Source of the DNA: Clostridium sp. MB40-C1
Lineage (GTDB): Bacteria; Bacillota; Clostridia; Clostridiales; Clostridiaceae
Direction: 5' to 3'
Assembly: GCF_030913655.1 (NCBI RefSeq)
Contig: NZ_CP133189.1
Coordinates: forward strand, 2,542,001-2,606,000
DNA length: 64,000 nt
Each line of letters opens with the position of its first letter. Within the stretch, counting starts at the first letter, position 1. The notes beneath the pieces were generated by a model that did no database searches, was not told where the DNA came from, and saw only the letters and a list, made by a program, of their open reading frames with translations. The position numbers and the translations under genes are program-made. Shown piece after piece: positions 1-64,000 of this stretch.

Positions 1-122
1 TATAGGCATAATTTACATGTATTTTATTTAAGCTTCTTATAAATATATATATCCTTCTAAGACAAACTAAGTATATATCTAAAATAAAGAATCTTCAATT
101 ACAAACAAAGGGGAAATCTACA

Positions 123-959
123 ATGAAAAAATTATTCTCTACAACATTATTTAAAACATCATTTATAATGCAATTGTTTTTTTTACTAATATTTTTTTTC
201 CAATGTAATTCTTCTAATGCTTTAGCGCAGAATATTTATGAGAATAAGCTTTTATTAGCTTCCCCATGCTCAACTTCCAATACTAACTTTATTTCTCTCT
301 ATTCTGCAAATATCCCTAAAACCAAAATAGCTTATTTAACTTTTGATGATGGACCTTCTAATAATACTGAAAAAATACTTAAAATACTAGATGATTATAA
401 CATTAAAGCTACTTTTTTTGTAACAGGAGCTTCTGCTAAAAGCGGACTAGAAATTTATAAAACAATCGCTAGTAAAGGTCATTCTATTGGCAATCATACT
501 TATAGTCATAATTATAGTAAAATATATAAAAGCATAGAAGATTTTATAGCTGACTTTAATAAGTTAGAAAAATATTTAAATAACTCTATAGGTATAAATA
601 CTAATTTAGTTCGTCTTCCTGGAGGTAGCAACAATACTATAAGCCATAAATATGGAGGTAATGACATAATGGTAAGTATAAGTAAATATTTAATAGACAA
701 TGGTTATACTTATTTTGATTGGAATGTGGATTCTACTGATGCCTCTGTAAAAACTCAAGATAAAAACAAAATAGTCAATTCAGTATTAAATAATAGCAAA
801 AATAAAAACGCAATCATAATTCTTATGCATGATGGTCCATTAAAAACCTCTACAGTAAAAGCCCTTCCTGAAATTGTAGAAGGTTTAAAAAAACAAGGCT
901 TTGAGTTTAAACCGTTATCTTCTGAATCATACGTTACTCAATTTCTAAGAGCAAAATAA
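123..959 (+). CDS. Secreted polysaccharide deacetylase (NodB domain)
   Basis: Predicted carbohydrate esterase family 4 enzyme that removes N-acetyl groups from an extracellular or cell-wall polymer. A hydrophobic signal segment covers about residues 10-36. The NodB motif TFDDGPS contains the catalytic and metal-binding Asp pair (about D75-D76), and the metal histidines lie in HSIGNHTYSH (about H125 and H129). Later motifs are RLPGG and LMHDGP, the latter carrying the second catalytic His. The length of 278 residues is usual for a single-domain enzyme. It starts at an ATG behind AAAGGGGAA. It stands alone, followed by an inverted repeat. The substrate (peptidoglycan or another glycan) cannot be read from the sequence. 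Confidence 0.9.
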   Translation: MKKLFSTTLFKTSFIMQLFFLLIFFFQCNSSNALAQNIYENKLLLASPCSTSNTNFISLYSANIPKTKIAYLTFDDGPSNNTEKILKILDDYNIKATFFVTGASAKSGLEIYKTIASKGHSIGNHTYSHNYSKIYKSIEDFIADFNKLEKYLNNSIGINTNLVRLPGGSNNTISHKYGGNDIMVSISKYLIDNGYTYFDWNVDSTDASVKTQDKNKIVNSVLNNSKNKNAIIILMHDGPLKTSTVKALPEIVEGLKKQGFEFKPLSSESYVTQFLRAK

Positions 960-1031
960 ATATACAATTATTGAAATTTAATAATTCAAATTTGAAATGC
1001 TTATTTATTTTATTATTAGTATCCTATTAAC

Positions 1032-1146
1032 AAAAATCAGTGCTGTCGCATTAAGAAATTTACATACAATATACTATTTTGAAAGTTTAAATTCAATACA
1101 ATATATTGTAGGATTTATTATTAGTGCGACAGCCCTATTTTTTGTT
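1032..1146. repeat. Imperfect inverted repeat, possible terminator
   Basis: The arms are GCTGTCGCATTAA near 1042-1054 and TTAGTGCGACAGC near 1121-1133, with further matches around ACAATATA inside. On the plus strand the right arm is followed by CCTATTTTTT, so it could end the deacetylase transcript. The loop is long for a simple terminator, so a small mobile palindrome is an alternative. The rest of the 960-1341 gap shows no gene. Confidence 0.5.
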
Positions 1147-1341
1147 CAGTAAAATATTTAAAATTAATTTAATTTTATCACTTTACAACTTCACCATGTT
1201 AAAGTATAATATGATTATAAAATGAGTCTATTAATTGGATATGTTTTAGAAATTGTTGATTCCATATATTGAGCTCAACATTTTAAAACAAAGCCTTATG
1301 ATTAATACATATAAAAATTATAAAGTAGGGGGATTTTATAA

Positions 1342-2136
1342 ATGAAAAAATTAATTATGTTATTATTAAGCTTCATTATAGTATTAGGTCTTTTCGGTTG
1401 TGGTTCTTCTAAAAACTCAGCTGATAATTCTTCAAAAGATGGAATTCCAAAGAAAATAATTGTAGGTTTAGATGATTCTTTTCCACCAATGGGATTTCGC
1501 TCAGATGAAGACAAGATAATAGGTTTTGACATTGATATGGCTAATGAAATGGCTAAAAGAATGGGCGTAGAAATAGAATACATGCCTACAGAATGGAGTG
1601 GAGTAATACCTGCTTTAAAAGCCGAAAAATTTAATGTTGTAATTTCTGCTATGAGTGTTACAGAAGAAAGAAAAAAAGAAATAGCTTTTTCTAATCCATA
1701 TATTTTAGAAAAACAAGTTATTGTTGTAAAAAAAGATAATAAAAATATAAATTCTTCAAAAGATTTGAAAGATAAAATAGTAGGAGTTCAACTTGGAAGT
1801 ACTAGTGCAGAAGCTATAAAGCCAATAAGAAACACAATGAAAGAAGTTAAAGAATATGATAAAAACACTGATGCTCTTCAAGATTTATCTATTGGAAGAC
1901 TTGATGCTGTAGCAGTTGATGAACTTGTTGCAAGGTATTATATAAAAGAACACAATGATAAATATAGAGTAGTTGAAAAAGAAATTTCAAAAGAACCTAT
2001 AGCAATTGGATTTAGAAAAGAGGATACTAATTTAATTCAAAAATTCAATGAAACTTTAAAAGCTATGCAATCAGACGGTACTATGTCAAAAATCTCAAAA
2101 CAATGGTTTGGAGAAGATATTACTAAAATAGATTAA
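1342..2136 (+). CDS. Amino-acid ABC transporter substrate-binding lipoprotein
   Basis: Extracellular solute-binding protein, family 3 (polar amino acids). The N-terminus is a lipoprotein signal with lipobox LFGC (Cys about 20), then a Ser/Asn/Asp-rich linker. The mature part has typical family patches: VGLDDSFPPMGF near the start, FDIDMANEMAKRMGV, FNVVISAMSVTEERKKE and GVQLGSTSAEA. It starts at an ATG behind AGGGGG. The permease follows 26 bp downstream, so the two form an operon. No ATP-binding subunit follows, which is unusual because the three subunits usually cluster. Substrate unknown; cystine, glutamine or another polar amino acid are all possible. Confidence 0.92.
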   Translation: MKKLIMLLLSFIIVLGLFGCGSSKNSADNSSKDGIPKKIIVGLDDSFPPMGFRSDEDKIIGFDIDMANEMAKRMGVEIEYMPTEWSGVIPALKAEKFNVVISAMSVTEERKKEIAFSNPYILEKQVIVVKKDNKNINSSKDLKDKIVGVQLGSTSAEAIKPIRNTMKEVKEYDKNTDALQDLSIGRLDAVAVDELVARYYIKEHNDKYRVVEKEISKEPIAIGFRKEDTNLIQKFNETLKAMQSDGTMSKISKQWFGEDITKID

Positions 2137-2162
2137 TGAAAAGTTAAAGGTGGTGCAGTAAT

Positions 2163-2810
2163 ATGGATGTTACAATTTTAAAGAAAGCTTTCCCCATCCT
2201 ATTAAAGGGAAGCATTATGACAATAGAATTAACAGTAATTGCTATTATAATCGGTACAATTTTAGCTATGTCCATAACATTTTGTAAAATTAGCAACTCA
2301 AAAATACTAAAAATGTTTGGAGATTTTTATACTTGGTTCTTTAGAGGAACACCTTTATTAATACAACTTTTCGTAATATATTACGGTTTCCCTCAGTTGG
2401 GAATAAAATTAGAACCATTTGCTGCTGCCATAATAGGGTTGACTATAAATATATCAGCTTATATTACTGAAATAATTAGAGCTTCTATACAATCAATTGA
2501 CAAAGGTCAATGGGAGGCTTCGAAAGCTTTAGGAATGAATTATTGGCAAACAATGTTTTTAATAATAATTCCTCAAAGTATAAAAAGAATGCTTCCTCCT
2601 ATGTCAAATGAGTTTATAGCCTTACTTAAAGATACATCTCTAGTATCAGCAATATCAATGGGCGACCTTATGAGAAAGTCACAATTATTATATACTGCAA
2701 CCTATAAACCTCTTGAAATATTTTTACTTGCCACAATCCTTTATCTTTTAATGACAACAATATTTACCACATCTTTTAAAGTCCTTGAAAACAGATTTGT
2801 ATTTGAATAA
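2163..2810 (+). CDS. Amino-acid ABC transporter permease (HisM family)
   Basis: Integral membrane subunit of a polar amino-acid importer. About five membrane segments are visible in 215 residues, a normal length. The EAA loop that contacts the ATPase is present at about residues 119-140 (EASKALGMNYWQTMF then IIPQS). RBS AAGGTGG precedes the ATG. It is cotranscribed with the upstream binding protein and ends before a strong hairpin terminator at 2884-2914. The cognate ATPase must be encoded elsewhere or shared with another transporter. Confidence 0.93.
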   Translation: MDVTILKKAFPILLKGSIMTIELTVIAIIIGTILAMSITFCKISNSKILKMFGDFYTWFFRGTPLLIQLFVIYYGFPQLGIKLEPFAAAIIGLTINISAYITEIIRASIQSIDKGQWEASKALGMNYWQTMFLIIIPQSIKRMLPPMSNEFIALLKDTSLVSAISMGDLMRKSQLLYTATYKPLEIFLLATILYLLMTTIFTTSFKVLENRFVFE

Positions 2811-2882
2811 TAATATATCTTTAGGATTACTAAAGGAAATTTTAAAATAATGTAAAAAATACCATTCTTTTAAAATAGAATA

Positions 2883-3001
2883 AAAAAAACACTATCCCGG
2901 TGATAGTGTTTTTAGTATTATATAGGGCAAGACTACTCCTGGGGCGGGAGTGTCTAATTTAATAAAAAGGGGGCTATTCATTCTTTTTATTTTCCCTTAC
3001 A
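2883..3001 (-). ncRNA. Candidate C-rich small RNA
   Basis: A near-consensus sigma-A promoter on the minus strand (-35 TTGCAA at 3036-3031, 17-bp spacer, -10 TATAAT at 3013-3008) points into a gene-free interval ending at the strong terminator 2884-2914. The predicted transcript is about 118 nt. It contains a run GCCCCCTTTTTT and a hairpin whose arms are GACACTCC and GGAGTAGTC with loop CGCCCCA. This is a strikingly GC-rich patch in AT-rich DNA. Exposed C-rich stretches resemble the anti-Shine-Dalgarno loops of Firmicute trans-acting sRNAs. No reading frame of note. Family not recognised. Confidence 0.55.
2884..2914. terminator. Bidirectional rho-independent terminator
   Basis: Hairpin with arms AACACTATC and GATAGTGTT around a CCGGT loop, flanked by A and T runs on both sides. 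It ends the permease operon on the plus strand and the candidate small RNA on the minus strand. Confidence 0.85.
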
Positions 3002-3007
3002 AATGCT

Positions 3008-3036
3008 ATTATATTAAATAAAGCCTTAAATTGCAA
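3008..3036 (-). promoter_or_regulatory. Promoter of the candidate sRNA
   Basis: TTGCAA and TATAAT separated by exactly 17 bp on the minus strand, with the expected start near 3001. It lies between the rluB-type gene end (3117) and the terminator and points away from rluB, so it does not serve a coding gene. Confidence 0.6.
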
Positions 3037-3116
3037 TAGATTTTGCAAATTAAATTGTAAACAAACTGTTATACTAATCTATATCTTTCATAATTCGTTC
3101 ATATTATTGTTGCCAT

Positions 3117-3845
3117 TTATTCCATTTCTAACATATTTTTTAATTCTAATAATTCTTTTTGCGATAATTCTCTATACTCACCTAAATCTAAATTTTTATC
3201 TAAAATTAAATTACCCATTCTTATCCTTTTTAGGTATATTACATTTTTGCCTAAAGACTCAAACATTCTTTTTACTTGATGATATTTCCCTTCTTGAATT
3301 GTAACCTTTACTTCTGAACCATCTTTATCCGTTTTAATAATTTCTAATTTAGCAGGTAAACACTTATATTCATCATCTAAGACTATTCCTTTTTCAAAAG
3401 CCTCAATATCTTCTTCTCCTAAAGACTTATCTATCTCAGCATAATAAAGCTTATCTACATGCCATTTAGGTGAAGTTAATCTATGGTTAAGTGTCCCATC
3501 ATTAGTTATTAATAATAATCCTTCGGTGTCTTTATCTAGTCTTCCTACTGGAAAAGGATTAAATACACCATCTTCATAATCTAACAAATCTATTACTGTC
3601 TCATCGTAATTATCAAAGGTTGCTGATACTACTCCTGCTGGCTTATTCATCATAATATAAACATATTTTCTATAATTAATTTCCTCACCTGAAACTTTTA
3701 TAAGACTTTTTTCAGGGTCTACTTTTATACTGCTATCCTTTATAACCTGGTTATCTACTTCTACTTCACCATTTTTCATAAGCAATTTTATTTCTTTTCT
3801 AGAACCGTAACCTAAATTAGATAAAACCTTGTCTAATCTTTCCAT
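3117..3845 (-). CDS. Pseudouridine synthase, RsuA/RluB family
   Basis: Isomerises a uridine in ribosomal RNA to pseudouridine. An N-terminal S4 RNA-binding domain covers about residues 1-60. The catalytic domain carries GRLDKDTEGLLL with the nucleophilic Asp at about 104, and later the family patch KYHQVKRMFESLGK. The start is placed at ATG 3845 because AAGGAG sits 8 bp upstream; an in-frame GTG at 3854 overlaps that ribosome binding site. The 242-residue length is normal. Whether it modifies 23S (RluB) or 16S (RsuA) RNA cannot be decided here. Monocistronic on this evidence. Confidence 0.9.
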   Translation of the reverse strand: MERLDKVLSNLGYGSRKEIKLLMKNGEVEVDNQVIKDSSIKVDPEKSLIKVSGEEINYRKYVYIMMNKPAGVVSATFDNYDETVIDLLDYEDGVFNPFPVGRLDKDTEGLLLITNDGTLNHRLTSPKWHVDKLYYAEIDKSLGEEDIEAFEKGIVLDDEYKCLPAKLEIIKTDKDGSEVKVTIQEGKYHQVKRMFESLGKNVIYLKRIRMGNLILDKNLDLGEYRELSQKELLELKNMLEME

Positions 3846-4085
3846 TTGTTTCACTCCTTGTTTAGTATTAACTACTAAACCATTTTATCAAACTATACAC
3901 ATTAATGTATATAATAAAAAATTTATAGAGATATTCCTAAAAATTTTCAATACAATTTGTACAGTTCTTAAAGATTTATATTTAATTAAATATAAATCTA
4001 AACTCATTAATTTAAATTTATATATTTCAAAAAAATCTTTTCATGCAATATATTATTCATTTTTTCTTTATATATTATTATTTTT

Positions 4086-6197
4086 TCAACTATCCATTAA
4101 TGTAAAATCAAGTAAAAGAGTGTTTTTTAAAATTTCTTTATTTGTTATTTTATTATCTCCATTTAATATATTTCTTAATACAGGTGTTTCAGTAACCTTA
4201 ACTTTAATAACACAATAATCCTCATAGGAAATTTTTTTATAACTACTTTTAGATAACACTAATATTTTATATATACCCTTTTTAAAAGGTATAAAATCAT
4301 AGTAATTTTTTTTACTATACTTTTGCACTAAATTCCATTCTTTATTTTCCATTAAATAAAATTCGTAAATTACATCTTTCCCTCCGTCACATTCAGCACA
4401 TACCTGTATAGGTTCATTAGGTAAAAATTCAAATCTATCACATTTCAATCTAGTGTTTGTAATAGGAGGAGCATCATTAACTATAACTTCTAATTCTTTT
4501 TCACAATCAAAAACTTTATCACTTTCCCTATTTTTTCCATATACCTTTATTAAATATCTACCACTACACCTAGGAGTTATCTTATATCTTCTACTTTTCA
4601 CATAATCAGTTTCCTCTACTTCATGTCCATTAATTTGAAGAACATATTTTAATAAAATATCACATGTATCCTGAGTAATAACGTCTAAAACTAGTTGTTC
4701 CCCTATTAGATAATATTCCTTTGGATCTGTTAAAATATAGTCTATTTTTGCAGGTATATATTTGTAAGAATTTATATGAATTATATCATGAGCATCAAAT
4801 AACTTATCAGAATACTTGTCTTTAACTCTTATTTCTACCTCAAATTTCCCTGCTTCTTCTGGAACAAATTTAACCCAGTTGCATTCATTATATTCTACCT
4901 TTTCTTTTTCCTCACTATCTTTTTTTACTATAAAGCTATATAGTAATTCTATTCCACCTTCAGCTATTACTTTTATATTTACACTCTCATTTACAAGAAG
5001 ATTCTCTTTCTTATCTAAAATTATTTCATCTATCTTAACAGGGTCTCTAAATAAGTTATCAATTGTAAAATTCATTATTTTATAAGCTTCATACTTATCA
5101 TTACAAGAAACGTCTCTAACATATAACTTTATTTGATATTCTCCTGCTTCTTCAGGCTTCCATAAATATTCATTTGATTTTATGTAACCAGAATCTTCAT
5201 TCTTTGAACCCTCTATTATATATCTATATCTTAAGTCTTTTCCTCCTTTAGCAACTGCTTTCAAAACTATGTCTTTACTTATTGTCTGAGGAGAACTTAT
5301 ATCACTAGTGAAACTTAATATTTGTATTTTTTCATAAGGATCCACATCATAATAAATTATAGCTCTATCATCATAATCATTAGGTGAATATATATCTTTA
5401 GCTAAGCATAAAATTTTGTATCTACCTGGAGTAGTTTCTTTATAACTCACTACCTTTTTAGTTGAATAATCTTGTATACAATCAGATTGTCCAGTTAAAT
5501 TAATTTTTATAAATTTATATAATATCATTCTATTGTCTTGATATTCAGCTTCAACTTCAAAAACCAACTCTTCATTCGTTACTAATAAAGAGCTTAGACA
5601 TTTAAAATTATTTATTTTTAATTTATTTATATCTATAACTTTATAAGCAATTTTCTTAGCATCATCAAATTTTTTTTCAGAATCTATAGACTTACATTGA
5701 ACTAAAATCTCTTGTTCTCCTATCTCTTTAACACTATATACAAACGTATTCTCTGTACAATAGTCTTTAGCTAAAACCCACTTTTCGTCTTTTTTGATAA
5801 AATATCTATAAAGAACAGAATTCTTATTAGTTTCTACTTTTAGATATAATTTTTCTCCTATATTAAATTGTTTTTTACTTAAAAATAATCCCTTTATTAT
5901 AGTACTATCACTATATTCTTCGCCTATAATGTATTCATATTTAGAAACATAATCAAAGGATTTTTCACTATTTTCTTCTTTAGCTTGTACCATTAAAATA
6001 TAACGTCCATCTTTTTCTGGCTTCCAAACTATCTCCTCTACTCGGCTAAAATCTTGTAAAGTTTCCCATGCACCTTCTAGTCCTACTATATATTTAAACA
6101 ATAGATTATCTTTAGGTTTACTTAATATATTTATTTTTATTTCGCTCCCTTTTTTTTGAGGAGACTCTTTATTATATCCTATAAGAATTTCATTCAT
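4086..6197 (-). CDS. Triple-tyrosine (Y_Y_Y) repeat protein
   Basis: A protein of about 703 residues built of roughly seven repeats of 90-100 residues. Each repeat has a pattern of an aromatic-rich strand (such as LLFKYIV, VLYRYFI, LRYRYII, VIYEFYL), then W or Y-K-P, then G-x-Y-x-I-x-V-x-A/K and a D-Y/F-D/E-A motif. This matches the Y_Y_Y beta-sandwich domain, found in the extracellular part of some hybrid two-component sensors. Here there is no signal peptide, membrane segment or kinase domain, so the protein looks cytoplasmic. The start is placed at ATG 6197, 9 bp from GGAG; ATG 6206 abuts the RBS. Function unknown. It is divergent from the pullulanase, with 148 bp between them. Confidence 0.75.
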   Translation of the reverse strand: MNEILIGYNKESPQKKGSEIKINILSKPKDNLLFKYIVGLEGAWETLQDFSRVEEIVWKPEKDGRYILMVQAKEENSEKSFDYVSKYEYIIGEEYSDSTIIKGLFLSKKQFNIGEKLYLKVETNKNSVLYRYFIKKDEKWVLAKDYCTENTFVYSVKEIGEQEILVQCKSIDSEKKFDDAKKIAYKVIDINKLKINNFKCLSSLLVTNEELVFEVEAEYQDNRMILYKFIKINLTGQSDCIQDYSTKKVVSYKETTPGRYKILCLAKDIYSPNDYDDRAIIYYDVDPYEKIQILSFTSDISSPQTISKDIVLKAVAKGGKDLRYRYIIEGSKNEDSGYIKSNEYLWKPEEAGEYQIKLYVRDVSCNDKYEAYKIMNFTIDNLFRDPVKIDEIILDKKENLLVNESVNIKVIAEGGIELLYSFIVKKDSEEKEKVEYNECNWVKFVPEEAGKFEVEIRVKDKYSDKLFDAHDIIHINSYKYIPAKIDYILTDPKEYYLIGEQLVLDVITQDTCDILLKYVLQINGHEVEETDYVKSRRYKITPRCSGRYLIKVYGKNRESDKVFDCEKELEVIVNDAPPITNTRLKCDRFEFLPNEPIQVCAECDGGKDVIYEFYLMENKEWNLVQKYSKKNYYDFIPFKKGIYKILVLSKSSYKKISYEDYCVIKVKVTETPVLRNILNGDNKITNKEILKNTLLLDFTLMDS

Positions 6198-6345
6198 ATT
6201 AATCATCTCCTGATAATATTTTACCTTTATGATATATTATACTATAATTCCAATTTTTGTAAAAGTAATTTTTAATTATTTTGACCCAAATTGATAAATA
6301 TATAATAAAATGTTTATATATGGTTTTTTATATTAGGAGGAACGT

Positions 6346-8475
6346 ATGAATCTATTTAAAATTAAAATATTAGGTTTTTCTAAAATTTTAATAGAAATAT
6401 CTAACCAAGATTACTTCAACATAAATGATTTAATTATTACTAACAATAATAATTTCTTACCAATTGTAAATTTTAGTAAAACTAATGAAAACTCCTTTGT
6501 TCTTTTTCTTAAAGAAAATATAAACATAAAATACTACACTTATATAACCTATAAAGGAGTAACTCTAAAAGCTTTATATAAAGACTTATTTTCTACAAAT
6601 GAGTTCAATAATAAATTTTATTATGATGGAGAATTAGGACTATTTTACTATGAAAATTATTCTACATTTAAACTATGGTCACCTGCCTCTTCTTCTGTAT
6701 CTGTTTTAATATATGAAAGTGGTGATCCTTCAATTTCTGAAGTACCTAAAGAATATCCTATGCATGAAGATAATGGTGTTTGGAAAATAACTATAAATGA
6801 TAATTTAAAAAATTTATTCTATACTTACAAAATAAATGTGTATAACAATACTAATGAAGTTGTTGACCCCTATGCTAAAGCAGTAGGTATAAATGGTCTA
6901 AGAGGTGCAATTATCGATTTAAAAGAAACTAATCCTATTGATTTTGATAAAGATATATACTATACATTTTACCATAATACAGATGCAATAATCTATGAAA
7001 TTAGCATTAGGGATATTTCTTCTCATACCACTAGCACAGCTATAAATAAAGGTAAATTTTTAGCTCTTACTGAAAATTCAAATTGTTTGAACCATATCAA
7101 AGACTTAGGAATTACTCATGTACAAATTATGCCTTGTTTTGATTTTAGTTACACATGTTTAGATGAAAAAAAACCATCTAAAAACTATAATTGGGGATAT
7201 AATCCTCAAAACTACAATGTTCCAGAAGGATCTTATTCATCTAATCCTTATGATCCTAAATGTCGAATTATAGAAATAAAAAAAATGATACAACACTTAC
7301 ACAATAATAATATCCTAGTTAATATGGATGTAGTATATAATCATTTATTTCATAAATCAGAAAATATTTTTGAAAAAATATTCCCAGGATATTATTTTAG
7401 ACTTAATGATTATGGTGAATTTTCTGATGGTTCTGGTTGTGGAAATGACACTGCTTCCGAACACAAAATGATGAGAAAATTTATTATTGATTCTCTCTTA
7501 TATTGGGTGAAAGAATACCATATAGATGGATTTAGATTTGATCTTATGGGTATACACGATGTTGATACTATAAAATCTATTTATAATACTCTTAAAAACT
7601 TTAACAAGCATATAATGCTATATGGTGAAGGGTGGGATCTTAACACTTTATTAGATAAAAACTTAAAAGCCACCGAAAAAAACGCTGAAGCTTTACCAGG
7701 TATAGGCTTTTTTAATGAAACTATAAGAGATACTATAAAAGGTAATGTTTTCTCTCAAAATGATAGAGGCTTTGTTAGTGGAAAAAAAGGGTTAGAAAAT
7801 ATATTAAAATACTGTATTACAGCTTGCTGCTTTTCTAATGAAAGCATAGAAAAAAGATATGTAACACCTGAACAGTCAATAAATTACGTATCTTGTCATG
7901 ATAATTATACCTTATGGGATAAACTTCAGTTTAGTAATAAAAATGATAGTGTAAATGATAGAAAATACATGGTAAAACTTTCCAACGGAATCATATTAAC
8001 TAGTCAGGGAGTTCCTTTTTTACACTCAGGAGTTGAATTCTGTAGGACAAAAAATGGATCTGAAAATAGTTTTAACTCAGGTGATATTATAAATAGTTTA
8101 AATTATAATAGAAAAACTGAGTTTATTGATGTTTATGAATATCATAGAGGATTAATAAAGCTAAGAAAAGAACACCCAGCATTTAGAATGTATTCTACTG
8201 AAGATATAAAAAATCACTTAGAATTTTTATCTAATCCCGCTGATAACACTATAGGATTTATAATAAAAAATCATGCTAATAATGATGCTTGGAATACCAT
8301 TCTAGTCATATATAATCCCAATAAATATGACGTGACATTTAATATACCTTATAGTACTTGGTATAAAGTTGTTAATAAATATAAGGTCTCAACCACTACC
8401 CCCTTAGAAACAATAGTTGGTGACACAATTAATGTTGAAAGTATATCTATGGTTGTGATGTATTCAAAAAAATAA
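6346..8475 (+). CDS. pulA: Type I pullulanase
   Basis: Hydrolyses alpha-1,6 branches of pullulan, glycogen or limit dextrin. N-terminal region and CBM48-like domain (about residues 100-180) precede a GH13 barrel. The type I signature YNWGYNP is at about residue 280. The other conserved regions are VNMDVVYNH, DGFRFDLMG with the nucleophile Asp (about 399), YGEGWD with the acid Glu (about 428), and VSCHDN. No signal peptide is visible, so it is probably intracellular and acts on stored glycogen or imported dextrins. RBS TAGGAGGAA precedes the ATG. It is followed at once by a terminator shared with the convergent VanW gene. Confidence 0.93.
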   Translation: MNLFKIKILGFSKILIEISNQDYFNINDLIITNNNNFLPIVNFSKTNENSFVLFLKENINIKYYTYITYKGVTLKALYKDLFSTNEFNNKFYYDGELGLFYYENYSTFKLWSPASSSVSVLIYESGDPSISEVPKEYPMHEDNGVWKITINDNLKNLFYTYKINVYNNTNEVVDPYAKAVGINGLRGAIIDLKETNPIDFDKDIYYTFYHNTDAIIYEISIRDISSHTTSTAINKGKFLALTENSNCLNHIKDLGITHVQIMPCFDFSYTCLDEKKPSKNYNWGYNPQNYNVPEGSYSSNPYDPKCRIIEIKKMIQHLHNNNILVNMDVVYNHLFHKSENIFEKIFPGYYFRLNDYGEFSDGSGCGNDTASEHKMMRKFIIDSLLYWVKEYHIDGFRFDLMGIHDVDTIKSIYNTLKNFNKHIMLYGEGWDLNTLLDKNLKATEKNAEALPGIGFFNETIRDTIKGNVFSQNDRGFVSGKKGLENILKYCITACCFSNESIEKRYVTPEQSINYVSCHDNYTLWDKLQFSNKNDSVNDRKYMVKLSNGIILTSQGVPFLHSGVEFCRTKNGSENSFNSGDIINSLNYNRKTEFIDVYEYHRGLIKLRKEHPAFRMYSTEDIKNHLEFLSNPADNTIGFIIKNHANNDAWNTILVIYNPNKYDVTFNIPYSTWYKVVNKYKVSTTTPLETIVGDTINVESISMVVMYSKK

Positions 8476-8500
8476 AAGTGCGTAATCGCACTTTTATTTT
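8473..8500. terminator. Bidirectional terminator
   Basis: Hairpin AAAAGTGCG / CGCACTTTT with loop TAAT and flanking A and T runs. It separates convergent pulA and the VanW-family gene and overlaps the end of both. Confidence 0.85.
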
Positions 8501-9864
8501 CCAGTTCCTCTTTTTATAACTCCATTTATCGCTATATAATAGTCATTAGAAATTAATTGTTTTTCTATAAGGTTTCCATTTTTATAAACACTTCTATAAA
8601 CTTTTACTTTATAACCAGTGTGAGGACTTTTAACTTCTTCAGTCTGTCCTGCTGGTAAGCTTGAGTCATTTACATATGTAGTTTTAGCTGGCACTGTAGC
8701 ATATAACTCTGTGCTCATTTCACAAGTTGTACTCTTTAATTTTTCATTAGAATATATGTTAAACGCCACAACACTACCAGTAGTGTAACCTTCAATATAT
8801 ATTGGATAATCGAAAGTATTTTTAAATTTCAAGTCTATATTTCCCCAGTCTACAGTTGCATCTAATCCTTTATCAACATAATGTGATGGGAAAGTATGAT
8901 GTGCTCTCTCTGTAGTTTTTATATTGGATAATAATATAGCATTATACAAAGTAGTAGAAACTTGACATATTCCTCCACCAAGTCCTGAATCAGCTTTCTG
9001 ATTTACTATAACTGTTGCTTCTTGGTATCCTGCAGCCTTTGTCCTTTCCCCTACTACACTATTAAAACTAAAAGTTTCTCCTGGCATTACTACTGTGCCA
9101 TTAATACTTCTTGTAGCAACTGCAATATTATTACATCTTGCTGCTGAAGAACCTGCATAACTAGTTGAAAAAGTTCTTCCTATTTGACTATTTACTGATT
9201 TCAAAGCAGTTTCAGTAACTTTGGGTTTAATCACCTTGATAGATGCCTCAACATCAATGCCGCCCTTAGAATTGCTATTTAATTTTTCTATAATATCTTT
9301 TTTTAACTTTTCTCCATCTAATTCTGCTCCATCAACACCAGGCTTAGTACTAAATCCTCCGCCACTTAAATTTAAGCTTGCATTCTTTGGCTTTTTATCT
9401 ATTTCTTTTTTCATAGTCTTTATAGTTTCATCTATAGGTTTAGAGTCATAAGCAAATTTAAGATTAAGTTGTTTTCCTTTTGACCTACTTATAAGTTTAT
9501 ATTTTGATATAATACTTTGATCTTTTCCATATGAAAAAGCTTCATTAACAGTTTCATCAATATTATACTTTGCAGCTAAATCAGAATAATTTATAGTATA
9601 ATTCCTTTTTTCTGCTTTAATATTTATTTTATTACTTAATACTACATCACCATATTTATCCTTTAGTAATTTAGTAGCTTCTTGTTTCGTCTTTCCAGTT
9701 AAATCTATATCCTCCACTTTAACTTTAGGATAAATCTTTGTTTCCCATTTTTTAGCTGTAAAATACACATAACTTGCCATTATTGAAACCGCCAATAATA
9801 CTGCTGCTATAACAAATCTCCTTATCTTTTTTTGGTTTTTGTTATTTTTTACTGCTCTACTCAT
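8494..9864 (-). CDS. VanW-family membrane-anchored protein
   Basis: About 456 residues with one N-terminal membrane segment (about residues 16-34) after a basic tail, so most of the protein is outside the cell. The middle resembles a YoaR-like peptidoglycan-binding region. The VanW domain follows, with motifs VVMPGETFSFNSVVG, GGGICQVSTTLYNA and TFPSHYVDKG. The name comes from the vancomycin-resistance accessory gene, but these proteins are widespread in clostridia and their biochemical role is not established. The start at ATG 9864 is chosen because GGGGAGAAG lies just upstream; a longer in-frame extension to 9972 has no RBS. Confidence 0.88.
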   Translation of the reverse strand: MSRAVKNNKNQKKIRRFVIAAVLLAVSIMASYVYFTAKKWETKIYPKVKVEDIDLTGKTKQEATKLLKDKYGDVVLSNKINIKAEKRNYTINYSDLAAKYNIDETVNEAFSYGKDQSIISKYKLISRSKGKQLNLKFAYDSKPIDETIKTMKKEIDKKPKNASLNLSGGGFSTKPGVDGAELDGEKLKKDIIEKLNSNSKGGIDVEASIKVIKPKVTETALKSVNSQIGRTFSTSYAGSSAARCNNIAVATRSINGTVVMPGETFSFNSVVGERTKAAGYQEATVIVNQKADSGLGGGICQVSTTLYNAILLSNIKTTERAHHTFPSHYVDKGLDATVDWGNIDLKFKNTFDYPIYIEGYTTGSVVAFNIYSNEKLKSTTCEMSTELYATVPAKTTYVNDSSLPAGQTEEVKSPHTGYKVKVYRSVYKNGNLIEKQLISNDYYIAINGVIKRGTGK

Positions 9865-9986
9865 GTCACTTCTCCCCTCTTCCCTGTTTATTATACTATA
9901 AAACTTTAAATTTTTACATATATATTGTTTTATAATATTGGTTATCTTTTGATAATATGTTACAATCCTCATAAAGGAGTGATATT

Positions 9987-11027
9987 ATGCAAAATAAAAA
10001 ATCCAAACTTAAGTATTATATCAGTAATATATTATCTATTGCAAGCCCTTCTGGCTATACAGAGAAAATAACATCCTATATAAAACAAGAGTTAGACACT
10101 TTAAATATACCATATAAATTAACAAATAAAGGTGTCATAATAGTTACATTTAAAGGTGAAAATGATGAAACACAAAGAACATTTTCAGCACATATTGACA
10201 CTTTAGGTGCAATGGTTAGGGAAATAAAATCCAATGGAACTTTATCTCTAGACTTTGTTGGAGGATTTATGGGTAATTCTGTAGAGGGAGAAAATTGTAT
10301 TGTTTCTACTATGGAGGATATAAATTACACAGGTACTATACAAACTATAAAACCCTCTGTTCATATAAGTGGTGATGAAGCACGCGATCTTAAAAGAAGT
10401 CCTGAAAATATGGAAGTAATTCTTGATGAAAAAGTATTTACAAAAGAAGATGTAGAAAAATTAGGAATAAACGTTGGTGATTTTGTATCTTTTGATCCTA
10501 GAACAATTTTTACAGAAAAAGAATTTATAAAATCTAGACATCTTGATGATAAAGCTAGTGCAGCAATTCTTTTATATGTTATAGAATACATACATAAAAA
10601 TAAAATAAATTTACCTTACACTACAAATTTCTTTATAAGTAATTATGAGGAAGTAGGTCACGGTGCTTCATCAAAAATCCCTAAAAATACTAGTGAATTT
10701 ATTTCTGTAGACATGGGTGCTCCTGGTCCTGGACAAAACTCTTCTGAGTATAGTGTTTGCATATGTGCTAAAGATTCTTCAGGTCCTTATGATTATGAAT
10801 TAAGAAAAAAACTTGTAAATTTGTGTAAAACTAAAAATATTGACTATCGAATAGATACTTATCCTCATTACGGCTCAGATGCATCTGCTGCACTTAGAGC
10901 TGGATGGGACGTTAAAACCGCCTTAATTGGTCCTGGTGTCTTTGCTTCTCATGCATATGAAAGAACACATATAGATTCAATGATAGCAACCCTAGATTTA
11001 GTCTTAGAATATTGTAAAACAAACTAA
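9987..11027 (+). CDS. M42 family metallopeptidase (glutamyl aminopeptidase type)
   Basis: Cytosolic dinuclear-metal aminopeptidase that trims peptides. Metal ligand motifs are in order: SAHIDTLGAMV, HLDDKASAA, NYEEVGHGAS (catalytic Glu pair), VDMGAPGPGQ and the C-terminal SHAYERTHIDS. The 346-residue length fits the family. RBS AAAGGAGTG precedes the ATG. It is divergent from the VanW gene and has its own terminator. Substrate preference cannot be read from the sequence. Confidence 0.92.
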   Translation: MQNKKSKLKYYISNILSIASPSGYTEKITSYIKQELDTLNIPYKLTNKGVIIVTFKGENDETQRTFSAHIDTLGAMVREIKSNGTLSLDFVGGFMGNSVEGENCIVSTMEDINYTGTIQTIKPSVHISGDEARDLKRSPENMEVILDEKVFTKEDVEKLGINVGDFVSFDPRTIFTEKEFIKSRHLDDKASAAILLYVIEYIHKNKINLPYTTNFFISNYEEVGHGASSKIPKNTSEFISVDMGAPGPGQNSSEYSVCICAKDSSGPYDYELRKKLVNLCKTKNIDYRIDTYPHYGSDASAALRAGWDVKTALIGPGVFASHAYERTHIDSMIATLDLVLEYCKTN

Positions 11028-11077
11028 AAAATAGTGAACAGAACATATAATAATAGTATTCTGTTCACTATTTTTAT
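11028..11077 (+). terminator. Terminator of the M42 peptidase gene
   Basis: Long hairpin with arms AATAGTGAACAGAA and TTCTGTTCACTATT, the right arm followed by TTTATATA. Confidence 0.8.
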
Positions 11078-11193
11078 ATATACTTATCCAATTGAGAAAT
11101 TTGCGTAATTTCAAACCTTCATATCTGTATTCGGGCTTCATTGTTCACTACTTTCAAACTTTCATTTCACATTTGGAATTATGAATAATCATC

Positions 11194-11856
11194 TTAAATT
11201 TCACTTGTGCTGGAAGTATCTTGTTTCTTTTTCTTCAATCCTGGTACTAAATACACATATCCATATAACCCAATGGATAGAGCTATACCAGCTATAACAT
11301 CAAGAAAAGAATGTTGCTTTATAAACATAGTTGAAAGGCATATAAGTACCATAATTATTGTAGATATCACTTTAACCCGTCTATTCTTTTCAAATAATGG
11401 GCTACTACAAATCACAATATTTACTCCAACAGCATCTATTACATGGATACTTGGACAAACATTAGCAGGGGGATCAATAGCATAAATAACACCTACCATC
11501 TTTGTGAATATATCTTTCTCCAGTAAGATAGGTCTTAAATTTTGTCCACTAGGTAATATTACGTATATTATATAAGATATACCCATTCCTAGAAATATGA
11601 ACTTAGTTAGCTTTAAAAAATCATCTTTTGATTTTAAACCAAAATAAACAAAAGGAGCAGATATATAAAAATACCAAAATACATAAGGCAGTATAAATAC
11701 TTTTAAAAAAGGTATATGATCATCTATACTACTGTGCATTATATATTTAGGAGTAACAAATTTTTGACAACAATAAAAAAATCCCAGCAATGGAATCCAT
11801 ATTATCATATATAGAAAATGTCTATTGTTACCTATAAATTTTTTTATACTCTCCAC
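11194..11856 (-). CDS. PAP2-superfamily membrane phosphatase-like protein
   Basis: About 220 residues with some six membrane segments. The PAP2 core is recognisable from PSIHVIDAVG (second motif, normally PSGH) and KQHSFLDVIAG (third motif with the catalytic His and Asp). The first motif is poorly preserved, so activity on a lipid phosphate or related substrate is likely but unproved. Two GTG starts compete; GTG 11856 sits 8 bp from AAGG, whereas GTG 11865 abuts it. It follows the DUF188 gene by 13 bp or more and is probably in the same operon. Confidence 0.82.
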   Translation of the reverse strand: MESIKKFIGNNRHFLYMIIWIPLLGFFYCCQKFVTPKYIMHSSIDDHIPFLKVFILPYVFWYFYISAPFVYFGLKSKDDFLKLTKFIFLGMGISYIIYVILPSGQNLRPILLEKDIFTKMVGVIYAIDPPANVCPSIHVIDAVGVNIVICSSPLFEKNRRVKVISTIIMVLICLSTMFIKQHSFLDVIAGIALSIGLYGYVYLVPGLKKKKQDTSSTSEI

Positions 11857-11878
11857 TTTCTTCACCTTCTTAAATAAA

Positions 11879-12313
11879 TTATAGATTTTTAATTAACTTT
11901 ACAAGGTTCTTATACAATCTTTCGTCATCTTCACTAGTTCTTTTTTTGGGATTATTAGTTTTTCCTCCACTTCTTCTCACTTTAGATGATATGTGTCTTT
12001 CAAATAGTAATTTATCTATATTGTCATCACTATAAATGTATCCCTTAGGACTTATAGCATAAGCCTTTTTTCCAAGAACCATAGCCGCTACCCCGTAGTC
12101 TTGAGTAACTACGATATCCCCTTTAGCGGATTCATTTACAATATACATATCTACACTTTGAAACCCACTATCCACAATTTTTACTGAACTATAATCACTT
12201 TCAATTATATGATTTATATCACAGTACATATTAACCTCTATATTATATTCTTTTGCTGCTTTTTCTATGTATTCTCTACCAGGGCAAGAATCTGCATCTA
12301 CTATTATTCTCAT
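11879..12313 (-). CDS. DUF188 (YaiI/YqxD) family protein
   Basis: 144-residue cytosolic protein of a widely conserved family with a PIN-like or NYN-like nuclease fold suggested for it. The N-terminal MRIIVDADSCP and the QDYGVA motif supply acidic residues expected at a metal site; the tail has the family patch RRSGGKTNNPKKRT. Function is not established. ATG 12313 lies 6 bp from GGAGG, preferred over the TTG three bases upstream. Likely the first gene of a two-gene operon with the PAP2-like gene. Confidence 0.88.
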   Translation of the reverse strand: MRIIVDADSCPGREYIEKAAKEYNIEVNMYCDINHIIESDYSSVKIVDSGFQSVDMYIVNESAKGDIVVTQDYGVAAMVLGKKAYAISPKGYIYSDDNIDKLLFERHISSKVRRSGGKTNNPKKRTSEDDERLYKNLVKLIKNL

Positions 12314-12507
12314 CAATTTCCTCCTATCTATTTCATTATTATACCACTATTCCCATATACTTATTAGACTGCTCCCATAATTTATAATTATTTATTTAAA
12401 CCTTAGCTAATTTGCTAAAGCCTATCTTATTAAATTACACTAAATTAAAATTTATTTTAAGATTACACTAAATCAACAATCACTTAAAACATAACCATAT
12501 ATAAAAT

Positions 12508-12545
12508 ATAGCTTGCAGTAACTATAATAGTTTCTGCAAGCCTAT
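12508..12545 (-). terminator. Hairpin downstream of pgi
   Basis: Arms GGCTTGCAG and CTGCAAGC on the minus strand followed by TATATTTTATA. About 70 bp beyond the pgi stop. The U tract is weak. The rest of the 12317-12612 gap shows nothing else. Confidence 0.55.
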
Positions 12546-12612
12546 AAAATGAAACTCATATTCACATATTCAGATGAGTAAGCGATTCACACACAATCAG
12601 AATTTTTGTTCA

Positions 12613-13965
12613 CTATTTAAGTTTAGATTCTATTTCTGCTTTCATATCTTCATATCCTGGCTTTCCTAAAAGAGCAAACATATTTTTCTTATATGCTTCA
12701 ACGCCTGGCTGATTAAATGGATTTACTCCTAATAAATATCCGCTTAATCCACATGCTTTTTCAAAGAAATAAACTAACTTTCCAAAATAATATGGTGTCA
12801 ATTCTGGAACATTTATTATAATATTAGGAACTCCACCTTCATTGTGGGCAATTACTGTCCCTCTAAATGCTTGTTGATTAACAAAGTGCATATCCTTTCC
12901 TGCAACAAAGTTTAATCCATCAAGATTATCTTGATTTTCTTCTATTATAATCGATTTTCTTGATTGCTCTACATTTAATTGAGTTTCAAAAAGATTTCTC
13001 AAACCTTCCTGCATATATTGACCCATTGAATGTAAATCTGTTGAAAAGTCCGCTGCTGCTGGGAAAATTCCCTTCCCATCTTTGCCTTCACTTTCTCCAA
13101 ATAATTGTTTCCACCATTCTCCTGTATAGTGAAGAGAAGGTTCAAAATTAGTTATCATTTCAATGGTTTTCCCTTTTGCATATAATGCGTTTCTAGCCGC
13201 CGCATATTTATATGCATCATTTTCTTTTAAATCTGGATTACTATACTCTTTACGACCATCAGCTGCACCTTGCATCATTTCATCTATATTAATTCCTGCA
13301 GCTGCTATTGGTAATAATCCAACTGCAGTTAATACAGAAAACCTTCCACCAACATCATCTGGAATAACAAAAGTTTCATATCCTTCTGCATTAGCTAACG
13401 TTCTTAATGCTCCTTTTGATTTATCTGTTGTAGCAAATATTCTTTCTTTTGCTCCTTCTTTACCATATTTTTTTTCTAATAAATCTTTAAATACTCTAAA
13501 AGCTATTGCAGGCTCTGTAGTAGTTCCTGACTTAGATATAACATTTACAGAAAAATCTATGTCTTTAACTGCTTCTATTAAATCTGCCATATATGTTGAA
13601 CTAATATTATTTCCTACATAAAAAATTTGTGGTGCTTTTCTCTTATCCTTTGAAACAACATTAAAGAAAGTATGAGTAAGCATTTCTATTGCCGCTCTTG
13701 CTCCTAAGTAAGAGCCTCCTATTCCAATAACGATAAGCGCCTCTGAATTACTATTTATTTTGTCTGCTGCTTTTTTTATTCTTTCAAATTCTTCTTTATC
13801 ATAATTTACAGGTAAATCCATCCACCCTAAAAATTCATTACCTGCTCCACTTTTTTTATGAAGCGTATCATGCGCCGCATTTACCATAGCTTGAAGTTGG
13901 TAAACTTCATGCTCACTTAAGTATGGTTGTGTTTTTGATAAATCTAATGTTATACCTTTGGACAT
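12613..13965 (-). CDS. pgi: Glucose-6-phosphate isomerase
   Basis: Interconverts glucose 6-phosphate and fructose 6-phosphate in glycolysis and gluconeogenesis. The 450-residue length is that of the short Firmicute enzyme. Visible signature parts are [12 protein letters not shown] and [16 protein letters not shown] (sugar-phosphate loop), [29 protein letters not shown] and the C-terminal [14 protein letters not shown] motif. RBS GGAGG precedes the ATG. Monocistronic. Confidence 0.97.
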
Positions 13966-14092
13966 TTTTTAACCCTCCAAACTTTTTTTCATTTACTTCT
14001 CTTTACTCGTTAAAATTTTAAGTTATTTGTTTTCTAAATTCAAGGGATAGGTTACATAATATTTCATTTTTAACAAAATAATTAATCCTTAT

Positions 14093-14232
14093 AGTAAATA
14101 GTTAACAGTGAATAGTGAATAATGAATAGTAATGGTTGAAATTTATTTCTTCAATAAATTTCTTTAATATAATAAAAGATTTTTTCAAAGACAAAATCCT
14201 CCTTTACTGTTCTCTATTCACTATTCACTGCA
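14093..14232. repeat. R1 intergenic repeat, copy 1
   Basis: One of several copies of a low-complexity palindromic repeat. It opens with GTGAATA/ATGAATA-like heptamers, has a middle GGTTGAAATTTATT and AATAAATTTCTTTAATAT, and closes with the inverse TTTACT(G/A)TTCTCTATTCACTATT. The other copies are at 18689-18875, 19394-19508 and, in part, 20708-20780. The rest of the 13966-14550 gap contains no gene I can support. Confidence 0.7.
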
Positions 14233-14550
14233 TTTTGATCAATGAATAACGAAGTGAATAGTAATGGTTATTAATCTTCTTTTGTTTATTATATCTCCAG
14301 TAAAAAATATTATGTTTTAATCAATCTTTGTTATTTTTTTAACTAACAAATTCTGACTTTTCCCCTTTATTTATTATATAAAGCATATAAATATAAAATT
14401 TTATACTCATTAAATTCTTTAGAACTCTTTTTATAATTTATATTCAACCCGCTTACTTACTATAATAAAATTATTTTTCATAATACAAAAACCCACATAT
14501 AAAGAAAACTATTAATATAAAAATTTCCCCATTTACACTAATATCCTCAC

Positions 14551-15363
14551 TTATATATTTGACACAAATTTATCTATCACCTTAATAAATTTATTTGTAT
14601 CCTCCATAACTAATAAGTGAGTACATCCATCAAATCTTTCTATTTTTGAATTTTTTATTTGTTTATTAAGATATTTAGGAACTTCTTCTGTATATAAAGT
14701 ACTCTTTTCACCATATAAAATAAGAGTTGGTACATCTATTTTTTTCAGAACATTCCTATAATCACCATTAACCATTTCGTTCCACATACTCTTTATTACA
14801 TTAGGGTCATTCATTAAGTTACCCTTCATAATGTATTTAAATTGTTTCTCATCTAACTCTGGAACCAAAGTTCTTGTAAATTTTTCAATGTACTTCTGCC
14901 AATCCATATCTAGCTCTTGAAGTGCTTTTATATTATCTTCTTTTTCAAAGTTCCCTTTATATAGTCCTAATTCCCACGAATCATCTTTTATTAACTTCGG
15001 ACTCATATCTACTATACCTATACCTTTAAGTCTATCACATCCAAACATATCTATATATTTAAATAAAACATGAGCTCCCATAGACCACCCCACAAGTACA
15101 ACATTCTTTAAATTAAGTTGTTTCAAAAGCTCCTGCAAATCTGTAGCAAATCTTTTAATTGTAAGTCCTTTATCTGTAACATCAGATTTTCCATGCCCTC
15201 TTAAATCATAGGTTATAACTCTGTATTTTTTACTTAAATAGTAAGCTGGAATTGCAAAACTTATCATACTTGATGCCCATCCATGAATAAAAACGATATT
15301 TTCACCAATTCCTTTGTCTTTATAAAATATTTTTACATTATCATCTGTTAAGATGTATGACAT
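14551..15363 (-). CDS. Alpha/beta-fold hydrolase
   Basis: 270-residue soluble hydrolase. The oxyanion region HGWASSM, the nucleophile elbow VGWSMGAH (Ser about 94), the acid region VPTLILYGEKS and the catalytic His in DGCTHLLVMED fit the family. It resembles the esterase / peroxidase-like branch of the superfamily, but the substrate cannot be assigned. RBS TAGGGGGAA precedes the ATG. It stands alone between repeats. Confidence 0.88.
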   Translation of the reverse strand: MSYILTDDNVKIFYKDKGIGENIVFIHGWASSMISFAIPAYYLSKKYRVITYDLRGHGKSDVTDKGLTIKRFATDLQELLKQLNLKNVVLVGWSMGAHVLFKYIDMFGCDRLKGIGIVDMSPKLIKDDSWELGLYKGNFEKEDNIKALQELDMDWQKYIEKFTRTLVPELDEKQFKYIMKGNLMNDPNVIKSMWNEMVNGDYRNVLKKIDVPTLILYGEKSTLYTEEVPKYLNKQIKNSKIERFDGCTHLLVMEDTNKFIKVIDKFVSNI

Positions 15364-15547
15364 AACTAATTCCCCCTAAACATTTTGTTAAAATCTAATT
15401 GCTTATCTATTGAGGAAATTTTATAATTCCAAAACTAGATAGCTAAACTTTGTTGACTATTGTGTAAAATTCTATTTTTGCTACTCATTGCAATAACCAT
15501 TATAACACACATTGGAAATTAATGTATGTTTATTATAAAAATAAGTA

Positions 15548-15660
15548 AGCATTTAGAACTAAAGATAGATTTATTTTAGTATATATTTAATAAACTATTT
15601 AGTTCCTATAATTTTGAAGACAATTCTAAATTCATTACACATCAACTTCCCAACTAAAAG
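15548..15660. repeat. Truncated copy of palindromic family PR2
   Basis: The stretch from AGCATTTAGAACTAAAG through ATTTATTTTAGTATATATTTA matches the left arm of the complete PR2 palindrome at 22793-23050. The right half is absent, and a PR1 element lies immediately beyond, which suggests an older PR2 disrupted or eroded near PR1. Confidence 0.5.
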
Positions 15661-15711
15661 TATGTGTGGATATAAAAAATATATTGTTATTTTATCTATA
15701 TAATTATTAAT

Positions 15712-15966
15712 TACTCAACTTTCGCAACAAAGAAGTAAATGCAGATATAAAATATATATTGCTATAAACCACTTCACTTCGCAAAGTAATTCTAAGTCCT
15801 AAAAATGTATCATTACTAAAAAATCAAACTCGTTAATACTCAAACATGATTTTTTCTTAATGTAATAATACATTTTTACAACAAGAATTACTAATTATAT
15901 TTTAAATGGTTTATACATATTTCATATCTGTTTCAGGCTATTTGTGTTCTGCGAAAGTTGAGTTAA
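15712..15966. repeat. Palindromic repeat PR1, copy A (MITE-like)
   Basis: About 255 bp with terminal inverted repeats ACTCAACTTTCGCA / TGCGAAAGTTGAGT. The internal sequence includes a central hairpin (AAAAAATCA... TGATTTTTT) around the loop AACTCGTTAATACTCAAACA. Two other full copies lie at 23084-23349 and 33341-33598, in the opposite orientation. It codes for no transposase, so it looks like a non-autonomous element. It overlaps the 3' end of the VanZ gene. Confidence 0.8.
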
Positions 15967-16417
15967 TTAAATTTATGAGAGTTTTTTTAGGTTGAGAAAA
16001 ATAGAAGTATATAAATGCCGCTATGCCACCGGAGGTATCTATTAATACGTCTCTAAATCTTCCTTCTCTACCAGGTATAAATGTCTGATGAAATTCGTCA
16101 GAGCAGGCGTATAGAAACGTAAATATAAGAGCCATTATTAAAACTCTTTTCTTGGGGAAACTTTCACTTAAAGCTTTATATAAGAATACATATAATATTA
16201 AAAACTCAGTAAAGTGAGCTGTTTTCCTTACTATAAAATTAGCTAAAGTTCCAAGTAAACTATTTAAATTTAAACCCAAAGAATCAAACATAGTAATTAC
16301 TGTACCACTTTTAGCATCAGAAACTGTAGCTGGATCGTTTGAAAATTTAAAAATAACTACCATCCATACTATAGCTAGTAGCCACTTAATATAAAAATTT
16401 CTTCTTTCTTTTGTCAT
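15938..16417 (-). CDS. VanZ-family membrane protein
   Basis: 159 residues with about four membrane segments. The family signature DEFHQTFIPGREGRFRDV, followed by D-T-S-G-G, is near residues 105-130. VanZ proteins are linked to glycopeptide tolerance, but the molecular function is unknown. RBS AAAGGAG precedes the ATG. The last residues (NSTFAEHK) and the stop codon are encoded by the terminal repeat of PR1 copy A, so the original C-terminus was probably replaced on insertion. Confidence 0.87.
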   Translation of the reverse strand: MTKERRNFYIKWLLAIVWMVVIFKFSNDPATVSDAKSGTVITMFDSLGLNLNSLLGTLANFIVRKTAHFTEFLILYVFLYKALSESFPKKRVLIMALIFTFLYACSDEFHQTFIPGREGRFRDVLIDTSGGIAAFIYFYFSQPKKTLINLINSTFAEHK

Positions 16418-16525
16418 AAAAATACTCCTTTGTTATTATTCAGTTACATTGTCCATTAGTTTATTATATCAAAATAAACATAAAATAATTAATATTTAAA
16501 GATCATTTATTTTAATATGTATTTA

Positions 16526-16632
16526 AGGAAATTGCATAATTTGAAAACTGCATAGCTACATACAAGTTTCATTGTTCACTGCTTCAAAAACTTGTCTTTT
16601 TAGGGTCAGAATAAGCTTAAAATATAGTAGAA
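16526..16632. repeat. Small repeat S (GGAAATTGCATAATT), copy 1
   Basis: Shares AAGGAAATTGCATAATT, GCAAGTTTCATTGTT-like and TAGGGT(C/T)AGAATA blocks with 32496-32603. A shorter version is at 16752-16795, and related pieces are near 11089, 15413, 29760 and 37250. Function unknown; often near gene ends. Confidence 0.5.
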
Positions 16633-16652
16633 AAAAAATTAACCAAATAATC

Positions 16653-16703
16653 AAAAGGTTATTGAATAATCTATAATTAAATAAATTACTCAACAACCTT
16701 TTT
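16653..16703. terminator. Hairpin between VanZ and MBL genes
   Basis: Arms AAAAGGTTATTGAATAAT and ATTACTCAACAACCTTTTT. On either strand a short U tract follows. It may end the MBL-hydrolase transcript running on the minus strand. The loop is about 15 nt. Confidence 0.55.
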
Positions 16704-16851
16704 AATTAAACACAACAACCAATACTTATACTTACATTTTATTTTTGTTATTTGAGGAAATTGCATAATTCAAAAATAGTATAGCTCCATGCAAATTACT
16801 CAATTTGCTTATTTTTAAAGTATGCAATAAAAGCTTTAAAATTTAGAGTTT

Positions 16852-17715
16852 TTATATTTCTAAAACAGTTCCTGTACAATTTTCAAAAAAATCATCACAT
16901 TTTTCTTTAAATATTTTAACTGCTTTTTCTCCTGTACAATGAGATACTCCTATAATCTCAATATTCATTTCTTTTAGACGTTTTATAGTCTTGTTTATAC
17001 GCTCTTCATCTGCTTCTACAAGATGAGTTCCTCCCATAACGCCATATATATTTTTACCAGTTCTTTTAGAAATAGTATCAACTATATTTAAGATTCCTGG
17101 ATGAGAACAGCCAAGTAAAATTAACAATCCTTTTTCTGTATCTATTCCTATAGTAACTTCATCCTCAAAAGTATCTACTGTATATTTATCCCCTTTTTTT
17201 ATTTGCATATTAGAATTTAAGGTTTCAAAATCATAAGTTCTTTCAAAGTTAGTAAATATATATACTTTATCACTTAGCTTAACCATATCACTATCTACAT
17301 AATTAATATTTAGTTTTTTATTTCTTATAAATTCTTCATCAAAATCTATACCTATATACTTGTATCCTGGGCCATTGGATGCAAAATCTACTTTTTGACT
17401 TCCATCTGAATAGTGGTACTTGTCCTTATTTTTGAAGAAGTTTTCACTTACATAGAATTCTGGCTGAATATTAAAAGTATCTAAAAATCTCCTAACTCCA
17501 CCACAATGATCGTAATGAGCATGACTAAGTACTAAATAGTCTACTTTATTTAAATCAATTCCTAAATCTTTTGCATTATCTACAAAATCTCCACTTTTAC
17601 CTGTATCAAATAGAATATTACAGGCAGATGTTTCTATAAAAAAAGAGAGTCCGTGTTCATTTTTAAGCTTTTTATTGTCTTTTAAAGAATTCTCTATTAT
17701 TGTTGTGATCTTCAT
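16852..17715 (-). CDS. MBL-fold metallo-hydrolase
   Basis: 287-residue cytosolic metallo-beta-lactamase-fold enzyme. The metal motif SHAHYDHCGG (HxHxDH) is at about residue 65, with further ligands in LGCSHPG and the C-terminal VSHCTGEKA. The arrangement resembles the branch annotated as dihydropterin-aminobenzene phosphate synthase-like hydrolases, but that name is not evidence of activity. RBS TTAGGAG precedes the ATG. It lies 66 bp downstream of the chemoreceptor gene on the same strand, so cotranscription is possible. Confidence 0.85.
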   Translation of the reverse strand: MKITTIIENSLKDNKKLKNEHGLSFFIETSACNILFDTGKSGDFVDNAKDLGIDLNKVDYLVLSHAHYDHCGGVRRFLDTFNIQPEFYVSENFFKNKDKYHYSDGSQKVDFASNGPGYKYIGIDFDEEFIRNKKLNINYVDSDMVKLSDKVYIFTNFERTYDFETLNSNMQIKKGDKYTVDTFEDEVTIGIDTEKGLLILLGCSHPGILNIVDTISKRTGKNIYGVMGGTHLVEADEERINKTIKRLKEMNIEIIGVSHCTGEKAVKIFKEKCDDFFENCTGTVLEI

Positions 17716-17781
17716 AATTAAATTCTCCTAACTATATCTCGTGTACATTCTTGTACGCTGATTGATTTTACTTGTTTTTTA

Positions 17782-18615
17782 TTAAAGTTCAGCTGACATT
17801 CGTTTAAGGATTACTGCTGATTGATTCAAATTTTCTATAACTCCTGTAATTTCTTGAATGGAAGCAACCTGTTCTTCAAAAACATTATTTGAATTATTAA
17901 TTTTCTCTGATATATCCGTTACAGAATCTTGAATATTTTTAAGCACTTCATTTATCTGTTTAATAGATTGGCTACTAGATACTGATAATTTTCTTATCTC
18001 ATTTGCAACAACACTAAACCCTTTACCAAATTCCCCTGCTCTAGATGATTCAATTGCTGCATTCAGTCCCAATAAATTAGTTTGCTTTGCAATGTTCTCA
18101 ATAAAGCTTAATACTTCATCAGTATTCTGTGCTTCGTCATATGTTTTTTTTACATTTTTTTGTATACAATCATTAGCTACGGAAACCTCTTGTACCCCTT
18201 TATTAATTTCATTAAGAGATGCACTTATTTGTTCCAAAGAAGCTGATAAGTTCTCAGTTAAAGCACTCACTTCATTCTTACGTCTTAAACTTTTTGCTAT
18301 AACTATAGTTCCTACTATTTGAGAATTTTCTTTAACAGGAACTCCAATTGCCTTTATTGAAATACCAAAAACTTCTTTAGGAACAATTATTGATATAGGT
18401 TTTTTTGCCTTTAAGCACTCATAAGCTGCACAATTTACTGGAAGAATGTCCCCATCCTTTGCTCCCAATTTAATTGTTTCACCATCAACAACTTTTAAAA
18501 AATATTCAGTATTTGAAATAGTAAATGCAATTTCATCTTCAAAATAATATTGCAAGTATGGTATTAAATTATTAAAAGATCTTATTATTTCATTTTCTTC
18601 TAATGTTTTTATCAT
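17782..18615 (-). CDS. Soluble methyl-accepting chemotaxis-type protein
   Basis: 277 residues without any membrane segment. The N-terminal about 115 residues form a small sensory domain (patches [39 protein letters not shown]). The C-terminal part is a short MCP signalling coiled coil; its hairpin tip contains [19 protein letters not shown] and NEIRKLS, which bind CheA/CheW. The layout resembles Bacillus YfmS, a small soluble chemoreceptor. The ligand is unknown. Being near flagellin is consistent with a motility role, but it is a separate transcription unit. Confidence 0.85.
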
Positions 18616-18688
18616 CGCCTACATCCTTTCCAAATTTTATATGTATTCTCAATATATTACTTCCTTTTCATGAAGTCAAGTATTATAT

Positions 18689-18875
18689 AGAGAATAGTGA
18701 ACATTGTATAGTGAATAGTAAACAGTGAATAATGAATAGTAATGGTTGAAATTTATTCCATGAATAAATTTCTTTAATATAATTAAAAGATTTTGCCCAA
18801 AGCAAAATATCCTTTACTATTCTCTATTCTCTATTCTCTATTCACTAACTAAGTTCTCTATTCTCTATTCACTCT
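18689..18875. repeat. R1 intergenic repeat, copy 2
   Basis: Contains AACAGTGAATAATGAATAGTAATGG, the middle AATAAATTTCTTTAATATA, and a run of TCTCTATTCTCTATTC units. Same family as 14093-14232. It fills most of the 18616-18972 gap together with the csrA terminator. Confidence 0.7.
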
Positions 18876-18898
18876 CCTTTTTTTTACTCTTCATAATA

Positions 18899-18957
18899 TA
18901 AATAGGATTGTATTCTTTAGTTTTCAACTTTATCTAAAGAATACAATCCTATTTATA
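18899..18957 (-). terminator. Terminator of csrA (distal copy)
   Basis: Perfect arms AATAGGATTGTATTCTTTAG and its complement, separated by about 15 nt. It starts 16 bp beyond the csrA stop. Stem of about 20 bp, unusually long. Confidence 0.75.
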
Positions 18958-18972
18958 AGTGTTTACATATTT

Positions 18973-19179
18973 CTATGCGCCTACTTCTTCTCTTATAGAA
19001 ATATTTACTTTATTTTTTAATGATTTATTTTTGTCTTCTACACCATCTCTTAAAATAGGTACTTCCTTGGGAGCATCTATCATAACTCTTACAGTGTTCT
19101 CCTTAACCTTTACAAAAGTTAATTTTATATTTCCGTCTATTACTATACTTTCTCCTGTCCTTACTCCTAATACAAGCAT
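18973..19179 (-). CDS. csrA: Carbon storage regulator CsrA (68 aa)
   Basis: Small homodimeric RNA-binding protein that blocks or alters translation at GGA motifs. The sequence begins MLVLGVRTGESIVIDGN and has the conserved VRVMIDAPKEVPILRDGV segment containing the RNA-binding Arg. It is longer than the usual ~60 residues by a short tail ending REEVGA. The leader AATGTCAGGGAGGATA carries a GGA-rich Shine-Dalgarno region, so autoregulation is possible. The gene lies downstream of flagellin, from which it is now separated by an IS3 element and R1 repeats. Confidence 0.92.
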   Translation of the reverse strand: MLVLGVRTGESIVIDGNIKLTFVKVKENTVRVMIDAPKEVPILRDGVEDKNKSLKNKVNISIREEVGA

Positions 19180-19393
19180 TTAAATATCCTCCCTGACATT
19201 TTTTAAACTCCTTTTTTTGCTTTGTATAATTGCTACCATCCGTGGCATTTCAGTATCTTGAATTTTTGCAAATTTAAGTCTATGTAATATTTACATTTAA
19301 AAACTTTAAATTACAAAATAACCATTTCAATGATAAATATTATCACTGTTAGTTAATTTTGTCAATACATAATCAATAATGAACCATTCAATA

Positions 19394-19508
19394 GAGAATA
19401 GTGAGCAGTGAATAGTGAATAGTATCGGTTGAAATTTATTTTATCAATAAATTTCTTTAATATATTAAAGATTTTGTATCAAAGACAAAATCATCCTTTA
19501 CTATTCTC
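19394..19508. repeat. R1 intergenic repeat, copy 3 (cut by IS)
   Basis: Runs from GAGAATAGTGAGCAGTGAATAG to ATCCTTTACTATTCTC, where the family sequence stops and the IS3-type element begins. The remainder of the 19180-19514 gap is AT-rich DNA without a gene. Confidence 0.7.
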
Positions 19509-19514
19509 GAAAAT

Positions 19515-20653
19515 TGTCAAGAATAATACACAAACAAAACAGTTAATTTCCATAAATATTTTTCTAACCAAAATTCATTTGGTGTTTTATATCCAAGCGA
19601 AGAGTGTATTCTATCACTATTGTAGTACAATTCTATATACTTTATAATTGCACGCTTCGCTTCTTTAAATCTTAATTTTGAGATATCTTTAATTTCTTGT
19701 TTAAGAGTTTTCCAAAATGTCTCTATGGGTTGATTATCATTAGGACTACCTGGTCTAGACATACTTGATTTCATTTTATATTTTATAAGAAGATTCTTTG
19801 TAGAATTTGAAGTGTACTGACATCCACGATCTGAGTGAAATATGAGATCTTCTTTAGGATTAAATCTATAATAAGCCATATTTATAGCTTCATGCACAAT
19901 TTCTTGTCTCATGTGAGGCCTTATACTCCAGCCAACTATTTTGCGAGAAGCAACATCAATTATCCCACTTACATAGAGCTTACTTTTATAAATTTTTATT
20001 TCTGTAATATCAGCACACCAAAGAGTGTTTGGTTCAGTTATTACAAATTTATCTTTAACTAAATTTTCACTAAGATATTCTGCTGGTGTTTTTTTAAGAT
20101 GATTTTTGCGTTTTCTTCCATATTTGTCATACAATCCATTTTTCTTTAATATTGCAGTAATTCTAGGTTCTGTAACCTTGATGTCATTCCTTAAGAGTGC
20201 TTTTCTAATATGAATTCTACCATAGTTTCCACCATGTTTTTTAAAACAATTAATTACTTCCTGTTCAATCTCTAATTCCTTCACTGTTTTGTTTTTGCAT
20301 TTGTGTTTAAATAAACCACTTCTTGACACTTTTAATATTTCAACCTCTTGCTTAAAAATTTCATTTTCTTTCTCAAGTTTTTTTAATTTTGCGTCCTTCG
20401 GACGAAGGTTGCCTCTGCCTACAAATGCTTCATTTCCATAGGTTTTAAACTCATCAATCCATCTGTAAAGCATTATATTATTAATACCAAACTTTTCAGC
20501 TACAATTTTTGGTTTTAAACCTTCATTTATTACTAATTCACATGCTTGAATTTTAAAATCACTTGTATATTTTCTTGCCATAAGTACACAACCTCCATTT
20601 GTTAAAATTATACTATATTTTTAACTGTTTTGGTTGTGTACTTTCACTATACA
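19515..20653. mobile_element. IS3-family insertion sequence
   Basis: About 1.14 kb carrying one transposase gene. The ends are imperfect inverted repeats starting TGT and sharing ACACAA(A/C)CAAAACAGTTAA, with left end TG at 19515 and right end CA at 20653. No convincing target duplication is visible. It separates flagellin from the distal csrA and lies against R1 repeat sequence, so it probably jumped into an R1 copy. Confidence 0.85.
19517..20581 (-). CDS. IS3-family transposase (single-frame fusion)
   Basis: 354 residues. The N-terminus is a helix-turn-helix and leucine-zipper region like OrfA (MARKYTSDFKIQACEL, then LKKLEKENEIFKQEVEILK). The C-terminal part is the OrfB DDE integrase core: Asp in WCADITEIK, Asp in HSDRGCQYTS, Glu in NDNQPIETFWKTLKQE. 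Normally OrfA and OrfB overlap and are joined by a programmed -1 frameshift. Here EILK runs directly into VSRSG of OrfB in one frame, so the usual ~30-residue linker with the frameshift site is missing. All three catalytic residues are present. The stop lies in the left terminal repeat. Confidence 0.92.
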   Translation of the reverse strand: MARKYTSDFKIQACELVINEGLKPKIVAEKFGINNIMLYRWIDEFKTYGNEAFVGRGNLRPKDAKLKKLEKENEIFKQEVEILKVSRSGLFKHKCKNKTVKELEIEQEVINCFKKHGGNYGRIHIRKALLRNDIKVTEPRITAILKKNGLYDKYGRKRKNHLKKTPAEYLSENLVKDKFVITEPNTLWCADITEIKIYKSKLYVSGIIDVASRKIVGWSIRPHMRQEIVHEAINMAYYRFNPKEDLIFHSDRGCQYTSNSTKNLLIKYKMKSSMSRPGSPNDNQPIETFWKTLKQEIKDISKLRFKEAKRAIIKYIELYYNSDRIHSSLGYKTPNEFWLEKYLWKLTVLFVYYS

Positions 20654-20707
20654 ACTTTCCTCTATTAACCATTCTTTATTCTCTCTTCTCTAACTAAGTT
20701 CTCTATA

Positions 20708-20780
20708 AAAAATGAAAGGTTTTGTCCCAAAGACAAAACCCTCCTTTACTATTCACTATTCTCTATTAACTATTCTCTAA
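20708..20780. repeat. R1 intergenic repeat, partial copy 4
   Basis: Only the right half of the family is present (AGACAAAACCCTCCTTTACTATTCAC and TCTCTATTAACTATTCTC), next to the IS right end and just below the flagellin stop. Confidence 0.55.
20715..20741 (-). terminator. Terminator of flagellin
   Basis: Hairpin GGTTTTGT / ACAAAACC with loop CTTTGGG on the minus strand, followed by TTTCATTTTTT, about 50 bp after the flagellin stop. It lies inside an R1 repeat, so the repeat provides the terminator. Confidence 0.65.
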
Positions 20781-20790
20781 CCCAAGCCAA

Positions 20791-21969
20791 TTATCTTAAT
20801 AATTGAAGAACTCCTTGTGGAGCTTGATTAGCTTGAGCAAGCATTGCTTGAGCCGCTTGTTGAAGTATGTTATTCTTTGAGAATTCCATCATTTCTTTGG
20901 CCATATCTACATCTCTAACTCTTGATTCTGATGCTTGTAAGTTTTCAGAAGAAGTATTTAAGTTATTTATTGTATGCTCTAATCTATTTTGATAAGAACC
21001 TAACTTAGATCTTTCTGCTGATACTGTTTGAATAGCATTGTTAATTGTAGTAATAGCTTTTGATGCTTTTTCTTGTGAAGATACATTAATACCTACTTCC
21101 TTACTTATCTCTCCTTTAGCCACAGCAGTATCAGCTGGTACTGCACCTGTTGCATCTAAATCAGCAGCTAAATCAGTTCCTTTTTCTACTTCTACCCTTA
21201 CTGCTCCAGTAGATTTTAAAGCTTTTACAATATCAGCTTTTGAAGCTGTAATTTTACCAGCATTAGTGTCATCTCCTGCAGCTTGAGCTAATGTAACTGT
21301 TATAGTTTGTCCATCATCACTTAATTTAGCTGTTGTTTTTTCAACTGCTTCAGCTTTTGTACCTTTTAAAGTTTCGTACTTTATTGTAATTTCATTTTCT
21401 GTTAGGTTTTTAACAGATACACCTGTTACACCTTTTACCTCTGCTTTTTCACCAATTACACCTGCTACATTCAAGCTTTTAGCATCCATAGCGTTAATTT
21501 CTAATGTAATATCTTGTCCTTGATTAGCACCAATATGGAATTTAGCCTTGAAATCTCCACCTAAAAGATTTTGAGTGTTAAATTCAGTTGTATCAGCTAT
21601 TCTTGTAAGTTCTTGTGATAATTGATCTACTTCCTTTTGGATTTCACTTCTATCAACATCTACATTAGTATCATTTGAAGATTGTACTGAAAGTTCTCTC
21701 ATTCTTTGAAGTATTGAATGAGATTCTGTTAGTGCTCCTTCTCCTGTTTGGATTAATGAAATACCATCTTGAGCATTTCTTGAAGCTTGGTCAAGTCCTC
21801 TGATTTGTCCTCTCATTTTTTCAGATATAGCTAATCCTGCAGCGTCATCTCCAGCTCTATTTATTCTTAAACCTGAGCTTAATTTCTCCATTGACTTTCC
21901 AGATTTAGTAGTTCCTACCCCTAATTGTCTGTGTGCATTCATAGCATTCATATTGTGATTAATAATCAT
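20791..21969 (-). CDS. hag: Flagellin
   Basis: Filament subunit of 392 residues. The conserved N-terminal D0/D1 helix region (MIINHNMNAMNAHRQLG, SSGLRINRAGDDAAGLAIS) and C-terminal helix (ASESRVRDVDMAKEMMEF, ending QAPQGVLQLLR) flank a Thr/Ala/Lys-rich variable region at about residues 150-300, the surface-exposed part. The leader has a strong RBS (GGGAGG) and two GGA motifs, one in a hairpin, that look like CsrA sites. Genes on either side are csrA copies. Flagellin-associated fliW and fliD are not in the window. Confidence 0.96.
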   Translation of the reverse strand: MIINHNMNAMNAHRQLGVGTTKSGKSMEKLSSGLRINRAGDDAAGLAISEKMRGQIRGLDQASRNAQDGISLIQTGEGALTESHSILQRMRELSVQSSNDTNVDVDRSEIQKEVDQLSQELTRIADTTEFNTQNLLGGDFKAKFHIGANQGQDITLEINAMDAKSLNVAGVIGEKAEVKGVTGVSVKNLTENEITIKYETLKGTKAEAVEKTTAKLSDDGQTITVTLAQAAGDDTNAGKITASKADIVKALKSTGAVRVEVEKGTDLAADLDATGAVPADTAVAKGEISKEVGINVSSQEKASKAITTINNAIQTVSAERSKLGSYQNRLEHTINNLNTSSENLQASESRVRDVDMAKEMMEFSKNNILQQAAQAMLAQANQAPQGVLQLLR

Positions 21970-21975
21970 AGTGTA

Positions 21976-22010
21976 AAACCTCCCTGATTTTCTTTAGCAC
22001 GTCCCTGTGC
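21976..22010 (-). promoter_or_regulatory. Putative CsrA-binding leader of flagellin
   Basis: Upstream site: GCAC-AGGGAC-GTGC hairpin at 22010-21997, whose hexaloop fits the CsrA loop pattern ANGGA. Downstream site: TCAGGGAGGT at about 21990-21980, covering the Shine-Dalgarno sequence. Two spaced GGA sites, one over the SD, is the layout known for Bacillus subtilis hag. Binding here is inferred. Confidence 0.65.
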
Positions 22011-22025
22011 ATTTTTTATATTTTC

Positions 22026-22045
22026 AAAAGTCATTAATGACTTTT
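22026..22045. terminator. Short palindrome between csrA and flagellin
   Basis: Perfect 20-bp palindrome AAAAGTCATTAATGACTTTT about 20 bp past the proximal csrA stop. It can act as a weak terminator or processing hairpin between csrA and hag. Confidence 0.45.
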
Positions 22046-22063
22046 AAATCAAATTAATTTAAT

Positions 22064-22222
22064 TTACTTATTTTTATCTTCTACTCCATCTCTTAAAACA
22101 GCTATGTCCTTTGGAGCATCTATTGCAACTCTTATAGTGTTTTCCTTAACCTTTACAAAAGTTAACTTTACATTTTCACCTATGTTGATTGTTTCTCCAG
22201 TTTTTATTCCTAGTACAAGCAT
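22064..22222 (-). CDS. csrA: Carbon storage regulator CsrA (52 aa, second copy)
   Basis: A 52-residue protein read directly from the minus strand: it begins MLVLGIKTGETINIGEN and ends AVLRDGVEDKNK. It matches the distal CsrA over nearly its full length but stops about 16 residues earlier. The RNA-binding segment IRVAIDAPKD is intact. RBS AAGGAGG lies 9 bp from the ATG, and the leader has three GGA triplets. It sits directly upstream of flagellin on the same strand, 94 bp away, the usual csrA-hag order in Firmicutes. Confidence 0.88.
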   Translation of the reverse strand: MLVLGIKTGETINIGENVKLTFVKVKENTIRVAIDAPKDIAVLRDGVEDKNK

Positions 22223-22277
22223 TTCCTTATCCTCCTTGATTTTTTATTGTTTAGATTTCTAATAGTTTATGTTTAAA

Positions 22278-22352
22278 ACAAAAAGGATGAGTCAATATAC
22301 TACATAGCTTGTCTTAAAACAACTTATGTAGATATCAACTCATCCTTGAGCA
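22278..22352 (-). repeat. Long hairpin H1 upstream of csrA
   Basis: On the minus strand: CTCAAGGATGAGTTGATAT, an inner stem CTACATA / TATGTAG, then TGACTCATCCTTTTT. The fold is about 65 nt with a U-rich end, like a terminator. The 5' base CAAGGATGA resembles the CsrA consensus. A sister hairpin is at 22498-22566. Confidence 0.6.
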
Positions 22353-22497
22353 TTTATATTAAATTTTTGTAATATATAGACTTTACTTATGTGTTTTAAC
22401 TTTATCCTTTTAATTAATGTAATTATATAATTACATATAAACCTTACACTAACTATGTAGCTTTATAATTATACAATTTCATTAATGATTTTCCTAA

Positions 22498-22566
22498 CGA
22501 AAAAAGGATGAGTTAATACAATCAATTTTTGTGCAAAATTGATGCTATATTAACTCATCCTTGAGA
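22498..22566 (-). repeat. Long hairpin H2 upstream of csrA
   Basis: Minus strand: CTCAAGGATGAGTTAATATAG, inner stem ATCAATTTT / AAAATTGAT-like, then TTAACTCATCCTTTTTTCG. The base is the same as H1 while the inside differs. It ends in a U run, so H1 and H2 could terminate separate short transcripts. Confidence 0.6.
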
Positions 22567-22792
22567 AATCTATATATTATTGTATTGTATTCTTTTTAAT
22601 AATCTTGACTATAGATCCTTCTATAATCAAAATTTTTAAATTATTAATAACTATATTTAACCATATTAGACATGTATTTTCAACCTTGTCTAATATATTA
22701 TTCGTTACTATAATTTAATACTTTACATTTAATTTTAATTTTTTATAAAAAATTTATTTGATTTTTACATAAAACAATTAAGCATTTAGAAT

Positions 22793-23050
22793 TAATGTTT
22801 CTTAAGTAAATTTATTTTAATATATGTTTTCAGAAAGTATAGGATTCGTATAATTCGAAAACAATTCTAAATTTAGTATAGCTTATGTTGCTAAACTTTC
22901 GTAAACTCGCTAACACTCAAACATACGAAAGTTTTAAACGCTACAAAAGCTATACTAAATAAGAATTGTAATTTCTCATTATAATGAATCTAATACTTTA
23001 AAAACATATATTAAAATAAATTGGTCATCAAAACTAAAGTTCTAAATCTT
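22793..23050. repeat. Palindromic repeat PR2 (complete)
   Basis: A near-perfect palindrome of about 255 bp. The left arm (AGCATTTAGAATTAATG ... AATTTATTTTAATATATG) pairs with the right arm read from 23050 backwards. The centre is a hairpin ACTTTCGTA / TACGAAAGT with loop AACTCGCTAACACTCAAACA, almost the same loop as PR1. No coding capacity. Confidence 0.7.
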
Positions 23051-23083
23051 ATTTATAGTATAAAATTATCATAGTTTATAATT

Positions 23084-23349
23084 TAACTTAACTTTCGCAG
23101 AACACAAATAGCCTGAAACAGATATGAAATATGTATTGCGTAGAAACCATTTGAAGAAGCAATTAGTAATTCTTGTTCTAAAAATGTATTATTACGTTAA
23201 GAAAAAATCATGTTTGAGTATTAACGAGTTTGATTTTTTTAATAATGATACATTTTTAGGACTTAGAATTACTTTGCGAAGTGAAGTGGTTTATAGCAAT
23301 ATATATTTTATATCTGCATTTACTTCTTTGATGCGAAAGTTGAGTAATT
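23084..23349. repeat. Palindromic repeat PR1, copy B
   Basis: Starts TTAACTTAACTTTCGCAGAAC and ends TGCGAAAGTTGAGTAATTT. The internal sequence closely follows copy C (33341-33598), with a ~10-bp difference near 23140-23160. The reading frame across it is a by-product of the repeat. Confidence 0.8.
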
Positions 23350-23421
23350 TAATATACTTATAGTACAAAATTTTTTAATAGTTAAAGTTTTAGAGATAAA
23401 TTAGTATGCAACCTTTTTAAA

Positions 23422-23805
23422 TTAAACATCATAAATAATACTTATGTTTCCATTTTGTTTTTGTGATTCTTGAAGATTATAACAAGCTCCCATCAACATT
23501 CCATAAGCTACAAAACCAAACAAGCATATAGAAATAGCTTGCCATTTTTTCATAAAACTAGGTTCTCTAATTATAAAAAATATTACACCTAAAAAAAACA
23601 TTATAAAGGGCATTGCAAATATAACTAATAAAGGAGAATATCCTAACTGGTAGCTTCCACATAAAAATGCATAAGTTAATCCCCCTAATAAACATACAAA
23701 AATAGCTTCTATTTTATCCACTAGCTTAGGCTTTTTAAAAATAAAAAACATCATGATAATTAAAAATACTAAAGCAATTAAAAGAAATATGTCTTCTAGT
23801 CCCAT
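23422..23805 (-). CDS. Small hydrophobic membrane protein, unknown
   Basis: 127 residues with four predicted membrane segments (about residues 5-24, 33-52, 58-78 and 90-112). A loosely repeated pattern (EAIFVCLLGGLTYAFLCGS and QAISICLFGFVAYGMLMGA) suggests an internal duplication of two-helix units. RBS AAGGGGGAA precedes the ATG. No family recognised. It stands alone between PR1 copy B and a transposase remnant. Confidence 0.75.
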   Translation of the reverse strand: MGLEDIFLLIALVFLIIMMFFIFKKPKLVDKIEAIFVCLLGGLTYAFLCGSYQLGYSPLLVIFAMPFIMFFLGVIFFIIREPSFMKKWQAISICLFGFVAYGMLMGACYNLQESQKQNGNISIIYDV

Positions 23806-23959
23806 GATTTTCCCCCTTCCTATATAAATTATATCATATATAATTACATTTTATTGTACTATTTTACAATAAAACACTTTAATACACTTCTTTAAAGTAG
23901 ATAGTTAAAATATTAGAACTGTTTATTTCAAGTGGCACATTTTTTATGAATTAAAAACC

Positions 23960-24098
23960 TATAACTTAAGTGAAATCCTTAACCTTAGGGATTATTGAGG
24001 AATACATAAACTATTACAACAGTAGACGATACCAGAAACCCTTAAATTATATGACATCAATTGAATATACTAGCTATCTTTCTAACATCTTAGCATAA
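23960..24098 (+). pseudogene. Transposase remnant (IS3 type, C-terminus)
   Basis: From about 23988 the plus strand reads IIEEYINYYNSRRYQKPLNY, then MTSIEYTSYLSNILA and stop at 24096-24098. This is the typical C-terminal end of IS3/IS150 OrfB. A preceding frame (YNLSEILNL) continues the similarity with a frameshift near 23987. No upstream part or IS end is left. It differs from the intact IS3-type transposase at 19.5 kb. Confidence 0.75.
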
Positions 24099-24131
24099 AG
24101 AAAGTACCAACCATTTAGATTGGTACTTTTC
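24099..24131. terminator. Hairpin after the remnant
   Basis: Arms AAAGTACCAA and TTGGTACTTT with loop CCATTTAGA. It lies between the transposase remnant and the end of the DUF4352 gene; either could use it. Confidence 0.6.
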
Positions 24132-24149
24132 ATAAGAATTCATATGTAT

Positions 24150-24719
24150 TTAGTTTAATTTTACAATTATTTGTTCACCTGAAAGGAAAGACCCATCAAA
24201 TTGCAATTCTAACCCAGTAGTTCCTTTTGGCACCTCTACAACGTAAACTCCTGTTAATTTCCTGCTTGGAGCAACTTTTCCATCCATTTGACCTGCTTTA
24301 GCAGCTGTCTGGCCTGTTATTGAATATTGACAAGCCCTTCCATCCTTATCTACAACTTTAAACATCATTACTGAAGAAATTGTTTTCTCTTTATCTGATA
24401 TATTTTCTACAGTACAATCTACTGCAACAAATTCATTACCATCCTTAGGTTTTGAATATCCTTTTCCTTTAACAGCATAAACTTTATTAACTGTAACTTT
24501 AAAATCTTTCAATTCTACAACATCGCCAACTTTGAAAATTTTAGGTTCATTTTTCTTTTCTTCTTTTTTTGCTTCTGTCTTTTTACCTTCAGTTTCTACA
24601 GTTGCGTTTGTTTCGCCTACTTTTTTAGGACTATCTTTACTTATACCCTTTCCTATAGCTCCAATTACAACTATAATGATTACCCAAAACCACCATTTTT
24701 TTAAAATTGGTTTTTCCAT
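24150..24719 (-). CDS. DUF4352 domain protein, membrane-anchored
   Basis: 189 residues. A short cytoplasmic head and one membrane helix (KWWFWVIIIVVIGAIG, about residues 8-23) are followed by a Lys/Glu-rich linker (about 35-60). The extracellular domain has the DUF4352 immunoglobulin-like pattern: VGDVVELKDFKVTVNKV, FVAVDCTVENISDKE, GVYVVEVPKG. Members of this family are surface proteins with no assigned activity. RBS TAGGGGGAA precedes the ATG. Confidence 0.85.
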   Translation of the reverse strand: MEKPILKKWWFWVIIIVVIGAIGKGISKDSPKKVGETNATVETEGKKTEAKKEEKKNEPKIFKVGDVVELKDFKVTVNKVYAVKGKGYSKPKDGNEFVAVDCTVENISDKEKTISSVMMFKVVDKDGRACQYSITGQTAAKAGQMDGKVAPSRKLTGVYVVEVPKGTTGLELQFDGSFLSGEQIIVKLN

Positions 24720-24847
24720 AAAAATTTCCCCCTATATGTATTATTATGTAATATGTATTAATTATACTAAATTATTTACAATTTGTAAAATTTTAATGAA
24801 TAATACATGAATTTTCCTTATACGCATATTTTTTAGTATTAAAATAT

Positions 24848-24902
24848 AAAAAAGTGCCTACAACATTTCCATAATTTAAGAAATATCATAAACACTTTTT
24901 TA
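24848..24902 (-). terminator. Terminator of guaA
   Basis: Arms AAAAAAGTG and CACTTTTTT with an interrupted inner stem, about 50 bp beyond the guaA stop. The minus strand ends in a U run. Confidence 0.65.
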
Positions 24903-24954
24903 ATTATATTTTTATTAATATCTTGTTAAACTGTTGATATACCTATCTTGAAAC

Positions 24955-26493
24955 TTATTCCCACTCAATAGTTGCTGGTGGTTTTGAAGTTACGTCGTAA
25001 ACAATTCTGTTTACTCCTTTAACTTCGTTTACTATACGACGACTTACTTTGTCTAAAACTTCATATGGTATTCTTGCCCAGTCTGAAGTCATAGCATCTG
25101 ATGATGTTACTGCTCTTAGTGCTATAGTGTGGCAATAAGTTCTTTCATCTCCCATAACTCCAACTGATTGAATGTTTGGAAGACAAGCAAAGTATTGCCA
25201 TATTTTCTCTTCAAGACCTGCAATAGCTATTTCTTCTCTGAATATAGCATCAGCTTCTCTTGTTATGAATAGTTTTTCTTCAGTAATTTCTCCTAAAACT
25301 CTAATTGCAAGACCTGGACCTGGGAAAGGCTGTCTCCATACAAGTTTATGAGGTATTCCTACTTCTTCTCCTACAGCTCTAACTTCATCTTTAAATAGTT
25401 CTCTAAGTGGCTCTATTAATGAGAATTGCATATCTTCTGGAAGTCCACCAACATTATGATGACTTTTAATTGTTGCTGAAGTATCTGTTCCACTTTCAAC
25501 TACATCTGGATATATAGTACCTTGAACAAGGAAATCTATTTGTCCAAGCTTATTTGCTTCTTCCTCAAATACTCTTATAAATTCTTCTCCTATTATCTTT
25601 CTCTTTGTTTCTGGATCACTTATACCTTTAAGTTTTCCTAAGAATCTATCTTGAGCATTTACTCTTATAAGGTTCATATCAAATTGTTTTTTGAAGATCT
25701 TTTCAACTTGATCTCCTTCATCTTTTCTTAATAAACCATGGTCAACAAATACACATGTTAATTGCTTTCCAATTGCTTTATGAACAAGAACCGCTGCAAC
25801 TGATGAATCTACTCCACCAGATAAAGCACATAAAACTTTCTTATCTCCAACTAATTCTTTGATTTCTTTAATCTTATTTTCTGCGAAAGATGCCATAGAC
25901 CAGTCACCTTTTAATTCACAAATTTTAAATAAGAAGTTTGAAAGCATTTGCTTACCAAATATAGTATGTTCAACTTCTGGATGGAATTGAACAGCATATA
26001 CCTTTTTACCTGCGTTTTCCATAGCAGCTACAGGGCATTGATCTGTTGTACCTATTATTTTAAATCCTTCTGGTACTTGTGATACATAGTCTGTATGACT
26101 CATCCAAGATTGATCTATTTCTTTAATTCCATCAAATAACATAGATGATGTATCTAGTTTAACTTCTGTTTTACCATACTCTCTTATATCAGGGCTTTCA
26201 ACATTACCACCTAATGTGTAAGCTGTTAATTGGTGTCCGTAACATATTCCAAGGATAGGAACACCTAACTCAAAAATTTCTTTGTCTACTCTTGGAGTTC
26301 CTTCTCCGTAAACACTGTTAGGGCCTCCTGTAAATATTATTCCTTTAGGGTTTTTTTCTTTTATTTTTTCAATTGAAGTGCTATATGGAACAATTTCACA
26401 ATATACATTATGCTCTCTAACTCTTCTAGCTATAAGCTGATTGTATTGTCCTCCAAAGTCTATAACTAAAACTAATTCATGTTGCATCGACAT
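24955..26493 (-). CDS. guaA: GMP synthase (glutamine-hydrolysing)
   Basis: Converts XMP to GMP using ATP and glutamine. The N-terminal class I glutamine amidotransferase domain (about 1-195) has the nucleophile in GICYGHQ and the His-Glu pair in FHPEVEHT. The ATP-pyrophosphatase domain starts with [13 protein letters not shown]. The C-terminal dimerisation domain ends with the conserved [18 protein letters not shown]. The 512 residues are full length. RBS GGAGG precedes the ATG. It lies downstream of guaB but with a 387-bp gap, so they are probably separate transcripts. Confidence 0.98.
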
Positions 26494-26559
26494 CCTGTAT
26501 CCTCCCGCTCATTATATAATCTTTAGTTTTATCAAAACTTGCTTTGCCTTTTAGCGACT

Positions 26560-26880
26560 TTTTAGCCACTAATCTCTAGTCTTTAAATAATTCCTTTAAA
26601 AATTTTGTGGCTCATTTAGCAATTAGCGACTAGCGATTTCTTTTGAGCCTATAATCACTAACCAATATTAAATATACAATATTATATAATCTCTATCAAC
26701 TATAACTTGTTACTAATATCTAAATACTTTATTTTAAATGTTTATTATTCTTTTAGAGATTAGTTATTAACAATTCTCTTTTTATTTTAAAACTCCTATG
26801 GTTTTTTATAACTAGTTACTAACACTTCTCTTTTAATCCTAGCACCTAGCTACTTGTCATTAGTAATTCTTTACTACAAA
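26560..26880. repeat. Low-complexity repeat with AGCGACTAGCGATT units
   Basis: The guaA-guaB gap (26494-26880) holds variations of TAGCGACT, AATTAGCGACTAGCGATT, CTAGTTACTAAC and CTAGCACCTAGCTAC. Similar sequence occurs at 31645-31695 between groEL and groES (GTAATTAGCAACTAGTGATTAG). No gene or regulatory element is apparent. Confidence 0.45.
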
Positions 26881-28368
<1,488 letters not shown>

Positions 28369-28504
28369 CTATAGAGTGAATCTTACTCCATTAAAAATTT
28401 TAGTTTCTAATGAGCTAAGATGGACTAATTTAGAATAGTAATTGCCTTATTCTTAATTAAATAAAGAATAAGATATTTAGATACATTGGAAATGAATTAG
28501 ATTA

Positions 28505-28656
28505 TTTTATCCGAAAAATAAAATACATTAATTTTACTCTCTACTAGCGAGTGAAATTAATGCATGTACAAAAAAACATAATGCAATATTCACTCGTAGT
28601 CGGAATTTTACGGCTTCCGGTAGAAACTCCTTGCCATATTCAAGGGATATACAAGT
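28505..28656 (-). promoter_or_regulatory. Purine (guanine) riboswitch of guaB
   Basis: Aptamer at 28656-28592. P1 is formed by ACTTGTA and TACGAGT, and the junction contains the conserved ATATGG, GTTTCTACC and CCGTAAA segments. The nucleotide that pairs with the ligand is C (in CGACTACG), predicting guanine rather than adenine. Downstream, a terminator hairpin (28562-28526, CATTAATTTCACTCG arm) is followed by TATTTTATTTTT. The P1 3' strand can pair with the terminator's 5' arm (CGAGTGAA with TTTCACTCG), so guanine binding should favour termination: an OFF switch. Confidence 0.95.
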
Positions 28657-28789
28657 TCATAATAACAATTTTTATTAAATTTTTTGTTTCATTTAATTTT
28701 TTATTAAGTTTTATTTTATTTCAAATTTTGAATTTTGTCAATTACAATTCTGCTTTTTTTGATAACAAACTTGCAAAACACAAACTTTT

Positions 28790-28825
28790 TTGTAGTATAA
28801 TGTTTATACATTAATTATACTACAA
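28790..28825. promoter_or_regulatory. Perfect inverted repeat, possible operator
   Basis: TTGTAGTATAAT and ATTATACTACAA with a 12-bp spacer, in the space between divergent guaB and the TtcA-like gene. Each arm includes a TATAAT-like box, so it may be a divergent promoter or an operator. No regulator identified. The rest of the 28345-28982 gap beyond the riboswitch is T-rich DNA. Confidence 0.4.
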
Positions 28826-28982
28826 TTCAAAGAATTTTTTTATGAATGATTTATAATTTTAAAACACTCTTCATTTATAATAGATTTAATAGTTAGCTAA
28901 GTTTTAGAAGATATTTTTTACATTCTTTTAAAACAGCGCCTGCTAATCCTACATATATATTGTATATTATAAGGAGGAAAAT

Positions 28983-29720
28983 ATGATAAAGTTTAAAAAG
29001 GAATATAATACTTTATTTCTGAAATACATTAGACGTTCTATTGATGACTATAATATGATAAATTCCGGTGATACAGTCGCTGTTGGTTTATCTGGAGGTA
29101 AAGATAGCATATTTCTACTCTTTGCTCTTAAACTGATACAGATGACTGCAATAAAAGATTTTAAAATAGTAGGTATACATATAGATTTAGGCTTTAATAT
29201 GGATATTCAACCATTGAAAGATTTCTGTCAAAAAAATTCTATACCCCTTATAATTGAAAAAACAAATATAGCTGAAGTAGTATTTGATGAACGGAAAGAA
29301 AAAAAACCTTGTTCTCTTTGCTCTAAACTTAGAAAAGGTGCTTTAGTAAGAGTAGCTTCTGCTAATAATATAAACAAAATAGCACTTGGTCATAATAGTG
29401 ATGACGTTATTGAAACACTTCTTATGAATGTTTTAATGGTTGGCAAACTAGGAACCTTTCATCCTAATATACATCATAAAGATAAGAATATAAATATAAT
29501 AAGACCTTTAATATATATTAGAGAAAACTTAATAGAAAATCTTACAACTAAATTTGAACTTCCTATAATAAAAAGTGGTTGTCCTGTTGATAAAAAAACT
29601 ACAAGAGAAGATATGAAAAACTTACTATATTTATTAGAAAAAACCTATCCAGACTCTGCTAGAAATATAATAACGTCTTTATCTAACGTTGATTTTAAAA
29701 ATCTTTGGAATCAAAGATAA
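28983..29720 (+). CDS. TtcA-like tRNA thiolation ATPase
   Basis: 245-residue PP-loop ATPase of the TtcA/TtuA family, which thiolates a tRNA base with an iron-sulfur cluster. The ATP loop is AVGLSGGKDSIFL. The cysteine pair in KPCSLCSKLRKG and a third Cys in KSGCPVD match the cluster ligands. Also typical is LGHNSDDVIETLLMN. TtcA makes 2-thiocytidine at tRNA position 32, but the exact target cannot be fixed. RBS AAGGAGG precedes the ATG. Monocistronic. Confidence 0.85.
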   Translation: MIKFKKEYNTLFLKYIRRSIDDYNMINSGDTVAVGLSGGKDSIFLLFALKLIQMTAIKDFKIVGIHIDLGFNMDIQPLKDFCQKNSIPLIIEKTNIAEVVFDERKEKKPCSLCSKLRKGALVRVASANNINKIALGHNSDDVIETLLMNVLMVGKLGTFHPNIHHKDKNINIIRPLIYIRENLIENLTTKFELPIIKSGCPVDKKTTREDMKNLLYLLEKTYPDSARNIITSLSNVDFKNLWNQR

Positions 29721-29756
29721 TATATAAAAAAATTGAATTATCCCCTAATATTTATA

Positions 29757-29838
29757 TATTTGAGAAAATTGCATAATTAAAAAATTCAAATACGTAATGC
29801 AAGTTATATATTTATAGAATTATACAATTTCCTCATTT
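29757..29838. repeat. Small repeat S, inverted pair
   Basis: GAGAAAATTGCATAATT and its approximate inverse AATTATACAATTTCCTC lie about 45 bp apart, so the unit is a hairpin-like palindrome of family S. It fills the space before the terminator. Confidence 0.45.
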
Positions 29839-29845
29839 CAATATT

Positions 29846-29875
29846 AAAAAGCCTCCACATCAGTGAAGGCTTTTA
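29846..29875. terminator. Bidirectional terminator, ttcA-like / groEL
   Basis: Arms AAAAGCCT and AGGCTTTT with inner CCAC / GTG. On the minus strand it is followed by TTTTTAAT, making it a good groESL terminator. Confidence 0.75.
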
Positions 29876-29946
29876 GCAATCTCTTATTACTCATCATATC
29901 AATGAATGATTAGTAATCTAAATTTTTCTTAGATTTTAACTGTATT

Positions 29947-31578
<1,632 letters not shown>

Positions 31579-31693
31579 TTAAACACCCTCCTATTTTCTA
31601 TTAAATTCTATATTCTCTATTGTCATCAAAATTTCCACTTATCTTTTTAGTAATTAGCAACTAGTGATTAGTGCTTGTTTTTCTAGCACCTAG

Positions 31694-31993
<300 letters not shown>

Positions 31994-32036
31994 TTATTTT
32001 ATAAATTTATATTAGTAAAATTATTTTTATTAACTG

Positions 32037-32063
32037 TTAGCACTCATCAACATCGAGTGCTAA
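32037..32063. promoter_or_regulatory. CIRCE operator (HrcA site) of groESL
   Basis: Exact consensus TTAGCACTC-N9-GAGTGCTAA. It lies between the groES start and a TATTAT/TATAAT -10 region around 32070-32080, so HrcA binding would block transcription. The rest of 31979-32646 has an S repeat and no gene. Confidence 0.97.
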
Positions 32064-32495
32064 TACAATTATTATAATAATTTATAGAATATTTAATATC
32101 AAATTCCACTTTTTAACTTAGAACATTGTTTTAGGCAATTACAATCGATTATCACCAAATATTGAATTAATTCATCTTATTTCTTTTATTTTCTTATTAA
32201 TCAGCACATATTTAATTTTAAATTAACTTTTCAACAATAAATTACTTAATAAATCCTTTTATAACTTGACGATTTTTCATGTTTTACCTTATGTACTCAT
32301 TTGTTTTTGGTTATTAATTATTCAAATTTATAAAAAACTTAAATTCACCTCTTAATATTATCCACTATTAGCTTTAATTACAAAACTATTATTCCTTATT
32401 AATAATAAACTATTAATAAAAATTTCTATATTACGATTATTATTTTAAAAGTTGTCCATAATTATAATTACTTATATTTTAGAAACTTACATAAT

Positions 32496-32603
32496 TGAGG
32501 AAATTGCATAATTGAAAAATATATAACTCCATGCAAGTTTCATTGTTGACTTCTCGGAAATTTTTTTCTTATTAGGGTTAGAATAGACTTTAGATATTGT
32601 AAA
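32496..32603. repeat. Small repeat S, copy 2
   Basis: TTGAGGAAATTGCATAATTG, then TATAACTCCATGCAAGTTTC and TTAGGGTTAGAATAGACTT. About 70 percent like 16526-16632 by eye. Function unknown. Confidence 0.5.
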
Positions 32604-32655
32604 ATAGAAACTTCACTTATGTAATTTCATAAAATAAAATAACGAGGTGGTATTT

Positions 32656-33306
32656 TTGAAAAAAATATCAATAAAAAATATTTCTGTTATACAAATAATA
32701 CTTACTCTATTTACTGTACTACTAATTGTGACCATAAATATAAAAGTGGTATTAAATTTTAAGCCACTTTACTATAGAGATATTAAAGCTCTTAATATTG
32801 AAAAAGCTTCGAAGTTGAATATTGAAGAGATAAAATTAAACTATAATTATGTAATATACTATGTTCAAAAACACAAAATAGAAGAATTTAATTTACCTAC
32901 ATTAAATTCTTCTATTAATGGGAAACTTCATTTTCAGGATGTGAAAAATATATTTAACAAAATAGATTACTTATTATTTGCATCCATCATTATAATATTT
33001 AGTTATTTATATTTTATAAAAAATAAAAATTATAAATTTTTAAAGTGGAGTTATAACACCTTACTTTTTGTCCATTTATTACTTATATTATTATTTTTAT
33101 TTGATTTCAATAAAAGCTTTAATACATTTCATCAACTTTTCTTTAGAAATGATTATTGGATTCTCGATCCTAATATAGACCCTGTGATCAATATTATGCC
33201 TGAAACCTTTTTCCTTCACTGCATCATTTTCATGATAACTTTAAATATAATCTCAGCTATTATTCTATATATAATTTATATGTTACATACATTTCATAAA
33301 AATTGA
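32656..33306 (+). CDS. DUF1461 integral membrane protein
   Basis: About 216 residues with four membrane segments and an extracellular loop between the first and second. The diagnostic patch FHQLFFRNDYWILDPNIDP plus NIMPETFF near residues 160-190 matches the DUF1461 / TIGR01906 family. Function unknown. The start is a TTG at 32656 with GAGGTGG about 6-8 bp upstream; a GTG at 32647 overlaps the RBS. Monocistronic. Confidence 0.8.
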   Translation: MKKISIKNISVIQIILTLFTVLLIVTINIKVVLNFKPLYYRDIKALNIEKASKLNIEEIKLNYNYVIYYVQKHKIEEFNLPTLNSSINGKLHFQDVKNIFNKIDYLLFASIIIIFSYLYFIKNKNYKFLKWSYNTLLFVHLLLILLFLFDFNKSFNTFHQLFFRNDYWILDPNIDPVINIMPETFFLHCIIFMITLNIISAIILYIIYMLHTFHKN

Positions 33307-33340
33307 TAAGGTTATACAATTTCCTTAATAGTAAAATGAT

Positions 33341-33598
33341 TAACTCAACTTTCGCAGAACACAAATAGTCTGAAACAGATATGAAATATGTATAAACCAT
33401 TTAAAATATAATTAGTAATTCTTGTTCTAAAAATGTATTATTACGTTAAGAAAAAATCATGTTTGAGTATTAACGAGTTTGATTTTTTTAGTAATGATAC
33501 ATTTTTAGGACTTAGAATTACTTTGCGAAGTGAAGTGGTTTATAGCAATATATATTTTATATCTGCATTTACTTCTTTACTGCGAAAGTTGAGTGATT
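33341..33598. repeat. Palindromic repeat PR1, copy C
   Basis: TAACTCAACTTTCGCAGAAC at the left and TACTGCGAAAGTTGAGTGA at the right. The same family as copies A and B; it lies between the DUF1461 gene end and the VTT gene end, close to the latter's stop codon (33610). Confidence 0.8.
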
Positions 33599-33609
33599 AA
33601 TTTATTTGA

Positions 33610-34314
33610 TTATTCTTTTTTACGATGAGCCATTAATCTCTTTATTATAGCATCACCTTTTAACATTCCTAAAATGAAGAGTGCACTCATTGTAACAGCT
33701 ATGAATATAAGTAGTGGCATATTGCCAGTAAATATTTTAGCTCCAAAATAAGCTGAAATAAATATCCCAGGAATTCTACCTATAGAAGAATATATAGCAA
33801 AATCCTTTAACGATATATCTGATACTCCACAGATGTATCCGAATATATCCTTTGGCAAACCAGGTAATAGATACAATAAAAATATTATAATTTTTTTGCT
33901 ACCTGCTTCTAATATTTTGTCAATAAAATTAAACTTATTTTCAGAAACAATCTTTCTAACAAAAGGCTTACCAAATTTATTAGCTATCAAATAAACCAAA
34001 ATACTTCCAGTTGTAATTCCTGCAAAAGAAATTATACTTCCCAAAACTGTTCCAAAAACATATCCACCTGCTATTTGAACAATCTCCCCAGGAATAAAAA
34101 ACGCAACAACTTGTATTACTTGAAGAGCAAAAAACACAAGTACGCCGTATTTTCCATAGGACATTATATAATTTTTAAGTTTTTCAGGATCTTTTGATAT
34201 AGAAAAATATTTATAATAATACTCATATCCGGAAATTATAAAAAATATTAGAATAAGTATTAATATTATATACCCTTTATATTTTAGTATTTTATCTTTA
34301 ATAGTTTTTAACAT
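33610..34314 (-). CDS. VTT-domain (TVP38/TMEM64) membrane protein
   Basis: 234 residues with about six membrane segments. The VTT (DedA-like) domain has FFIPGEIVQIAGGYVFG, GSIISFAGITTGSILVY and the LPGLPKDIFGYICGVSDIS re-entrant region. Family members act on membrane lipid or undecaprenyl-phosphate movement, but the role here is unknown. RBS AAGGAG precedes the ATG. Alone in its transcription unit. Confidence 0.88.
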   Translation of the reverse strand: MLKTIKDKILKYKGYIILILILIFFIISGYEYYYKYFSISKDPEKLKNYIMSYGKYGVLVFFALQVIQVVAFFIPGEIVQIAGGYVFGTVLGSIISFAGITTGSILVYLIANKFGKPFVRKIVSENKFNFIDKILEAGSKKIIIFLLYLLPGLPKDIFGYICGVSDISLKDFAIYSSIGRIPGIFISAYFGAKIFTGNMPLLIFIAVTMSALFILGMLKGDAIIKRLMAHRKKE

Positions 34315-34507
34315 GATATCTCCTTACTATCTTTAATATAATTGTTTTATTTTAAATAAATGAACACCGAAACTAACATAGGATATGCTGTTTTGCAATT
34401 ATATAATTTCTTTACTCTATAAATAGTTTTAAATATTTATTTGTTTTTATTACATTTATATTTATTTTATTATTAGCTTAATGAACAATTCATAATCAAA
34501 TATAAAA

Positions 34508-34552
34508 ATAAAAGGCACCTACATATTATTATACATGAAAGTGCCTTTTAAC
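34508..34552. terminator. Terminator beyond the hydrogenase
   Basis: Arms AAAAGGCAC and GTGCCTTTT with a loop of about 22 nt, followed by U-rich DNA on either strand. It ends the hydrogenase transcript. The remainder of 34315-34638 has nothing else. Confidence 0.7.
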
Positions 34553-34638
34553 TTCTTTTTTTATTATTAATTTTTTCTTAAAATTACATTATTTATAACT
34601 CTATTTAAAATTAATTTGAAAATTTAACCAAATTAATC

Positions 34639-36123
34639 TTATTTATTTAAATCAATATCTTTAAACTCTTCTAAATTATTGTTTTCTACTATATTTTGAG
34701 CTTTAGCTTCTTTACTAAACTTGCTTAAAGGCATTTTTGTCTTCATTTGAGAACAAATCGTACCTGCTCCCCCTATACATCCGCCTTCGCACATCATACC
34801 TTCTATAAAGTTTCCAGGTAATTTACCATTTTTAGCAAGAAGCATATATCTTTTTAAATTTTCATGTCCACTTATTTTAACAGGCTTAAATTCAACATCT
34901 ATTTGTTTATCTTTTATAATGTTTTCAATTGCAGCTGAAAGTCCGCCACCTTGTGCAAAACCTCTTCCATAAGAAGAAGCGTCTTCTATTTCAATATTAT
35001 CACATTCTTCTAGATGAATATTGTATGCTGATATTATTGCTGCTAATTCTTCAAAAGTTAAAACATAATCAGCTATCCCTTTAACTTCTTCTCTCCTAAC
35101 TTCCATTTTCTTAGCAGTACAAGGTCCAATAAACACAACTACAGCATCTTTATCATTTTTCTTTATCATCTTAGCTGTTGCTATCATTGGCGATACTGTA
35201 CCAGATATATTTTCTACCTGGTCTTTAAATTTATTTTCTATATAAGCTACGAAACCAGGACAACATGAATTAGTCATATACTTATGTCCATCTTCCATTC
35301 TTTCAACAAACTCCATAGCTTCATGTACAGTAACAGCATCAGCACCACAAGCAGCTTCTACAACATTTTCGAATCCTATTTTATTAAGAGCATCTTTAAT
35401 TTGACCAACCGCTATTTTAGGTCCAAATTGCCCTGTTATTGATGGTGCAACTACAGCATATACATTCTTATCTGACTGCAAATTTTTAATTACAGGAACT
35501 ATATAACTTTTGTCTGATATAGCTCCAAAAGGACATGCTTCCATACAAGCTCCACAGTTTACACATTCTTCTTCTTTTATCATAGCTCTTCTATATTCAT
35601 CTATATCCAATGCCCCAGTAGGACAAACTTTCTTACAAGGTCTCATAACTTCTGATACAGCATTGTAAGGACATGCTTTTTTACATAATCCACATTCTTT
35701 ACATAAATCCTGATTTATATACGCCTTACCATTAATTCTTGTTATCGCCTTAGCAGGACATACTTCCATACATTTATGTTGGATGCACCCCCTACATACT
35801 TCTGTAATAGTATATTTATTTATAGGACAAGTATCACAAGCTGCTTGTATTACATATAGTATTTGGTCACTATCATCTTTTGCTGGTATATACCCACCGT
35901 TATCTCCATTACTTACATAGCCAGCTGCAAGCTTTGCTCTCTCTTTTAATATAGCCCTTTCATGATAAACACAACATCTATAAGTAGGCTTTGTTCCTGG
36001 AATAATCTTATGAGGTATAGCATTTAAATTTTCATCACTTAGCTTGTCTTCTATTGCCAGTTTAGCTACTTCTGTTAAAACTTCATACTTTAACTTTTTT
36101 AATTCTGTTTCAAATACATTCAT
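34639..36123 (-). CDS. [FeFe] hydrogenase, monomeric, group B-like
   Basis: 494 residues. The N-terminal ~230 residues carry several Cys clusters of the 4Fe-4S type: CDTCPINK, CRGCIQHKCMEVCP, CKECGLCKKACP with a following CKKVCP, and CVNCGACMEACP. The H-cluster motifs are present in variant form: NSCCPGF (L1), GPCTAKKME (L2), and EGMMCEGGCIGG (L3). These variants, and the absence of the NADH-dehydrogenase-like N-terminus, fit the clostridial group B enzymes rather than CpI. It would exchange electrons between ferredoxin and protons. No maturation gene (hydE, hydF, hydG) is adjacent. RBS TGGAGG precedes the ATG. Confidence 0.9.
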   Translation of the reverse strand: MNVFETELKKLKYEVLTEVAKLAIEDKLSDENLNAIPHKIIPGTKPTYRCCVYHERAILKERAKLAAGYVSNGDNGGYIPAKDDSDQILYVIQAACDTCPINKYTITEVCRGCIQHKCMEVCPAKAITRINGKAYINQDLCKECGLCKKACPYNAVSEVMRPCKKVCPTGALDIDEYRRAMIKEEECVNCGACMEACPFGAISDKSYIVPVIKNLQSDKNVYAVVAPSITGQFGPKIAVGQIKDALNKIGFENVVEAACGADAVTVHEAMEFVERMEDGHKYMTNSCCPGFVAYIENKFKDQVENISGTVSPMIATAKMIKKNDKDAVVVFIGPCTAKKMEVRREEVKGIADYVLTFEELAAIISAYNIHLEECDNIEIEDASSYGRGFAQGGGLSAAIENIIKDKQIDVEFKPVKISGHENLKRYMLLAKNGKLPGNFIEGMMCEGGCIGGAGTICSQMKTKMPLSKFSKEAKAQNIVENNNLEEFKDIDLNK

Positions 36124-36334
36124 TATTTTACCTCCATCTAAAGTGGTTACTCTGCAATTAACTGTTATATGATTAACTTCAAGTTATTGTTTATAAATCA
36201 CTACTTTTTTTCAAATTTCTTTAATATAATTATAACAGATTTTTATAGATAATGTAACAGTAAATTACTATAACAGATGGTAAAATAAGATTGTAACAGT
36301 TTAAATTTTGTTACTATTTTAAAAATTCTAAATA

Positions 36335-37213
36335 TTATACCCTTATATTATTTTCCCTCGCATAATAAAATAAATATTGTTGAGCAAAACCCGATAATTC
36401 ACCAAATTGATTTCGTCCAAAGTCTCTTATTTTTTTCAAAGATACATCCGGAGCTAAATAAAAGTGTTGCATAGCTCTTTTAACCCAAACATCAACTGGG
36501 AAAGCAGAGTATTTATTCATTGAAAATAACATTATACAATCTGCTACTTTTGGTCCCACTCCACTAAATTTTTGTAATTCTTCATGGCATTTATTATCAT
36601 CTAAACTTTTAATATAGCTAATAACCATCTCTTTTCTTAAGATTGCATCCACTGTGTTTTTTATATATTTACCTCTAAATCCTGTACCACACGCCTCAAG
36701 TTCTTCTATAGTACAGTCCTTAATTTGTTCTATATTAGGGAATGTATAGTATGTATTGCCTTCATATTCTAAAGGTTTTCCCCACTTCTTTGAAATATTA
36801 CTTATAACTTTTTTGATCATAGGAATCCTATTATTAGCAGATATTATAAAAGAAATTAATATTTCAAAAGGTTCTTGTTGTAAAAGTCTTATACCCCATC
36901 CATATTCTACTGCTTTCTTTAGAAGCTCATCTTTACTTAAAATTTGTTTTATAGAATCATAATCTCTATACAAATCAAAATAATTAGACCATATATTCTC
37001 AAATTCATCCTCTGTTGTATTATATAAAATAATATCATTATCTATCTTTTGGACTTCTATGACTTTACCAAAAGCAACTCCTATATAATTACCATTTTCT
37101 TGTTCTCTCCATCTAAAACATTGTCCACAATCAAATATATGATTCAAATCAAAATTTTTTACATCCTTTATTATCACACCATTTTGAATTTTTTCTATAT
37201 AATTAAATTCCAT
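36335..37213 (-). CDS. ogg: 8-oxoguanine DNA glycosylase
   Basis: 292-residue base-excision repair enzyme that removes 8-oxoguanine and nicks the strand. The N-terminal OGG domain (with the FDCGQCFRW patch) precedes the HhH-GPD domain (LQKFSGVGPKVADCIML), which carries the lyase Lys and is followed by FPVDVWVKRAM with the catalytic Asp. It belongs to the archaeal/bacterial Ogg type. RBS AGAGGTGGAG precedes the ATG. Useful in an anaerobe exposed to oxygen; no operon partner. Confidence 0.92.
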   Translation of the reverse strand: MEFNYIEKIQNGVIIKDVKNFDLNHIFDCGQCFRWREQENGNYIGVAFGKVIEVQKIDNDIILYNTTEDEFENIWSNYFDLYRDYDSIKQILSKDELLKKAVEYGWGIRLLQQEPFEILISFIISANNRIPMIKKVISNISKKWGKPLEYEGNTYYTFPNIEQIKDCTIEELEACGTGFRGKYIKNTVDAILRKEMVISYIKSLDDNKCHEELQKFSGVGPKVADCIMLFSMNKYSAFPVDVWVKRAMQHFYLAPDVSLKKIRDFGRNQFGELSGFAQQYLFYYARENNIRV

Positions 37214-37249
37214 ATCTCCACCTCTAAATTTTTATAATATTAAGTGAGA

Positions 37250-37641
37250 AAATTTTATAACTTAAAAACTATATGGTTATATGCAATCCTCTCAGATATT
37301 AATAACTTTTAGCTATTAACAATAATTATTATACTATATATTTAACTTATAATAAAATAATATTACTATATTTATTGTTAACTCTAGTTTTATTATTTGC
37401 CTTTAGTATTATAATATATATATATTTATTTATTATTTTTGGGTTTTATTCTATGCTTATAAATAGGAAAATATTATAAATAATAATTCATACATACAAG
37501 TACTTTAAATTACTTTAAAGTACTTCAAAACATTTTAAGTAGTACTTACTTAATTTAAGTATCTAAAATAATTATATAAAATTAATATAAATAGCTATCT
37601 TAGTGGTCTACACACGAGATATTAAAAGGAGAAGAAAATAA
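37250..37641. other. AT-rich gap with S remnant and TTTAAAGTA repeats
   Basis: Contains GAGAAAATTTTATAACTT (degenerate S repeat) and, near 37497-37565, a cluster of AAGTACTT/AAGTAC words in both orientations upstream of the NUDIX gene. No gene is supported. Confidence 0.4.
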
Positions 37642-38151
37642 ATGAAAGATACGTTAGTTTATAATGGTTGGTTAAAATTATATCATAGAGAAATAGACGG
37701 GAAACTCTATGATATAGTAAAGAATTATGATGCTGTTTCAGCAGCTATTATCAATGAATTTAACGAAATATTACTAGTAAAACAATTTAGACCCTCTATT
37801 ATGGAATATACCCTAGAGATTCCAGCAGGATGTTTAGATATCTCCGGAGAAAGTATAGAAAATTGCCTAATAAGAGAAATAAAAGAAGAAACCACTTTAG
37901 ACATTTCTATGGATTCTTTAGAAAAAATTGTTTCATACAAACCTATGATGGGATTTAGTGGTAGTATTATGCATCTTTTTAAGGCTTCCGCAAAAAAATC
38001 TTCTCTTAAAAAGAATATAGTAGATGATACTGATGTAACCGAAGTAATGTGGATACCTTTTAATGAATTTGAGGAAAAAATAAAAGAAGGCGTAATATCT
38101 GATAGCAAAACAATAATGTCATATTACTATTTGCTAAGTGTTAAGTGTTAA
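37642..38151 (+). CDS. NUDIX hydrolase, ADP-ribose pyrophosphatase-like
   Basis: 169 residues. The Nudix box is at about residues 60-85 (GESIENCLIREIKEET, with the REIKEE metal motif). The sequence around it (EYTLEIPAGCLDI) is like the ADP-ribose / nucleoside-diphosphate-sugar branch, so it probably hydrolyses a nucleoside diphosphate linked to another group. RBS AAAGGAG precedes the ATG. The last residues and the stop codon lie in a heptamer repeat. Confidence 0.85.
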   Translation: MKDTLVYNGWLKLYHREIDGKLYDIVKNYDAVSAAIINEFNEILLVKQFRPSIMEYTLEIPAGCLDISGESIENCLIREIKEETTLDISMDSLEKIVSYKPMMGFSGSIMHLFKASAKKSSLKKNIVDDTDVTEVMWIPFNEFEEKIKEGVISDSKTIMSYYYLLSVKC

Positions 38152-38175
38152 GTGTTAAGTGTTAAGTGTTAAGTG
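38135..38175 (+). repeat. Heptanucleotide tandem repeat
   Basis: Six consecutive TAAGTGT units (the last one incomplete) overlap the end of the NUDIX gene; the stop TAA is inside the second and third units. Because 7 is not a multiple of 3, a change in copy number leaves the first TAA in place. Confidence 0.85.
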
Positions 38176-38227
38176 GATTTTAACCTTTAAAAAAGATTTT
38201 GTAAAACACTCATTTTTTATTTATAAA

Positions 38228-38272
38228 AAATACGATGTTATTTCAAAATAAAACTCTGAAATAGCATCGTAC
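38228..38272 (-). terminator. Hairpin terminator on the minus strand
   Basis: Arms ACGATGCTATTTCA and TGAAATAACATCGT on the minus strand followed by ATTTTTTATA. The plus strand has no U run. It stands just beyond the Rpn-like remnant at 38301. Confidence 0.65.
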
Positions 38273-38300
38273 ACTACAAATTAGATATCCCTCAATATTT

Positions 38301-38470
38301 TTAATGTTTTCCACTTTCTAATTCTCTTTTTATCTTTATGACATTCTCTTCTGAAAGTCCTGAAGTTTCAATAACAAACTTTTCTTCCATACCAGCTTTT
38401 AATAATTTTTTTGCAACTTCTATTGCTTTTTTTATTTCTCCTTCTTTTAGTCTTCCTCTTCTCCCCAGTA
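38301..38470 (-). pseudogene. C-terminal remnant resembling a PD-(D/E)XK (Rpn-type) nuclease
   Basis: Minus-strand codons read GRRGRLKEGEIKKAIEVAKK, then LLKAGMEEKFVIETSGLSEE and NVIKIKRELESGKH with a stop at 38303-38301. The pattern (EVAKKLLKAGM ... TGLS..I) is that of C-terminal tails of Rpn / PD-(D/E)XK transposase-associated proteins. No start or nuclease domain remains. The upstream end merges into palindromic element PR3. Confidence 0.6.
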
Positions 38471-38774
38471 TACATATTAGACTATATTACTTATAAAGAA
38501 GCTAAGGCATAGGAATAAGGTTTTCTTATATATATAGTTAGCCAATTAAACTTTGAAGTAGCAACTAGAAATACTTAAGGTGGAGGTTTCTAAAAATGCG
38601 TAATTGTCGGAACGGACTCCGACAGCCGAGCTGGGGAATGGACTCCCCATAGCGAGGGTAGCATTTTTAGAAGAATACACCTTTAGTTTTCTTTGCCTTC
38701 TGAAGGTTTAATGGATAACTACATATATTTAGAAAAACCTATTTCTATGCCGTTACTCATTCCGTCACAACATT
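38446..38774. repeat. Large palindromic element PR3, copy 1, with twin hairpins
   Basis: About 330 bp; the outer arms are imperfect inverse complements (GCTAAGGCATAGGAAT side with TATGCCGTTACTC side). The centre (38589-38671) folds as an outer stem TCTAAAAATGC/GCATTTTTAGA enclosing hairpin A (TGTCGGA, loop ACGGAC, TCCGACA) and hairpin B (TGGGGA, loop ATGGAC, TCCCCA). A second copy is at 58807-59136. The element ends 3 bp from the stop of the NfnB-like gene. Confidence 0.8.
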
Positions 38775-38777
38775 TTT

Positions 38778-40166
38778 CTATTGTTTATTTTTCAAGTATT
38801 CATCAATTGATTTTGCAGCTTTTTTACCAGCTTCCATAGCAAGTATTACAGTAGCTGCTCCTGTAACAGCATCTCCCCCTGCATAAACTGCATCTTTAGA
38901 TGTCTTACCTGTGTCTTCTTCAGCTACAATACACTTCCACTTATTAATATCCAATCCTTCAGTTGTAGATGGTATTAAAGGGTTTGGTGAAGTGCCTAAT
39001 GACATTATAACAGTATCAACATCCATAACGAATTCAGAGCCTTCTTTAACTTTTGGTCTTCTACGTCCAGACTCATCAGGTTCTCCAAGTTCCATTCTTA
39101 CACATTTCATTCCTTTAACCCAGCCATTCTCATCCGCTATAATTTCTACTGGATTAGTTAGCAAGTCAAAAATAATACCTTCTTCTTTAGCATGATGTAC
39201 TTCTTCTAGCCTTGCAGGAAGTTCTTCCTCAGATCTTCTATAAACTATATGGGTTTCTGATCCAAGTCTTAACGCTGTTCTAGCTGCATCCATAGCAACA
39301 TTTCCACCGCCTACTACAGCAACTTTTTTACCTATCTTTACCGGAGTTGCGTAATCTTCTTTATATGCTTTCATTAAGTTAACCCTAGTTAAAAATTCAT
39401 TTGCAGAAAATACTCCATTAGAGTTTTCTCCAGGTATACCCATGAATTTTGGAAGCCCAGCTCCTGAACCTATAAATATAGCCTCAAACCCTTCCTCTTC
39501 CATTAGTTTATCTACATTAGCAGTTCTACCAACTACAACATTTGTTTCTATTTTAACCCCTAAGCTTTTTATATTTTCAATTTCTGATTTAACTACTGTT
39601 TCCTTCGGAAGTCTAAACTCAGGAATTCCATAAACCAATACTCCTCCTGTTTCATGAAGAGCTTCAAAAATAGTTACATCATATCCTTTTTTAGCTAAAT
39701 CTCCTGCACAAGCAAGACCTGCAGGACCACTTCCTATTACTGCAACTTTTTTATTCTTTTTAATATCTGTCTCAGAAAGATCTATACTGTTTTCTCTTGA
39801 CCAATCTCCTATAAATCTTTCTAGTTTTCCTATAGAAACAGCCTCTCCTTTTATTCCAAGAACACATTTTCCTTCACATTGAGTTTCTTGTGGGCACACT
39901 CTTCCACAAACCGCCGGTAGTGAGCTATATTTTGCTATAACTTTAGCTGCTTTTTCAAATTCTCTTTCCTTTATATGCTGTATAAAAGTTGGTATATCTA
40001 TTGAGACAGGACATCCCTTTACACACAAAGGATTTTTACAATTAAGACATCTATTAGCCTCTGCTACAGCTTCTTCTTCATTATATCCTAAACATACCTC
40101 ATCAAAATTTTTAACTCTTTCTTTAGGATCTTGTTCTCTTACTGGTAATTTCTTCATTTTGTCCAT
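38778..40166 (-). CDS. nfnB: NfnB / glutamate synthase small-subunit-like oxidoreductase
   Basis: 462 residues. N-terminal 4Fe-4S cluster domain (CLNCKNPLCVKGCPVSIDIP, then CGRVCPQETQCEGKCVLG) followed by two dinucleotide domains: FAD site VIGSGPAGLACAGDLAK and NADPH site VVGGGNVAMDAARTALR. With the adjacent FNR-like gene this is the layout of the electron-bifurcating NADH-dependent ferredoxin:NADP+ oxidoreductase. The ATG shares one base with the stop of the upstream gene, and GGAGGTG lies in that gene, so translation is coupled. A glutamate synthase small subunit is the alternative but no large subunit is present. Confidence 0.88.
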   Translation of the reverse strand: MDKMKKLPVREQDPKERVKNFDEVCLGYNEEEAVAEANRCLNCKNPLCVKGCPVSIDIPTFIQHIKEREFEKAAKVIAKYSSLPAVCGRVCPQETQCEGKCVLGIKGEAVSIGKLERFIGDWSRENSIDLSETDIKKNKKVAVIGSGPAGLACAGDLAKKGYDVTIFEALHETGGVLVYGIPEFRLPKETVVKSEIENIKSLGVKIETNVVVGRTANVDKLMEEEGFEAIFIGSGAGLPKFMGIPGENSNGVFSANEFLTRVNLMKAYKEDYATPVKIGKKVAVVGGGNVAMDAARTALRLGSETHIVYRRSEEELPARLEEVHHAKEEGIIFDLLTNPVEIIADENGWVKGMKCVRMELGEPDESGRRRPKVKEGSEFVMDVDTVIMSLGTSPNPLIPSTTEGLDINKWKCIVAEEDTGKTSKDAVYAGGDAVTGAATVILAMEAGKKAAKSIDEYLKNKQ

Positions 40167-41068
40167 TATTCTTCACCTCCACAACATCCGCAACCTTTAT
40201 GATCATGATGATGATTATTATGCTTTTCTTCTTCTTTAAGTTTTGCTCTTCCCTCTTCACTCTTATACATAGCCTGTCTTCTCATAGCTTCATCAAAATC
40301 TATTAAATGTCCATCGAATTCCGGACCATCAACACAAGCAAATTTAGTTTCATTTCCTACTGTTACTCTGCATGCACCACACATACCAGTACCATCAACC
40401 ATTAAAGGATTCATACTCACTATTGTTTTTATTCCATAAGGTTTTGTAGTTAAACATACAAATTTCATCATTATTATAGGACCAATTGCTACTACGTAAT
40501 CATATTTTTTCCCTTTATTATCAACTAAGTCCTTAAATTTATCTGTTACTAATCCTTTAAATTCATACGAACCATCATCTGTAGTTATATAAACATTATC
40601 GGCTACATTCTTCATCTCATCTTCTAATATCAACATCTCTTTATTTCTTGATCCCATAATAACGTCAGCCTTCATACCATTTTCACAAAACCACTTAACT
40701 TGAGGATATACAGGTGCTGCACCTACTCCTCCAGATATAAACAATACTTTTTTATCTTTTAATTCTTCCTTTTTCTCCATTAAAAACTCAGAAGGTTTTC
40801 CTAGCGGTCCTACAAAATCTTCAAAATATTGTCCTTCTTCATACTTCGCCATATCTATAGTTGAAGAACCAACCGCTTGAAATACTATAGTGACTGTACC
40901 TTTCTTTTTATCATAATCACATATTGTAAGAGGAACCCTTTCTCCTTTTTTATTAATCTTTACAATTACAAATTGCCCTGGATTAGCCGCCTTTGCAACT
41001 CTAGGAGCTTCTATATCCATAAGGTATATATTTGGCGCTAAAACTTCTTTTTTAACAATTTTAAACAT
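40166..41068 (-). CDS. nfnA: NfnA / FAD-NAD ferredoxin reductase-like subunit
   Basis: About 300 residues. The FAD domain has VPLTICDYD, the NAD(P) domain SGGVGAAPVYPQVKW, and the C-terminal 2Fe-2S site carries Cys residues in GTGMCGACRVTVGNETKFAC. The tail is His/Gly/Cys rich (HNNHHHDHKGCGCCGGEE), an unusual metal-binding-like end. The start is ATG 41068 with GGGGTG 5 bp upstream; the upstream in-frame ATG 41086 has no RBS. First gene of the two-gene unit with nfnB. Together they balance NADH, NADPH and ferredoxin. Confidence 0.88.
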   Translation of the reverse strand: MFKIVKKEVLAPNIYLMDIEAPRVAKAANPGQFVIVKINKKGERVPLTICDYDKKKGTVTIVFQAVGSSTIDMAKYEEGQYFEDFVGPLGKPSEFLMEKKEELKDKKVLFISGGVGAAPVYPQVKWFCENGMKADVIMGSRNKEMLILEDEMKNVADNVYITTDDGSYEFKGLVTDKFKDLVDNKGKKYDYVVAIGPIIMMKFVCLTTKPYGIKTIVSMNPLMVDGTGMCGACRVTVGNETKFACVDGPEFDGHLIDFDEAMRRQAMYKSEEGRAKLKEEEKHNNHHHDHKGCGCCGGEE

Positions 41069-41216
41069 ACTTACACCCCATATCATTCTATAAAATTTTG
41101 AATATATTATTGATAATTATTCATTTAACCTTTATTTCGTTATTTACTATTATAATTAATAAAAGTTTTCTCGTAAAGATAGCTTTTGTAAAAACAACTT
41201 TTTCCATACAACATAT

Positions 41217-41258
41217 AAAAATAGGAATCTGAGTAACTTTACCAGATTCCTATTTCCA
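41217..41258. terminator. Terminator after the GntP permease
   Basis: Arms AAATAGGAATCTG and CAGATTCCTATTT with a loop of about 11 nt. It lies between the GntP stop and the nfn promoter region. Confidence 0.7.
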
Positions 41259-41361
41259 TAAATTTTATAATATTCAATCTATACTTAATATTCTATATAT
41301 TAAATATAAGATATATATTCTAAATATTTTTTATATTAAATACTTATTATACACTTTTGTT

Positions 41362-42747
41362 CTAAACTATACCTATGCTTGCGCATATTAATACAATAAC
41401 AAGAGTACATATAGGAATTACAACAGATACCATTCCGATATCGCTATATGATTCTTTGTGTGACATTTGACAAATTCCAAGTAATGTTATAACAGCTCCA
41501 TTATGTGGTAATGAGTCAAATCCACCACATGCTATTGTTGCAATTCTATGAAGAACTTGTGGACTTATACCTGCCGCTTGAGCCATTTGAATATATTGAT
41601 CTCCCATTAATGATAATGCTATAGCCATACCACCTGATGCAGAACCTGTTATACCTGCCAATACGTTAACTGATATTGCTTCTGCAATTAAAGGATTACT
41701 TGATATTCCAAGCATAGCATTTTGTATAATAGCAAATGCTGCTAAAGATTTTATAACATTTCCATATCCAACTTCTGATGAAGTATTTATAATTGCCAAT
41801 AATGAACCTATAGCTCCTTGGTTACAACTCTTTTTAACATCTTGTAATCTTTTTAAATTAGATACTATAGCAAATATAATTGCGATTAATAATGCTAATA
41901 TTAAACTCCACATACCTGAAACATTTGATAGCTTAGTTTTATACTCAGCCAGATAACTTGAATCATAAGAAGCTGATCCAAAATAATATTTTGAAAATAC
42001 AAAATTTAAAACAAGTACTAATATTATTGGAATAATTGATATTATAAAAGATGGTAATTTAGATACATCCATATCTGAAACATTTTCATCTGGGTGTTCT
42101 CCATAGCCTTCTCCTGCTTTTTTAGCTTTGTTAGCTCTTTTAGTTAACCAAAACATTGAAGCTGTTAACATTATAACTGATGCTATCAATCCTAATACTG
42201 GAGCAGCATAAGCATTTGTTCCGAAGTATGGCATTGGGATAGCGTTTTGTATCTGTGGTGAACCTGGTAATGCTGTCATTGTAAAACCAAAAGAACCTAC
42301 AGCAATAGTACCTGGAATTAATCTCTTTGGTATATCTGCTTCTTTAAATAATGATACTGCTATAGGATATATAGCAAAAGCAACAACGAACATTGAAACT
42401 CCACCATAAGTTAGAACTGAGCAAGATATAGCAACAGCTAACATAGCTTTGTCTTTACCTAGTTTTTGTGCAATAGTATGAGCAATAGATTTAGCACAAC
42501 CTGTGTCATCCATTATCTTACCAAAAATAGCTCCCAACATAAATACAGGGAAATATTGCTGTGCATATCCAGCAAAAGCTTTCATAAATACTTCTGTGTA
42601 AGTAGCCATTATGTGTGCATCTGCACCTGCTCCCATAAATGCTGCAAATAATGCTAAAATAGGCGCTAATACAAGTACTGTTATTCCTCTGTACGCTAAA
42701 TACATAAGTAATATTAAAGAGATTACTATTCCTATAACTCCTAACAT
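41362..42747 (-). CDS. GntP-family permease
   Basis: 461 residues, about 11-12 membrane segments. The family patches are GGVSMFVVAFAIYPIAVSLF and IACGGFDSLPHNGAVITLL. Members transport gluconate-type or short hydroxy-carboxylates by proton symport. Its position next to a CoA-transferase gene on the same strand suggests a carboxylate used in CoA exchange, such as a short-chain fatty or hydroxy acid, but the substrate is inferred. RBS GGGGGAG precedes the ATG. Confidence 0.85.
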   Translation of the reverse strand: MLGVIGIVISLILLMYLAYRGITVLVLAPILALFAAFMGAGADAHIMATYTEVFMKAFAGYAQQYFPVFMLGAIFGKIMDDTGCAKSIAHTIAQKLGKDKAMLAVAISCSVLTYGGVSMFVVAFAIYPIAVSLFKEADIPKRLIPGTIAVGSFGFTMTALPGSPQIQNAIPMPYFGTNAYAAPVLGLIASVIMLTASMFWLTKRANKAKKAGEGYGEHPDENVSDMDVSKLPSFIISIIPIILVLVLNFVFSKYYFGSASYDSSYLAEYKTKLSNVSGMWSLILALLIAIIFAIVSNLKRLQDVKKSCNQGAIGSLLAIINTSSEVGYGNVIKSLAAFAIIQNAMLGISSNPLIAEAISVNVLAGITGSASGGMAIALSLMGDQYIQMAQAAGISPQVLHRIATIACGGFDSLPHNGAVITLLGICQMSHKESYSDIGMVSVVIPICTLVIVLICASIGIV

Positions 42748-42784
42748 TGTTAACTCCCCCTTCTACACTTTTGTTTTTTTATCT

Positions 42785-42824
42785 TATCATTCTATAGAAA
42801 ACTTTAACTTTCTATAGAATGATA
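42785..42824. repeat. Perfect 16-bp inverted repeat
   Basis: Arms TATCATTCTATAGAAA and TTTCTATAGAATGATA with loop ACTTTAAC, between the CoA-transferase stop and the permease start. A terminator or mRNA processing hairpin is possible; there is no clear U run on the minus strand. TTTGTAAGTT-like direct repeats follow (42846-42880). Confidence 0.6.
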
Positions 42825-42967
42825 GTTTTGACCTTAGATTTTTTATTTGTAAGTTTTATTTGTAAGTTGTAAGTTTATTTGTTTATTAATTTGACAAAAT
42901 TTATTGTGCTTTTCATTTTTTTATTTTTTATATTTTAATAAGTTTGTTTGTATATTGTATTAAATAA

Positions 42968-44515
42968 TTATTCAAGACCCATTAATTCTTCTTTAAATAT
43001 TCTTTCATCCATCAGTTTAAGATTTTGTGAAACTATTGGTTTGAAATCCATTCTTGCTAATATATCTTTTTCTAAATCAAGACCTGGTGCTATTTCTGTA
43101 AGCACTAATCCTTCTTTTTTCAATTCAAATACTGCTCTTTCTGTAATGTATAATACTGGTTGTCCAACTTCTTGAGCATACTCAGCACTAAATGTAATTT
43201 GTTCTACATCCTTTATGAACTTATTAACTTTTCCTTCTTGGTTTATGTGTAACTGTCCATCACCAGTAGATACTCTTAATCCACCTGCAGTAAATGTTCC
43301 ACAATATATAACTTTCTTAGCATTTTGAGTTATATTAATAAATCCACCACAACCTGCTATCTTAGGACCAAATTTACTAACATTTATGTTACCTTTTTCA
43401 TCACATTGAGCTAAACCTAAGAAAGCAACATCTAATCCGCCTCCATCATAGAAGTCAAATTGATATGGTTGATCTAATATAGCTTCTGCATTTGTTGATG
43501 CTCCAAAGTTACCTCCACCTGCTGGAACTCCTCCAATTGGACCCGCTTCAACAGTTAATGTCATTGTATCTCCTATTCCTTCTTCATTAGCTACTGCTGC
43601 AACTCCTTCTGGAACACCTATTCCTAAGTTTACAATAGCATCTTTAGGAAGTTCCATTGCCGCTCTTCTAGCTATAATTTTTCTTTCATTTAATGACATC
43701 TTTTCAACTGAACTCAATGGAATTCTAGTTTTTCCACAGAAAGATGAATTATATTTTTCAGAAAAAGTTTGTGAAGCATCTGGATCTACTACAATAGCAT
43801 CTACATATATTCCTGGAATTTTAACTAATTTAGGATCCAAACTTCCATTTTCGACTATTTTCTTTACTTGTACTATAACCTTACCACCTGAATTTTTAGC
43901 AGCTTGAGCCATTGAAAGAACTTCTAATGTAGCTGCTTCTTCTTCCATAGTTACATTCCCTTTTTCATCTGCATATGTACCACGAACTAAAGCAACATTT
44001 AATGGTCTCGCTTTGTATAATAAACGTTCATATCCTTCAATATTTATAAGTTTAACTATATCTTCATCTTGTTTTGCAAGATCATTTATTTTTCCCCCAT
44101 CAAGTCTAGGGTCTACAAAAGTCTTCAATCCTACATGAGTGATGGTTCCTATTTTTCCAGCAGCAATATCTCTGAATAATTGAGAAATTGTTCCTTGTGG
44201 AAGGTTATAAGCTGCTAGTTTGTTTTCCAATGCTAACTTTTGAAGTTTAGGTGCAAGGTTCCAGTGTCCACCTATAACTTTTGTAACTAAACCTTCATGT
44301 CCTAGACGATTTAGTCCCTTATCTTTTCCATCTCCTTGTCCTGCAGCATACATAAGTGTTAATTTTTTAGGTGTTCCTTCTTCTAAAAATCTTTTTTCAA
44401 CTCCAGCAATAACTGTGTCTGGATGACCTATGCCTAAAAATCCACCTGTAGCTATTGTGTCTCCATCTTTAATTAATGTAACTGCTTCTTCAACAGTTTT
44501 TACTTTTGTAGCCAT
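42968..44515 (-). CDS. Acyl-CoA:carboxylate CoA-transferase (fused subunits)
   Basis: 515 residues with alpha-like and beta-like CoA-transferase halves fused (the junction is near residue 270). The active Glu is most likely Glu-323 of [14 protein letters not shown], which forms the enzyme-CoA thioester. The fold resembles the acetate / propionate CoA-transferase (YdiF/Pct) class. It would swap CoA between short-chain acids. RBS GAGGAGG precedes the ATG. A sigma-54 promoter lies upstream, with a sigma-54 activator gene as the adjacent upstream neighbour. Confidence 0.9.
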
Positions 44516-44575
44516 ATAAAATTCCTCCTCTATATAATTGTGAAATTTTTATCCATGATTACGTTTATTTATATA

Positions 44576-44592
44576 AGCAATATTTATGCCAA
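44576..44592 (-). promoter_or_regulatory. Sigma-54 (-24/-12) promoter of the CoA-transferase
   Basis: Minus strand TTGGCATAAATATTGCT: GG at -24 and GC at -12 separated by 10 bp, very near the TTGGCAC-N5-TTGCW consensus. It lies about 60 bp upstream of the CoA-transferase ATG, next to a gene for a sigma-54 activator. Confidence 0.85.
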
Positions 44593-44623
44593 AATAACAC
44601 AGTATACGTAAGCACCAGTGTTA
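44593..44623. promoter_or_regulatory. Inverted repeat, possible activator site
   Basis: TAACAC and GTGTTA with about 17 bp between, immediately upstream of the -24/-12 promoter. It could be the site of the sigma-54 activator. The activator position relative to the promoter is short, so looping may be needed. Confidence 0.45.
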
Positions 44624-44689
44624 TAGCTGTATTCCACTTATATCTTACCTATAACATACTCTTGTTTGATATTTATTTAACTATATATG

Positions 44690-44723
44690 CAGAAAGTGTC
44701 TTGTTTTTAAGACACTTTCTGTG
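44690..44723. terminator. Hairpin upstream of the sigma-54 promoter
   Basis: Arms AGAAAGTGTC and GACACTTTCT around TTGTTTTTAA. No clear U run on the minus strand. It could end the activator gene together with the hairpin at 44733-44802. Confidence 0.55.
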
Positions 44724-44732
44724 TACACAACA

Positions 44733-44802
44733 AAATAATGTAGTAAATTCCATACACTCATTGATTTTAAATCAATATGTGTATGAAAACTACTACATTA
44801 TA
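44733..44802 (-). terminator. Terminator of the sigma-54 activator gene
   Basis: Long stem with arms ATAATGTAGTA and TACTACATTAT and inner CATACAC / GTGTATG and TTGATTTTAAATCAA, just past the activator stop. On the minus strand TTATTTTG follows. Confidence 0.65.
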
Positions 44803-44819
44803 TATAAATTACCACAAGT

Positions 44820-46547
44820 TTATATTTCAATCCTATGTTTATTCATTTTTTCATAAAGAGTGCTCCTACTTATATTGAGGATTTTTGATGCCTTAGTTTT
44901 ATTACCATTACATATTATCAAAGCATTTACTATAGCATGTTTTTCAGCTTCATTTATAATATTATCTAAACTTTCAATTTTTTCATTATTAACAATCATT
45001 CCTGTTATATTTGAAGGCAAGTGCTCAGGTGAAATTTGTTCTTTATCCTCTACTATATTTATAGATCTTTCAAGCACATTTTCAAGTTGTCTTATATTTC
45101 CTTCCCACCTGTAATTTTTTAAAAATTCCATAGCTTTTATAGAAATACCATTAACTTTTTTATCTAGTTTATTGCATAATTTATTAATTAAAAAAACAAC
45201 TAGTGGAATAATATCTTCTTTTCTTTCTCTCAAAGGAGGTATATTTATTTCAACTACATTAAGTCTATAATATAGATCTCTTCTAAATTTTCCTTCTTGC
45301 ACCATAGCCTCTAGGTCTCTATTAGTTGCTGAAATAATTCTTATGTCTATCTTTTTTGTTGTATTTGAACCTATCCTCTCAACTTCTCTTTCTTGAATTA
45401 CTCTTAATAACTTAGCTTGCATGTGGATAGGCATATCTCCAATTTCGTCCAAAAAAATTGTTCCTTTATCCGCTAACTCGAACTTTCCTATTTTTCCTTC
45501 TGTTTTCGCTCCTGTAAAAGATCCTTTTTCATATCCAAAAAGTTCTGATTCTAAAAGTTCATTTGGAATAGCAGCACAATTAACCTTAATAAAGTTTTTA
45601 CTCGAACGCTTGCTTTCATTATGTATTGCATGAGCAAATAATTCCTTGCCTGTACCACTTTCTCCCTTAAGTAAAACGCTTGATTTTGTTCCTGCTGCTT
45701 TTTTAGCTAAGTATTTAGTTTTTTTGATAACATCACTATCTCCTACTATATTATCAAAAACATATATAGCCTCACTTATCTGTTTTTCCTCTTTATTTTG
45801 AAATTTCTCCTCTATCTTATTTATCTTATTATAAAACAGATTATAATTCCTAGTATCTCTAAATAATACGTTAGCTACAGCTCCTACAACTTGTCCATTT
45901 TTCACTATAGGTATACGGGTAGTTATTATATATTTATCATTTATTTTTTGAAGTTGGGTACTTTCCGGTTTTCCACTCTTAACTACTCTATGCATTCTTG
46001 TATTGTCTATAACTTCAGTTACATGCTTTCCTATAGCATCCTTCTGATTTACTCCTAGATATTCTGCGTAGGACTTGCTTATAATCGTAATTATGCCTTC
46101 CTTATTAACTGCTACAACTCCATCATAAGCTCTTTCTAAAATTGCTTCCATATCCTTTATATATTTGTTATTACTCTCAAGTTCTTTTTCAAGTTTATCA
46201 TAATTTAAATCTTCATAAATAAATATAATAGTACCTATATCTTTGTTTTTACAACTTATTGGTTGAATTCTTATTTGAACTTCCCTACCATTAATTTCTA
46301 CATGTTTTTCACATTTGTCAATTAAATATCCTTTACTAAAAACTTCCCCACTTCTAATTTCAGGATATATATTTAAAATTTTTCTTTTTAAATTTTCCTC
46401 AGAACCTTCCTTACAAATCTCCATAATCCTTTTATTTACCCTAATAATTTCACCCTTAAAATCTAAAACTATAATACCTTCCTTCACATTCTTTAAAACA
46501 ACATCAAATTTTTCAACAAAATCATTAATAGAACACCTTTCTCCCAT
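44820..46547 (-). CDS. PAS-domain sigma-54-dependent activator
   Basis: 575 residues. Two PAS-type sensor domains (about 10-115 and 120-235) precede the AAA+ domain (about 270-500): Walker A GESGTGKELF, the sigma-54-contacting loop GSFTGAKTEG (normally GAFTGA), Walker B GTIFLDEIGD, and the R-finger region. The C-terminal Fis-like helix-turn-helix is NKTKASKILNISRSTLYEKM. The start at ATG 46547 is chosen since the upstream extension crosses the etfA1 terminator at 46654-46692. It probably activates the CoA-transferase promoter. The PAS ligand is unknown. Confidence 0.9.
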   Translation of the reverse strand: MGERCSINDFVEKFDVVLKNVKEGIIVLDFKGEIIRVNKRIMEICKEGSEENLKRKILNIYPEIRSGEVFSKGYLIDKCEKHVEINGREVQIRIQPISCKNKDIGTIIFIYEDLNYDKLEKELESNNKYIKDMEAILERAYDGVVAVNKEGIITIISKSYAEYLGVNQKDAIGKHVTEVIDNTRMHRVVKSGKPESTQLQKINDKYIITTRIPIVKNGQVVGAVANVLFRDTRNYNLFYNKINKIEEKFQNKEEKQISEAIYVFDNIVGDSDVIKKTKYLAKKAAGTKSSVLLKGESGTGKELFAHAIHNESKRSSKNFIKVNCAAIPNELLESELFGYEKGSFTGAKTEGKIGKFELADKGTIFLDEIGDMPIHMQAKLLRVIQEREVERIGSNTTKKIDIRIISATNRDLEAMVQEGKFRRDLYYRLNVVEINIPPLRERKEDIIPLVVFLINKLCNKLDKKVNGISIKAMEFLKNYRWEGNIRQLENVLERSINIVEDKEQISPEHLPSNITGMIVNNEKIESLDNIINEAEKHAIVNALIICNGNKTKASKILNISRSTLYEKMNKHRIEI

Positions 46548-46653
46548 AGTATTTATAACGCTCACCCCTACATAAATAAAATATCTTACATATATTATTT
46601 TATCAATTTTAAAGTTATAAATCATTAACAATATGCAAATATATATATTTATT

Positions 46654-46692
46654 AAAAAATAAGAAGCCGCATAATAATACACGACTTCTTCA
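46654..46692 (-). terminator. Terminator of the acd1-etfB1-etfA1 operon
   Basis: Minus strand AAGAAGTCG / CGGCTTCTT hairpin followed by ATTTTTTAAT, right after the etfA1 stop. Its position rules out an earlier start for the downstream regulator. Confidence 0.85.
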
Positions 46693-46696
46693 AAGC

Positions 46697-47704
46697 TTAT
46701 TTATATGATTTAACTTGAGCTATTAATTCAGGAACTACTTTAGCTACATCGCCAACTATTCCTAAATCAGCAACTTTCATTATAGCTGCATCAGCATCTC
46801 TATTGATAGCGATTATATAATCACTATCTTGCATTCCAGCTAAGTGTTGGATTGCTCCAGATATTCCGCATGCAACATACACTTTAGGTCTTACTGTTTT
46901 ACCAGTTTGTCCAACTTGTAATGCATGATCTAACCAACCATTATCTATAGCTGCTCTTGATCCTGCTACAACTCCACCTAATTCGTGAGCAAGTTCTTCT
47001 AAAAGTTTGAAGTTTTCTTCATTTCCCATACCTCTTCCACCAGCTACTATTACTTCTGCTTCGCTGATGTCAGCTACTTCTTTAAGTTCTTTTACTGCTT
47101 CTAATACTTTTATTCTTAAATCTTCTTCTTTTAAGTTAGCTGCTACTTTTTCTATTTTAGCTGCATCTACTTTTGATTCATCTTTTGCTAATTTATCAAA
47201 TACACCTGGTCTTACTGTTGACATTTGTGGTCTGTTTTCTGTACACATGATTGTAGCCATTAAGTTTCCACCAAATGCTGGTCTTGTCATCATTAAATGA
47301 CCTGTTCCTTCTTCTACATCTAAAGCTGTACAGTCAGCTGTTAATCCTGTTGAAAGTCTTCCAGCTACTCTTGGACCTAAGTCTCTTCCTATGAATGATG
47401 CTCCTATGAATAGAACTTCTGGTTTCTTTTCATTTACTAAATCACAAATTACTCTTGTGTATGCATCAGTTGTATAGTGAGCTAATTTTTCATCTTCTGC
47501 ATATAAAACTTTATCTGCTCCATATGCTAATAAATCTTTAGCTACTGCTTCTATTTTATTTCCAAGTAAAACTGCAGTTAATTCAACGTTTAATTTATCT
47601 GCAATTTCTCTACCTTTTCCTAATAATTCTAAAGCTACTTTTTGTAATTCTCCATCTCTTTGTTCAGCAAAAACCCAAACGCCTTTGTAATCTGCTATAT
47701 TCAT
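46697..47704 (-). CDS. etfA: Electron transfer flavoprotein alpha subunit (copy 1)
   Basis: 335 residues. EtfA carries the FAD-binding C-terminal domain: VIVAGGRGMG, VVAGSRAAIDNGW, GQTGKTVRPKVYVACGISGAIQHLAGM. It passes electrons between acyl-CoA dehydrogenase and acceptors, and clostridial Etf takes part in NADH-ferredoxin bifurcation. It is nearly identical over long stretches to the second EtfA at 50.2 kb. Third gene of an acd-etfB-etfA operon with a 32-bp gap to etfB. Confidence 0.96.
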   Translation of the reverse strand: MNIADYKGVWVFAEQRDGELQKVALELLGKGREIADKLNVELTAVLLGNKIEAVAKDLLAYGADKVLYAEDEKLAHYTTDAYTRVICDLVNEKKPEVLFIGASFIGRDLGPRVAGRLSTGLTADCTALDVEEGTGHLMMTRPAFGGNLMATIMCTENRPQMSTVRPGVFDKLAKDESKVDAAKIEKVAANLKEEDLRIKVLEAVKELKEVADISEAEVIVAGGRGMGNEENFKLLEELAHELGGVVAGSRAAIDNGWLDHALQVGQTGKTVRPKVYVACGISGAIQHLAGMQDSDYIIAINRDADAAIMKVADLGIVGDVAKVVPELIAQVKSYK

Positions 47705-47736
47705 TCTATATCCCTCCTAGTTTATATCCTAGTTTA

Positions 47737-48516
47737 TTAAATGTAGTGTTTTTCTTTTAATTTTGAAGCTGCGAATACTGCTGCTTCTTTAGCTGATACG
47801 TTGATAATTTCACCTTTACCTTTTGCTTCTTTAGTCATTGATCTCTTAACTTTTGTAGGTGATCCTTTTAATCCTAAAAGTGCTTTATCTACATCTATAT
47901 CATCTGCACTCCATACTTTAACTTCTTTTTCGAATGTTGTGAAGATATTTTTCATGCTCATGTATCTTGGTTCATTTAATGAATCTATTGCAGTTAAAAG
48001 ACATGGCATTTTTACTTCTAACATTTCATATCCGTCTTCTAATGCTCTTCTTACTTTTAGAGAATCTCCTTCAACAGTAACGTCTTCTACATAAGTTACT
48101 TGTGGAAGTCCTAAATGTTCAGCTATTTCTGGTCCAACTTGTGCAGTATCTCCATCGATAGCTTGTCTTCCAGCGAAGATTACATCGTATTCTAATTTCT
48201 TTAATGCTCCTGCTAAAGCATGAGAAGTTGCTAATGTATCTGCTCCTGCAAATGCTCTATCAGATATTAATATAGCTTCATCTGCACCCATAGCTATTGC
48301 TTCTCTTAATGCAGCTTCTGCTTGTGGAGGTCCCATGCTTATTACTGTTACATGAGCGCCTTTTTCATCTTTTATTTTTAATGCTTCTTCTAAAGCGTTT
48401 TTATCATCTGGGTTGATGATTGATGGAACTCCTTCTCTTATAAGTGTTCCTGTAACTGGATCTATTTTAACTTCGTTTGTATCTGGAACTTGCTTTAAGC
48501 AAACAACTATTTTCAT
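47737..48516 (-). CDS. etfB: Electron transfer flavoprotein beta subunit (copy 1)
   Basis: 259 residues. Signature segments are KQVPDTNEVKIDP, VTVISMGPPQAEAALREAIAMG and VTYVEDVTVEGDSLKVRRALEDG. EtfB binds the bifurcating flavin in clostridial Etf. Against copy 2, the first ~190 residues are identical and only about six differ in the rest. RBS AAGGAGG region precedes the ATG. It follows acd1 by 32 bp. Confidence 0.97.
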   Translation of the reverse strand: MKIVVCLKQVPDTNEVKIDPVTGTLIREGVPSIINPDDKNALEEALKIKDEKGAHVTVISMGPPQAEAALREAIAMGADEAILISDRAFAGADTLATSHALAGALKKLEYDVIFAGRQAIDGDTAQVGPEIAEHLGLPQVTYVEDVTVEGDSLKVRRALEDGYEMLEVKMPCLLTAIDSLNEPRYMSMKNIFTTFEKEVKVWSADDIDVDKALLGLKGSPTKVKRSMTKEAKGKGEIINVSAKEAAVFAASKLKEKHYI

Positions 48517-48548
48517 TGTTTTATCCTCCTTATTATACCTTTATAAGA

Positions 48549-49688
48549 CTATCTGAACATATCTCCTGAAATAACCATTTTTTGAACTTCATTAGTTCCT
48601 TCGTAGATTTGAGTTATCTTAGCATCTCTCATCATTCTTTCTAATGGATAATCTTTAATAAATCCATATCCACCTAACATTTGAACACAGTTAGTTGTTA
48701 CGTACATAGCACAATCTGAAGCTGTCATTTTAGCTATTGCAGCTGATACTGAATATGGTTTTCCGTTGTTTTTATCCATTGCCGCTTTATATACGCAATA
48801 TCTAGCTTGTTCTATTCTAGCCTTCATTTCAGCCATTCTAAAAGCTAGGTATTGGAATTTGTAAAGTTGTTTTCCAAATTGTTTTCTTTCTTTCATATAT
48901 GTTATAGTTTCTTCCAAAGCGCCTTCAGCTATTCCTAATGCTTGACCTGCTACACCAATTCTTCCTCCGTCAAGAGTTTTCATTGCTATACCAAAACCTC
49001 TTCCTTCTTTTCCAAGCATGTTTTCTGCTGGCACTCTACAATCTTCAAGAATAATTTCTCCTACTTGAGATGATCTAATTCCCATTTTATCTTCTATTTT
49101 TCCTATTGAAATACCTGGAAAATCTTTTTCAACTATGAATGCAGTTATTCCTTTTGTACCTTTTGATCTATCTGTCATAGCAAATATTATAAAAATATCT
49201 GCAAGTGGGCTATTTGTTATAAAACATTTTTGTCCATTTAATATATATGAGTCCCCATCTTTAACAGCTACTGTTTGTTGTCCTGAAGCATCTGTTCCTG
49301 CATTTGGTTCAGTTAATCCAAAACATCCTATTTTACCATCAGCACATAAAGCTGAAAGATATTTTTTCTTTTGATCCTCAGTACCGAACATGTTTAGCGC
49401 ACCCATACAAAGTGAAGTTTGTACTGAGTAAGCTATTCCTAAAGAACCATCTACTTTTGAAATTTCTTCAACAGCAAGGATATATGATAAGTAATCTCCG
49501 CCTGCTCCTTTATAGTCAGTTGAATAAGGTAGTCCTACCAATCCCATATCTACCATTTTTTTAAATTGTTCCATTGGGAAAACGCCTGTTTGATCAGCCT
49601 CTGCCGCTATAGGTTTAACTTCATTTTGTGCAAATTCTCTAGCTGTTTGCACCACTAGCTTTTGTTCTTTACTTAATTCAAAATTCAT
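48549..49688 (-). CDS. Acyl-CoA dehydrogenase (copy 1)
   Basis: 379 residues. The family core is GLTEPNAGTDASGQQTVAV, GFGIAMKTLDGGRIG, and the C-terminal DAKITQIYEGTNEVQ; the catalytic Glu is the one in IYEG. It differs from the bcd at 52 kb much more than the neighbouring Etf genes differ from each other. Its preferred acyl chain or direction cannot be read from the sequence. First gene of the operon with etfB1 and etfA1. An 18-bp perfect inverted repeat lies about 120-160 bp upstream. Confidence 0.92.
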   Translation of the reverse strand: MNFELSKEQKLVVQTAREFAQNEVKPIAAEADQTGVFPMEQFKKMVDMGLVGLPYSTDYKGAGGDYLSYILAVEEISKVDGSLGIAYSVQTSLCMGALNMFGTEDQKKKYLSALCADGKIGCFGLTEPNAGTDASGQQTVAVKDGDSYILNGQKCFITNSPLADIFIIFAMTDRSKGTKGITAFIVEKDFPGISIGKIEDKMGIRSSQVGEIILEDCRVPAENMLGKEGRGFGIAMKTLDGGRIGVAGQALGIAEGALEETITYMKERKQFGKQLYKFQYLAFRMAEMKARIEQARYCVYKAAMDKNNGKPYSVSAAIAKMTASDCAMYVTTNCVQMLGGYGFIKDYPLERMMRDAKITQIYEGTNEVQKMVISGDMFR

Positions 49689-49803
49689 TTGCTTACCTCC
49701 TATAAACCTTAATCCTCTTATTTAAACATTTTCATATTATGATTTTATTCTAATATATTAGTGCTATTGTTTCAACTATGCACTTTTAAGTTATATAGTG
49801 AAG

Positions 49804-49844
49804 TTTAATATACAAAGTATATTTAGTATACTTTGTATATTAAA
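49804..49844. promoter_or_regulatory. Perfect 18-bp inverted repeat upstream of acd1
   Basis: Arms TTTAATATACAAAGTATA and TATACTTTGTATATTAAA with spacer TTTAG. There is no U run on the minus strand; an operator for a TetR- or Rex-like dimer is plausible. The remainder of 49689-50175 has the etfA2 terminator and no gene. Confidence 0.5.
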
Positions 49845-50042
49845 TATACCTTTGATTATATATTAAAATTAGTAGTTTTTTAATCTATTTGTTGTATTTT
49901 TTTTGTAATCTGTTTTTAATTTTTATCCATTATTACTATAATATACTTCTAACCTAATTAATTTTAAAAAATTTATGGTTGACCCTAATAAAATTATTAA
50001 AAGAAAACACGAAACTTTTTCAATAAATAATAGAACTACAAA

Positions 50043-50097
50043 ACAAAAAGGCTATCTCAAAACTGTTTAACAACACTCTTTGAGATAGCCTCTTTTC
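50043..50097 (-). terminator. Terminator of bcd-etfB2-etfA2
   Basis: Arms AGGCTATCTCAAA and TTTGAGATAGCCT, with CCTTTTTG on the minus strand, about 80 bp past the etfA2 stop. Confidence 0.8.
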
Positions 50098-50175
50098 TAT
50101 TTGGTGGCTAAATAATAATCAACTGCCTTTATGGTCAATTGTTCTAATTCAGTCTTATTTTTTTATTAATAACTA

Positions 50176-51186
50176 TTATTCTTGCATTGCCTTTACTTGG
50201 GCTGTTAATTCAGGAACTACTTTAGCTAAATCTCCAACTATTCCTAAATCAGCAACTTTCATTATAGCAGCATCTGAATCTTTGTTAATAGCAATTATGT
50301 AATCACTATCTTGCATTCCAGCTAAGTGTTGGATTGCTCCAGATATTCCGCATGCAACATATATTTTTGGTCTTACTGTTTTACCAGTTTGTCCAACTTG
50401 TAGTGCATGATCAACCCAACCATTATCTACAGCTGCTCTTGATCCTGCTACAACTCCACCTAATGCATGAGCAAGTTCTTCTAGCATTGCAAAGTTTTCT
50501 TTACTTCCCATACCTCTTCCACCAGCTACTATTACTTGAGATTCACTGATGTCAGCTACTTCCTTAGCTTCTTTTATTGCTTCTAATACTTTTATTCTTA
50601 AATCTTCATCAACTAATTTAGCTGCTACTTTTTCTATTTTAGTTGCATCTACTTTTGATTCGTCTTTTGCTAATTTATCAAATACACCTGGTCTTACTGT
50701 TGACATTTGTGGTCTGTGTTCTGTACACATGATTGTAGCCATTAAGTTTCCACCAAATGCTGGTCTTGTCATTAACAAATGACCTGTTCCTTCTTCTACA
50801 TCTAAAGCTGTACAGTCAGCTGTTAATCCTGTTGAAAGTCTTGCTGCTACTCTTGGTCCTAAGTCTCTTCCTATGAATGATGCTCCTATGAATATAATTT
50901 CTGGTTTCTTTTCATTTGCTAAATCACAAATTGCTCTTGTATAAGCATCAGTTGTATAATGAGCCAATTTTTCATCTTCTACATATAAAACTTTATCTGC
51001 TCCATATGCTAATAAATCTTTAGCTACTGCTTCTATTTTATTTCCAAGTAAAACTGCAGTTAATTCAACGTTTAATTTATCTGCAATTTCTCTACCTTTT
51101 CCTAATAATTCTAAAGCTACTTTTTGTAATTCTCCATCTCTTTGTTCAGCAAAAACCCAAACGCCTTTATAATCTGCTATATTCAT
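50176..51186 (-). CDS. etfA: Electron transfer flavoprotein alpha subunit (copy 2)
   Basis: 336 residues; same signatures as copy 1, with scattered substitutions mainly between residues 180-260 (for example AKEVADISESQVIVAGG against LKEVADISEAEVIVAGG). The last residues are MQE instead of YK. It closes the crt-bcd-side operon 20 bp from etfB2. Confidence 0.96.
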   Translation of the reverse strand: MNIADYKGVWVFAEQRDGELQKVALELLGKGREIADKLNVELTAVLLGNKIEAVAKDLLAYGADKVLYVEDEKLAHYTTDAYTRAICDLANEKKPEIIFIGASFIGRDLGPRVAARLSTGLTADCTALDVEEGTGHLLMTRPAFGGNLMATIMCTEHRPQMSTVRPGVFDKLAKDESKVDATKIEKVAAKLVDEDLRIKVLEAIKEAKEVADISESQVIVAGGRGMGSKENFAMLEELAHALGGVVAGSRAAVDNGWVDHALQVGQTGKTVRPKIYVACGISGAIQHLAGMQDSDYIIAINKDSDAAIMKVADLGIVGDLAKVVPELTAQVKAMQE

Positions 51187-51206
51187 TTTCTATCCCTCCT
51201 AGTCTA

Positions 51207-51986
51207 TTAAATATAGTGTTTTTCTTTTAGTTTTGAAGCTGCAAATGCTGCTGCTTCTTTAGCTGATACATTGATAACTTCACCTTTGCCTTTTGCTTCT
51301 TTAGTCATTGATTTTTTAACCTTTGTAGGTGATCCTTTTAATCCTAGAAGTGATTTGTCTATGTCTATATCATCCGCACTCCATACTTTAACTTCTTTTT
51401 GGAATGTTGTGAAGATATTTTTCATGCTCATGTATCTTGGTTCATTTAATGAATCTATTGCAGTTAAAAGACATGGCATTTTTACTTCTAACATTTCATA
51501 TCCGTCTTCTAATGCTCTTCTTACTTTTAGAGAATCTCCTTCAACAGTAACGTCTTCTACATAAGTTACTTGTGGAAGTCCTAAATGTTCAGCTATTTCT
51601 GGTCCAACTTGTGCAGTATCTCCATCGATAGCTTGTCTTCCAGCGAAGATTACATCATATTCTAATTTCTTTAATGCTCCTGCTAACGCATGAGAAGTTG
51701 CTAATGTATCCGCTCCTGCAAATGCTCTATCAGATATTAATATAGCTTCATCTGCACCCATAGCTATTGCTTCTCTTAATGCAGCTTCTGCTTGTGGAGG
51801 TCCCATGCTTATTACTGTTACATGAGCTCCCTTTTCATCTTTTATTTTTAATGCTTCTTCTAAAGCGTTTTTATCATCTGGGTTGATAATTGATGGAACG
51901 CCTTCTCTGATAAGTGTTCCTGTAACTGGATCTATTTTAACTTCGTTTGTATCTGGAACTTGTTTTAAGCAAACAACTATCTTCAT
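51207..51986 (-). CDS. etfB: Electron transfer flavoprotein beta subunit (copy 2)
   Basis: 259 residues. All family motifs are as in copy 1; changed residues are only near the C-terminal third (for example TTFQKEVKV against TTFEKEVKV). At DNA level the two etfB genes differ at few sites, including synonymous ones. It lies 41 bp after bcd. Confidence 0.97.
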   Translation of the reverse strand: MKIVVCLKQVPDTNEVKIDPVTGTLIREGVPSIINPDDKNALEEALKIKDEKGAHVTVISMGPPQAEAALREAIAMGADEAILISDRAFAGADTLATSHALAGALKKLEYDVIFAGRQAIDGDTAQVGPEIAEHLGLPQVTYVEDVTVEGDSLKVRRALEDGYEMLEVKMPCLLTAIDSLNEPRYMSMKNIFTTFQKEVKVWSADDIDIDKSLLGLKGSPTKVKKSMTKEAKGKGEVINVSAKEAAAFAASKLKEKHYI

Positions 51987-52027
51987 TATTTAAACCCTCC
52001 TCATTATCTATTTATCTTACTAGCTAC

Positions 52028-53167
52028 TTAGCTGAATAATGCTCCTGAAATAACCATCTTTTGAACTTGAGAAGTTCCTTCGTAAATTTCAGTTATCTTA
52101 GCATCTCTGAACATTCTTTCTAATGGATAATCCTTAGTGAATCCATATCCACCTAACATTTGAACACATTGAGTTGTTACAAACATAGCTGTTTCTGCAG
52201 CATATAATTTAGCTGTAGCAGCTTCTATTGTGTATGGAAGTCCATCTCTCTTATTGCATGCAGCTTTATATACTAAATATCTAGCAGCTTCTATTCTAGC
52301 TTTACAATCTGCAGCCATCCAAGCTAATCCTTGGAACTTAAACAATTGTTTTCCGAATTGTTTTCTTTCTTTCATATAAGCTACTGCTTCTTCTAAAGCT
52401 CCTTCAGCTATTCCTAACGCTTGAGATGCTATACCAATTCTTCCTCCATCAAGAGTTTTCATTGCTATACCAAAACCTCTTCCTTCTTTTCCAAGCATAT
52501 TTTCTGCTGGTACTACACAATCTTCAAATATAAGTTCAGTAGTTGATGAACCACATATTCCTAATTTATCTTCAACTTTTCCTATTGAGAATCCTGGGAA
52601 GTCTTTTTCAACTATGAAAGCTGTTATTCCTTTAGTACCTTTGCTCTTGTCAGTCATAGCAAATACTACGAAAGTTTCAGCATAGGCACCGTTAGTTATA
52701 AAAATCTTCTGACCATTTAATATATAGTTATCTCCATCTTTAACAGCTACAGTTTGCTGAGCTGAAGCATCTGTTCCTGCGTTTGGTTCAGTTAATCCAA
52801 AAGCAGCTAATTTTCTTCCGCTTGCAAGGTCTGGCATATATTTTTTCTTTTGTTCTGGAGTACCAAATTGATCTATCGCTCCTGCACCTAATGAAACATG
52901 TGCTGAAAGAACAACACTTGTAGTTGCACATTGTTTAGCTAATTCTTCAACAGCTAATATATATGAAAGATAGTCCCCACCTGCACCTTCATATTCTGTT
53001 GAAAAAGGTAATCCAAATAGTCCATATTTGGCCATTTTTTTAGTAGTTTCCTCTGGGAATTTGTGCTCTGCATCTATTTCTGCTGCTATTGGTTTAACTT
53101 CATTTTCAGTAAATTCTCTTACCATTTGTCTTACTAATTCTTGTTCTTTAGTCAATTGGAAATTCAT
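52028..53167 (-). CDS. bcd: Butyryl-CoA dehydrogenase
   Basis: 379 residues. Begins MNFQLTKEQELVRQMVREF, close to clostridial Bcd, and has GLTEPNAGTDASAQQTVAV, the ERKQFGKQLFKFQGLAWM patch and DAKITEIYEGTSQVQ with the catalytic Glu. It reduces crotonyl-CoA to butyryl-CoA with Etf, coupled to ferredoxin reduction. It is placed with crt upstream and etfB, etfA downstream, the classic order. hbd and thl are not here. RBS GGAGG precedes the ATG. Confidence 0.95.
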   Translation of the reverse strand: MNFQLTKEQELVRQMVREFTENEVKPIAAEIDAEHKFPEETTKKMAKYGLFGLPFSTEYEGAGGDYLSYILAVEELAKQCATTSVVLSAHVSLGAGAIDQFGTPEQKKKYMPDLASGRKLAAFGLTEPNAGTDASAQQTVAVKDGDNYILNGQKIFITNGAYAETFVVFAMTDKSKGTKGITAFIVEKDFPGFSIGKVEDKLGICGSSTTELIFEDCVVPAENMLGKEGRGFGIAMKTLDGGRIGIASQALGIAEGALEEAVAYMKERKQFGKQLFKFQGLAWMAADCKARIEAARYLVYKAACNKRDGLPYTIEAATAKLYAAETAMFVTTQCVQMLGGYGFTKDYPLERMFRDAKITEIYEGTSQVQKMVISGALFS

Positions 53168-53289
53168 TTTCTTACCTCCTTTTTAATATAAAGTGTTATA
53201 GATCGACATCTATACACTTAAATCGTCTACATTTAATTTTACAAAATATTTATGCAATGCATAATTTTCAGAATTCTATTAAAGGTTTA

Positions 53290-53332
53290 AGATTAGTACT
53301 AGACAAATTAATTTCACCTAGTACTTTTCTTA
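53290..53332. repeat. Inverted repeat between crt and bcd
   Basis: AGTACTAG and CTAGTACT about 15-20 bp apart. A hairpin for mRNA processing or an internal terminator with a poor U tract. Confidence 0.4.
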
Positions 53333-53353
53333 AACAATTTTTAAATATAATAA

Positions 53354-54139
53354 TTATTTGTTTTTAAAGTTCTTTTCTTTTCTCTTTTCAACGAATGCTG
53401 TCATACCTTCTGTTTGATCTTCTGTTGAGAAACATGCGCCGAATAGTTCTGATTCAAAGTTTACAGCTGTGTCGATATCTACTTGCATACCTCTATTAAT
53501 AGCTTGTTTACATAGTTTAACAGCTATTGGTGCATTTACTAACATTGAATTAGCAAGTTTTTTAGCTTCATCCATTAATTGTTCTTGTTCAAAAACATGG
53601 TTTACAAGACCAATTCTGTAAGCTTCTTCAGCATTTATTATTTTTCCAGTATAAATCATTTCTTTAGCCATTCCCATTCCAACGTGTCTTGGAAGTCTTT
53701 GAGTTCCACCAAATCCTGGAGTTATTCCTAAACCAACTTCTGGTTGTCCAAATTTTGCATTCTTAGATGCTATTCTAACATCACATGCCATTGAAATTTC
53801 GCATCCGCCACCTAATGCAAAGCCATTAACAGCAGCAATAACTGGTTTTTCTAAAGATTCTAATTTTCTAAACACTCCATTTGCATAAAGAGCCCATTCT
53901 CTTCCTTCCATAACATTCATGTTTTGCATTGCTTTTATGTCAGCACCTGCAACAAATGATTTTTCTCCAGCACCTGTTAAAATTACTGCTTGAATTTCAG
54001 TATCTTTTGCAAGATCATCAAGTGCTGCATCAATTTCTGTCATTGTTTCTGGATTTAAAGCATTTAATGCTTTAGGTCTGTTGATAGTAAGAATTGCTAA
54101 TTTTCCTTCTTTTTCAAGTAAAATGTTTTTAAATTCCAT
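53354..54139 (-). CDS. crt: Crotonase / 3-hydroxybutyryl-CoA dehydratase
   Basis: 261 residues. Enoyl-CoA hydratase fold: oxyanion-hole regions AGADIKAMQNM and NGFALGGGCEIS, catalytic Glu residues in CEISMACD and GQPEVGLGITPGFGGTQRLPR. It dehydrates 3-hydroxybutyryl-CoA to crotonyl-CoA before Bcd. RBS GGGGAGG precedes the ATG. A Rex box lies about 45-60 bp upstream. It is followed by bcd after 186 bp with no strong terminator, so they are probably cotranscribed. Confidence 0.96.
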   Translation of the reverse strand: MEFKNILLEKEGKLAILTINRPKALNALNPETMTEIDAALDDLAKDTEIQAVILTGAGEKSFVAGADIKAMQNMNVMEGREWALYANGVFRKLESLEKPVIAAVNGFALGGGCEISMACDVRIASKNAKFGQPEVGLGITPGFGGTQRLPRHVGMGMAKEMIYTGKIINAEEAYRIGLVNHVFEQEQLMDEAKKLANSMLVNAPIAVKLCKQAINRGMQVDIDTAVNFESELFGACFSTEDQTEGMTAFVEKRKEKNFKNK

Positions 54140-54182
54140 AATAAAATCCTCCCCACACCGTAAACCTTGACAAAATAATAGA

Positions 54183-54200
54183 TTGTTAATAACATAACAA
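54183..54200. promoter_or_regulatory. Rex operator upstream of crt
   Basis: TTGTTAATAACATAACAA matches the Rex consensus TTGTTAA-N4-TTAACAA with one mismatch. It is 44 bp above the crt ATG. rex is the next gene upstream, so direct redox control by NADH/NAD+ is likely. Confidence 0.85.
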
Positions 54201-54202
54201 TT

Positions 54203-54224
54203 AAGGTAAAAAATTTTTTACCTT
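54203..54224. promoter_or_regulatory. 22-bp perfect palindrome next to the Rex box
   Basis: AAGGTAAAAAATTTTTTACCTT, only 2 bp from the Rex box. It could be a second operator, or simply part of the promoter. AAACTTACAAAACAAACTT direct repeats follow at about 54239-54290. Confidence 0.45.
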
Positions 54225-54406
54225 TACTCATAACAAATAAACTTACAAAACAAACTTCAGATATAAACTTACTTACAAAACAAACTTACAAGTATTATTA
54301 TATACCTTTTGATTCCATATTTCAATAAAATTTAACAATTAATTTGTAAACGTACTCATTTTTTATCAAATACGATCAATTATGTATATTGAAGCTATAC
54401 ATGTAA

Positions 54407-54451
54407 AAATAAGCAAGTTATTTTTTATTAGAAAACAACTTGCTTATTTGT
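54407..54451 (-). terminator. Terminator of rex
   Basis: Arms AATAAGCAAGTT and AACTTGCTTATT, loop about 15 nt with an internal T run. It lies about 35 bp beyond the rex stop. Confidence 0.7.
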
Positions 54452-54483
54452 TAATTTAATTAATACCCATATTTTAATAAATA

Positions 54484-55113
54484 TTATCTTCCATTTAACA
54501 AGTATGTTAAAGTAAGTAAACTATCACTTAAATGTACATTTTCTATTTTTATATCTTCTTCTGCATGCAAATCAACAGGTGCAAAATTCCATATACCTTT
54601 TACTCCATTTTCTATTAAAATATCACAAACTCTCTGCGCGCTTTCTCTTGGCACACAAATTACACCTAAATTCACTTCATTATATTTTAGAAACTGTTCT
54701 AAATTATCTATATCTTGTATTTCTACATCTCTTATTTTTAGACCAGTTAATTTTGGATTAACATCAAAAATAGCATTTAATTTAAATCCTAATTTATCAA
54801 AATCAGTATAATTTGCTATTGCCTGACCTATATTACCTGCTCCTACTATAACAGTGTTATATTCTAGGTCTAATCCTAAGATTGAACTTATTTCTCTATA
54901 TAAATCCTTAACATTGTAGCCATATCCTTGCTGACCAAAGTCTCCAAAACAATTAAGATCCTGTCTTATCTGTGAAGCTGTGAATCCTATTTTTTCACTT
55001 AATTCTTTTGATGATATTCTATCAACATCATTTTTCATAAATTCACTTAGGTATCTATAATATTTTGGCAGTCTTCTAATAACAGCCATTGAAATATTTC
55101 TTTTCCTTTCCAC
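54484..55113 (-). CDS. rex: Redox-sensing repressor Rex
   Basis: 209 residues from the chosen start. N-terminal winged helix (AVIRRLPKYYRYLSEFMK, ASQIRQDLNCFGDFGQQGYGY) and a Rossmann domain with NAD(H) motif VIVGAGNIGQAIANY. Rex binds DNA when NADH/NAD+ is low and releases when it rises. GTG 55113 is chosen because GAGGAG lies about 8 bp upstream; a TTG at 55149 would give 12 more residues without an RBS. Rex boxes are expected at fermentation genes, and one is seen before crt. Confidence 0.95.
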   Translation of the reverse strand: MERKRNISMAVIRRLPKYYRYLSEFMKNDVDRISSKELSEKIGFTASQIRQDLNCFGDFGQQGYGYNVKDLYREISSILGLDLEYNTVIVGAGNIGQAIANYTDFDKLGFKLNAIFDVNPKLTGLKIRDVEIQDIDNLEQFLKYNEVNLGVICVPRESAQRVCDILIENGVKGIWNFAPVDLHAEEDIKIENVHLSDSLLTLTYLLNGR

Positions 55114-55306
55114 TTGCTCACTCCTCACTTTTCCCAATTTTTTTAACAATACAAACTCACAAATACATTATGTTATACCTACCAGTAATATTAGTACACC
55201 TTTTCAACTTACTAACTTACAAATCAATTAAAAGGTATTAATAAAAACAAATAACAAAAATGAACTAAACTATCTGCCTTAATTGTAGAATAAATTTAAA
55301 TTTTGA

Positions 55307-55342
55307 AAATTGTAAAGGATAACATAATATATCCTACAATTA
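55307..55342. promoter_or_regulatory. Inverted repeat upstream of rex
   Basis: AATTGTAAAGGATA and TATCCTACAATT about 8 bp apart, in the gap between divergent rex and the ABC-F gene. An operator or a small hairpin. The remainder of 55150-55653 is AT-rich with no gene. Confidence 0.35.
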
Positions 55343-55662
55343 AAACCTATAATTTGTCATTTATTTAACTAATTATAATTATAATAGCATATACTTTTAT
55401 GGTATAAAACCTAGCATAATAAATTTTTTAAGTATATATAAATAAGCATTTTTTATATCTATTATTAAAAAAATACCTACTTATCTATAATACATACTTT
55501 TATTATACATATCTTCCTATTTTTTTTCAATTGTGTTAGATAAATTTCAAACTATTACTATATAAAATTCTGATTAATATTTATATATTACAACATTTTA
55601 TAAAAATTTGTACTACAAAATTTATCATTAACATAGTAAAATATACTGGGAAGGTGAGCAAA

Positions 55663-57576
55663 ATGATAGTTTTAGGTTGTAAAGACATCCGTAAAGGTTA
55701 TGGAATCGATATTATTCTTAACAAAGTAACTTTTAATATCAATGAAAGTGAACATATAGGGCTCGTAGGTTCAAATGGTGCAGGAAAATCTACTTTATTT
55801 AAAATAATAACTAAGGAACTTGAACCTGATGAAGGAAATATATTTATTGATAAAAATAAAAAAATAGGTTATCTTTCTCAACATTTATCTCTTGAAAGTG
55901 ATAACTCCATATATAATGAAATATTATCAGTTTTTAAAGATATGTTAGATTTAGAAGACAAACTAACTAAATTAGAAGAAGAAATGAATAGACCTTACGA
56001 TCCATCTAATGAGGAGTATCATAACAAAATAATAAGAGACTACACTACAACTTATGAAATTTATAATAACAGAGGAGGATATACATATAAAGGAGAAATT
56101 AATAAGGTTTTAAAAGGCCTAGGATTTTTAGAAGATGATTATTCAAAATCAATAAGCATTTTGAGTGGAGGACAAAAAACTAGAGTTGCTTTATGTAAAC
56201 TTCTACTTTTAAAACCAGATATACTTCTACTAGATGAGCCTACTAACCATTTAGATCTTGACGCTATAGAATGGCTTGAAGAATATTTAAAATCATATAA
56301 AGGAGCCATATTAGTTATATCTCATGATAGATTTTTTCTTGATTCTATTACAGATAAAACCTTTGAATTGTCTAACGGAGAAATAGAAATATACAACGGA
56401 AATTACTCTAAATATGTAGATTTAAAAAAGATAAGGTATGAAGAAAAGTTAAAAGCTTATAATCTTCAACAAGTAGAAATACAGCGTCAAGAAGAGATAA
56501 TTGAAAGATATAAATCCTTTAATCGCGAAAAAAGCATACGTGCTGCTGAAAGCCGACAAAAAGCTTTGGATAAAATTGAACGTTTAGATTCTCCAGTTAA
56601 AGAGGAAAAAATAAAAAAATTGGAATTTCAGACTCAAATACGTAGTGGTAATGATGTTCTTCACATAGAAAATTTATCTAAAAGATATGAAGATAAAATA
56701 TTATTTCAAAACCTAGATTTAGATATTAAACGTGGAGAGCATACATCATTAATCGGAGACAATGGAAGAGGCAAAACAACCTTATTTAAAATAATTATGG
56801 AAAAAATTAAAAGCAATGAAGGTACATGCGTTCTTGGTAAAAATGTATTTATCGGTTATTATGATCAAGAACAATCTAATTTAGAACCTGAAAAAACTAT
56901 TATAGATGAGGTATGGGATGACTTTCCTAAATTAACTACTACTGAAATTAGAAATGCTCTTGCTGCATTTTTATTTACAGGAGACGATGTATTTAAAAAA
57001 ATATCTTCATTAAGTGGTGGTGAAAAATGTAGAATAAACCTTTTAAAACTTATGCTTTCAAATTCTAATTTTCTTTTATTAGATGAACCTACTAATCACT
57101 TAGACATTATGTCTCGTGAAGCTTTAGAAGACGCCATTTTAAGTTACGATGGAACTATTTTAGTTATATCACACGATAGATACTTTTTAAATAAAGTAGT
57201 TAATAAAATTCATGAACTTAATATCGACGGTATAAAAACTTACTTAGGAAATTATAGTTATTATATCGAAAAGAAAAAGAATCCCTCTAGATTTCAAGAT
57301 TTAGAAGAAGCAGAAGGTAAAACTAAAACTCAGATTAAATATGAGAGAAAAAAGAAAAAAGAGGAAGAGAAACTTGAAAAACAAAAAAAATTTAAAATCA
57401 AGAATTTAGAAACTGAAATATCTGAATTAGAACAAAATATTTTAGCTCTTCAAAATCAACTATGTTTAGAAGAAGTTTATTCCAATCCTGAAAAAAGTGA
57501 AGAGATAAATAGAGAAATTTCAAGTGTAGAAACTGAATTACAAGAATTATATGAGGAGTGGGAAAAATATATTTAA
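55663..57576 (+). CDS. ABC-F family ATPase
   Basis: About 637 residues with two ATP-binding cassettes and no membrane part. Walker A motifs are GSNGAGKST and GDNGRGKTT, signatures LSGGQKTRVAL and LSGGEKCRINL, and Walker B regions LLLDEPTNHLD (twice). A linker with charged helices joins the halves, and a long C-terminal coiled coil (about residues 540-637) resembles YdiF-type members. ABC-F proteins bind the ribosome E site; some give antibiotic protection and others aid translation, and which applies cannot be decided. The start at ATG 55663 has AAGGTG about 6 bp upstream; GTG 55654 overlaps that RBS. Confidence 0.92.
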   Translation: MIVLGCKDIRKGYGIDIILNKVTFNINESEHIGLVGSNGAGKSTLFKIITKELEPDEGNIFIDKNKKIGYLSQHLSLESDNSIYNEILSVFKDMLDLEDKLTKLEEEMNRPYDPSNEEYHNKIIRDYTTTYEIYNNRGGYTYKGEINKVLKGLGFLEDDYSKSISILSGGQKTRVALCKLLLLKPDILLLDEPTNHLDLDAIEWLEEYLKSYKGAILVISHDRFFLDSITDKTFELSNGEIEIYNGNYSKYVDLKKIRYEEKLKAYNLQQVEIQRQEEIIERYKSFNREKSIRAAESRQKALDKIERLDSPVKEEKIKKLEFQTQIRSGNDVLHIENLSKRYEDKILFQNLDLDIKRGEHTSLIGDNGRGKTTLFKIIMEKIKSNEGTCVLGKNVFIGYYDQEQSNLEPEKTIIDEVWDDFPKLTTTEIRNALAAFLFTGDDVFKKISSLSGGEKCRINLLKLMLSNSNFLLLDEPTNHLDIMSREALEDAILSYDGTILVISHDRYFLNKVVNKIHELNIDGIKTYLGNYSYYIEKKKNPSRFQDLEEAEGKTKTQIKYERKKKKEEEKLEKQKKFKIKNLETEISELEQNILALQNQLCLEEVYSNPEKSEEINREISSVETELQELYEEWEKYI

Positions 57577-57592
57577 ATATATTTTCCCTCTT

Positions 57593-57641
57593 AGAAGAAC
57601 TAGCGAAAATTTCATATTTTAACTAGTTCTTCTACATTTTT
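57593..57641 (+). terminator. Terminator of the ABC-F gene
   Basis: Arms AGAAGAACTA and TAGTTCTTCT, then ACATTTTTAAG. It also faces the convergent TetR gene end at 57651. Confidence 0.75.
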
Positions 57642-57650
57642 AAGCAATAA

Positions 57651-58271
57651 CTAATTTTTTAGTACTTTTCTAATTGTTTTAAAGAGAATTGGTTTCATAT
57701 TATCTATTGAATCAGGCTCATTTAAAATTATTGAACTATAACACACAGATCCTGTTAATTCTACAATCATAAATAGAATCTTTTCCGCCTCATCTTCGTT
57801 TATATCATCACCTACCATATTACTTATAAAATATTTTGTAATCCTTATGATTTTTTCTGAATTTTCATCATCCATTGTGGCTCTTCTATAAACTCCTAAT
57901 GACAAATTTTTATATATAAACTTTAATAGTTTAGTATTATTTCTTAATCTTTCAATTATACAATCTATAAAAACTATAACCGAATCACTAAATTCAAGAT
58001 TATCATTTTCAATTCTATTACTTGTATATTCTACCGCTTCTTTTATTATTTTCATACTTTTATTAAGAATTAATCTATCAACAATATCATACTTGTTTTT
58101 AAAATATAAATAAAAAGTTCCTTTCCCAACCCCTGCTTTTTTTACGATGTCATCTATTGCTGTATCGTGTATTCCTTTAGTCAAAAACAATTCATATGCG
58201 GCATTAAATAAACTATTTCTTTTTAACATTTTTTTTTGAGAAACTTTCGAAATTTTATTTTGTTTTTCCAT
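57651..58271 (-). CDS. TetR/AcrR-family transcriptional regulator
   Basis: 206 residues. The N-terminal TetR helix-turn-helix is typical (NAAYELFLTKGIHDTAIDDI, then KKAGVGKGTFYLYFKNKYDI). The ligand domain is not recognisable. It is convergent with the ABC-F gene. The target is unknown; no efflux gene is adjacent. RBS GAGAGAAG precedes the ATG. Confidence 0.9.
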   Translation of the reverse strand: MEKQNKISKVSQKKMLKRNSLFNAAYELFLTKGIHDTAIDDIVKKAGVGKGTFYLYFKNKYDIVDRLILNKSMKIIKEAVEYTSNRIENDNLEFSDSVIVFIDCIIERLRNNTKLLKFIYKNLSLGVYRRATMDDENSEKIIRITKYFISNMVGDDINEDEAEKILFMIVELTGSVCYSSIILNEPDSIDNMKPILFKTIRKVLKN

Positions 58272-58445
58272 TTTACTTCTCTCTCTTTCTATTCATTACT
58301 TATAATCCTTTATTTTATCCTTTATTATATATCTTCATGACTAATAGTCAATGTTTTTTATATGTTTTTTATATTTTGTCTTTTTATTCTTTACTCAATT
58401 TAAAAATACATTCATTTATACTTTGAGTAAACACATAATAGAAAA

Positions 58446-58464
58446 ATGTTGCGACGCAACATTA
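58446..58464. repeat. 19-bp perfect palindrome
   Basis: AATGTTGCG-A-CGCAACATT in the 58272-59142 gap, about 175 bp upstream of the TetR start. Its ACAACATT-type end resembles the right end of element PR3. Confidence 0.5.
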
Positions 58465-58530
58465 CTTAGTAACCAGATACCAAGCTAGTGAAAGAGGATT
58501 TTTTTCTGGTGTTAAAAAATCTTTAAATTT

Positions 58531-58572
58531 TAAAAGCAGTTAACGAAACATCTTTTTCATTAACTGCTTTTG
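58531..58572. terminator. Strong hairpin in the TetR-tsaD gap
   Basis: Arms AAAAGCAGTTAA and TTAACTGCTTTT, loop about 16 nt. It would terminate transcription on either strand, though no gene ends here. Confidence 0.6.
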
Positions 58573-58806
58573 GTGTTATTCTTAAAAGAACTGGTAAGCT
58601 CTCAGAGCGATAGCTCAATTGGAGTAGCACTTATCCTAGATTAATTACCTATGCTTTAAAATAACTTTAAAATATTCTTTTGTCCGTTAGGACTTAGAAA
58701 CTTTCTTTAAAAATTTTGTTTCACATCTAAATTTTATATGACCACTCAAATCATGAATAAAGCATTTAAATTCAAAGATTTTCTAACATAAGGAAGAAAA
58801 TCATCC

Positions 58807-59136
58807 TTTAGTCTTCCTCTTCTCCCCAGTATACATATTAAATTATATTACTTATAAAGAAACTAAGGCAGAAGAATTGGATTTTCTTATATATGTAGTT
58901 AGCCGATTAAACTTTGAAGTAGCAATTAGAAGTACTTAAGGTGTAGAATTCTAAAAATCCGTAATTGCAGGAATGGACTCCTGCAGCCAAACTGCGTCAT
59001 GGACGACGCATAGTGAGGGTAGGATTTTTAGAAGGCTACGCCTTTAGTACTTCTTTGCGTGCTGAAGGTTTAATGGATAACTACATATATTTAGAAAAAC
59101 CTATTCTTCTGCCGTTATTCATTACGTCACAACATT
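58807..59136. repeat. Large palindromic element PR3, copy 2, with twin hairpins
   Basis: Same layout as 38446-38774. Core 58950-59032: outer stem TCTAAAAATCC/GGATTTTTAGA, hairpin A (TGCAGGA, loop ATGGAC, TCCTGCA) and hairpin B (TGCGTC, loop ATGGAC, GACGCA). Stem sequences differ from copy 1 but remain paired. The outer arms (GGCAGAAGAAT and its inverse ATTCTTCTGCC) match for over 100 bp. It ends 6 bp from the tsaD stop. Confidence 0.8.
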
Positions 59137-59142
59137 ATTATT

Positions 59143-60168
59143 TTATCTTTCTCCAAGTTTTAAGTTTGGTATAGCATTTAACTCTAAAGATGCTTTTTTT
59201 CCACGTAATAGTTCATAATAAGCAGCACTCCCTATCATTGCTGCATTATCTGTACATAGTATAGGTTCTGGAAACAATACTTTAATTCCCCTTTTAACTC
59301 CTTCTTCTATCATTGTTTGTCTTAAGCAAGAATTAGAAGCTACGCCCCCTGCAATTGCAATCTTATCTACTTGTTTTCTTTTACAAGCAACCATAGCATT
59401 ATCTACTAAAACATCTACCACTGCCTTTTGGAATGAGGCCGCAACATCAGCTTCATTTATGTTTTCGCCCTTCATGTTCATTTTATTTAGATAATTTAAA
59501 ACTGCTGATTTTATTCCACTAAATGAAAAATCTATACAATCTTTTTCATGAAAATTTGCTCTTGGAAAGTTTATAGCTAAGGGATTACCCTCTTTTGAGA
59601 TTTTATCTATTTTAGGACCACCTGGATACCCTAACCCTATAGCTCGTGCGACTTTATCAAAAGCTTCTCCTGCCGCATCATCTCTTGTCTGACCTAAAAC
59701 TTCAAATTCTCCATGATCTTTCATATATACTATAAAGGTATGCCCCCCTGATACAACTAAACATACAAAAGGAGGTTCTAAATCTTCATGCTGTATAAAA
59801 TTAGCACTTATATGACCTTCTATATGATTAACTCCTATTAATGGTATCTCTAATGAATATGCCAAAGATTTAGCATATTGAACACCTACTAATAAAGCTC
59901 CTACAAGACCTGGACCATAAGTTACTCCTACTGCATCTATATCTTTTAAAGTTAAATCTGCTTCATTTAATGCTTCTTCTACCACTACAGAAATAGCCTC
60001 TATATGTTTTCTTGAAGCAACTTCAGGTACTACTCCTCCAAATTTAGTATGTATATCAATTTGTGAAGCTATTACATTTGAAATAACTTTTCTTCCATTT
60101 ACAACTATAGCAGCAGCTGTTTCATCGCAACTTGTTTCTATCGAAAGTATTTTAACATCTTTGTTCAT
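59143..60168 (-). CDS. tsaD: tRNA t6A threonylcarbamoyltransferase
   Basis: 341 residues. With TsaB and TsaE, transfers the threonylcarbamoyl group to A37 of ANN-decoding tRNAs. Begins with [16 protein letters not shown], has the metal motif NHIEGH (two His), VSGGHT, and [12 protein letters not shown]. Universal essential gene. RBS GAGGT precedes the ATG. It starts 13 bp from the end of the ogt gene, so they are cotranscribed. Confidence 0.98.
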
Positions 60169-60181
60169 ATTTCTACCTCAC

Positions 60182-60682
60182 TTATTTGTGTCTTTTCTCT
60201 AAACTTAATAAAAACTGTTTTATATTAACTTCAGTTCCTTTAGTTTTACCCATATATCCTCCTATATTTCCGTCTTTACTTATCACCCTATGACATGGTA
60301 TAAATATAGGAATCTTATTTACTTTATTAGCTTGCCCTATTGCTTGAGCCCCTTTAGGTTTACCTATGTTTTTTGCTATTTCTCCATAACTTTTAGTCTC
60401 TCCATAAGGAATATTGGTAAGTTCATTCCAAACCATCTTCTGAAATGTTGTTCCTGAAATAGATAAGGGTATAGTAAATTCTTTCCTAATGCCCTTAAAA
60501 TATTCATCCAGCTCTTCCATTACTTTTTTACATGAATATTTATCATAAACTAAATCACTTATTCCGGATTTATATTGTTCAAAATTATCCTCATTCAAGT
60601 CTAATCTAAGTATTCCATAAGAATCTAATGTTATGTACATGCTGCCCAAGTCCCAATCATATTTGCAATAAATATTATTCAT
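60182..60682 (-). CDS. ogt: Methylated-DNA-[protein]-cysteine methyltransferase
   Basis: About 166 residues. Suicidal repair of O6-alkylguanine. The active-site motif IPCHRV (Cys accepts the alkyl group) is followed by GNIGGYMGKTKGTE; the helix-turn-helix part is QKMVWNELTNIPYGETKSYG. The start at ATG 60682 has GGGAGGA upstream; a 16-residue in-frame extension lacks an RBS. First gene of the ogt-tsaD unit. Confidence 0.93.
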   Translation of the reverse strand: MNNIYCKYDWDLGSMYITLDSYGILRLDLNEDNFEQYKSGISDLVYDKYSCKKVMEELDEYFKGIRKEFTIPLSISGTTFQKMVWNELTNIPYGETKSYGEIAKNIGKPKGAQAIGQANKVNKIPIFIPCHRVISKDGNIGGYMGKTKGTEVNIKQFLLSLEKRHK

Positions 60683-60783
60683 AATTATTCCTCCCTTTTT
60701 TATTAATCTTATATTAATTACTTCGAACATACGTGCTATAATATATAATAAAGTTAAATAATTTTCCCAAAGGAGTTAGCATT

Positions 60784-61407
60784 ATGGATTTTAATTACGC
60801 AAAAATTATAATAAAAGGTTCTCCAATAACAAAATCTAACTTTAAACTTTCAAATGTGCATGGACGATCAATTTTGCCTTATAATTCTGGCAAATACCAC
60901 GATAGATATGCCATATACGAAGAAGAAATAGCTTACCAAGCTAGGTTGCAAAACCCTGGTGTTGTAATTACAGAATCACTAATAGCTATTTTAAAAGTAT
61001 ATTATAAAAGTAAAAAAAGGCATCCTGATACAACTAATATACCAAAAAGTATTTTTGATGGTGTAGAGAAAAGCGGTATCATAGTTAATGATGCTCAAAT
61101 ACGAAGATTAATCATAGAAGAATATTATGATGATAAAAATCCTCGATTTGAACTAGAACTTTTCGGTGAAAGTTCTTACTACATAAACTATGAGGTAATT
61201 ACGAAATCAGCTCCATCTACTCCCATAAACTATTCGTCCCCACCTAATAAAAAATCATTAGGAATACCAAAAACAAAAAATAACACCGAAAACAATAATA
61301 CTTCATTGTGTGAAATCTGTCATAAACCAGTAAGAAAGGAAAACATAGTTTCTGCCAATAGAGGTAAAACCATCTTATGTAAAGATTGTTTAAAAAAATT
61401 ATTCTAA
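60784..61407 (+). CDS. RusA-like resolvase with C-terminal zinc knuckle
   Basis: 207 residues. The first ~130 match the RusA family of Holliday-junction resolvases: HPDTTNIPKSIFDGVEKSGI followed by VNDAQI supplies the acidic catalytic residues. The C-terminal part, after a Ser/Pro/Asn-rich linker, has CEICHKPVRKENIV and CKDCLKKLF, a CxxC...CxxC zinc-binding module. RusA is usually phage-borne and lacks such a tail; no phage genes are near. RBS AAAGGAG precedes the ATG. Divergent from ogt. Confidence 0.78.
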   Translation: MDFNYAKIIIKGSPITKSNFKLSNVHGRSILPYNSGKYHDRYAIYEEEIAYQARLQNPGVVITESLIAILKVYYKSKKRHPDTTNIPKSIFDGVEKSGIIVNDAQIRRLIIEEYYDDKNPRFELELFGESSYYINYEVITKSAPSTPINYSSPPNKKSLGIPKTKNNTENNNTSLCEICHKPVRKENIVSANRGKTILCKDCLKKLF

Positions 61408-61411
61408 TATA

Positions 61412-62386
61412 TTATAGATTTCTTATATATTTAGCAGCATTTTTCCCAGTATTATAACTTTCTGTGGTTATGTAGTTTACATTTTCGTGTATATATAAAG
61501 AGTTACCACAGGCAAAAATACCCTTAATATTTGTCTTCATATCTTTATCTACCTGTATCCCGCCTGTCAAAGGATGTGTTTTTATTCCAGCTTCTTTGGC
61601 TAGGCTACTATCAGGAAATAAACCAACAGAAAGAACCACAGTATCACATTCTATATACTCCTCTGTATCCTTTAAAGGCACTTTATTGTTATCTATTTTG
61701 GTAATAGTAAGTCCTTCCACTCTATCATTTCCCTTTAAATTAACTACACTATATCCTAATTTAAGAGGAATATTAAAATCATCTAAACATTCAATAACTT
61801 TTTTTTCAGATCCATCTGGATAAAACATATCTTCTATTACACTCTTTACTTTTGCACCTTCCAAAGTCATTCTTTTAGCCATTTCAAGAGCAACATTACC
61901 AGATCCCACTATAACTACTTCTTTTCCTGGCAAATACCCCTCTAAATTAATAAATTTTTGAACCGTACCTGCAGTATAAATACCTGCCATTCTATTCCCA
62001 GGTATATTTATTATTCCTCTAGGCTTTTCTCTACATCCTGTAGCTATTATAATAGCTTTTGCTTCAATTTCTGTTACTCCATTCTCTCCATTCACTAGAG
62101 TCAAAGTTGTATCGCTTATATTTAAAACCGTAGTATCTAACTTATATTCAATTTTTAATTTTTTTAGTTTGTAAATAAAATTCTCAACATATTCGGGTCC
62201 TGTTAGCTTTTCATTAAAAGTCCTCTCGCCATATCCGGCATGAATGCATTGATTAAGAACGCCTCCTAGCTGGCCCTCTCTTTCTAAAATTAATACCTTA
62301 TCCACACCTTCTTCTTTTGAACTTATAGCCGCTGCTAGCCCTGCTGGGCCTCCACCTATTATGACTATATCATACTCTTTTGTCAT
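61412..62386 (-). CDS. FAD-dependent pyridine nucleotide oxidoreductase
   Basis: About 324 residues, thioredoxin-reductase-like. Two dinucleotide motifs: IVIIGGGPAGLAAAIS (FAD) and VVIVGSGNVALEMAKRM (NAD(P)H). The patch GGVLNQCIHAGYGERTF and a conserved Cys in ATGCREKPRG occur as in small subunits of glycerol-3-phosphate or opine-type dehydrogenases. The usual redox CxxC of TrxR is not present. No partner gene is adjacent. The start at ATG 62386 has GGGGGAT upstream. Confidence 0.85.
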   Translation of the reverse strand: MTKEYDIVIIGGGPAGLAAAISSKEEGVDKVLILEREGQLGGVLNQCIHAGYGERTFNEKLTGPEYVENFIYKLKKLKIEYKLDTTVLNISDTTLTLVNGENGVTEIEAKAIIIATGCREKPRGIINIPGNRMAGIYTAGTVQKFINLEGYLPGKEVVIVGSGNVALEMAKRMTLEGAKVKSVIEDMFYPDGSEKKVIECLDDFNIPLKLGYSVVNLKGNDRVEGLTITKIDNNKVPLKDTEEYIECDTVVLSVGLFPDSSLAKEAGIKTHPLTGGIQVDKDMKTNIKGIFACGNSLYIHENVNYITTESYNTGKNAAKYIRNL

Positions 62387-62493
62387 CTTTATCCCCCATT
62401 CTAAAACTACTGATAACAAAAATATTATAACACTAACTAAGAAATTAAGACTATTAAAGATTTATTTCTAGTAAAATTATTTTTTGAATGTAT

Positions 62494-62522
62494 TTGAATA
62501 TAGTTTATATAAATGGTATAAT
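62494..62522 (+). promoter_or_regulatory. Promoter of znuA
   Basis: TTGAAT, 17-bp spacer, TATAAT (62517-62522). The start should be near 62529, close to the palindrome below. Confidence 0.65.
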
Positions 62523-62534
62523 TACCCTACTATT

Positions 62535-62551
62535 ATGCAAATGAGTTGCAT
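62535..62551. promoter_or_regulatory. Putative metal-regulator operator of znuA
   Basis: ATGCAA-ATGAG-TTGCAT, a palindrome just past the predicted transcription start. A Zur- or other Fur-family operator is plausible by position, but the sequence is not the Bacillus Zur consensus. Confidence 0.5.
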
Positions 62552-62577
62552 TATTATTTTCTTATAGGAGGTCTGTA

Positions 62578-63465
62578 ATGAAAAAACATATAAAATTTAT
62601 ATTATTAGCTTCTTTTATTGTTTCATGTAACATTTTAATTGGGTGCTCTAAAAACGCAACTACTTCTAATGTTGAAAAAAACAATAAAATTCCCATTTCA
62701 GTATCTATAGTACCACAAGAAACCTTTGTAAAAGCAGTTGGAAAAAATTTAGTAGATGTAGTTACAATGATTCCATCTGGTCAAAGCCCTGAAAATTTTC
62801 AACCTACACCTGATCTTTTAGAGAAATTTAGTAAATCCAAATTATATTTTTCTATAGGTGTGCCTACTGAAAAAACATCTATTATACCTAAAGCATCCGA
62901 CTTAAATCCTAATATCAAAATTATTAACTTAGAAAAGGTAGTGCAAAGTCACTATCCTGATAGAGAATTTTCACCTGGTATGAGAGATCCTCACATTTGG
63001 TTATCTCCAAAGAGAGTAAAGGTTATGATAGATTCTATAAAAGATGAGCTTTGTAAAATAGACCCCCCTAATAAATCTTTTTATGAAAAAAATGCAAAAG
63101 ACTATATAAACAATCTCAATAAGATTGATAAGGATATACACTCTTCTTTATCACATTTAAAAAATAAGGCCATTATAGTGTATCATCCCGCATTTGGTTA
63201 TTTTTGTGATGACTACGGATTAGAAATGATACCTTTAGAAAAAGATGGAAAGGAATCTACAGTGCAAGATTTACAACAATCCATAACTTACGCAAAAGAA
63301 AAACATATAAAAGTTATCTTCTATCAAGCAGAAGTAGATAGTAAACAATCTAAAACTTTTGCTGATGAAATAGGTGGAAGATCTGAACTAGTAGAACCTC
63401 TTTCTGCTGACTACATCAAAAATCTTCAAACAATGTGTGATACATTTAAAAAAGCCTTGGAGTAA
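62578..63465 (+). CDS. znuA: Zinc/manganese ABC transporter binding lipoprotein
   Basis: 295 residues. Lipobox ILIGC (Cys about 23). Cluster 9 metal-binding fold: VSIVPQETFVKAVG, DPHIWLSP with the metal His, VYHPAFGYFCDDYGL, and the C-terminal segment with GGRSELVEPLS. It captures Zn2+ or Mn2+ outside the cell. The His-rich loop of many ZnuA is missing. No permease or ATPase genes follow; a terminator starts at the stop. RBS AGGAGG precedes the ATG. Confidence 0.9.
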   Translation: MKKHIKFILLASFIVSCNILIGCSKNATTSNVEKNNKIPISVSIVPQETFVKAVGKNLVDVVTMIPSGQSPENFQPTPDLLEKFSKSKLYFSIGVPTEKTSIIPKASDLNPNIKIINLEKVVQSHYPDREFSPGMRDPHIWLSPKRVKVMIDSIKDELCKIDPPNKSFYEKNAKDYINNLNKIDKDIHSSLSHLKNKAIIVYHPAFGYFCDDYGLEMIPLEKDGKESTVQDLQQSITYAKEKHIKVIFYQAEVDSKQSKTFADEIGGRSELVEPLSADYIKNLQTMCDTFKKALE

Positions 63466-63484
63466 AACTCCAAGGCTTTTTAGT
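63451..63484 (+). terminator. Terminator of znuA
   Basis: AAAGCCTTGGAG / CTCCAAGGCTTT with loop TAAAA, then TTAG. The znuA stop codon lies in the loop, so the hairpin begins inside the gene. Confidence 0.85.
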
Positions 63485-63485
63485 A

Positions 63486-63528
63486 ATTAATTTAGCTTTC
63501 GCAACGAAAATAACTGGGAAAGTTAAAT
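63486..63528. repeat. Deleted remnant of PR1
   Basis: TAATTTAGCTTTCGCAACG and GGGAAAGTTAAATTA are only about 20 bp apart. It resembles the two ends of PR1 joined after loss of the middle. The rest of 63466-63767 is AT-rich with no gene. Confidence 0.5.
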
Positions 63529-63767
63529 TAATTACTATCCTATAGTGTTACCAAAATAGTAAATCATTCTATTATAAAACCTAAATAAATAGAGTGCTTT
63601 TACAATTAATATCTATCTTTAAATTGACTATGAAATTTGCTTAAGTGAATAATCTCTGAAACTTTGTCAATAATTTAAATAACCTACTAAAGATTAAAAA
63701 ATCATTTGCAAAAGATGCTAATTTATATAAGCCCGATTTATGCAATTATTTTAAAGGGGGAATTATA

Positions 63768-63935
63768 ATGAAGCATCTAACAGTAGGCATTTTTGCATTA
63801 TCCATACTTACACTTTCTATACATTATAAAGTAATAAAAATAGATATGACAATTCTCCACAAAAATGTATGGAATATTATTGTATGGATAGCTAGTCTAA
63901 CACTAGGAGTGATAATATCCTCTTGGCTTAAGTAG
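63768..63935 (+). CDS. 55-residue membrane peptide
   Basis: ATG at 63768 preceded by AAAGGGGGAATTATA, a strong RBS. The product is 55 residues with two hydrophobic segments (about 5-19 and 35-53) around a basic/polar loop (HYKVIKIDMTILHKN). No family recognised. A terminator follows 7 bp after the stop, supporting a real gene. Confidence 0.65.
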   Translation: MKHLTVGIFALSILTLSIHYKVIKIDMTILHKNVWNIIVWIASLTLGVIISSWLK

Positions 63936-63941
63936 ACTAGA

Positions 63942-63973
63942 GGGCAACTTCTATTACTAGAAGTTGCCTTTTG
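63942..63973 (+). terminator. Terminator after the small peptide
   Basis: GGCAACTTCT / AGAAGTTGCC with loop ATTACT and a TTTT tail. Confidence 0.8.
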
Positions 63974-64000
63974 CAGGCAGATTTATAGAAAGCTATTTTT

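Follow-up and report, generated by a model that had tools for sequence, protein, structure and literature searches.

The twin-hairpin sequence that occurs twice in the 64-kb window (the whole stretch of DNA analysed) is best read, with a probability of roughly 0.6, as a two-site CsrA-docking RNA that is borne by a MITE, presumably transcribed and presumably bound by CsrA. The element that carries it is dispersed through the host genome and has inverted ends, elements with the same core are flanked by target duplications in two other genomes, its GGA-loop fold is conserved, and it co-occurs with csrA. The first-pass annotation had treated a mobile element and a CsrA-binding RNA as alternatives; the evidence is compatible with both at once.

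The two matching stretches in the window (38446-38774 and 58807-59136) are 87% identical by BLAST, and re-reading of the sequence recovered the four AYGGAC loops and the compensating stem changes exactly where they had been annotated. In copy 1, hairpin 1 occupies 38605-38624 (loop ACGGAC, 38612-38617) and hairpin 2 occupies 38632-38649 (loop ATGGAC, 38638-38643); in copy 2, the corresponding hairpins lie at 58966-58985 (loop ATGGAC, 58973-58978) and 58993-59010 (loop ATGGAC, 58999-59004), all four being on the plus strand. RNAfold gives for both cores the fold that was first described, at about -34 kcal/mol each, and a BLAST reverse match reveals both copies to be imperfect palindromes over ~250 bp. 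When both strands of the whole window were scanned for perfect stems of at least six Watson-Crick pairs closing an ANGGAN hexaloop, exactly these four hairpins were returned. Across the 64 loop classes of the form A-N-xyz-N, the same kind of scan yields a mean background of 0.78 matches per class over both strands; the class TAA (five matches) exceeds the four of GGA, and three other classes equal it.

The sequence common to the copies reaches well past the borders given at first. Copy 2 is a full element of ~700 bp on the plus strand (about 58441-59140), as judged from the extent common to the host-genome copies and from ends read from the sequence; these ends are TA-like, the right one being TT. 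Its left-end palindrome, AATGTTGCGACGCAACATT, lies at 58445-58463 and resembles a terminator when read on the minus strand. Its right end (59126-59140, minus strand) pairs with the left end in inverted orientation (GTCACAACATTATTA). The list of open reading frames holds none of 80 aa or more inside copy 2, and no transposase was seen there. Copy 1 (38446-38778, plus strand) retains the right end, followed by TA at 38779-38780, and lacks the left end (~360 bp). In general, the full element opens with AATGTTGYNNCGYAACATT, a palindrome, and closes with the inverted half of it, the terminal inverted repeats of the host element are of the AATAATGTTGYGACG type, and inspection by eye hints at a TA target.

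Both copies reported by the first-pass annotation are thus present, but they are not a pair. BLAST against the 3.89-Mb host chromosome returned at least 86 matching stretches, which, once matches arising from the self-palindrome are left out, join into at least 40 places on the strand of the query; this count is a lower bound, as 40 of 91 first-look candidates were scored and further pieces were seen. The core is present at 33 of the 40 places and absent from seven (L034-L040). Ten further host places with the end palindrome, taken at 4 kb each, hold solo palindromes or further pieces, and the end palindrome stands alone, over ~33-37 bp, at five of the host loci (L126, L127, L131, L133 and L134). 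Such a solo palindrome may be a minimal mobile terminator. In the sister species G003, the site orthologous to that of copy 2 carries a short core-less remnant resembling a copy with an internal deletion; in the six other genomes of the genus, of seven compared, BLAST did not find the element at this site. No match was obtained by BLAST against phage and plasmid collections.

Dispersed copies without a transposase gene are a trait of MITEs that the host element shares, with one exception. At L004 (about 2935264-2937156 of the host chromosome, G000:C1), ~1.9 kb contain, in order, ~120 bp of the left end, a broken transposase, the core and the right end. The transposase is IS1182-like and consists of two broken pieces (positions 153-1381 of the oriented locus; about 2935700-2936950 of the chromosome), which match Pfam DDE_Tnp_1 at 1.3e-14 and 5.6e-5 and have IS1182 as their best NCBIfam match, at 120.4 and 39.5 bits, under the cut-off of 270. 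The arrangement may have decayed from an autonomous element or arisen by nested insertion, and no intact version of it was seen.

The RNA at the tip matches a known family. Scanned permissively against Rfam, copy 2 matched TwoAYGGAY (RF01731) at 58915-59065 on the plus strand, over the full model, with 39.2 bits against a cut-off of 43 (E 1.3e-4), and the same permissive scan gave no TwoAYGGAY match in copy 1 at E<=10. The family is defined by adjacent hairpins with AYGGAY loops on a common long outer stem, a trait to which all four window loops conform, and most of the host places score under the curated cut-off: at the gathering cut-off, Rfam reports no TwoAYGGAY in the window or in 20 of the 40 host loci, and at E<=1 RF01731 finds 13 places in the host genome, one above the cut-off (43.9 bits) and 12 below. 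At this threshold RF01731 missed the remaining host cores and had no match in 14 control genomes. A match to sau-19 in copy 2 (58518-58577, 28.4 bits against a cut-off of 80) was dismissed as an AT-rich hairpin. TwoAYGGAY was among the candidate RNAs catalogued in 2010 (PMC2864571), and a paper of 2014 put it forward as an RNA to which CsrA binds in Clostridia, a proposal then awaiting validation (PMC4333381). The statement in the first-pass annotation that a CsrA decoy of such type is not known from Firmicutes therefore falls, since Rfam lists the motif as TwoAYGGAY and its binding by CsrA has already been proposed in print. The accessible portions of open-access papers on TwoAYGGAY contain no word of terminal repeats, target duplications or dispersal, and no mobile CsrA-type RNA was found in the open-access literature searched. 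Neither the RNA family nor its suggested tie to CsrA is new; the mobile vehicles and the dependence on csrA appear to be, as far as these searches reach.

We monitored the conservation of the fold in 36 sequences from 30 genomes, most of them found by RF01731, a model that itself scores AYGGAY loops. When 17 cores were aligned with MAFFT, hairpin 1 fell out of place and RNAalifold retained three pairs; loop-anchored counting was used instead. With each hairpin anchored on an NGA triple chosen by Watson-Crick pairing, a choice that fixes the GA and some of the pairing beforehand and leaves the remainder as evidence, each of the seven pairs of hairpin 1 is Watson-Crick in 32-36 of the 36 sequences, against shuffle means of 13.6-26.7, and two to four Watson-Crick pair types occur per position. 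In hairpin 2, the first three positions are paired in 35-36 of 36 (Watson-Crick in at least 34), and the outer pairs are poorly conserved (Watson-Crick in 9-21 of 36 at positions 4-7). The loop triple is GGA in 34/36 sequences for hairpin 1 and in 32/36 for hairpin 2. Two sequences (L033 and L074) are mis-anchored, and in the 34 that are correctly anchored the loops lie 26-29 nt apart. The earlier claim of selection on the fold is supported by this conservation of a GGA-loop fold over 30 genomes, with the caveat that most of the sequences were retrieved by a loop-scoring model.

It was BLAST that retrieved the 33 host copies, which carry GGA in 61 of their 66 loops; the loops do not vary freely in the other copies. 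They are not invariant, as had first been written: GGA is kept in 31/33 first loops (exceptions L008 and L024) and in 30/33 second loops (exceptions L005, L016 and L026). The host copies also hold 15 pairs with two Watson-Crick types in which both sides have changed. As repair of a palindrome could yield covarying stems without selection, the loops, rather than the stems, are the stronger evidence. With regard to strand, the minimum free energy is lower for the plus strand in 28/33 host sequences and 36/42 others, and single mismatches in a strand-neutral fold are G-T rather than A-C in 52 against 10 instances among host copies and in 13 against 6 elsewhere. Counted by alignment cell, G-T exceeds A-C in the host copies by 120 to 50; per alignment pair there is little contrast (any G-T 34, any A-C 25; inner hairpins 9 and 4). 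Taken together, these figures modestly favour the plus strand as the RNA strand.

The vehicles of the core were examined in genomes with several RF01731 matches (G092, G073, G060 and G683). In G092 and G073, the core sits in elements of mostly 312-313 bp with TGATTA...TAATCA-like ends; the sample comprises 22 copies, 21 of them bounded (L097 is without ends, and L058 is mis-anchored). Target duplications of 5-6 bp flank 13 of the 21 bounded copies (10/13 in G092 and 3/8 in G073), as compared with 41 of 420 mismatched left-right flank pairs. In G060, the ends appear by eye to be GTAAAGCTAAGCC-like, with longer repeats adjoining. In G683, a member of another family, 328-360 bp are common to nine of 12 copies and ~630 bp to the other three, and the ends differ again, with at least two subfamilies. 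Within this one genome, five copies (L159, L164, L165, L167 and L170) differ from the remaining copies in their outer sequence and have the TwoAYGGAY tip in common with them. Thus, the same RNA tip is carried by elements with different ends in different lineages, and the differences in ends and target duplications among lineages suggest different transposases.

The presumed binding partner is encoded in the window. Both of the csrA genes first annotated there were confirmed, one of 68 aa at 18973-19179 and one as a 52-aa open frame at 22064-22222, each on the minus strand, and a third csrA lies elsewhere in the genome. The two genes (18973-22222) flank a flagellin gene (20791-21969, minus strand) and an IS3-like transposase frame (19517-20581), both labels being taken from the translations. 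The AGGGAC hexaloop reported for the flagellin leader was found as GCAC-AGGGAC-GTGC, together with GGGAGG near the start, a layout like that of the two CsrA sites of the Bacillus subtilis hag leader (PMC7652899). According to the available part of the same source, GGA in a hairpin loop forms the core of a CsrA site: SELEX with CsrA selected RUACARGGAUGU, the GGA lay mostly within hairpin loops, six bases made up 44 of 55 loops, most ligand stems had four pairs or fewer, and sites at distances of 10-63 nt are bridged by the protein (PMC7652899). The window loops have the GGA and the hexaloop in common with this site, whereas the full sequence is absent and their stems, at 6-8 pairs, are longer than most; the full ACAAGGATGT loop is present in L113. 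The 26-29 nt between the GGA loops of the core fall within the bridging distance of CsrA (PMC7652899).

Co-occurrence with csrA, detected with PF02599, was followed at three taxonomic scopes. TwoAYGGAY is patchy, being present in 20/194 genomes of the host family, 36/391 of the class and 34/200 of a second family, and per-genome counts are lower bounds, resting on the best <=13, <=7 and <=13 candidates per genome, respectively. In the class, where csrA is found in 125/391 genomes, it accompanies 31/36 TwoAYGGAY-positive against 94/355 negative genomes (P = 2e-12, in statistics that, here and below, treat genomes as independent although they are related). Five positives of the class have no csrA match (G365, G405, G442, G459 and G501), and three of these are <90% complete. 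In the second family, sampled at about one genome per genus, csrA exceeds the cut-off in 33/34 positives against 75/166 negatives (P = 2e-9), the single positive without it being G728. Nearly all genomes of the host family have csrA (165/194), among them 20/20 positives and 145/174 negatives (P = 0.05). Five TwoAYGGAY-positive genomes (G544, G573, G600, G605 and G717) have additional, weaker csrA-like matches. Group II introns, used as a mobile-RNA control in the class, are linked to csrA more weakly than TwoAYGGAY is (67/127 positives against 58/264 negatives), so that part of the TwoAYGGAY-csrA link is general, and the link may reflect flagella or lifestyle instead of CsrA itself. The connection to CsrA drawn by the first-pass annotation is supported by this co-occurrence and by GGA hairpin loops at bridging distance.

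By mechanical ORF calls, 19 of the 40 host copies lie between convergent genes and one between divergent genes; with same-direction neighbours, the element follows the genes in 10/40 and opposes them in 10/40. Among 59 loci elsewhere, called in the same manner, 24 oppose and nine follow same-direction neighbours. Read-through is not favoured by this orientation relative to neighbours, and the role of a cis-regulatory leader, which is Rfam's type label for the family, was dropped because copies often sit between convergent genes or against gene direction. A search of 58380-59200 for sigma-70-like sites gave none on the plus strand and one on the minus strand, where 3.5 would be expected over both strands.

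These observations may be assembled as follows. The element would be MITE-like and gene-less, its body folding as one long hairpin with TwoAYGGAY RNA as the tip. If transcripts arise from the plus strand, the two loops could together hold a single CsrA dimer, and many copies together could constitute a CsrA decoy or a CsrA-tagged RNA. Decoy action would raise flagellin and other CsrA targets, or else the RNA of the element itself might be protected or controlled; the beneficiary could be either the host or the element. A wider version, which we put forward tentatively and hold as possible rather than probable, is that in Clostridia different short mobile-element families each acquired the same two-site CsrA-docking RNA, with transposition spreading the decoys, each amplification shifting the dosage of CsrA, and persistence occurring only where CsrA is present; the Csr RNAs would then have a counterpart borne by transposons.

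It is unlikely, at odds that still deserve attention, that the element is an ordinary palindromic MITE, in which the DNA folds back, the stems covary via hairpin-templated repair, and no protein binds the GGA loops. The palindromic body, the inverted ends and the target duplications all suit such an element, as does the preference for convergent over divergent placement (19 against 1 of 40), which fits simple tolerance of insertions, and copy 2 has no promoter-like site on its plus strand. However, repair alone does not preserve the GGA of the loops over 30 genomes and over vehicles whose ends differ, and the dependence on csrA within one family and the plus-strand bias in energy and wobble pairs both argue against it. 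The link to csrA, together with 33 cores in one genome and GGA in nearly all of their loops, would suit a set of Csr-type decoys adopted by the host, with copies kept because they jointly buffer CsrA, as CsrB does in gamma-proteobacteria. We consider this quite improbable, given the patchy presence of TwoAYGGAY at all three scopes, the seven of 40 host places that lack the core, and the core-less remnant that the sister species carries at the corresponding site.

There is little chance that the paired hairpins work for transposition and not for CsrA, being recognized by a transposase either in the DNA or in the RNA. Mobile elements of several lineages have retained the core, and L004 pairs it with a transposase gene, both of which such a role would explain; yet ends and target duplications vary by lineage, suggesting different transposases, several host copies of the same family are without the core, solo end palindromes exist, and the co-occurrence with csrA is left unexplained.

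The preferred reading, a mobile two-site CsrA-docking RNA, has partial counterparts among known systems. GGA loops at bridging distance are common to the element and to the Csr/Rsm decoys of gamma-proteobacteria (CsrB, RsmZ), from which it differs in having two loops per RNA, many genomic copies and a mobile vehicle, and in being known here from sequence alone. As of 2014, the available part of one paper describes Csr decoy RNAs as known only from gamma-proteobacteria and names Bacillaceae-1 RNA (RF01690), a separate RNA family, as likewise proposed to bind CsrA in Firmicutes (PMC4333381). The CsrA antagonist described for B. subtilis is a protein, FliW, in the available part of PMC7652899. 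With bacterial MITEs the element has in common its shortness, the lack of ORFs, inverted ends and many copies, with probable target duplications in two other genomes, whereas the body here is a conserved RNA fold common to elements with different ends. The IS1182 family is represented by the two broken pieces in L004, below the family cut-off, and copy 2 is without a transposase. IStrons, which unite a group I intron and an IS (PMC4227781, as far as its available part goes), likewise join mobile DNA to a structured RNA; here, the ends are inverted, and Rfam finds no intron in the window or in copy 2, so that the IStron was rejected as an identity.

If TwoAYGGAY does bind CsrA, some Clostridia would carry many mobile decoys, in numbers that differ by species, and the role of this RNA would become testable; the element would then be an example of selfish DNA that makes use of a global RNA-binding regulator. 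Of the new clues, the dependence on csrA within one family is the most useful.

Finally, three further features were recorded alongside the element. A purine riboswitch aptamer lies at 28577-28674 of the window on the minus strand (71.8 bits), and a RAGATH-18 RNA flanks one host copy (L002, 554-617, plus strand, 47.9 bits). Between 46697 and 53167 of the window, on the minus strand, two similar runs of ORFs of ~335, 259 and 379 aa resemble a tandem duplication, as judged by ORF lengths.
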